Positions 1 through 26,925 of a DNA stretch of 26,925 nt are shown here, piece by piece. Source of the stretch: a virus. Location of the stretch: positions 1 to 26,925 of IMG/VR virus record IMGVR_UViG_3300010885_072684. One strand, given 5' to 3'. A model generated the notes under the pieces. That model made no database searches. It saw only the letters and a program-made list of their open reading frames with translations, and had not been told where the DNA came from. The position numbers were made by a program, and so were the translations under genes. The number at the start of each line of letters is the position of its first letter. Position 1 is the first letter of the stretch.

Positions 1-924
1 GCTTCTCGTGCTGCTCTCGGTGGTCAGAAGGCTTTCATGGATGCTACTAAATTCCTAGTGGCAAACATGCTCCGTTCTATGGCTAAGAAGCTTGAAATCG
101 AAATGCTTTATGGCCAAGTTGGTTACGCTAAAATTGATGGCGCTCTTGTTGCTGCAACTACTCTTCCAATCAAAGCTGCTGAATGGGCACCTGGGATTTG
201 GGCAGGGGCAGAAGGAATGCCTATCGAAGTCCGCGATGCAACAACTGGTGCTCTAAAAGCATCTGTTAAAGTTCAGTCTGTTGACATGGAACTACAAGAA
301 ATCGTTGTCGATGGTCCAGTGACCAGCGCAGATGGCGATATTATTTGGCACAAAGGTGCTTATGGTAACGAGTTTGCTGGAATTCACAAGATTCTAACCG
401 TTGCCTCTGGTTCACTTTTCAACATTGATGTTGGAACTTATAACCTTTTCAAAGGTAACAGCTACTCTGCTGGAACTGCTGCGCTCTCCTTTACCAAGCT
501 TGGGCAAGCAGCTACCCGTGCGGTTGAAAAGGGACAAGAAGGAACTCTTCTTTCCCTTGTTAACGTTCGTTCTTGGCAGAACATGCTCACCGATCAAGCT
601 GCTCTACGCAAGTACGATCAGAGCTACAGCCCTGCAAAAATGGAAAACGGAGCTAAGTCTCTCAAGTTCCATTCACAGAATGGCGAAATTGAAATCGAAC
701 CATCACTCTATGTTAAGCAGGGATATGCATATCTTCTCAACGTAGAAGATTGGATGCGCGTCGGTTCAACTGACATTACCTTCAAGCGCCCTGGACAGGG
801 TGAAGAATTCTTCCGCGATCTCGAAAACAGCGCGGCTTATGAACTTCGCCTTTACACCGACCAGGCTCTTTTCTGTCAGGCTCCTGGCCGCAATACAATC
901 ATCACAGATATTGTAAACTCTTAA
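1..924 (+). CDS. Major capsid protein, 5'-truncated by window edge
   Basis: The reading frame is open from base 1, so the gene starts upstream and 307 residues are visible before TAA at 922-924. An ATG at 37 is internal: the codons before it encode ASRAALGGQKAF in the same frame. The soluble mixed alpha/beta sequence, with an Ala/Gly-rich N-terminal helix (ALGGQKAFMDATKFLVANML) and no low-complexity or membrane segments, fits a phage major capsid protein of the HK97-fold type. The very different codon use supports this: all of roughly 27 Leu codons are CTN and all Arg codons are CGN, whereas the following genes favour TTA and AGA, as expected for the most abundant virion protein. A strong terminator follows directly. 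Identification as MCP is by remembered family resemblance plus position ahead of the fibre and connector genes; another abundant head protein is the main alternative. Confidence 0.75.
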   Translation, partial: ASRAALGGQKAFMDATKFLVANMLRSMAKKLEIEMLYGQVGYAKIDGALVAATTLPIKAAEWAPGIWAGAEGMPIEVRDATTGALKASVKVQSVDMELQEIVVDGPVTSADGDIIWHKGAYGNEFAGIHKILTVASGSLFNIDVGTYNLFKGNSYSAGTAALSFTKLGQAATRAVEKGQEGTLLSLVNVRSWQNMLTDQAALRKYDQSYSPAKMENGAKSLKFHSQNGEIEIEPSLYVKQGYAYLLNVEDWMRVGSTDITFKRPGQGEEFFRDLENSAAYELRLYTDQALFCQAPGRNTIITDIVNS

Positions 925-947
925 TAGGGTAGATTTTATCTAGATGG

Positions 948-980
948 GGGGAGGGGGTTAATTCTTCCTCCCCTTTTTTA
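948..980 (+). terminator. Rho-independent terminator after the capsid gene
   Basis: GGGGAGG (948-954) pairs with CCTCCCC (967-973), extendable by two G-T pairs, around a short loop, and is followed at once by TTTTTT (974-979). It lies 24 bp after the capsid stop codon. This is the only clear intrinsic terminator seen in the window. It would isolate capsid transcription from the fibre module. Confidence 0.9.
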
Positions 981-1008
981 TTATATAAATAATATAATTT
1001 CTATAGAT

Positions 1009-1020
1009 TTAACAACTATA
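1009..1020 (+). promoter_or_regulatory. Putative phage late promoter P1 (TTAACAACTATA)
   Basis: Exact 12-bp element in the 925-1025 gap, downstream of the terminator and only 5 nt before the ATG at 1026. The identical 12-mer recurs at 10036-10047 and 18086-18097, each directly before the first gene of a functional block. It ends in TATA followed by A/T-rich bases, like a promoter melting region, but has no host-type -35 box at 17 bp spacing. The rest of the gap is AT-rich and contains a TATAAT at 993-998 without an obvious -35 partner. Confidence 0.6.
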
Positions 1021-1025
1021 AAAGT

Positions 1026-1493
1026 ATGAGTGTAATAATTACGATCCAGGGCACTCCAATTGAATTTCCGTCCACAGGCGAATCGCCTAATTGGGCTCCT
1101 TCTGTTATTGAATTTGCTCAAGCAACAGAACAAGCTCTTTTATCTGCGGTTGGTCCATATGATATTCCACAACAGGTATTTACATTAAGTTCAAATGTTA
1201 ACACTAATTTATCAATAACTAATCTTAGTTTCCCAACAACCGTTGTAAGAAGTGCTTTTATAAATTATTCCGTTATAAGACTATCATCAACCGAAACACC
1301 TTTGAGTGAATCTGGTGAAATTTATGTTGTTTATGATGGATCTGATTGGCGAATTACGCGTGATTACGTGGGCGATGCTGGTTGTACATTTGACATAACT
1401 TCAACGGGACAGGTAAGAATATCAACAACCAGTTTTCTTAATTATACTTCTGGTAAAATTAGTTTTTCAGCTGAAGCATTACCACAGACATAA
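1026..1493 (+). CDS. Conserved virion protein, fibre-associated beta domain
   Basis: 155 aa. The N-terminal part (about residues 1-60: QGTPIEFP, SPNWAPSVIEFAQA, VGPYDIPQQ) matches the style of a small conserved protein seen beside fibre genes in many phages. The C-terminal part (about 65-150) is a beta-rich domain. Its core WRITRDYVGD, F-D-I-T-x-x-GQV recurs at the end of the 1156-aa fibre at 6565-10035 (WEMSQDYIGD, F-N-I-T-x-x-GQI). A structural role in the tail/fibre complex is therefore inferred. The ATG lacks a Shine-Dalgarno box and lies 5 nt after the promoter-like element at 1009-1020, so its mRNA may have a very short or absent leader. No enzyme motif is visible. Confidence 0.75.
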   Translation: MSVIITIQGTPIEFPSTGESPNWAPSVIEFAQATEQALLSAVGPYDIPQQVFTLSSNVNTNLSITNLSFPTTVVRSAFINYSVIRLSSTETPLSESGEIYVVYDGSDWRITRDYVGDAGCTFDITSTGQVRISTTSFLNYTSGKISFSAEALPQT

Positions 1494-1502
1494 GAGGCTA
1501 AA

Positions 1503-2774
1503 ATGGCGTTAGATTTTCGTAAATTTACAGAAGGATTAAGGATTTTACCCAAAGCATCCCTAACTACTGTTGATATTGAAAAGGGCGACCTTCAAGTAGC
1601 GGACGACGCTGACGGAAAACTATATTATAACAATGGTTCTTCTACTTCTCCTATTGTTACAGAAGATCATACTGCCACGCTTATAAATAAAACAATTGAT
1701 GGTGATGACAATACCATTCAAGATTTAGGATTAGCATCACTTAAAACTGTTTTGTTGGATGCAAATAAAACAATACGAAGAAATGCATCTGGTGATGTTA
1801 TTTCTGGTAATGATTTACCTAATTCTAGTCAAATTGTTACATTAGATTCAACTGATACTTTAACAAATAAAACACTAACTTCTCCAATTTTAAATACACC
1901 ATCTACTGACACTATTTTAGGAATTGCTGGTGGTGGATTAACAATTCAATCGGCACCAAATCAAACATTATCAATACTTTCAGCTGGAACGGGTAATGTT
2001 TCAATTCAGTCTGCTGGAACTGCTGTTTCAATAGAACAAGTATCTTTTAATGGTAATGTTGTAACCGGTGGTGGTAGCAGTGCCTTAACGCTTCAATCTG
2101 GCTTAAATCAAAATTTATCAGTTCAAGCACAAGGAACAGGTATCGCGGATATAGCCTCTAAATTTTCTCTTTCTTCAATTTTAAATAATCAGTCTGGATC
2201 AGATCAAACTATTTCAACAACAACAAAGCCATATATAAAACTAACAAATTCTAGTTTAGCTTCTATTGGCGGGATTACAGCATCATCTAATGATGGTCAG
2301 TTTGTGATTTTGACAAATTCAACAAGTAATCCAGTTGTTATTTTAAATGAATCCGCTGGAGCAACGGCAAGTGATAGGATTGTCACTGGAACCGGAGGCA
2401 ACACGACAATTTCGGCAGATGGCAGCGCCTTGTTAATATATAACACAACAAGTTCTAGATGGCAAATTGTTAGTGTTGTTCAAGCTTCTTCTATTCCTGC
2501 CCCTTCCATCACAACAATTACAACATCAACAGCTTTAACTGGATCTAATGATTATGTATTAGTTAATGGAACTGGAGTTACTGTGACACTACCAAATCCA
2601 AACACCCTAACTCCAGGCAAAACCTTTGCAATTAAAAAAATATTTAATGATGTTATCGCTGTTACAATAAACACTGCATCTGGAACAATTGATGGTGGTG
2701 CATCAAAAACAATTGCAACACGCTATCAAGCATTAACAATTACAACAGACGGTACAAATTACTTTATAATTTAA
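1503..2774 (+). CDS. Tail-fibre-like protein, cassette copy 1
   Basis: 423 aa, rich in T, S, N and G, predicted beta-structured. N-terminus MALDFRKF...EKGDLQV...DGKLYYNNGSSTSP-VTE-H-ATL-NKT is the typical repeated LTNKTL-type fibre sequence, with a second copy near residues 115-135 (DTLTNKTLTSPIL). The middle has two copies of a LT-IQS-x-NQ-LS-x-x-x-GTG repeat (about 137-220). The C-terminal domain (about 330-423: VTVTLPNPNTLTPGKTFAIKK, VTI-x-TASGTIDGGA, TDGTNYFII) is a common fibre end domain. It is paralogous over its whole length to the gene at 3778-5118. SD AGAGG lies 5-6 nt upstream. It is probably a trimeric fibre or fibre shaft acting with the tip protein encoded 8 nt downstream. Confidence 0.8.
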   Translation: MALDFRKFTEGLRILPKASLTTVDIEKGDLQVADDADGKLYYNNGSSTSPIVTEDHTATLINKTIDGDDNTIQDLGLASLKTVLLDANKTIRRNASGDVISGNDLPNSSQIVTLDSTDTLTNKTLTSPILNTPSTDTILGIAGGGLTIQSAPNQTLSILSAGTGNVSIQSAGTAVSIEQVSFNGNVVTGGGSSALTLQSGLNQNLSVQAQGTGIADIASKFSLSSILNNQSGSDQTISTTTKPYIKLTNSSLASIGGITASSNDGQFVILTNSTSNPVVILNESAGATASDRIVTGTGGNTTISADGSALLIYNTTSSRWQIVSVVQASSIPAPSITTITTSTALTGSNDYVLVNGTGVTVTLPNPNTLTPGKTFAIKKIFNDVIAVTINTASGTIDGGASKTIATRYQALTITTDGTNYFII

Positions 2775-2782
2775 GGTATCAT

Positions 2783-3367
2783 ATGAGCTACACTCCGAAC
2801 CAAGAAAAATTTATTATAGACACAACCGGCCAAATTACAGGTAATCAATTAGTTGATGCAACAATAACTGAAACAAAAATTGCTAATTCTGCAATCACGG
2901 AATCTAAAATTGCAAGCTCGGCGGTGACAGAAGTTAAAATAGGGAGTGCTGCTGTTACAGAGGCTAAGATAGGTAGTGCTGCTGTAACGACTGCAAAAAT
3001 TGCCAATGTTGCTGTTGATAACACTAAAATTGCAAGCGCAGCGGTAACAAGTACCAAATTGGCAACCGGCGCAACAGAAAGAGATTGGGTTTTGGCTAGA
3101 ACAGCAGCAGCTAGTGTAGGAGTTGTTGGTTCTTATGCTATGTTAGCTGATACAACTTTGGGTACTGGGTTTACCTATGCTCCCGGTGCAACTATTAGTG
3201 GTAGTAATGTTTTTTTTGGTGGAATAGGTTATTCTTCAGCAAGCCCAACTACATATAAGTTTTCAACTACACCTTCAGGAACTTGGAGATGTATGGGTTA
3301 TTTTGATGCGGATTCGGCAACTCTCACGGTTGTTAGCGCAATAACTTTGTGGATTAGAATTTCATAA
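2783..3367 (+). CDS. Fibre tip/receptor-binding-type protein, cassette copy 1
   Basis: 194 aa. N-terminus MSYTPNQEKF-x-IDTTGQI is shared with the protein at 5128-5664. Residues 27-96 are seven tandem 10-residue units of the form AVTxxKIxSA, a repeat typical of phage fibre necks. The C-terminal domain (about 105-194) has GSYAMLA, GTWRCMGYFD and a final LWIRIS, a combination recognisable as a common fibre tip of dsDNA phages and prophages. The tip domain is unrelated to that of the paralogue, so the two proteins probably present different binding surfaces. SD AAGGT is 6 nt before the ATG. The receptor-binding role is inferred from position and domain type. Confidence 0.75.
   Translation: MSYTPNQEKFIIDTTGQITGNQLVDATITETKIANSAITESKIASSAVTEVKIGSAAVTEAKIGSAAVTTAKIANVAVDNTKIASAAVTSTKLATGATERDWVLARTAAASVGVVGSYAMLADTTLGTGFTYAPGATISGSNVFFGGIGYSSASPTTYKFSTTPSGTWRCMGYFDADSATLTVVSAITLWIRIS
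2861..3070 (+). repeat. Seven 30-bp coding repeats (10-aa AVTxxKIxSA units)
   Basis: In-frame tandem repeat inside the fibre-tip gene. The seven units are TITETKIANS, AITESKIASS, AVTEVKIGSA, AVTEAKIGSA, AVTTAKIANV, AVDNTKIASA and AVTSTKLATG. DNA copies differ mainly at synonymous and variable positions, so the repeat is old and maintained at protein level. The paralogue at 5128 keeps only about two units. Confidence 0.9.
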
Positions 3368-3376
3368 GGATTTAAT

Positions 3377-3775
3377 ATGAAAAAAACAATTCAATATGCA
3401 AAAAATCCTAAATTTGTTAACTTAGAAAAAAATGCAATAGATCTTATTGTTAAATTTGATGAATTTGAAGAAGAATTACCCTTTACTGCAACTCCTTATG
3501 ATGAAATGTCATATGGTGTTGATTTATATAATCGTGCTCTTTCTGGTGAATTTGGTCAAATTGAAGAATTTGATAACAGTAAATATCAAGAAATTTTAAA
3601 AGCAAAAGTTAGACTTCAGCGCAATCAATTATTATTTTCAACTGATTGGACGCAAATGCCTGATGTTCCAGAATCAATAAAAAATAAGTATATTTTATAT
3701 CGTCAAAAACTTAGGGATATTCCACAGCAAGAAAGCTTTCCTGAAAATGTTATTTGGCCTGAATTGGAATCTTAA
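3377..3775 (+). CDS. Phage tail assembly chaperone (Phage_tail_APC-like)
   Basis: 132 aa. The C-terminal half carries the signature of the small fibre-assembly chaperone family (PF16778-type): RNQLLFSTDWTQMPDVP at about residues 82-98, YRQKLRDIP at about 108-116, and a closing FPENVIWP. The N-terminal half (about 1-75) is a more variable acidic domain. Such proteins help fold or attach tail fibres and are normally encoded next to fibre genes. Here the gene sits exactly between the two duplicated fibre cassettes, with SD AAGG before the start at 3377 and a 2-nt gap to the next gene. Family assignment is from remembered motifs; which fibre it serves is unknown. Confidence 0.8.
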   Translation: MKKTIQYAKNPKFVNLEKNAIDLIVKFDEFEEELPFTATPYDEMSYGVDLYNRALSGEFGQIEEFDNSKYQEILKAKVRLQRNQLLFSTDWTQMPDVPESIKNKYILYRQKLRDIPQQESFPENVIWPELES

Positions 3776-3777
3776 TT

Positions 3778-5118
3778 ATGGCACTAAATTTTCGTAAATT
3801 TTTAGAAGGCATTAAAATAGTACCCAAATCCTCGTCCACTGCAAGTGAAAAGGGGGATATTGATGTTACTTCTGGGGATGGAAAATTAAATTACCATAAT
3901 GGGACTTCTTCTTCGCCGGTTGTAACTGAAAATCATCAAGCAACTCTTGAAAATAAGACTTTAACAAATCCAACAATTGACAATATTAACGGGGTGTCGG
4001 GTTCTGGATTTTCAATAACAGCAGATGCTGATGTTCTTATTAATGTTGATTTGGGTAATTTTAGTGCTACTACCACAAATGGTGGTGGTGTTTTTATATC
4101 TTCAGATGAGTCGGCTGGTGGATCTTTTCAATATAATAATGGAACAAGTTCTTCGGCTGTTGTAACTGAATCTCATTCTGCAACACTCACTAATAAAACA
4201 CTCACAACTCCTATTGTTAATACATCTATAACAGGTGGAGCTTCGGATCAATTGACAGTTCAATCCGCGTCCAATCAAAACCTATTATTAAGATCACTGG
4301 GAACTGGTGATGTTAATATAAGAACAGATGGATCGGGATCTACTAATATTGAAGACGTTATTTTTAATAATACAGCAATTAGTTCTTTTGAACAAGATTT
4401 GAGTTTGTCCTCGGATGTTGATTTATATTTACAAGCTGGTAGTAGTGTTTATATTAATCCCTTTTATAATACGGTAGTTCTTGGGAGGCTTCTTATTGTA
4501 GCGCCTCCTGTTTTTTATGTTAAACAAACTATCACCTCAAGCGGTTCAAATGTTTTACTTCCAGTTTTAACATCTTCATATGCTGAACTTACCAACAGTT
4601 CATTGGTGAGTATTGATACAATACCCGTTGGTAATTCGGGACAATTTGTTGTTATTATGAATTTGACTGGAAATTCTATTATTATTAACAATGACACGGG
4701 CGGAGCATTTCCAGAAAGACGTATTTTGACTGGCACTGGTGGAAGTGTTTCATTACCAAATAAAGGAAGTGCAACGCTATTTTATAGCATCACCGATAAT
4801 AGATGGCATATTGTTAGCCTGACACAAGTATCTTCAATTCCAACACCATCAATTACAACCATCTCAGCAAACACCTCACTAACGTCGTCTAATGATATTG
4901 TTTTAGTTAATGGGACCACTGTTACAGTCACCTTACCAAATCCAACAACACTTTCCCCAGGAAAAACATTTGATATTAAAAAAATATCTGCTACTGGTAA
5001 TGTTGTTACAATAAATACTGTGTCTGGGACAATTGATGGTGACGCGTCTAAAACAATCCCAACACAATATCATTCTTTAAGAATTACTACCAACGGTGTA
5101 AATTATTTCTTAATTTAA
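3778..5118 (+). CDS. Tail-fibre-like protein, cassette copy 2
   Basis: 446 aa, paralogue of the protein at 1503-2774. It shares the start MALNFRKFLEGIKI, the EKGDI-x-V...DGKL-x-Y-x-NG unit, an LTVQSASNQNLLLRSLGTG repeat (about 158-176) and the full C-terminal domain (about 355-446: VTVTLPNPTTLSPGKTFDIKK, TVSGTIDGDASKTI, TTNGVNYFLI). The NGTSSS-x-VVTE-x-H-x-ATL-x-NKTL block occurs twice, near residues 40-67 and 117-145, an internal duplication that copy 1 has only in degenerate form. The ATG follows the chaperone stop by 2 nt with only a weak upstream GGA, so translational coupling is likely. Role inferred: structural fibre component. Confidence 0.8.
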   Translation: MALNFRKFLEGIKIVPKSSSTASEKGDIDVTSGDGKLNYHNGTSSSPVVTENHQATLENKTLTNPTIDNINGVSGSGFSITADADVLINVDLGNFSATTTNGGGVFISSDESAGGSFQYNNGTSSSAVVTESHSATLTNKTLTTPIVNTSITGGASDQLTVQSASNQNLLLRSLGTGDVNIRTDGSGSTNIEDVIFNNTAISSFEQDLSLSSDVDLYLQAGSSVYINPFYNTVVLGRLLIVAPPVFYVKQTITSSGSNVLLPVLTSSYAELTNSSLVSIDTIPVGNSGQFVVIMNLTGNSIIINNDTGGAFPERRILTGTGGSVSLPNKGSATLFYSITDNRWHIVSLTQVSSIPTPSITTISANTSLTSSNDIVLVNGTTVTVTLPNPTTLSPGKTFDIKKISATGNVVTINTVSGTIDGDASKTIPTQYHSLRITTNGVNYFLI

Positions 5119-5127
5119 AGGTTATTT

Positions 5128-5664
5128 ATGGGCTATACTAAAAATCAAGAACAATTAAATTTAAACACAGATGGAACCATACCAACTAATACAATTGCCA
5201 ATGGTGCCGTTGATGGAACAAAAATTGCCAGCAATGCCGTTGATTTAACTAAGCTTGTAGCGAAAGCGGTGGGCACCTCAGTCGGAACCGACGGGGTTGC
5301 ATATGCGGGATCAAGTGGTACAGTTAGTCTTACATCGACCACCAGGACTACAGTAACAAATCAATCTGTAACAATAACAACAACGGGAAGGCCTGTTATT
5401 TGTTTTATTTCTTTACAAGGAAACGTTAGCCAAGCCACTAGAGTCTCAACCAATGGTAATGTTAATTTTTATTTACTTAGGGGTTCAACTACTATTGGTG
5501 TTGCTCAATATTCAACTACAACCGGATCAATTACCTCGTATCTTCAACTTTTAACATTGGATCAACCCTCTGCTGGTGCTCACACATATAGTTTAGAGTA
5601 TGCTATAAGTGCTGGGGTGACCGCCACCGCCTCGGGAATAAGATTAACCGTACTTGAATTATAA
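5128..5664 (+). CDS. Fibre tip/receptor-binding-type protein, cassette copy 2
   Basis: 178 aa. The N-terminus MGYTKNQEQLNLNTDGTIP and a short KIA-type repeat (about 24-50: TIANGAVDGTKIASNAVDLTKL) are homologous to the protein at 2783-3367. The C-terminal domain (about 60-178) is different: a beta-sandwich-like fibre tip with TVTNQSVTITTTGRPV, FYLLRGST, DQPSAGAHTYSLEY and a closing RLTVLEL. This is a second common type of phage fibre tip. Common base plus exchanged tip is what recombination between receptor-binding genes produces. SD AAAGG upstream. Binding target is unknown. Confidence 0.75.
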   Translation: MGYTKNQEQLNLNTDGTIPTNTIANGAVDGTKIASNAVDLTKLVAKAVGTSVGTDGVAYAGSSGTVSLTSTTRTTVTNQSVTITTTGRPVICFISLQGNVSQATRVSTNGNVNFYLLRGSTTIGVAQYSTTTGSITSYLQLLTLDQPSAGAHTYSLEYAISAGVTATASGIRLTVLEL

Positions 5665-5686
5665 AAAAATTAATGAAAGGTAAAAA

Positions 5687-6118
5687 ATGAACTCTCAAGA
5701 ATTATTTTTAAAATTAGTAGCACAATTAAGAAGTTTACAAATTTATTATCAGGCAGCACATCACAATGTTAAAGGATCTCTTTTCTTTCAAGATCACGGC
5801 GCTCTTGGTGAGTTTTATGACGCTCTACAAGACGAATATGATAGAGCTGGTGAAAAATATGTATCTCTTTATGGAGCATACAATATTAATCAAGTAATGC
5901 AAATGGTTATGGCTTCTATGCAAGGTATGCCAGCTGGTGAAGTAAAAGAAAACAAAGATTACTTTACTGCGCTCCTTGGAAAAGAAAAAGAACTATGTTC
6001 TATGGTCGATACTCTTGTTCGTCAAGGCGGATACAGCGAAGGATGTAAAAATCTTGTTGCTGATATTGGAACGGCGAGCGAGGGAAGACAATATTTAATT
6101 AAACAAAGGATTAAATAA
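5687..6118 (+). CDS. Dps/ferritin-like protein
   Basis: 143 aa. Residues 25-56 align without gaps to the ferroxidase region of Dps (DNA-protection-during-starvation, iron-storing dodecameric ferritins): [20 protein letters not shown] then [13 protein letters not shown]25, H37, D52 and E56 match E. coli Dps H51, H63, D78 and E82, while the position of D67 is Gly (G41, followed by E42). Length is close to a minimal Dps, without an extended DNA-binding N-terminal tail. Apart from the first 17 residues, Leu codons are mostly CTN, as in the capsid gene, suggesting high expression. SD AAAGG precedes ATG 5687, and the stop overlaps the next ATG. Possible roles are iron/peroxide handling, DNA compaction or a virion component; sequence alone cannot choose. 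A non-catalytic ferritin-like fold is the alternative. Confidence 0.75.
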
Positions 6119-6282
6119 TGCCCCTTAAAAAAGGCTCGAGTCAACAAACAATTAGTGAAAATATTAAAACTCTTGTTGGGGAAGGCCGAGACCCCAAACA
6201 AGCAGCAGCTATTGCCTATCAAAAAGCGGGGAAATCTCGAAAATTTTCTAAAACAAAACAAAGTTTAAAAAAGGATAAATAA
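6118..6282 (+). CDS. 54-aa basic protein (MPLKKGSS-type small phage protein)
   Basis: ATG at 6118-6120 overlaps the Dps-like gene stop by one nucleotide (TAATG), and TAA is at 6280-6282. The product begins [20 protein letters not shown], continues [20 protein letters not shown] and ends in a Lys-rich tail. Tiny proteins with the same plan (KKGSS, I-x-x-NI, PKQA-x-AIA, KAGKS) are widespread in phages. Their function is not known to me; the high positive charge would suit nucleic-acid or capsid-interior binding. It is translationally coupled to the Dps-like gene. Confidence 0.85.
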
Positions 6283-6284
6283 TT

Positions 6285-6554
6285 ATGGCTATTACACAAA
6301 AACCACTTTCACACTTAGATTACGAACAAACATTACAAAGTTCATATAATGATGAAAATGCCACCCTCAGTGTTGATGGATTTTTGACTGGTAAGGTTGG
6401 CCGTAAGGTTGAGCTTGCCGTTTCAACAACTGCTGTTTTAGATGATACTGAAACTTATACATTTTCGGAAAACGGGACGCCTCTTTATCAAATTCAAATA
6501 ATATATACAGACGGTACAAGATCCTTAATGGTTTCGGCTGAACGTATTTCTTAA
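6285..6554 (+). CDS. 89-aa phage protein of unknown function
   Basis: The product begins MAITQKPLSHLDYEQTLQSS and has a beta-rich second half (YTFSENGTPLYQIQIIYTDG). The DG-x-L-type strand pattern and its place directly before the large fibre suggest a small virion or fibre-associated protein, but no family is recognised with certainty. SD AAGG (in AAAAAAGGATAAATAATT) precedes the ATG at 6285, and a 10-nt gap with a strong SD leads to the next gene. No signal peptide or membrane segment. Confidence 0.75.
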   Translation: MAITQKPLSHLDYEQTLQSSYNDENATLSVDGFLTGKVGRKVELAVSTTAVLDDTETYTFSENGTPLYQIQIIYTDGTRSLMVSAERIS

Positions 6555-6561
6555 TAGGTGA
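6552..6561 (+). promoter_or_regulatory. Stop-linked ribosome binding site TAATAGGTGA
   Basis: The TAA stop of the 89-aa gene is the start of TAATAGGTGA, whose AGGTGA core lies a few bases before ATG 6565. The same 10-mer occurs at 11217-11226, again beginning with a stop codon and again 3 nt before an ATG. A near copy (TAATAGGTGT) lies at 10048-10057. It is a recurrent SD box of this phage. Confidence 0.7.
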
Positions 6562-6564
6562 GCT

Positions 6565-9500
6565 ATGAGCATAAAGTTTAATCCGCTTATTTTTGGAGGT
6601 TTTGATTTAACTGGTGGAGGTGCTGCTGGTGCTCCTCAATGGAAAACTCCTGTTCCAGATGAAGCATCTCTTCCTATGTCGGGGAATTCTGCTGGAGATG
6701 CTCGTGTTGTTCTTGATACAGACAAGATTTATATATGGGATGATGCAACGTCTAAATGGATTGATACTGAATTAACTACATTAGAAGTAGGAAGTTCACC
6801 AAATTTAGAAGGTATTACATTATCTACTTTTGATGAAAATGTCAGTGGTGTTGATATTACCCGCCCTGCTATTAATTTAGAGCCAGCAGATGAATCAAAT
6901 CCTGGTGTTATTACAACTTCTACACAAACATTTGCTGGAACTAAAACATTTTTAAATGATGTAGTAGTTGAAGGTTCTGTTGATGTTTACACTACAATCG
7001 AATCTTCTTCTGGGAATTTAGAATTAGGTAATAGCACTGCTGATATTAATATCGGTTCGGCTGGATCTACTTCTAATATTATAATTGGTGATAGTTCAAC
7101 CACTGTTCAAATTAGTTATAATCCAGCCGATCCCGCTGATTGGAATCCGGTTCCTAGTTATTTAATTGATGGAGTTGATCAACTTGCTGACCGAACTTAT
7201 ACATTAGAGAGCAACGCGGTTGTACAGAAAGAACCGACTGGATTTCCAAATAGAACAGACTCATCTATATCTTTTTCTGATTCTTCTCCCGATAGAACGT
7301 TTACAATTTCTCCTACCGGTGGATCTTTTGATTTTTATGTAAAAAGTAAAAAATTTACAAAATCGGCGCCCGACTCAATTTCTCTTCCTAATTTATCCGG
7401 AAATCATTATATTTACTATGATGATGCTGGTTTTTTACAATCAACACAAGTTTTTACGGCTGCGTTAGTACAAGACAATGCTATTGTATCTGATGTTTAC
7501 TGGAACCCCGATACAAATTTACACACCTATTTTGCCGAGGAACGCCACGGCGTTGTTATGGATGGTGCTACTCATGCATACCTCCATACTGTCTTTGGTG
7601 CAAGATATTTAAGCGGATTAGCTTTACAGGGTTTTACAATGGGCAGTGGAAACACAAACGCAGATGCCCAATTTACTTCTGATCAAGGCACAATTAGAGA
7701 TGAAGATATAATTCATCAACTTCCAGCTTTATCTCAAATTCCAATTCTTTATCGAATTGGTCAGAATTGGAGGAAAAAGGCAGCAGATGCTTATCCATTA
7801 ATCTATAGTGGAACAGCTGGTTATGTTGGTGCAAACGGAAGAATTCCTTATAATCAATACACCGGTGGTGCTTGGCAATTAACACAAGTTGCCAATTCTG
7901 GTTTCGTATTAGTGCATTTTTTTGGGACAAATGACATTGAAAACGGTGTTGTTGGTGTTCAAGGTATTCAAACTTATAATAGTGTTTCGGCAGCAAGAAT
8001 TGGTGCAAACGTTGAAATCAGTAGTTTGTCTGGTCTGCCTTTTGCGGAATTTGTTCCTATTGGAAGTGTTATTTTTAAAACTGCCAACAGTTTTAGTAAT
8101 GCTGTAAAAGCAATGGTTTTACCCACTGATACGGGCGCGGATTACGTCGATTTCCGTGGTACACAATTATATACCCCCGCCGGAGAGGCGACTACACACG
8201 GTTTATTGAGTGGTCTTGCAAACGATGACCATTTTCAATATTTATTGGTGTCTGGAACTCGCGCAATGTCTGGTGCTCTTGATATGGGCACACATCAAAT
8301 AAATAATGTCGTTGATGGGGTGGCTTCTGACGACGCTGCTACTGTTGGACAACTTACAGATGCCATTACTGACTCCCCTGGAACGTTCGCTGGTTTTGAT
8401 TTTACAACAGGCGTATTGTCACCGGTTCCCGGTTGGGTATTTGATAATAATGGGTCTGCTCAAATCGGGGCTCAAAATTCATTAATAATTCCAGCCGGAA
8501 CAACAGACTTTACAACACTAACTTTAACTCCAACCGTTTTAAGTTCCGGGTTAGCAAATTTTTCACAAATTAATATAAATCCACAAATAGATCAACCCGT
8601 CAATAATTATACAGCAGTTCAATCTTATGGATATGGAACAAGTGCTCCTAATAATTACAACGGGTTTTTATCTCAGCCACAATTTACTGGAATGGTGGAT
8701 AATTTAACACATTTTAATATTGCTGGCAATCCCACTGCTAACAATTTAACTGGAATTAATTACACACCAACATCAGATTCTGGGTTTGAAATAGTAATGA
8801 ATATTTCTCCCAGCGGAGACACTACTGATTTTAAAGGTGTTATGATTACGCCCAGTGGTGATTCTGATTTATTTAATGGTGTTATTGTTGCTCCGTCTGG
8901 ATCGGGTGCAATTTTTAAGGGTTTAAATATATACGGCACTTCAACATATGACGATGTAACCGGTATTGAAATTAATCTTTCAAATATAACATCAACATCT
9001 AGAAAAAAAGGTATTACTGTTGAAGATGGTGTTATTCAACAAAATAATACTTCTTTAACAACAATATCTTCTTTACCGACATTAGTGGATTCTGCGAATT
9101 TATTCAGAAATGTGTTCACTGTAGAAGCTTCTGCTCCTATTAGTGGAACAGATATTATATTAAATAACATGTCGTGTGAATTGGTTATTGACGATAATTA
9201 TTCACCGTCTCCTTTAAATCTAGGAATTAATTCCGCTGGGTTTGTAGGTCAAGTTTCGGTTGAAGCTGGCAAACAAGCTGATATTGTTTCAATGTCAACA
9301 GCTGGATTCGCTGTTCCGGCAACGAGCAACGGTGGTTTAATTGGGCAAGCGCACATGTATCGCACAACTGGTCCGCTTGATTTTGGTGGTGCCCTAACCA
9401 TTAATGAAATGTATGGATTAAGAATAGAGGATGGTCTTTCTAATTTTACTTCGGGTGCAACTTGGGGTGTTTCCGTTGAAGACGCTAATGCTGAAAATTA

Positions 9501-10035
9501 TTTAGCTAAATCTCTTGTTATTGGTGGAATAGATAAGACGACCACTTCCGATGAAATGGCATTGGAAATAGCCGATGCTAAAACAATTAAAGTTGGTTAT
9601 GTTACAACAGCAGAAAGAACCGCATTAACTAATATAGCCGGTTCTATTGTGTATGACACGGATTTAAATAGATTTTTTGGAAATGACGGTAGTCAATGGA
9701 TTCAATTAAATCTATCTCTTGGTGATTTAGACAGGGGTAGCCCCCTTTCCCTAACGCCCGCTGGTGCTCCGACCGATATAACTGGATTTTCTTTTTCATC
9801 ATTGAATGTTAAAGGTTTTGAGGCGATTGTTTCAGTATCAAGAACTAGCCCAACTGATTTATATGCGGAGTATACATTAAAGGGCATCTATAAAGGATCT
9901 TCTTGGGAAATGAGCCAAGATTACATCGGGGACGATACTGGAATTGTATTTAATATAACAACAGCTGGACAAATTCAATATACACTAACTGCTGGTAATT
10001 CTGCTGATTTTACATTTAGAGCATCAACAGTTTAA
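6565..10035 (+). CDS. Large tail fibre protein (1156 aa)
   Basis: Multi-domain beta-rich protein. Around residues 25-70 a DEASLP...GD-x-RVV-x-DT-x-x-IYIWDD unit is typical of fibre N-termini. At about 118-138 there is STQTFAGTKTFLNDVVVEG; at about 150-175 S/G/N-rich strands; and at about 325-530 a larger domain with EERHGVVMDGATHAYLH and DEDIIHQLPAL. HGLLSGLANDDHFQYL (545-560) and AMSGALDMGTHQINNV are classic phage fibre motifs. Long T/S/N/G-rich beta repeats follow to about 1030, then FFGNDGSQWIQL, and the last about 80 residues form the domain shared with the 155-aa protein at 1026. SD AGGTGA precedes the ATG at 6565. It is probably the main adsorption fibre; an appendage or tail-spike component is possible. 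No depolymerase catalytic motif seen. Confidence 0.8.
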   Translation: MSIKFNPLIFGGFDLTGGGAAGAPQWKTPVPDEASLPMSGNSAGDARVVLDTDKIYIWDDATSKWIDTELTTLEVGSSPNLEGITLSTFDENVSGVDITRPAINLEPADESNPGVITTSTQTFAGTKTFLNDVVVEGSVDVYTTIESSSGNLELGNSTADINIGSAGSTSNIIIGDSSTTVQISYNPADPADWNPVPSYLIDGVDQLADRTYTLESNAVVQKEPTGFPNRTDSSISFSDSSPDRTFTISPTGGSFDFYVKSKKFTKSAPDSISLPNLSGNHYIYYDDAGFLQSTQVFTAALVQDNAIVSDVYWNPDTNLHTYFAEERHGVVMDGATHAYLHTVFGARYLSGLALQGFTMGSGNTNADAQFTSDQGTIRDEDIIHQLPALSQIPILYRIGQNWRKKAADAYPLIYSGTAGYVGANGRIPYNQYTGGAWQLTQVANSGFVLVHFFGTNDIENGVVGVQGIQTYNSVSAARIGANVEISSLSGLPFAEFVPIGSVIFKTANSFSNAVKAMVLPTDTGADYVDFRGTQLYTPAGEATTHGLLSGLANDDHFQYLLVSGTRAMSGALDMGTHQINNVVDGVASDDAATVGQLTDAITDSPGTFAGFDFTTGVLSPVPGWVFDNNGSAQIGAQNSLIIPAGTTDFTTLTLTPTVLSSGLANFSQININPQIDQPVNNYTAVQSYGYGTSAPNNYNGFLSQPQFTGMVDNLTHFNIAGNPTANNLTGINYTPTSDSGFEIVMNISPSGDTTDFKGVMITPSGDSDLFNGVIVAPSGSGAIFKGLNIYGTSTYDDVTGIEINLSNITSTSRKKGITVEDGVIQQNNTSLTTISSLPTLVDSANLFRNVFTVEASAPISGTDIILNNMSCELVIDDNYSPSPLNLGINSAGFVGQVSVEAGKQADIVSMSTAGFAVPATSNGGLIGQAHMYRTTGPLDFGGALTINEMYGLRIEDGLSNFTSGATWGVSVEDANAENYLAKSLVIGGIDKTTTSDEMALEIADAKTIKVGYVTTAERTALTNIAGSIVYDTDLNRFFGNDGSQWIQLNLSLGDLDRGSPLSLTPAGAPTDITGFSFSSLNVKGFEAIVSVSRTSPTDLYAEYTLKGIYKGSSWEMSQDYIGDDTGIVFNITTAGQIQYTLTAGNSADFTFRASTV

Positions 10036-10047
10036 TTAACAACTATA
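10036..10047 (+). promoter_or_regulatory. Putative phage late promoter P2 (TTAACAACTATA)
   Basis: Exact copy of the 12-mer at 1009-1020, beginning at the first base after the stop codon of the large fibre gene. It is followed by TAATAGGTG and ATG 10060. The distance from the end of the element to ATG (12 nt) is the same as in the third copy at 18086. It heads the connector/nozzle gene block. Confidence 0.65.
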
Positions 10048-10059
10048 TAATAGGTGTTT

Positions 10060-10551
10060 ATGGCAAACTTAAATAAAACAAAATTAGATGCTAGTCAATG
10101 TTTAGTTGATGCGTATGATGGGGTTGAGGAAGCTCAACGTGTTATTATTGCCGCTGCAACTGAATTTGGCATAGAGCTAAATGCAACAGATGGCGATAGT
10201 GTTTTAACATACCCAGCTGTTTCAAATTCTTCATTAGCAACACCACAAACATCAGCAACAGCAAACGGTACGGTGTTGATTACTATTCCTGGTGCAGATA
10301 AATATTCCAAATTTCAAGTTTACATGGAAGCATTAACTGGTGTATCATTAAGTGGTAAAATTTATGTTCAAGGTAGCCCGGACTCTGCTGGTGGTTTATG
10401 GGCAACTCTTGGGTCTGAAATAACTTCACCGGCAACCCCCGGAACGAGTTCATCTACACCAACAGAATTTATTGCAAAAAGACTTAGAATTGTCTCAAGC
10501 TCCGCTCCAACAGGCGGTAATGTTCAATATACTATAATTCTTAAAAGCTAA
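10060..10551 (+). CDS. 163-aa virion-type protein, unknown function
   Basis: The start is taken at ATG 10060, 3-4 nt after AGGTG. A GTG two codons earlier (10054) lies inside the SD box and is not credible. The product begins MANLNKTKLDASQCLVDAYD and then RVIIAAATEFGIEL, a helical head resembling small proteins beside phage fibre genes. From about residue 75 a beta domain follows (GTVLITIPGADKYSKFQVY, SGKIYVQGSPDSAGGLWATL, RLRIVSSSAPTGGNVQYTII), like an accessory or decoration domain. It ends with the TAATG overlap to the next gene. First gene after the element at 10036-10047. Function inferred only as structural. Confidence 0.75.
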   Translation: MANLNKTKLDASQCLVDAYDGVEEAQRVIIAAATEFGIELNATDGDSVLTYPAVSNSSLATPQTSATANGTVLITIPGADKYSKFQVYMEALTGVSLSGKIYVQGSPDSAGGLWATLGSEITSPATPGTSSSTPTEFIAKRLRIVSSSAPTGGNVQYTIILKS

Positions 10552-10973
10552 TGGGTAAAATTCGTATCGGCGCTGGCGGCGCTAAATCAACACCTACTGT
10601 TTCAAAGGAACTCAAAATAGTTGAAGTTCCTAAAGAAATTATTAAAGAGGTTGAAAAAATTATTCATGTGCCAGTAGAAGTTATTAAAGAGGTAGAAAAA
10701 ATTGTTGAAATTCCTGTTGAGAAAGTGGTTGAGAAATCAATTAAAGTTCCGGTTGAAAAGATTGTTGAGAAAGTGGTTAAGGAAATTGTTTATGTTGATA
10801 AACCCTTTCAAGTAATCAAAGAAGTAGAAAAAAGAGTAGAAGTACCAGTTGAAATTATTAAAGAAGTCGAAAAATTTATTGAAAAAGAAGTTATTAAAGG
10901 CGTTGTCCCAAAATGGGCAATGATGGTAATGGGTATTGAACTCATTGCTATTTTATTATTACTAATTAAATAG
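10551..10973 (+). CDS. Tail-anchored repeat protein (VPVExIKEVEK repeats + TM)
   Basis: 140 aa. After a short Gly-rich head (GKIRIGAGGAK), residues about 20-116 are degenerate repeats of VPVE-x-IKEVEKI-V. Prolines lie at 27, 41, 55, 67, 85 and 99, three of the five intervals being exactly 14. Residues about 119-139 form one hydrophobic segment (WAMMVMGIELIAILLLLI) ending in a single Lys. This looks like a charged rod or stalk fixed to a membrane by a C-terminal anchor. No N-terminal signal peptide, so the repeat region would face the cytoplasm. The start overlaps the previous stop (TAATG) without an SD, implying coupling. Function unknown; a lysis-related or membrane-docking role is possible but unsupported. 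Confidence 0.7.
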   Translation: MGKIRIGAGGAKSTPTVSKELKIVEVPKEIIKEVEKIIHVPVEVIKEVEKIVEIPVEKVVEKSIKVPVEKIVEKVVKEIVYVDKPFQVIKEVEKRVEVPVEIIKEVEKFIEKEVIKGVVPKWAMMVMGIELIAILLLLIK

Positions 10974-10982
10974 GAGTTAAAA

Positions 10983-11219
10983 ATGGCACATTTAGTTATT
11001 GTTATTAATACAACAGACAGCATTGCTGAACTCAATGCAAAATTAGATCTAATTAACAGCGGAAATCCAGAAGAACATGTTGCTAAAGTTGCAAATTATA
11101 TTGCTGCTTGTCAAGGTGGGACTGTTGATGCTTCCATTCAAGTAACCTCTCGTGGAACAGACCCAGCGGTTGCAACTCAAGGTGCTGGATCGCAACAACA
11201 AACTTTTGATTTAGCTTAA
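10983..11219 (+). CDS. 78-aa phage protein of unknown function
   Basis: The product begins MAHLVIVINTTDSIAELNAK and ends GAGSQQQTFDLA. Strand, helix, then a turn-rich beta end (GGTVDASIQVTSRGTDPAVA) resembles small proteins found between fibre and connector genes in other phages, whose function I cannot name. SD TAGGAG precedes the ATG at 10983. Its TAA starts the TAATAGGTGA box for the next gene. Probably a small virion or assembly protein. Confidence 0.7.
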   Translation: MAHLVIVINTTDSIAELNAKLDLINSGNPEEHVAKVANYIAACQGGTVDASIQVTSRGTDPAVATQGAGSQQQTFDLA

Positions 11220-11226
11220 TAGGTGA
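11217..11226 (+). promoter_or_regulatory. Stop-linked ribosome binding site TAATAGGTGA
   Basis: Second exact copy of the 10-mer at 6552-6561, beginning with the stop codon of the 78-aa gene and placed 3 nt before ATG 11230. Conserved placement in unrelated genes supports a functional translation signal for this phage and its host. Confidence 0.65.
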
Positions 11227-11229
11227 TTT

Positions 11230-11643
11230 ATGATGGAAGAAAAAGTTAAAAAAATGATGGAAAAAAAGAAGGCTCGTAAACTTAGCCCGGTTGAACAAAA
11301 GGCTAAGATGGGCGTTCTTAGTGAACTTAAAGACGACATGTCATCTGAAATGGGCGGAAGTCTAAAAGATATGATGGCTAAAAAAGTCTCAGTCATGGCT
11401 TCAAATAAGAAGGATCTTGAAAAAGGTCTTGATAAAGCAAAACAGCTAGTTGAACATATGCCAAACGGCGAAGAAGGTCATCTAGAAGACATGGAAGCCG
11501 AAGAAAGTGGCGAAGCTGGAATGGCGGAAGCTGCTGAAGATGTTGAATCTGAAATCGCTAAACTTGAGGAAAAACTTGCAAAGTTAAAAGCAATGAAGGG
11601 TGAATCCGAAGAAGAATCAGAAGATGAATCTGAGGAGGCATAA
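11230..11643 (+). CDS. Acidic/charged coiled-coil protein
   Basis: 137 aa with a basic Met/Lys-rich head (MMEEKVKKMMEKKKARKLSP), a central helical region (about 25-80) and a strongly acidic tail: residues about 80-107 and 120-137 are mostly Glu, Asp and Ser, with a Lys/Leu coiled coil between them. Leu codons are ten CTN to one TTA, like the capsid gene and unlike neighbouring fibre genes, so expression may be high. ATG 11230 is preferred over 11233 because both follow the AGGTGA box and the first is standard. The stop overlaps the adaptor ATG. A scaffold-like or head-interior role is conceivable, but scaffolds usually precede the capsid gene; no family recognised. Confidence 0.7.
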   Translation: MMEEKVKKMMEKKKARKLSPVEQKAKMGVLSELKDDMSSEMGGSLKDMMAKKVSVMASNKKDLEKGLDKAKQLVEHMPNGEEGHLEDMEAEESGEAGMAEAAEDVESEIAKLEEKLAKLKAMKGESEEESEDESEEA

Positions 11644-12965
11644 TGGCTACTACTCCTTGGTATACTTCAGATAAACTGGTTGAGGCTGTTAAACGTAAAA
11701 TAGCATTCCCAATAAGTCAGAATACCTTCACAGAAGATGATATTCTTGCTTTTGCTAATGAAGAAATGGCTATCAGTCAAGTTCCGGCTGTAATGCAATA
11801 TCATGAGGAGTATTTTGTATACAGGGTTCAAGTGCCTCTTGTTACAAGCATAAGCCGTTATGCTATTCCTGATCGCGCAATCGGTATGAAACTGCGCGAT
11901 CTTTTTTGGTCTGATTCTTCTGGAAATTACTTTGAAATGACCAGGATTTCTTCCGATGATAAAGCTTTTTTTCAACGTAATATCGGAGCAAACCAGGCTA
12001 TTCATAAATTCTACATGGAAAACAACGACATTCTTTTAACTCCTAGTGTCGTTGGTGATCCATCTGGTAAATTGAATTTCTTTATTTTTCTCAGACCAAA
12101 TCAACTTGTTAGAGATAGTAGAGCTAGATTATTTACAGCATTTACCCAAGATATAACAATTTCTAACCCCGTTTCGGTGGGTGATAAGTTTATTATATCT
12201 TTAAATAATCAAAGTAATACTCCTGTTGTTTATACATTTACAGCTGTGTCGGGGGTTCCTTCTTCAGTATTTGAATTTCAAACAACTGGGGTTGCTACGT
12301 CTACCGCGTCAAACCTTGGAACCGCGATTGCTTCGTCCGGAATTACAAACGTAACCACTGTTGTAGATAATGCGACGGTTGTAATAACATATAAAGATAT
12401 AACAGCTTCTTTTGTTTCCGATCCTACTACCGCTGTTGATGGATTTTCAATCGAGAATTTAATCGGTTTTAAAATCAATACAACATATGAAGGATTGATT
12501 GACATTGGTGATTCTGTTGACTTCTTACAAACAAAACCAGGGCATAGAACATATGCTTACGATATTGTTGTTCAAGATGTTGGTAGTAGGGCAGAAGGAT
12601 TAGAACAGATACATTATATCAAAGTGATAAAAACAGATCTTTATACTTACTATTCAAATGGATATAACTTCCAACCAGCAATTGCTAATATTCAAGTTGG
12701 TGATTATCTGTGTTTAGCAAATGAATGTATAATTCCGCAGATTCCACCAGATTTACATAATGCTTTAGCTGAACGTACCGCTGCGCGTATTTTAGCAGCA
12801 ATCGGAGATGCGGAAGGTTTACAGGCTTCAAATGCCAAATTACAAGAAATAGAATCCCGACAAGGAACATTACTTGATGATCGTTCTGAGGGTACTCCGC
12901 AAAAAATTACAGCCCGCCATTCATTGTTAAGATATGGTAAAATGGGTACACGTAAACGAATGTAA
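11643..12965 (+). CDS. Head-tail adaptor/connector protein with inserted beta domain
   Basis: 440 aa. The N-terminal part (about 1-165) is typical of podovirus adaptor proteins that sit under the portal: a helical start with TEDDILAFANEEMA, EEYFVYRVQVPL, SRYAIPDRAIGMKLRDL and SSGNYFEMTRIS. Residues about 168-275 are a separate beta-rich insert (SNPVSVGDKFIISLNNQ, VYTFTAVSGVPSSVFEF), making the protein larger than usual. The C-terminal helices (about 361-405: CIIPQIPPDLHNALAERTAA then RILAAIGDAEGLQASNAKL) complete the adaptor pattern. SD GAGGAGG lies just before ATG 11643. Codon use shifts from CTN/CGN to TTA/AGA near the insert. Family name is from remembered features; position before the nozzle gene agrees. 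Confidence 0.75.
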   Translation: MATTPWYTSDKLVEAVKRKIAFPISQNTFTEDDILAFANEEMAISQVPAVMQYHEEYFVYRVQVPLVTSISRYAIPDRAIGMKLRDLFWSDSSGNYFEMTRISSDDKAFFQRNIGANQAIHKFYMENNDILLTPSVVGDPSGKLNFFIFLRPNQLVRDSRARLFTAFTQDITISNPVSVGDKFIISLNNQSNTPVVYTFTAVSGVPSSVFEFQTTGVATSTASNLGTAIASSGITNVTTVVDNATVVITYKDITASFVSDPTTAVDGFSIENLIGFKINTTYEGLIDIGDSVDFLQTKPGHRTYAYDIVVQDVGSRAEGLEQIHYIKVIKTDLYTYYSNGYNFQPAIANIQVGDYLCLANECIIPQIPPDLHNALAERTAARILAAIGDAEGLQASNAKLQEIESRQGTLLDDRSEGTPQKITARHSLLRYGKMGTRKRM

Positions 12966-12978
12966 TTAAGAGGTTCAA

Positions 12979-15900
12979 ATGGCTTCTTCTACTGTCAATC
13001 TCAAAGCGTTGGGATTAAATTTTTCTCCAAATGCATTAGAGTTGCCTCCTGGATCTCTAATTGAGGCCAATAATGTAATTATACGTCGTGATGATGTTAT
13101 TGAATCAAGACGCGGATATAAACAATTTGGTGAAAGCACACCCACTAACGATCCAGTAAAACAATTAGCTATTTATCGAGAACGTATTTTAAAGCATTAT
13201 TTTAATGGTGTTGATAATAAAATTGCATATCAAGATGGTGTTTTAAACAACGGGCAAGCAAATTTTACAGAGTTCTCTGGATCTTACTCAGAAGTTCAAA
13301 CTGGATTAAGAATTAAATCAGTTCAAGCAAAAAACGGTAATTTTTATTTTACAACCAATGAAGGTATACAGAAAATCTCTGCTGCAAGCGCAGATGAATT
13401 TACATCAAATTCTAATTATATAAGACCCGCTGGTGGTGTAAAGGCTTTAGATTTACAAGCAAGATTAAATCTAACCGCGGGTGACACAAGTTCATTTTTA
13501 ACTGAAAACAGCACAGTTGCTTATAAATTAGTTTGGGGAAAAATTGACGCTAATAACGTTGAGTTGCTTGGAACTCCGTCAGAAAGAGTTGTTGTTTACA
13601 ATCCATTAAGATCTCTTCTTCAAATGGATTTTAATAGACTATTAGCAATTTTAGATAATTTAACAACTTCAAATAGTTTAATCAATAGTGGTGATTACTA
13701 TTCTTTGTTGTCTGTTACAGTGGATACAGACGCAGCAGCATTAAGAACAAAAATGTTGGATCTTGCAACAAAAATAGATGAAGATTTATTGTTTGCAACC
13801 GATGTTGGTTCTGGAGCAGCGTATAACCCATTAAATATAAGTACAGTAACAGCTTCAAGTGGTATAATAACTATAAATTTTTCCGTTGGCACACCAGCGA
13901 ATTATTTCCAAGAAGGTGATTTAATTAATCTTTCTGGATTCCAATCCAATAGTAAAGATATTGCTAATTTAAACGGCAATCAAGTTATAGCTTCTGTAAG
14001 TGCTGGTTCTATCACTGTGTTGGCTAGGGACTATAGCACAGCAAGTCCTGTTGGGATTAATGGAACAATTCAATCTTTTACTGCCGATGTTTCGGGTGTT
14101 GTAACTATAACAACAACGCAACCCCACGGATTAACCGATCAACAAAACATATCTTTACAAAATACCGGTGATAATGATTTAAATGGAACTCGGGTCGCTA
14201 CTGTAAAATCTTCTACTGTTTTTACGGTGCAAGTAACATCGGGGACTGTTGCATCTGCTGGGTCGGTTGGTGTGTGGAATATTGTTATTGATGGTATTGC
14301 TTCTTCTAAAATAGAAAGCAATGAATATCGTTCAATAGAACAACCATCTGAAATTATTGAGCCTCGTGGAACAGGATCTGATTTATTTTCTTTACAAGCA
14401 TATCTAGAAGCAATTATAACAAAATTAAAATCAGAATCAACTAATGTTATAAACAGTGCATACTCAACAACAATCGGTCTTTCTAATTTTTCATTAACAA
14501 AACGTGCGAGCGTAACCTTAGAATTTACAGTTCCCCATAATATAGACGACACATATTATTACAAGTTATATAGAACCGAAACTACACAAGTTAGTAGTTT
14601 TTTTGCTTCGGCATTAGAGGATATTTTACCGGCTGTTGACTACCGCCTTGCTCTTCAAAATTATTATGTACCTGCATTAAAAACAACAGAAAATACTTTA
14701 ATTATTGAAGATACTGTTCCTGTTGAATTTTTAAATAGTGAAAATTTATATACAAACATAAATACATCGGCTGGGGAAGACGCAAAACCAAATGATTATC
14801 CGCCCTTTGCAAAAGATATTAATACTTTTAAGGGCTATACATTTTATTCAAATACAAAACTAAAACAATTAAAAAGTTTAGAAATGCTTGGCGTTGTTCG
14901 TTTAAAAAATGAATTAACTGCTGGTAGAACCCCGACTGTAATTATTTCAGATGGAACTTCTTATAATAATTGTAAGATTTCATTTGTCCGTGGAGTAAAA
15001 CGGGTTGTTACAATTGCGGTTCCAGCAACTTCACCAACTTCACCTATTCCGGCTGCTGTAATACCAAATGTTAATTATTTTGATATTAATAGTGCAAATA
15101 ATCAAACAAAATATCGTGTTTGGTTTGATTTAACTGGGTCTACCGCCGCTCCGGATGCTGGATCTAGGAAATTATTAAGAATATATATTCCATCAAATAC
15201 ACAAGATGGTGTTGGACAAAAGATTGCAAATTCACTTAATTCCTTAATTAATGATTTCTCATGCGCATATGACGCTGGAACAAATATTGTTACAATAAAC
15301 TACGTTGTAGATGGTTCGGCAGACGCTATTAGTTTTGGTGCTGGGTTAATTGGTTTTAGTTCTAGTGTGATCACTGCTGGTGTTGGTGAAAGTGTTACAA
15401 ATCGTCAGGCTGTTATTTCTAGCAATGATTTGCTTTTTTCATCGGTTGCTACCGAACAAGCAACAAAAAGTTTTATTCGTGTATTAAACAGAAATACAGC
15501 GGATCAATTAGAAAATCCTTCTGTTGGATTTGATACATATGCATATTATTCAAATACAAATCCTGGATTATTTTTATTAGAAGGTACTGTTTTCGTTGAT
15601 AGTCCATTTTATTTAACCACTAATAATTCAGAAACTGGGATTTCATTTAGTCCAGACATTTCACCATTAAACGTTGCTCCGGTTGGGGCTGCTATAACAG
15701 ATGCTGGTTCTGGTAAAACATTACTTAATTTTAATAGTTCTCATAATTTTTTAAATGGGCAAACTATTATTATTTCAAATAGCAATTCAACACCAAATAT
15801 TGATGGTGTTTATGTTGTTGAATATATTAACAGTACACAATTAAAAATCACAACATCCTCACCAATCACAATAAACGGGACAATGTTTTCATATACAAAA

Positions 15901-17664
15901 TCAACATTGGCTGAATTTTCTGATAATTATAAAAAGAAAAATAGAATATATTATTCTAAATATGAGCAACCTGACGCTGTTCCGGTTAATGTGTTAACTG
16001 GTAATTTTATTGATATTGGTTCAGAAGAAAAAGAAATTTTAAGAATATATCCACTAAGAGATTCTTTATTCATTTTTAAAGAAGATGGTTTATATCGTCT
16101 TTCTGCGGAAGTTGAGCCGTTTATTGTTGCGCTATTTGATAGTAGTTGCATTTTGTTGGCCCCTGATTCTGTTTCAGTCAGTCAAAATTTTGTTTACGGT
16201 TGGACAACTCAAGGTATTTCAACCATAAGTGAATCAGGTGTTGCTATTGTTTCACGACCAATTGATACTGAAATATTAAAAATTCAATCATCGAATTACA
16301 CAAACTTTAGCACTGCTACTTTTGGTGTTGGATATGAATCAGATAATTCTTATTTGGTTTGGACTGTAAAAAATACAACAGATACTTATGCAACACAGGC
16401 ATTTAGATATTCATCACTTACTGGTACTTGGACAAAGTACACCAAATCAAATAGCTGTGGTGTTTTAAATTCTGTGGACGATAGACTATATCTTGGTGTT
16501 CCGACTGAAGGATTTCTTGAACAAGAAAGAAAGTCTTTTGCGCGAGAAGATTATGCTGATTATGAATATGATTTTGGTATTTCTTCTATTGATTATAACA
16601 ATGAAATATTAACATTATCTTCGGTTGATAATCTAAATGTTGGAGATGTTTTAACTCAGAGCCAAACTCTTACTATTTATGATTTTAATTCTTTATTAAA
16701 AAAATTAGATAATGACCCCGGCGTGGCTGATACTGATTATTATTCATCTTTAGTTGCCGTTGGTGGGGATGATTTAAGATTAAAAATACTTGATCTAGCA
16801 AATAAATTAGATTCTGATTCTGGTGTATCAACTACCGATTTTTATACCACGATACAATCCTTATCTGGATCAGTTGCGTCTGCAACATTAACTTCACCAA
16901 CTATAATAACCTCAAATAATCATGGATTAATTAATGAGAGAATTATAAATATTGGTGGGGCAACTACATACCCAGACATTAATGGGAATTATCAAATTAC
17001 GTATATTGACGCCAACACTTTTAGTATCCCGGTGTCTTTGACAACGTTTTCAACTGGGGGCAATTGGTCTACTGTAGATGATAATTTTGATGACATAGTT
17101 ACTTGTTATAATAAAATAGTTGAAAAATTAAATAGCGATCCAAACATTGCATTTTCTAATTATCTTTATGTTTTAGGTAATTCGTTATTAGAAGCAGTTA
17201 TCATTAATATTGATAGAATATTTAGAAAAGTAACACTCTCTAAAGTATTACCTCTAGTTGTCGGCCCCGTTACTGTTTATAATGCAATTCAATCTTCTGT
17301 TGTATATTCCCCTAGTTCGTTTGGTGATCCTTTATCTTTTAAACAAATAAGGGAGGCAACGGCAATGTTTGCTAATAAAGCATTCTCGTTAGCTTCTTTG
17401 AGTTTTTCTACTGATTTATTACCAGCATTTCAAGAAGTTGAGTTTTATGGAAGTGGGACGGGTTTGTTTGGTAATGATCCGTTTGGTGAAACCTTCTTTG
17501 GTGGGGGATCTAATTCTGCACCATTTAGAACTATTGTCCCAAGAGAATGTCAACGCTGTCGTTATTTAAACATTAAATTCACACATAGAACAGCAAGAGA
17601 ACAATATGTTTTATTTGGTATAACTTTGACAGGAAAAACATTTAGCACAAGGGCCTATAGATAA
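12979..17664 (+). CDS. Giant tail nozzle (tubular B-like) protein, 1561 aa
   Basis: The N-terminus carries the nozzle pattern: LNFSPNALELPPGSLIEANN, VIIRRDDVIESRRGYKQFG. A propeller-type core includes FYFTTNEGIQKIS (121-133) and, near 995-1080, IYYSKYEQPDAVP, LRIYPLRDSLFIFKEDGLYR and GWTTQGISTISESG. The C-terminus is CRYLNIKFTHRTAREQYVLF. This corresponds to the tail tubular protein B/nozzle that carries DNA out of the podovirus tail. At 1561 aa it is about twice T7 gp12. The excess is explained by inserted modules: helical segments at 216-270 and 1235-1300, and beta modules around 288-435, 905-970 (H922) and 1300-1355 (H1315, an HGL type like H383). SD GAGG precedes ATG 12979. Confidence 0.75.
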   Translation: MASSTVNLKALGLNFSPNALELPPGSLIEANNVIIRRDDVIESRRGYKQFGESTPTNDPVKQLAIYRERILKHYFNGVDNKIAYQDGVLNNGQANFTEFSGSYSEVQTGLRIKSVQAKNGNFYFTTNEGIQKISAASADEFTSNSNYIRPAGGVKALDLQARLNLTAGDTSSFLTENSTVAYKLVWGKIDANNVELLGTPSERVVVYNPLRSLLQMDFNRLLAILDNLTTSNSLINSGDYYSLLSVTVDTDAAALRTKMLDLATKIDEDLLFATDVGSGAAYNPLNISTVTASSGIITINFSVGTPANYFQEGDLINLSGFQSNSKDIANLNGNQVIASVSAGSITVLARDYSTASPVGINGTIQSFTADVSGVVTITTTQPHGLTDQQNISLQNTGDNDLNGTRVATVKSSTVFTVQVTSGTVASAGSVGVWNIVIDGIASSKIESNEYRSIEQPSEIIEPRGTGSDLFSLQAYLEAIITKLKSESTNVINSAYSTTIGLSNFSLTKRASVTLEFTVPHNIDDTYYYKLYRTETTQVSSFFASALEDILPAVDYRLALQNYYVPALKTTENTLIIEDTVPVEFLNSENLYTNINTSAGEDAKPNDYPPFAKDINTFKGYTFYSNTKLKQLKSLEMLGVVRLKNELTAGRTPTVIISDGTSYNNCKISFVRGVKRVVTIAVPATSPTSPIPAAVIPNVNYFDINSANNQTKYRVWFDLTGSTAAPDAGSRKLLRIYIPSNTQDGVGQKIANSLNSLINDFSCAYDAGTNIVTINYVVDGSADAISFGAGLIGFSSSVITAGVGESVTNRQAVISSNDLLFSSVATEQATKSFIRVLNRNTADQLENPSVGFDTYAYYSNTNPGLFLLEGTVFVDSPFYLTTNNSETGISFSPDISPLNVAPVGAAITDAGSGKTLLNFNSSHNFLNGQTIIISNSNSTPNIDGVYVVEYINSTQLKITTSSPITINGTMFSYTKSTLAEFSDNYKKKNRIYYSKYEQPDAVPVNVLTGNFIDIGSEEKEILRIYPLRDSLFIFKEDGLYRLSAEVEPFIVALFDSSCILLAPDSVSVSQNFVYGWTTQGISTISESGVAIVSRPIDTEILKIQSSNYTNFSTATFGVGYESDNSYLVWTVKNTTDTYATQAFRYSSLTGTWTKYTKSNSCGVLNSVDDRLYLGVPTEGFLEQERKSFAREDYADYEYDFGISSIDYNNEILTLSSVDNLNVGDVLTQSQTLTIYDFNSLLKKLDNDPGVADTDYYSSLVAVGGDDLRLKILDLANKLDSDSGVSTTDFYTTIQSLSGSVASATLTSPTIITSNNHGLINERIINIGGATTYPDINGNYQITYIDANTFSIPVSLTTFSTGGNWSTVDDNFDDIVTCYNKIVEKLNSDPNIAFSNYLYVLGNSLLEAVIINIDRIFRKVTLSKVLPLVVGPVTVYNAIQSSVVYSPSSFGDPLSFKQIREATAMFANKAFSLASLSFSTDLLPAFQEVEFYGSGTGLFGNDPFGETFFGGGSNSAPFRTIVPRECQRCRYLNIKFTHRTAREQYVLFGITLTGKTFSTRAYR
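13627..13788 (+). repeat. Nozzle helical arm repeat, copy A
   Basis: Codes for residues 217-270 of the nozzle protein. Pattern: FNRLLAILDN, DYYSLLSV, LRTKMLDLATKIDEDL. It matches copy B at 16681-16848 (FNSLLKKLDN, DYYSSLVAV, LRLKILDLANKLDSD). Each copy is followed by an HGL beta module and then by a second helix with a K-I/V-x-KL-x-S pattern, so the repeat unit is composite. Confidence 0.7.
16681..16848 (+). repeat. Nozzle helical arm repeat, copy B
   Basis: Codes for residues 1235-1290 of the nozzle protein and is homologous to copy A at 13627-13788, about 1,000 residues away in the same chain. It is followed by an HGL beta module (H1315) and a helix near 1365-1395 (YNKIVEKLNSD), mirroring copy A, where the corresponding helix is YLEAIITKLKSES near 475-487. 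Confidence 0.7.
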
Positions 17665-18089
17665 TGGCTAAATTACCTACACTTAGAAGATTATTTAAAA
17701 CGGATTTTAAGCCGGAATATTCCGAGCTGGTTGAAAAATTAATTGTTTCTATTAACAATGGATTCGATAATCTTTATGATGCTTTAAATAATAAAATTAC
17801 ATTAAAGAACAATATTCTTTGCAATATTAAAGATTTTTCTGTTCAAGTAAATTCTTCAGGTATTCCTATAACAACTTTGAACTTAGCCGTGAATTTCAAT
17901 AATAATATAAATGTTGTTACTGTTGGTAAAATAGATAATATAACAAACCCAACAAGCTATCCTAATGGTGGGGTTGTTGTTTCATGGGAACAATTAAGTC
18001 CTGGATTAATTAAAATTAAACACATCACGGGATTAAACGAAGGTCAAACCTATACGCTACGTGTTGTTATATATGGTGATGAGAATTAA
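17664..18089 (+). CDS. 141-aa tail-associated protein, unknown
   Basis: The product begins MAKLPTLRRLFKTDFKPEYS, followed by a helix (VEKLIVSINNGFDNLYDALN) and a compact beta domain (about 50-141) with VNSSGIPITTLNL, GGVVVSWEQ, IKIKHITGL and TYTLRVVIYG. A short N-terminal helix plus beta sandwich, right after the nozzle gene, fits a small tail or fibre-attachment protein. The start overlaps the nozzle stop (TAATG) with no SD, so it is probably coupled to nozzle translation. Its own stop codon (18087-18089) lies inside the third promoter-like element. No enzyme motif. Name is positional inference. Confidence 0.7.
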   Translation: MAKLPTLRRLFKTDFKPEYSELVEKLIVSINNGFDNLYDALNNKITLKNNILCNIKDFSVQVNSSGIPITTLNLAVNFNNNINVVTVGKIDNITNPTSYPNGGVVVSWEQLSPGLIKIKHITGLNEGQTYTLRVVIYGDEN

Positions 18090-18097
18090 CAACTATA
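18086..18097 (+). promoter_or_regulatory. Putative phage late promoter P3 (TTAACAACTATA)
   Basis: Third exact copy of the 12-mer, preceded by GAGAA and followed by ATAAGGTGAATT and ATG 18110, with the same 12-nt distance to the start codon as P2. It overlaps the last codons of the 141-aa gene and its TAA. It heads the block of ejection-type proteins. Confidence 0.65.
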
Positions 18098-18109
18098 ATA
18101 AGGTGAATT

Positions 18110-19900
18110 ATGCCAATGCCCCCTGTTATAAACCCTTATGATCCAAGGAAAAAACCAATTAGCGGTGCCCCTTCGCAGCCACAACAAGGGTCTATTTCTA
18201 CGCACGACAAAAAACCGGAGCAAGCTGCGTCACAAGCTGTTCAAAGCAATTTACCCTCAATGCAACAAGGACAACAACAAGTTGCTCCTGCTGGTCAACC
18301 CCAAATGCAACAAGCTCCAGCCGTTGCCGGTCAACCAGCACCACAAGTTGCCCCACCTAAACCCGAACAAAGAAGACAAAATTTACCAGTAACATATCAA
18401 CAACAAGCTGGTGCTGTAGTTGATCCAAGATTTACACAAGCTCTTTCACAAAAATACACAGCTGAACTACAACAAAAACAACAAGCTTTTGAACAACAAC
18501 AAGCTGAGTATCAAAAGCAATTACAACAAGCTCAGTCTGGAATTGGTGCTACTGCTGATGTTCAAAATCAATTATCTATTATAAATAACCCAACTTCTAC
18601 CCCAGAACAAATTGCGGCAGCAACCGCTCAATATGAAAAATTAATGAGTGCTCAGGCACAGCAAGTAGAACAATCTGACGCATATAGAAGAGCACAGGCA
18701 GAATTAGCTGCATTAACTCAATTAAGTGGTCAAGGAATTGCACAAAAATATGGCGTTGGGAGTGGAGCCCTAACTCCTGATATTGGTTTTTCTTTAGCGT
18801 CTGATGGAAATTTACAACAAGGAATTTCTTTAGCACAAAAATACGCACAGCAAGCTGGTGAACAACAAAAAGCATCGCAACAACAAGAACTTTTAGGACA
18901 AGCAAAAGCAGAAGAATTAAAAGGTTTAGCTAAAACTGGGTCTGCTGCGGCTCAAAGTGAATTTTTACAGCAATTAAAACAAAAAGGCGAAGCCGAATCA
19001 AAAGAAAAAGACAAAGCTTTAGATGATTTAAAAAATGCAATATATCTTGGTAAACCAATAACAGATGATCAAATTAAAAATATTAAGAATAAATTGGGGA
19101 TTACTGATAGAGAAATATCCGAAATGGGTAGAATTAATATTAGTCAAATAAAGGGTGTTTCTAGTGTTAAAGATTTAAAGGATTTAAGTGAGAAAGTTAA
19201 AGAATTAAAAGAATCTGATAAAAAGTTAACCCCCGAACAACAAAACCTTATATCTTTTTATGATTCAATGGAAGATACACTAAAAAGATCTTCGGATATA
19301 TCAGGTGAGTATTCATCCGCTTCTAAAGAAGAATTAGCTAAAATAAATGCACTTAGAAAACTAACGGATGGAACCGAGCTAACAGAAGCTCAACAAAAAG
19401 ATATTGGTAAAGCATACGATCCAACAAAAATAGCTTCCCTAGGATCTGCGCTTTCTGCTATTGGTGAGGGTGCTAATCAAACTTCTGAAACAAAAGCTGC
19501 TGTTGAAAAAATTAAGGGAATAGATAAATTTCTTCAAGGCGGAAAAGAATTTACTGGGTTAGACAAAATATCCAAAGATCTTGACGAACTTGCCAATGAG
19601 CCTGTAAAAGGTCACATAATGACCAATAATTATCAACAAAAGAAAGCAATGGACAGGGAAAGCCGAGCAAAAGAACAAAATGCTTTTGCTGATTACATGC
19701 ATAAAATAGCCGCAACTGGTCCAGAAGGTCAAAAAATTATGGATAGAGCATATGGAATATTTAATTCTCAGGGTAGAAAAGACGCTTCTGGTGCAATTAA
19801 AAAGTTAATTGAAGAATTAAATAAAGAAAAATTACAACAAAGAAAAATACAAGACTCTTCAAGCACATTGATTACAAAGGGACTATCTAGATCAAAATGA
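18110..19900 (+). CDS. Gln-rich internal virion/ejection-type protein
   Basis: 596 aa. Residues about 1-110 are Pro/Gln/Ala-rich and disordered. Residues about 110-205 are Gln-rich coiled coil (QQKQQAFEQQQAEYQKQLQQ) and 225-300 another Gln/Ala-rich helix. The rest is a charged Lys/Glu helical region with KLGITDREISEMGRI, and a basic end. No signal peptide or membrane segment. First gene after the element at 18086-18097, with SD AAGGTGA. Podoviruses encode several such helical low-complexity proteins after the nozzle, packed in the head and ejected with DNA; that role is inferred from composition and order. The last codon region overlaps the next ATG (ATGA). Confidence 0.65.
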   Translation: MPMPPVINPYDPRKKPISGAPSQPQQGSISTHDKKPEQAASQAVQSNLPSMQQGQQQVAPAGQPQMQQAPAVAGQPAPQVAPPKPEQRRQNLPVTYQQQAGAVVDPRFTQALSQKYTAELQQKQQAFEQQQAEYQKQLQQAQSGIGATADVQNQLSIINNPTSTPEQIAAATAQYEKLMSAQAQQVEQSDAYRRAQAELAALTQLSGQGIAQKYGVGSGALTPDIGFSLASDGNLQQGISLAQKYAQQAGEQQKASQQQELLGQAKAEELKGLAKTGSAAAQSEFLQQLKQKGEAESKEKDKALDDLKNAIYLGKPITDDQIKNIKNKLGITDREISEMGRINISQIKGVSSVKDLKDLSEKVKELKESDKKLTPEQQNLISFYDSMEDTLKRSSDISGEYSSASKEELAKINALRKLTDGTELTEAQQKDIGKAYDPTKIASLGSALSAIGEGANQTSETKAAVEKIKGIDKFLQGGKEFTGLDKISKDLDELANEPVKGHIMTNNYQQKKAMDRESRAKEQNAFADYMHKIAATGPEGQKIMDRAYGIFNSQGRKDASGAIKKLIEELNKEKLQQRKIQDSSSTLITKGLSRSK

Positions 19901-20274
19901 TAATACAACCAATAACAAAAGAAAATTATAACGTTTTGGTAGAATGGTGGAAGGGATATTCTTGGGAAGCAATACCCCAGGAATGTCTGCCTGAGATTGG
20001 TTTTATTGTTAATGATGTTGTTGCTGGATTTATTTATAAAACAGATTCTAATATTTGTTTAATGGAATGGATTATTGGAAATCCACAAGCGGATAAAGAT
20101 TTAAGAAAAAAATCAATTAGTTTATTACTTAATCATCTTTGTGATATTGCAAAAAATATGGGATATAAGATGTGCTTCACCTATACAAAAAATACAAGCT
20201 TAATTGATAGTCTTGAACATAATGAGTTTCAAAAAACAGATGAACAAATGATTCATTTTTTGAGGAGTTTATAA
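19897..20274 (+). CDS. GNAT-like acetyltransferase
   Basis: 125 aa. The order IGFIVNDVVAGFIYKTDSNI, CLMEWIIGNPQADKDLRKKS, LLLNHLCDIAKNMGYKMCFT and TSLIDSLEHNEFQKTDEQM follows a GNAT fold: strand pair, EW-IGN strand, acetyl-CoA-loop-like turn into a long helix, then strand and a C-terminal G/N-F segment. The usual Q/RxxGxG/A loop is replaced by ADKDLRKKS, so cofactor binding is not assured. The start overlaps the upstream stop (ATGA) without SD, so it is coupled to the ejection-type gene. Similar small GNAT-like genes occur inside virion gene clusters of other phages; substrate unknown. It might modify a virion or host protein. Confidence 0.65.
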   Translation: MIIQPITKENYNVLVEWWKGYSWEAIPQECLPEIGFIVNDVVAGFIYKTDSNICLMEWIIGNPQADKDLRKKSISLLLNHLCDIAKNMGYKMCFTYTKNTSLIDSLEHNEFQKTDEQMIHFLRSL

Positions 20275-20277
20275 TTT

Positions 20278-21372
20278 ATGGCAGTTGCTACTGGAACAGC
20301 TTTAGCATTGGGGATGGCAGGTGCGCAATTAGGTGGCGCTATTATTGGTAATATTAAATCTGGTAAAGACAGAAAGATTGCAGCCGAAGCGCAAAGAAAA
20401 GCGTTAGCTGAAATTGAAGCCATAGGTGCTGGCCCGGATCTAGCCAAACAAATAATGCTAAGACAATTTGAATCGGCTGGCGTTTTAACCCCAGAAGTCG
20501 AAAAGGCAATCGAGTTACAAATGCCAAAGGTGTCTCAAATAAAAGAAGACACTAGATTTAAAGATGCCCAAATGAAAGCTCTCCAGGCACTGCAACAAAG
20601 AGGTGCCACCGGCTTCACTCCAGAAGAAGCCTTGCAACTGAAACAAGAAAGAGCACAAGCCGAACGTAGTGCTGAAGCAAAAAGACAACAAATTATTGCT
20701 GGGATGAGGGCAAGAGGTGCGTTAGATTCGGGGGCTGGTATTGCTGCTCAATTACAGTCGGGAGAACAATTGGCTGCCCAACAAGCGGAGGCAGCTGACC
20801 GCGCCTCTGCCATGGCATCTCAAAGAGCATTACAGTCCATTACACAAGCTGGTAGTTTGGGTGGGCAAATCCGTGGTCAAGAATTTGACATTGCTCGTAC
20901 TAAGGCTGCGGCTGAAGATGAAATGAGTCGTTTTAATGTGCAACAACAAATTGCACGTCAACAAAGAAATATTGAGCGTCAAATGAGTGCACAACAATTT
21001 AATTTACAACAGCAACAAGCAATCATGAATGCCAATATTCAACAAGCTAATGCAGAAGCATTACGTCAAAGACAAGCTCAACAACAGATGTATGAAAATC
21101 AAATGCGTATCGCTGGTATGAAGGCTGGAGCATATGGTGCTCAGGCGCAACAAGCACAACAACAAGCTGCACAAACACAACAAGCTTGGGCTCAGGGCGC
21201 GGGTGCTATTGCACAAGGATTGGGTGCTTACGGTCAATATGCAGCTGCCCAACCGTTACAGCAAGCACAGATTGATTATTATAAAGCAAACACTCCGGTG
21301 ACCCAACCTCAACAAACCCCTTCTCCTCTTTATGGCGGTCGCACCGGTAATTATGGAATGCCTATTGATTAA
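20278..21372 (+). CDS. Ala/Gln-rich internal virion (DNA ejection) protein
   Basis: 364 aa. A Gly/Ala-rich hydrophobic N-terminus (TALALGMAGAQLGGAIIGNI, about residues 6-25) could insert into membrane. Long amphipathic helices follow, including RARGALDSGAGIAAQLQSGE, a motif style often found in phage ejection proteins, and a Gln-rich segment (about 230-300: QQIARQQRNIERQMSAQQF, QQAQQQAAQTQQAW). The tail is Pro/Gln/Gly-rich. Together with position this suggests a head protein released into the cell envelope during DNA entry. SD GAGGAG lies about 11 nt upstream, a rather long spacing. Specific P22 or T7 counterpart cannot be named. Confidence 0.7.
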   Translation: MAVATGTALALGMAGAQLGGAIIGNIKSGKDRKIAAEAQRKALAEIEAIGAGPDLAKQIMLRQFESAGVLTPEVEKAIELQMPKVSQIKEDTRFKDAQMKALQALQQRGATGFTPEEALQLKQERAQAERSAEAKRQQIIAGMRARGALDSGAGIAAQLQSGEQLAAQQAEAADRASAMASQRALQSITQAGSLGGQIRGQEFDIARTKAAAEDEMSRFNVQQQIARQQRNIERQMSAQQFNLQQQQAIMNANIQQANAEALRQRQAQQQMYENQMRIAGMKAGAYGAQAQQAQQQAAQTQQAWAQGAGAIAQGLGAYGQYAAAQPLQQAQIDYYKANTPVTQPQQTPSPLYGGRTGNYGMPID

Positions 21373-21380
21373 GGTGACTT

Positions 21381-23432
21381 ATGGCAAATTTTACACCCGA
21401 AGAATTAGAAAGATATAAAAAAATTCTTGACGAAGAAAATCAGCGTATAACCGAAGGAGTAGAAGCTGGTTTTCTTGAAAAACAAAAACAAGAACAATTT
21501 CCTGAATCCGTTGCAAAAGTACCTAGATATGATGTTGTAAAATTCGATGAATCGAATCCTCAACATAAAAGAGTAGGTAAGGTCATAGAAAATTTTAAAA
21601 AAGACCAAGATGAATTAGAGCGAGCACATTTTGCTGTTTACGGTGCGCTTCCTTATGAGGCTTCGCCGGAGTTTGCTAAATATAGAGTATCTGAATTGTT
21701 TCCAGAAAAATCTAATAAAGAAGTTGTAAAAAAACAACCTAACTTTGAATCAGCTATACAAAAAAAATCTGAGCCCGAAACCTCAGTTAATAAACCATTA
21801 TCATCCCAAGATAGAAAAATTTTAGGATTACCTGAAGAAAAGGTAATGTCATTTTTACAATCAAAAAATAATGAAAATAAATTATTATCTGATGTTGCAT
21901 CTCAACCTCAAAATGAAGATTATTTAAAATTACTACAAAAACAAAAGGAAGAAGAACAAAACAGACCAAAAGCCGGTCGATTGGTTTGGAATCCTGAAAC
22001 TGGAACACAAGAGTTTGTAAAAACCGATAAGCCACAAATGAAAATTAGTGATTTGTGGAAAGGATCAACTCCAGAAGAACGTGCTTCTTCTCAATTTGAA
22101 AAATTAAACACATTGCGTGAATTTGATAAAAATAGAGATGAATCGGTTAAAAAAAGTTCACAATTACAACAATTAGAAGATATTATAAATCAAACAAAAT
22201 TACCAGAAAGAGTTATTTCTTCTGAAGTTTCCAACAAACCTTTAGCAGAAGAACCTGCTAAAACACAATCTTCTTTAGTTAAAAAAGCAGCATCTATTCC
22301 AGTTGAACAACAAACGGGTGATGATAAAATTATAGAAGCTATTAAAAAAGAATCAGAAGCCCCTAAAAAAGAAGCAACTGATTTTACTTCATTGTTAGAG
22401 CAAGCCAAAGCTGCCCGTGATAAACAACAATTGATGGCTGGGCTTGGACGAGCTGGAGAAACTCTTAGTAGTGCTGTTACTGGTATGGTTAAGGGTGGAG
22501 TTGTAACAAAACCCACTGGCACGGACTTTTATAAAGACTTAGCTAAACAAGCTGAACAAGGTATTGAGGATGTTGGAACTCAATACACTATGGAACAAAA
22601 ACAAGAAGAGCGAGATCGTCTTGCTCGTAGAAGAGATCCTTCTAGTGAAGAATCGCAATTTGCTCGTGCTCTATTAAAAGATCAAGGTATTACTCTTCCA
22701 GAAACAGCAACAGCGGAGGCATTAGAAAAGTATGCCCCCCAACTCACAAATATTTTAAATCAACGTGAAGCACAGAAATACAGAACGTTTTTAGCACAAC
22801 AAGCAAAAGAAGCTAGATTAGATAAAGATAAAGAAAAAGAGGCCGATGCAATTCGGGATTTGACTACTTCATATCGAAAAGAATTAAATACTGGTGAAAT
22901 TGCAAAACTAGGAACGTTTGCTAGAAAAGCCGCTTCTGGTATTAAATTAATGGAAGCAGCAGCGAAAGATCCTAGTGGGTATAAAGATTTTGCTGCATCG
23001 TTTGCATTATTAAAAGCAACTCAAGGTGACGACTCTGTTATTCGTGAAGCTGAACTCAAATTAGGAATGAGTTTGGGTTCTGTTCCCGAAAAATTTAAAG
23101 CAAATGTTATTCGCTTTTTAACTGGTCAAATGCAAACTCCCGAAATGCGAAAACAAATGTTGGATTCAATGCGATTGCTTGCAGATAGAGCCCAGGCTCA
23201 ATATATGGATGCGGCTGGTCCAGTTTTAAATTCTGCACGGAAAGAGGGTATTGATGTGAAAAATCTTTTAAGTGAAACATTTTTAGATCAACCAGAAAAA
23301 CTATCTACTCAAGATTCAAAACCAAAAAAACAATTCCAACTACCTAAAAAATATTCTCCAGGAAGCAAAATTACAACTAAACAAGGGGTTTTTATTGTTG
23401 ACCCTAGTGGCGACACTGCTACGGAGGAATAA
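21381..23432 (+). CDS. Large internal virion protein with SVxRE ejection domain
   Basis: 683 aa, charged and mostly helical or disordered over residues 1-500 (Lys/Glu/Gln-rich), with a Gly-containing helix near 350-375 (LMAGLGRAGETLSSAVTG). Residues about 490-630 form a recognisable phage domain: RDLTTSYRKELN, DFAASFALLKATQGDDSVIR, EAELKLGMSLGSVPEKF, MQTPEMRKQMLDSM; similar SVVRE-containing domains occur in injection or virion proteins of other phages. It ends with a small conserved-looking tail (ITTKQGVFIVDPSGDTA). SD AAGGTGA precedes ATG 21381; the stop overlaps the next ATG. Role inferred: ejected internal protein. Confidence 0.7.
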   Translation: MANFTPEELERYKKILDEENQRITEGVEAGFLEKQKQEQFPESVAKVPRYDVVKFDESNPQHKRVGKVIENFKKDQDELERAHFAVYGALPYEASPEFAKYRVSELFPEKSNKEVVKKQPNFESAIQKKSEPETSVNKPLSSQDRKILGLPEEKVMSFLQSKNNENKLLSDVASQPQNEDYLKLLQKQKEEEQNRPKAGRLVWNPETGTQEFVKTDKPQMKISDLWKGSTPEERASSQFEKLNTLREFDKNRDESVKKSSQLQQLEDIINQTKLPERVISSEVSNKPLAEEPAKTQSSLVKKAASIPVEQQTGDDKIIEAIKKESEAPKKEATDFTSLLEQAKAARDKQQLMAGLGRAGETLSSAVTGMVKGGVVTKPTGTDFYKDLAKQAEQGIEDVGTQYTMEQKQEERDRLARRRDPSSEESQFARALLKDQGITLPETATAEALEKYAPQLTNILNQREAQKYRTFLAQQAKEARLDKDKEKEADAIRDLTTSYRKELNTGEIAKLGTFARKAASGIKLMEAAAKDPSGYKDFAASFALLKATQGDDSVIREAELKLGMSLGSVPEKFKANVIRFLTGQMQTPEMRKQMLDSMRLLADRAQAQYMDAAGPVLNSARKEGIDVKNLLSETFLDQPEKLSTQDSKPKKQFQLPKKYSPGSKITTKQGVFIVDPSGDTATEE

Positions 23433-25309
23433 TGGAAATATTAAAACCAGAAGATATTTTATCTGTAGAAGAAATTAAACCTGAAGATATACTTTCCGTC
23501 CAAGAGCCCAAATCTACCTTAGAATCTCTTGGTGAATCTGCTTCTGATTTAGCAAGAGGTATTGTTTCTGGTCTTACTTTTGGTGGATTAGAAGAACTTA
23601 CTGCTGCTGGTAAAGCTGCAATCAGTGATGAAAAAGAAGATTTTTCTGCTTTGTATAAACGCTATCTCGAAGCTGAAGAAGAAAAAGAAGGGGCTGCTCG
23701 TGAAAGAAGTCCCTATCTAACTGGAGCTGGGGAATTTGCTGGTTCTATTCTTCCTGGTTTCCTAACTGGTGGTGCAACTCTTGCTGCTTCTGGTGGTAGA
23801 GCTGCTGCTCAATTGGGCGGTCGTGAATTATTAAAAGCAGCTGGTAAAGGTTTGGCAACGGGAGCCGCAACAGGCGCTCTTGGTGGTGCTATTTCGGGTG
23901 GTTTAAGTAGTACCGAAGGTGGATTAATTGGTGCAACAGAAGAAGAAAAAGAGCAGTTATTAGAAGATATTAAATCCGGTGCTAAGTTTGGTGGAGTTTT
24001 TGGTGGTGCCTTTGGGGCTGGGGCGCCGCTGCTTGGTGCTGCGGTTAAAAAAGGAAAAGAAGCATTAAAAACAACTCTTCTTGGTCAACAAACTGAACGT
24101 GCTTATGAAAAAGGTCTTGCTGGGAAAGGATATATTACTGAACCAGAAGTAACGGCGCGTGTATCGGAACTTGGTTCAGATGTAAATAAACTTAAAACAC
24201 AGTTTAAGGATTTTGAAGCTGCTGCTGCTCGTGAATTCAAAGACCCATTAGAAGCGGCATCAGAATTAGGTGAGTCTGTTCAATTAAATTATGGCATTGA
24301 TCCAGAAACAGGAATGAGCGAACAAGCTAAAACTTTTTTTGAAAATGGTCAAAGAACAATAGCAAATCAAATAAATGAAGCAATTGAATTTGGTATTTCA
24401 CCAAATGATGCATATGATCTAAGAAAAAGAATTAAAAAAATTGGAGAGCAAGATCCTAAATTATTGGATGTTTCTAGGGAACTTATAAAAGACTTAGACA
24501 ATAATATTGAAGATGTTATCCAATCACCGAATGTACAAAAATATTTAGATGAAAATGGTTTACCTAAATCATATAAAGAAGGTTTAAAAACATACAGCAA
24601 GGGTCTTGAGGCAACAATTGAAAGTGTTACAGAAAAGGGTAAACCAGTTGATGCTAGAAGACGATTTTTTCATGACATTCCAGCTGAAGATGCAACTTTG
24701 TTTGAAAATATAGATAATTTAGTCGAACGTCTTTCTTTGCCTGGCTCTACAGCTCATGATGCTATTCGGACTGTTGAAAGTCAAGAAGGTGGTATTCGGG
24801 CTCTTTTAACAAAATTAGCAAAAGAAAAACCCGAAGAAATGGAACGAGTTGCAAAACGTCTTGGATATGATAGTGCAGAAGATTTAAAAAATAAATTAAT
24901 TAAAAATGTAAAGGATGTTTCTGTAGATGCGTCCGTTTTAAGAGTTACTGGTGGAGAAAGACCTATTGAGCCCGGTGCTCCTACACCACCAACTTCTTTA
25001 ACAACTGCTTTAGCAAGAAAGCCAATTGTTTCAACTGCAAACGTAATGGGACAAGCAGTTGGTGCTGTTCGTAAAGCGGCTCCGTACAAAGCGATAAAAT
25101 CAGTTTATAATCTACCGGAGCAAGGTCTTTTAAAATTATCACAAAAATTATCGGAGTCTCCTGGTCTTGAAAAACTAGCAAAGAATCTTCAAGACGCAAT
25201 ACAAGCCGGAGATACTATTAAAAAGAATGCGATGTTGTTTGCAATCGCACAACGCCCAGATGCCAGAAATACCATAAATGAATTTATTGGTATTAGTGAG
25301 GAGGATTAA
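23432..25309 (+). CDS. Internal virion/pilot protein with glycine-zipper region
   Basis: 625 aa. The N-terminus has an 11-residue motif twice in tandem (KPEDILSVEEI at 5-15, then KPEDILSVQEP). Residues about 30-60 form an amphipathic Gly helix (LARGIVSGLTFGGLEELTAA). Residues about 90-205 are strongly Gly/Ala-rich with glycine zippers (GEFAGSILPGFLTGGATLAA, GLATGAATGALGGAISGGL, FGGVFGGAFGAGAPLLGAA), suited to membrane insertion. The remainder (about 240-625) is helical and charged and ends RPDARNTINEFIGI. This composition is typical of podovirus ejection/pilot proteins that build a channel across the envelope. Start coupled by TAATG with SD GGAGG. No transglycosylase motif seen. Confidence 0.7.
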   Translation: MEILKPEDILSVEEIKPEDILSVQEPKSTLESLGESASDLARGIVSGLTFGGLEELTAAGKAAISDEKEDFSALYKRYLEAEEEKEGAARERSPYLTGAGEFAGSILPGFLTGGATLAASGGRAAAQLGGRELLKAAGKGLATGAATGALGGAISGGLSSTEGGLIGATEEEKEQLLEDIKSGAKFGGVFGGAFGAGAPLLGAAVKKGKEALKTTLLGQQTERAYEKGLAGKGYITEPEVTARVSELGSDVNKLKTQFKDFEAAAAREFKDPLEAASELGESVQLNYGIDPETGMSEQAKTFFENGQRTIANQINEAIEFGISPNDAYDLRKRIKKIGEQDPKLLDVSRELIKDLDNNIEDVIQSPNVQKYLDENGLPKSYKEGLKTYSKGLEATIESVTEKGKPVDARRRFFHDIPAEDATLFENIDNLVERLSLPGSTAHDAIRTVESQEGGIRALLTKLAKEKPEEMERVAKRLGYDSAEDLKNKLIKNVKDVSVDASVLRVTGGERPIEPGAPTPPTSLTTALARKPIVSTANVMGQAVGAVRKAAPYKAIKSVYNLPEQGLLKLSQKLSESPGLEKLAKNLQDAIQAGDTIKKNAMLFAIAQRPDARNTINEFIGISEED

Positions 25310-25593
25310 TGGATGATAATAGAATATATGAAATTTTGGATAAAATAAGTGAAGATATTTCAGAATTAAAAATTACTTCGGCCAAGCAAGAAGAAAATAT
25401 CAAAGAACATATCCGTAGAACAGAACTTGCTGAAGAAAATTTAACTATGCTTCGTCAAGAAATTGAACCCCTTAAACAACACGTTGTTGCAATTAATGGT
25501 GTTTTAAAGGTCATTGGAATCATCTCCGTAATTATTGGGTCTGCCGCCGGTTTCTTTCAAATTACCGATACTTTGATCCAATTTTTCAAGTAA
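25309..25593 (+). CDS. XhlA/holin-like coiled-coil membrane protein
   Basis: 94 aa: an N-terminal coiled coil (about 1-60; ILDKISEDISELKITSAKQE, RRTELAEENLTMLRQEIE) followed by one hydrophobic segment (about 66-85: VLKVIGIISVIIGSAAGFF) and a short aromatic tail. This is the plan of XhlA-type holin/lysis proteins and some small phage membrane proteins. The SD GAGGAGG at 25298-25304 is the strongest in the window and the ATG overlaps the previous stop (TAATG). The last 90 nt are also coding on the opposite strand. A lysis role is inferred from architecture and end-of-operon position; no endolysin is in the window to confirm it. Confidence 0.65.
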   Translation: MDDNRIYEILDKISEDISELKITSAKQEENIKEHIRRTELAEENLTMLRQEIEPLKQHVVAINGVLKVIGIISVIIGSAAGFFQITDTLIQFFK

Positions 25594-25938
25594 ATTTTCT
25601 TCCATACTTAAACGAATACTTTTTTTATTCATCAATAAATCATCGGTGCTAATGTGATTACCCGATGCTTTTGCTCGTGTTAGTATATCTCTATTTCTTG
25701 CATTATTTCTTCTATAGCAGTCTTTTTTCAATTCGTCTGTATTATGAAAATTTTTATTTAGATCCTCTGTGTTAAGACTAGCATTTACATATTCTTCTGT
25801 GAATTTATTAAGCCAGGCTTTTTCTTCATTGGTTAAATAATCAATGTAATCATAATCAATTAATTCATATCTTGTTTTTAGATTTAGTTCTGGTTTTAAT
25901 GCTGGATATTTTGTTCTTGATCTTTTGCTTTTTACCAT
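25504..25938 (-). CDS. Conserved 144-aa phage protein (KYPALKP...NNARNRDI type)
   Basis: Basic N-terminus MVKSKRSRTKYPALKPELNL, then TRYELIDYDYIDYLTNEEKA, WLNKFTEEYVNASL and KKDCYRRNNARNRDILTRAK. This combination is familiar from small proteins in many unrelated phages whose function I do not know; the basic head and Asn/Arg-rich core would suit nucleic-acid binding. The first about 100 residues carry the recognised pattern. SD AAGGGA lies upstream of ATG 25938. It overlaps the end of the upstream minus-strand gene by 74 nt, and its own 3' end runs 90 nt into the plus-strand holin-like gene. It could be terminase-associated by position, but that is only inference. Confidence 0.7.
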   Translation of the reverse strand: MVKSKRSRTKYPALKPELNLKTRYELIDYDYIDYLTNEEKAWLNKFTEEYVNASLNTEDLNKNFHNTDELKKDCYRRNNARNRDILTRAKASGNHISTDDLLMNKKSIRLSMEENLLEKLDQSIGNLKETGGRPNNYGDDSNDL

Positions 25939-26587
25939 GAGTTTTTTCCCTTACCTGTTGCATAGCTATAAGTTTTTGTTTAGGGAGATGAACTTTAACG
26001 AATTCTTTATTTACTCCAAACCACATCATTCTACTCTCCGTGTTTCTTTTTGATTCAAAATGTATTTTACAAAAATTAAAGAAGCTAGTTTCGGATAGTA
26101 AACTTTTTCTTTTTTTGTTGTAACACCATTTATCATAAAAATGCATAAGAACATAGCTAGGAACCCATGCATTACCTTTTTCAATTTTATAAAAATCTAA
26201 AAAGGATTTAAAGTGTTTTTGCCAAAAGGGATATTTTGTCCTATCCAGTTTGTTTTTTTCAATATATTTTAACGTTTCTTTTTGTACTTGGATTGAGTTG
26301 GTATTTATTTTATAGTATTGTCTTGGTCCTATCGCATGTTTTATAAAATATTTTATTGCTTTAATACCAAACGAAATTTTATTTACTGGATTTTTAGACC
26401 AATTATAGTATAGCTCATAAATTGCGCTTTGTAAAACAAGCTGCTCGCCGGGCAATATGTTGAAATGTAAAATAAAAGAAAGAACATCGTCGGTTACTCC
26501 GGTAATGTTCTCTTCTTTATTATTTTCTACTATTTTTAATAAATCTTCTATTGACTGTTCATTTGGTAGTTGTTGCCTTGACGCCAT
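25865..26587 (-). CDS. Probable DNA-binding protein; small-terminase candidate
   Basis: 240 aa from ATG 26587 (MASRQQLPNEQ). A longer frame reaches a TTG at 26623 but that start is weak. Two similar helical/winged-helix-like parts are suggested: FILHFNILPGEQLVLQSAIY with LYYNWSKNP near residues 38-70, and VPSYVLMHFYDKWCYNKKRK with SETSFFNFCKIHFESKR near 145-185, closing with MMWFGVN. This Y-x-x-WC, F-x-x-x-x-x-FESKR, WFGV pattern is reminiscent of winged-helix domains in phage DNA-processing proteins. The tail is extremely Lys-rich. It lies between a spanin-like gene and a conserved phage gene, as T7 TerS lies near holin and Rz genes. A regulatory DNA-binding protein is equally possible. Confidence 0.5.
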   Translation of the reverse strand: MASRQQLPNEQSIEDLLKIVENNKEENITGVTDDVLSFILHFNILPGEQLVLQSAIYELYYNWSKNPVNKISFGIKAIKYFIKHAIGPRQYYKINTNSIQVQKETLKYIEKNKLDRTKYPFWQKHFKSFLDFYKIEKGNAWVPSYVLMHFYDKWCYNKKRKSLLSETSFFNFCKIHFESKRNTESRMMWFGVNKEFVKVHLPKQKLIAMQQVREKTHGKKQKIKNKISSIKTRTKSKNKI

Positions 26588-26925
26588 AGATTCCCATCCC
26601 GACCGAAATAAAACCCAATCCAAACCAAATAATCTTTTCCCAGTTATTAACTGACCTTTGTTTTTGTAAAGAGTCTGCTAATTTATCATTTTGTTCCAGT
26701 AAAATTGATGTTTTCTTGTCGGAAAGAAATTCGTTCTTCTTGTATAGTTCTATTGATTTTTCATAAGATTCTGTCAATAGTTTATTTTTATATAAATCGT
26801 TGTATAATTCGGCTGCTTTTTGCTCAGGAAGAAGTAGCCCCGTATATGGCGCAGCTTTTCCTTGTGGCAAAACAATTGCGTCTTGTGCCAAAGAATTATT
26901 TATTGTCATCACGATTATTAATGTA
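26559..26925 (-). CDS. Secreted/membrane spanin-like protein, N-terminus cut by window edge
   Basis: The frame remains open through the edge. A GTG-ATG pair at 26912-26907 is preceded in frame by codons for TLII, so the visible start reads TLIIVMTINNSLAQDAIVLP, the end of a signal peptide with probable cleavage near SLA-Q. The true start therefore lies outside the window. The mature part has APYTGLLLPEQKAAELYNDL, a long charged coil (about 45-88) and a hydrophobic C-terminal segment (WEKIIWFGLGFISVGMGIYG). A periplasmic coiled coil with membrane attachment, next to a probable lysis cluster, suggests a spanin-like or envelope protein, but no lipobox or separate outer-membrane partner is visible. 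The 3' end overlaps the 240-aa gene by 29 nt. Confidence 0.5.
   Translation of the reverse strand, partial: TLIIVMTINNSLAQDAIVLPQGKAAPYTGLLLPEQKAAELYNDLYKNKLLTESYEKSIELYKKNEFLSDKKTSILLEQNDKLADSLQKQRSVNNWEKIIWFGLGFISVGMGIYGVKATTTK

Follow-up and report, generated by a model that had tools for sequence, protein, structure and literature searches.

Two fibre and tip cassettes with a shared root and predicted XD1-type fibre ends in an uncultured phage

An uncultured phage carries two fibre genes that share the same kind of N-terminal root and C-terminal end domain, and each of them is directly followed by a small tip gene; the two tip proteins have similar heads and unrelated bodies. We read this region as encoding two two-piece receptor-binding fibres with a shared root, an XD1-type socket and plug-in tips, possibly assembled into mixed virions, and give this reading an even chance of being right. 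Each fibre trimer would attach to the virion through the shared root and would end in an XD1-fold socket. The trimeric tip, the product of its own gene, would be inserted into this socket with a conserved N-terminal head, M-[SG]-[YF]-x-x-N-Q-[EQ]. The chaperone encoded between the two cassettes may help to fold one or both fibres. Because their root is the same, the two fibre kinds would probably compete for one set of attachment sites; virions may then be mixed and bispecific, and the phage may recognise two kinds of bacterial surface.

Gene order and transcription

The window analysed here is the whole of IMG/VR virus record IMGVR_UViG_3300010885_072684 (26,925 bases), which is a genome fragment when set beside relatives reaching 104 kb. 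All five ORFs described in an earlier sequence-only reading are present (Table 1), in the order fibre 1, tip 1, PF16778 chaperone, fibre 2 and tip 2, on one strand and with intergenic gaps of 8, 9, 2 and 9 nt; that reading had rightly placed a chaperone gene between two fibre and tip pairs. They belong to a single-strand gene run from 1026 to 5687 with gaps of 2-22 nt, and gaps do not exceed 22 nt up to a 1156-aa ORF (6565-10035), which is separated from the Dps-like gene by two small genes. Both cassettes are likely to lie on a single transcript, as one operon; we go no further than likely because a second terminator-like match on the same strand falls inside fibre 2 (4063-4092).

Table 1. 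Features of the two-cassette region and its borders (positions in the window)
Feature	Position	Strand	Basis or remark
Terminator-like hairpin	946-975	+	3' of the major capsid gene, cassette genes start after it; pattern match only
155-aa protein	1026-1493	+	Upstream neighbour of fibre 1, conserved in relatives
Fibre 1, 423 aa	1503-2774	+	ORF, alignment with fibre 2, structure model
Fibre 1 root ('FRKF' anchor), residues 1-64	1503-1694	+	Root profile
Fibre 1 C-terminal dock (putative socket), residues 325-423	2475-2771	+	XD1 fold in model
Tip 1, 194 aa	2783-3367	+	Head MSYTPNQE, KIA-type repeats of ~10 residues, GTWRCMGY-type end
Tail-fibre assembly chaperone	3377-3775	+	PF16778, 66.6 bits (cut-off 26.6); PDB 2kz6, E 4e-7
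Fibre 2, 446 aa	3778-5118	+	Root and end of the same kind as fibre 1
Fibre 2 C-terminal dock	4819-5115	+	70% identity to fibre 1 dock
Tip 2, 178 aa	5128-5664	+	Head MGYTKNQE, short neck, predicted TNF-like lectin-fold end (residues 54-178)
Dps-like gene	5687-6118	+	PHROG 3636, E 1.6e-11; limit of the variable region

A second contig (L003) has both cassettes with 0 nucleotide differences from the window, so the arrangement cannot be put down to misassembly of a single contig; L003, a near-identical sister, may come from the same population. Among isolates, a related capsid protein was found only in a Silvanigrella phage record (28.7% identity), while two MAG contigs have closer ones. The 155-aa protein encoded before fibre 1 is related, in its C-terminal part, to the very end of the 1156-aa ORF (9778-9993; 35% over 74 aa, BLASTP E 1e-8), and a domain thus seems to be common to this small neighbour and another long, fibre-like protein.

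The two fibres

Fibres 1 and 2 align from the first to the last residue (45% identity, E 7e-101). Their description as homologous end to end therefore holds for the length of the alignment and conceals its unevenness: identity is about 62-64% in the root (residues 1-64), 34% over residues 65-240 and 70% over the last 99 residues (325-423), which we call the dock. Between the two fibres, dN is 0.25 and dS 1.79 in the root (dN/dS ~0.14), 0.21 and 1.02 in the dock (~0.2), and 0.85 and 1.05 in the fast-evolving middle, all ratios being rough because dS above 1 is near saturation. All four fibre and tip genes have intact reading frames, and the fibres have apparently been under purifying selection since they parted. 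A profile of the root, here named FRKF, matches fibre 1 with E 8e-29 and fibre 2 with E 5e-34 (both are among its 13 seeds), and the PHROGs matches of both fibres are to families of unknown function only.

A predicted XD1 fold at the fibre end

In a model of fibre 1 based on a 20-sequence alignment, pLDDT is mostly above 90 over residues 331-423. Residues 332-423 superpose on CBA120 TSP4 (7rej_B 78-175) with Z 11.8 and rmsd 1.8 over 89 aligned residues, and the dock model further matches the Solidus tailspike (depolymerase chain 24qj, residues 610-696; Z 12.7), CpaA (6o38; Z 9.9), T4 gp9 (1qex; Z 9.2), T4 gp10 (5iv5; Z 9.0) and StcE (4dny; Z 8.4). On this model, the dock is predicted to be a beta-sandwich of the XD1 type, as found in T4 gp9, T4 gp10 and CBA120 TSP4. 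No XD2 or XD3 platform jelly-roll was listed for the model, in which only residues 330-423 are well covered; Foldseek matches to multicopper oxidases were dropped for their low probability. A home-made dock profile (last ~100 residues, ten seed sequences) retrieved T4 gp10 alone from the PDB sequences, at an E of 0.54 that by itself is not evidence.

The dock ends at the fibre stop codon and the tip gene comes next. According to the available part of the TSP4 study (PMC8825819), XD1 lies there between other domains, seemingly as a spacer whose role is not fully understood, and linkers keep it from binding trimeric partners across the threefold axis; the RaK2 study, likewise available in part (PMC10253068), terms XD1 non-interacting in T4 gp10 and TSP4. 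Since no linker follows the dock in the present fibres, the face across the threefold axis would be left free, and this could be where a partner binds. Among the papers listed in searches of the open-licence literature, we recognised none as describing a terminal XD1 domain or a fibre/tip socket.

Two unrelated tip bodies

Tip 1 and tip 2 align over residues 1-48 only (38% identity, E 2e-8), and a profile-to-profile comparison of their C-terminal parts found no similarity (hhalign probability 0.3%, from thin profiles of 2 sequences each), which agrees with the earlier claim that the tips have only their N-terminal part in common. Purine-rich stretches, AAGG and AAAGG, stand upstream of the two tip starts.

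Through its KIA repeats, tip 1 matches many fibre families, and its neck contains two 30-bp units, the sole tandem repeat found in 1000-6700. Its residues 111-178 resemble the end of fibre gp47 of Pseudomonas phage Pa193 (PDB 9b45; E 1e-7), a Pbunavirus-like end, and the aligned part of this end is 49% identical in Marinomonas phage P12026. As far as the available part of the Pa193 study goes (PMC11042391), gp47 was built for residues 1-340 only, so that the end matching tip 1 comes without a solved fold. The model of tip 2, from a two-sequence alignment, has a modest mean pLDDT of 64 and low confidence in the head region. Its residues 54-178 match TNF-like trimeric lectins (BC2L-C N-domain, PLTL) with Z 13.6 and rmsd 2.5 over 120 aligned residues, the lectin-fold matches overall having Z ~13 over 118-121 residues at a sequence identity of 7%. 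The end of tip 2 is thus predicted to have a TNF-like lectin fold, a likeness of fold and not a proof of sugar binding. Both tips had been called known-looking types, and these matches bear that impression out. Tip 2 has no match among isolated phages, and the viral scans recovered no relative of either tip beyond the two sister contigs.

Exchange and fusion of tips in relatives

Among the relatives, unlike tips stand behind fibre ends that are up to 82% identical, and the earlier notion of a conserved base with unrelated tips gains strength from this comparison. For example, the docks of L010 and L048 share 82% of their residues, and the L048 dock is followed by an NQE-headed tip, the L010 dock by a tip that we take, from its motif, to be of the collar type; the end of the L048 tip is presumably an S74-like chaperone. 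The partnership of dock and next gene is also visible as a fusion: L092 has dock and adhesin in one protein, and L043 encodes this adhesin separately, 3 nt downstream of a dock gene (E 2e-41; the match scores 141 bits, and none of 1000 shuffles exceeded -20.7). This adhesin lacks an M-x-[YF] start, so the fusion backs the partnership and not the plug motif.

Dock and tip pairs number one in L048, two in the phage studied here and three in L014 (11504-17865), where one dock makes up nearly the whole of a 95-residue protein and where genes that we assume to be cupin-like and methyltransferase-like lie among the pairs. In L024 (3074-4446), one fibre and tip pair is followed by three consecutive further tip genes, which from their motif we take to be collar-like. 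A search of 900-6700 for inverted repeats suited to Mu-type tip flipping gave only two poor pairs (76% and 83% complementary), each with at least one arm in a region coding for the shaft; phase variation by inversion was set aside for want of fitting repeats in this interval.

The tip head as a putative plug

The dock profile found 76 dock-terminated genes, 45 once similar docks were collapsed, and just 1 of these 45 has no next gene. In the near group (dock E <1e-30; 15 representatives), the dock forms the extreme C-terminus of its protein, with the start of the following gene 7-12 nt downstream. All 15 of these next genes have Y or F at residue 3 (11/11 with similar starts collapsed) and none has it at positions 2 and 4-8, as against 49/411 other abutting genes with Y or F at residue 3 (Fisher P 2e-10), in a comparison for which both the rule and the cut between near and far were chosen after the data had been seen. 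Remoter dock loci show the residue in 16 of 29 cases (15/28 collapsed, P 5e-7).

The only fresh test of the rule came from isolates: 11 dock-matching records were taken, each standing for a different kind of host or phage group, and three were removed before counting, namely Alux-21 (no near neighbour on the same strand), Stormageddon (C-terminus not a dock) and Petra (neighbour on the opposite strand). M-x-[YF] occurs in 2 of the 8 usable records. The rule thus fails in distant isolates, the dock domain alone does not imply this plug, and a general use of M-x-[YF] behind docks is unsupported.

A scan of viral contigs for a fibre end followed by an NQ head gave 8 stretches: five have an upstream dock (L048, L009, L121, and L120 and L124, both from the L014 contig), L122 and L125 represent the same unrelated protein, with no dock, and in L123 neither an NQ-headed gene nor a dock was found. 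In the loci compared here, each of the seven distinct NQ-headed genes immediately follows a dock gene. These seven tips have invariant M1, N6, Q7 and G16 and different bodies, with mean identities of 56% in columns 1-16 and 17% in columns 60-217. Judged from the sequences, the XD1 dock and the M-x-[YF]-x-x-N-Q head look like socket and plug. A dock-like domain reaches archaeal viruses as well: in Halorubrum tailed virus 29 (L106, 2336-3831), it ends the gene directly before a DUF2961 gene that starts MTY.

An unlikely alternative is that the XD1-fold end itself binds glycan, as in StcE and CpaA, and that the small proteins encoded downstream act in the virion on their own, as adhesins or caps. 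The available part of PMC8825819 does describe the fold as glycan-binding in these two proteins, and our dock model matches both of them as well as residues 610-696 of the tailspike depolymerase. A receptor-binding end should, however, vary more than the shaft, whereas the dock is the best conserved part of the fibres and it is the downstream gene that varies; the alternative also leaves the conserved tip heads, the tight coupling of the genes and the L092 fusion unexplained. We keep to the dock as a putative socket. More broadly, a terminal XD1 domain may be a general socket for interchangeable, separately encoded trimeric tips that plug in by M-x-[YF], often extended by x-x-N-Q-[EQ], a proposal that we make tentatively and rate somewhat below an even chance. 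If it is true, specificity would be changed by swapping small tip genes without rebuilding fibres, and the XD1 module, when placed last, would gain a binding function and with it a testable role. A gene that immediately follows a dock-ended fibre can, within this phage group, be read as a receptor-binding candidate even where it has no known likeness.

Origin of the second cassette

A scan with the capsid protein gave 46 loci, and the FRKF root profile gave 60 loci on 47 distinct contigs (duplicate fetches were taken out by hand, near-identical phages are still counted). Among the 26 contigs with at least 2 kb behind the fibre, 24 have one root and 2, the present phage and L003, have two. Eight near relatives (L010, L011, L014, L024, L048, L060, L061 and L062) possess a second fibre whose root is of a different kind, NRTL(Q/K)HF. 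This NRTL root is absent from the 26,925-base window, which as a fragment leaves room for an NRTL fibre elsewhere in the genome. In the 5 of these eight with a detectable Dps-like gene (in L014, this match is split across three short ORFs), the NRTL fibre follows the first cassette and precedes the Dps-like gene, which is the place that cassette 2 occupies here. In L048 a chaperone gene directly precedes the NRTL fibre, as it precedes fibre 2 in the window.

The root of fibre 2 is nearest to those of L011 (77%) and L012 (75%), and the root of fibre 1 to those of L060 (68%) and L012 (67%). The docks of the two fibres are each other's nearest relatives (70%, all others at most 49%). These comparisons are pairwise identities and not a tree. 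A simple tandem duplication as the whole story was rejected, because the docks are mutual nearest relatives and the roots are not; with the fibre 2 root nearer to L011 and L012, the pair of cassettes probably arose by recombination and not by one plain duplication. The earlier term 'duplicated' is thus correct in that there are two fibre and tip pairs, and misleading as to their history. Since cassette 2 stands where relatives have the NRTL fibre, the phage has probably given up its second fibre type and gained another copy of the first in exchange.

The region varies at other points too. L010, L011, L012 and L016 have a 475-479-aa gene (starting MARPKG) between the capsid gene and the small protein, which is absent from the window, and genes that we presume to be HNH- or GIY-YIG-like lie at other points of the region. 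L119 (MAG contig NORP111) and L118, binned as proteobacterial, carry a capsid gene and an FRKF root and are probably phage contigs within MAGs.

Are both cassettes used?

The sequence-only reading had left open whether both specificities are carried at once or one cassette serves as a reservoir for recombination. The intact copies, the apparent single operon and the purifying selection favour the former: both cassettes are probably used, which is likelier than a silent spare, and a pure reservoir is disfavoured. That only one cassette is used, the other being a spare or a recombination leftover that supplies sequence for tip exchange, seems improbable to us. Such a transient state would fit the restriction of two roots to this lineage (2/26 contigs with enough DNA), and recombination between an added homologous spike gene and the gene beside it has been described for an engineered Ackermannviridae phage (PMC11414711, available part). 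A spare would not, however, be expected to keep its fibre and tip frames whole, to have its fibre under purifying selection, or to have a purine-rich stretch before its tip start as both cassettes do; the unchanged cassettes of L003 speak against it as well, with the reservation already made about its population. It is equally improbable that the two fibres occupy separate virion sites and so do not compete, fibre 1 using the customary one and fibre 2 that left by the NRTL fibre, for although cassette 2 takes the NRTL place and the NRTL root of the near relatives is missing from the window, fibre 2 has an FRKF root and is expected at the FRKF site.

Comparison with known systems

In fibre ends of the T4 type (gp37 with the gp38 adhesin, PP01 gp38), a separate tip gene lies directly behind the fibre gene, as it does here. 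Unlike that type, tip 2 is predicted to be TNF-like and tip 1 ends in GTWRCMGY, and neither of our tips presumably has the Gly-rich look of gp38.

Phages with several receptor-binding proteins are already known, and the available parts of the respective studies describe multi-fibre phages in the Ackermannviridae with their spike complexes (PMC11414711), in Shigella phage Sf14 (PMC11821841) and in RaK2 (PMC10253068). The branched tailspikes of Ackermannviridae (CBA120 TSP1-4; kuttervirus S117) resemble the present system in that one phage has several receptor-binding proteins, held together by gp10/gp9-like XD domains, and in that whole spike genes are exchanged between relatives. In CBA120 TSP4, however, XD1 lies between the anchor and XD2, whereas here the XD1-fold domain comes last in the fibre, ahead of a small tip encoded by its own gene. 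Sf14 and the FelixO1-like phages similarly have two kinds of long tail fibre on one tail, but the two fibres of Sf14 differ in structure, while root and end domain are common to both of ours. Alteromonas phages A5 and V22, with chaperone-capped fibres (PMC10579305, available part), and Mu with Tfa share the chaperone gene beside the fibre gene and the exchange of modules between phages; in the present phage, one PF16778 chaperone is flanked by two fibre and tip pairs, and the tips are additional genes. Two traits of this phage are unusual: a terminal XD1-fold domain, as putative socket, combined with exchangeable tip genes, and a repeated root where relatives have the other fibre.

Follow-up and report, generated by a model that had tools for sequence, protein, structure and literature searches.

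Genomic context of a Dps-type gene

The window analysed here is a 26,925-nucleotide stretch of viral DNA (positions 1 to 26,925 of IMG/VR record IMGVR_UViG_3300010885_072684), and all features described in it lie on the plus strand. It begins with a major head protein gene whose 5′ end is cut by the window (1-924; phrog_14242, E = 1.4e-11), followed by a cassette of fibre-type genes (1503-5664) whose content varies between relatives. The cassette holds two long repeat-bearing proteins along with small fibre-like proteins, and includes a tail-fibre or fibre-assembly-like gene at 3377-3775 (phrog_1795, 6e-19; phrog_4912, 1e-17). Immediately downstream lies an open reading frame at 5687-6118 whose 143-aa product has family, profile, and fold matches to Dps-type mini-ferritins. 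It starts with ATG, 22 bases past the stop codon of the fibre-type gene before it, and AAAGG 5′ of the frame is a plausible ribosome site.

The stop codon of the Dps gene overlaps the ATG of the next gene (TAATG), which encodes a 54-aa basic protein with a pI of 10.3 (6118-6282; phrog_2423, E = 5e-21). Homologues of this protein occur in a Pbunavirus, between minor-head and other structural genes, and in a Leptolyngbya phage, where the homologous sequence opens a gene annotated as 'structural protein' between head-morphogenesis and capsid genes. A conserved 89-aa protein (6285-6554), which served as a marker for finding the same slot in other phages, and a 1156-aa fibre-like protein conserved in relatives (6565-10035) complete the neighbourhood. 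The latter contains a YadA-stalk-like stretch (2e-4, under the Pfam cut-off).

Promoter-like sites were no more frequent than in shuffled sequences, and terminator-like sites numbered 3 against 1.2 expected, those on the plus strand having poor T tails; a separate transcription unit for the Dps gene is therefore not demonstrable. PADLOC returned no defence-system match, and a defence role was dropped. The earlier note on this DNA had described the leucine codon use of the gene as capsid-like, which the counts contradict: the Dps gene uses 6 TTA and 9 CTN codons and the capsid gene 0 and 27, respectively (Fisher p = 0.001), and between the Dps gene and the other genes of the window the difference is only marginal (p = 0.047). 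The major head gene itself shows an extreme bias relative to all other genes in the window, with 27 CTN and no TTA or TTG codons.

Homology and predicted fold

The protein matches phrog_3636 (E = 1.6e-11), a family labelled as DNA binding protein, and phrog_858 (E = 3.9e-6). The NCBIfam Dps model NF006975 is matched at E = 7e-7, under the curated cut-off of the model, while Pfam DUF5856 gives a weak match and PF00210 (Ferritin) is reached by no sequence of the window lineage. A literature search found no paper that uses the term DUF5856. Identity to bacterial Dps and HP-NAP proteins is 20–23%, and a profile built from 27 viral homologues matches Dps chains in the PDB with a best E-value of 2.2e-10.

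An AlphaFold2 monomer model predicted from the 27-sequence alignment (mean pLDDT 86.6, pTM 0.83) contains helices at residues 3-27, 33-62, 68-78, 89-113, and 118-142, arranged as a four-helix bundle whose B–C connection contains a short helix. Such a short connecting helix is characteristic of Dps proteins. The top Foldseek matches in the PDB are nearly all Dps, many with TM scores of about 0.84–0.86, and VIA-align gives Z scores of about 17–18.6 against Dps chains. Bacterioferritins tie with Dps by Z score, so the assignment rests on sequence, the BC helix, and ligand positions rather than on Z. The translated sequence has no ExxH motifs of the bacterioferritin/ferritin intrasubunit di-iron site in the helix B and D regions, which speaks against a bacterioferritin or classical ferritin. 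With homology far above chance by phrog, NCBIfam, and PDB-profile searches, and with a predicted four-helix bundle resembling Dps, the proposal that a Dps-like ferritin adjoins the fibre genes is confirmed. The earlier note had named a predicted fold lacking such a bundle as grounds for refutation, and on that point the model upholds it.

A conserved putative metal site with an altered ligand

In a set of 29 distinct viral sequences (which includes the near-duplicates L030 and L031), residues H25, H37, E50, D52, E56, and E100 are invariant. Four of these, the putative iron ligands H25 (5759-5761), H37 (5795-5797), and D52 and E56 within the sequence DRAGE (5840-5854), align without gaps with the matching positions of NAP-type Dps, as the earlier note had proposed from their spacing. 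E50 and E100, together with a YLxxQR motif, form a signature of the viral lineage.

An acidic residue (Asp or Glu) four positions after the second His is the usual, though not universal, fifth ligand of Dps proteins. As previously noted, the window protein has Gly instead (Gly41, 5807-5809); the aligned NAP chain carries Glu at this position. Among the 29 viral homologues this position is occupied by E in 12, Q in 7, G in 6, D in 2, and S and M in 1 each, and this variation means that it is no defining feature of the viral family. Position 26, where most Dps proteins have Trp, is W in 24 and H in 5 of the 29, the five His belonging to the window lineage (H26, 5762-5764 in the window). Gly41 (5/5 sequences) and His26 are thus both fixed within the window's own lineage. 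The substitution at position 41 would leave the site without one of its usual acidic ligands, D52, E56, and the two His being retained. The adjacent Glu42, considered as a possible substitute, is ruled out by its lack of conservation (E, D, D, D, and G in the window, L003, L004, L005, and L006, respectively). Sequence and general knowledge of Dps proteins suggest that His26 could participate in the site.

Relatives, selection, and the gene slot

Relatives were found by scanning viral contigs with the window protein and then with alignments. One is nearly identical to the window protein (L002), close relatives (L003-L008) share 77–84% identity, and distant relatives (L022-L053) share 22–32% and lie in many cases on contigs of 60–485 kb. 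No cellular relative emerged from two motif-based scans covering 85,000 species genomes; a recent origin from a host gene was set aside for want of a donor in these scans, which can miss distant Dps. By capsid protein, the closest isolated phage is one of Silvanigrella aquatica (28.7% identity over 99%), and is too distant for a host to be named.

The Dps gene of the window lineage evolves under purifying selection: well-separated copies give pairwise dN/dS values of 0.08–0.13 and the closest pair 0.22, figures that are rough because synonymous sites are near saturation. Gene order in related contigs is fibre cassette, Dps, an inserted gene in some cases, small basic protein, 89-aa protein, and large fibre-like protein. 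The Dps gene remains about 80% identical between relatives whose upstream fibre genes change. Counting each population of these related freshwater phages once, the gene is intact in five, always at the same slot, broken in one, and absent in one. The broken copy (L008, 6001-6425), interrupted by an in-frame TAA at codon 69 and shifted in frame by one base near codon 122, may reflect decay or an assembly error. The relative without Dps (L060), found through the 89-aa neighbour, has three other small genes (3824-4992) in place of Dps and its neighbour, indicating that the slot is exchangeable. Given one relative without the gene and one with a broken copy, Dps is not essential to this type of phage; the gene is accessory yet maintained.

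Several relatives carry inserted genes around this slot. Between Dps and the small basic gene, L003 encodes an HNH endonuclease (6436-7158) and L005 a near-identical frame (6433-7155), and in L004 a different frame (6875-7618) precedes the large fibre gene. The small basic proteins in the slot behind Dps belong to differing N-terminal families and share a C-terminal motif resembling KFSKTKxxxKK or RFKKTKKMLxK, found in the window (6118-6282), L004 (6429-6593), L006 (6260-6436), and two genes of L060 (3824-3982 and 4645-4992).

Fused Dps domains in distant relatives

In several jumbo phages, long open frames containing Arg/Lys-rich stretches terminate in the Dps domain. Of 12 N-extended sequences, 9 have the motif [KR]xA[SAC] 5–8 residues ahead of the Dps domain, and of 8 sequences with C-terminal extensions of more than 10 residues, 6 have it 1–6 residues past the domain; as these sequences are related, they do not count as independent events. 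We infer that the motifs at the domain edges are putative protease sites and that the fused frames resemble a processed precursor. The window protein has neither an extension nor the motif. Elsewhere among the distant relatives, the Dps gene lies about 3.5 kb after a major head protein (L040) or adjoins terminase and portal genes (L052), and three viral fold matches bear the name prohead protease. A literature search recovered no dedicated paper on a phage Dps released by prohead protease.

Frames with a C-terminal Dps domain range from 360 to 1040 aa and share a linker (RDRVLPLPSGHP...); they were seen in L028, L030, L032, L034, L044, L046, L047, L048, and L051, with the Dps frame ending near position 6400 in most. 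Several neighbouring proteins have LRxxLIxLAxxxPxLRxxLLPLL in common as an N-terminal pattern, with [KR]xA-type motifs no more than a few residues beyond it (L027, 3957-4865; L029, 3918-4865 and 4879-5697; L032, 6424-8040; L052, 1715-2452 and 2515-3663), and this pattern is perhaps a targeting tag. In two large phages, a GroEL-like frame recognised by eye lies near the Dps gene (L009, 5151-6698; L050, 8248-9882).

Candidate roles of the phage Dps

Bacterial Dps proteins shield DNA from iron-driven damage. We consider it probable that the window protein forms an iron-oxidising Dps cage that is produced late and, in the course of infection, clears Fe2+ and peroxide. A small hollow cage would form from its subunits, and at each two-fold interface Fe2+ would be held jointly by H25 and H37 from one subunit and D52 and E56 from its partner. 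Fe2+ would be oxidised with peroxide or oxygen, and the ferric product would pass into the cage interior. The position of the gene within a structural gene block suggests that the protein would be made late, during particle assembly, when reduced iron-driven oxidation in the infected cell might protect phage DNA and proteins and prolong production. Homology, predicted fold, invariant ligands, purifying selection, and the conserved slot support this reading, as do the published cases of phage Dps or ferritin with a proposed role in oxidative stress, and we further infer the cage, iron oxidation with the altered ligand, late expression, and the benefit to the phage. Counted against it are the unmatched PF00210 and the missed NCBIfam Dps cut-off, as well as the loss of an acidic ligand through Gly41 and of Trp26, and the two relatives in which the gene is absent or broken. 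Of the roles offered by the earlier note, protection in infected cells fits best.

That Dps is carried inside the virion or on it, either as an internal head protein or as a small cage that protects the packaged DNA or enters the next host with it, is unlikely on present evidence; such a role may itself be compatible with iron oxidation. The overlap of the gene with the start of a phrog_2423 protein, whose homologues sit among head genes, is consistent with packaging, as are the proximity of distant-relative Dps genes to head genes, the polybasic frames that end in a Dps domain with [KR]xA[SAC] before or after it, and the prohead protease names of some viral fold matches. The Dps-domain protein gp67 of phage SU10 was moreover detected when a phage preparation was analysed by mass spectrometry, but that preparation was PEG-precipitated rather than CsCl-purified and contained DNA polymerase and other non-structural proteins (PMC4281155). 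The window protein, for its part, lacks the extension and the motif, and its leucine codons differ from those of the capsid gene. A broader version, in which many environmental phages, the window group included, build a Dps cage into the particle, is likewise doubtful: the protein would be cut from a polybasic precursor as the head matures in jumbo phages, and made in the window lineage as a free subunit together with the small basic head-type protein. If this were true, the particle itself would supply the DNA's protection against iron and peroxide. The locus makes it testable whether phage iron-handling proteins serve the infected cell only or are also carried in the particle.

A Dps fold that has abandoned iron chemistry and now serves fibres or tail as a structural component or chaperone is improbable. 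The loss of acidic residue 41 and Trp26 throughout the lineage and the placement of the gene after a fibre or fibre-assembly-type cassette would suit such a role, but all distant homologues retain the other four ligands, the gene is under strong constraint, and Dps is conserved between relatives while the upstream fibre genes change. Least credible among these is a Dps that compacts the DNA of host or phage, either alone or together with its 54-aa basic neighbour, as the label of phrog_3636 and the strongly basic neighbour might suggest. The Lys/Arg-rich DNA-binding tail is present in some Dps only, and DNA protection by some Dps involves no DNA binding. Such an N-terminal tail is missing from the window protein, whose predicted helix begins at residue 3 and whose pI is 5.9 (5.9–6.8 across the lineage), so that compaction by this protein alone, another of the roles first proposed, fits poorly. 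Iron supply to fibres or tail, also suggested there and of the Ferrojan-Horse type, was rejected, as gene position is all that speaks for it and the literature consulted on it mentions no phage Dps.

Comparison with known phage Dps proteins

Like bacterial Dps and HP-NAP, the window protein has a predicted subunit fold with a BC helix and the H25-H37-D52-E56 spacing in NAP-type numbering. It differs in having Gly at the fifth ligand and His for Trp at position 26, in lacking an N-terminal basic tail, and in its own E50/E100/YLxxQR signature. Since phage Dps and ferritin genes have been published, this kind of gene is already known, and many entries in viral protein tables are already named Dps. 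Three things set the window Dps apart: its altered site (Gly41, His26), its fixed slot within a fibre cassette, and a viral lineage signature for which the two motif scans turned up no cellular counterpart. To the known phage Dps proteins it adds a lineage that is conserved and under selection, has an altered iron site, and is encoded in a structural block and not among replication genes.

Phage Dps has been described in kuraviruses (PMC4281155), where gp67 of SU10 shares the Dps fold and has the ligand pattern HW...H...D...D...E. Unlike the window protein, gp67 is canonical in sequence at all five ligand positions and has an N-terminal extension; it is the product of a middle gene that lies among DNA-metabolism genes and adjoins thioredoxin, whereas the window gene lies in a structural block. 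The Lactobacillus phages Semele and Bacchae encode a ferritin-like DNA-binding protein with a proposed role in oxidative stress (PMC6669764), located, unlike the window gene, near replication and repair genes; a tblastn search of these phages with the window protein gave no match at E ≤ 1. Two further cases resemble the window Dps by description. The DPS of 'Gratiaviridae', phages of Bacteroides in the human gut, is proposed to give the host greater tolerance of oxidative damage (PMC8008677). In freshwater phages, which share both habitat and ferritin type with the window, one report, whose main-text passage gives neither gene position nor metal-site analysis, lists ferritin among oxidative-stress genes and proposes protection from reactive oxygen (PMC6802176).
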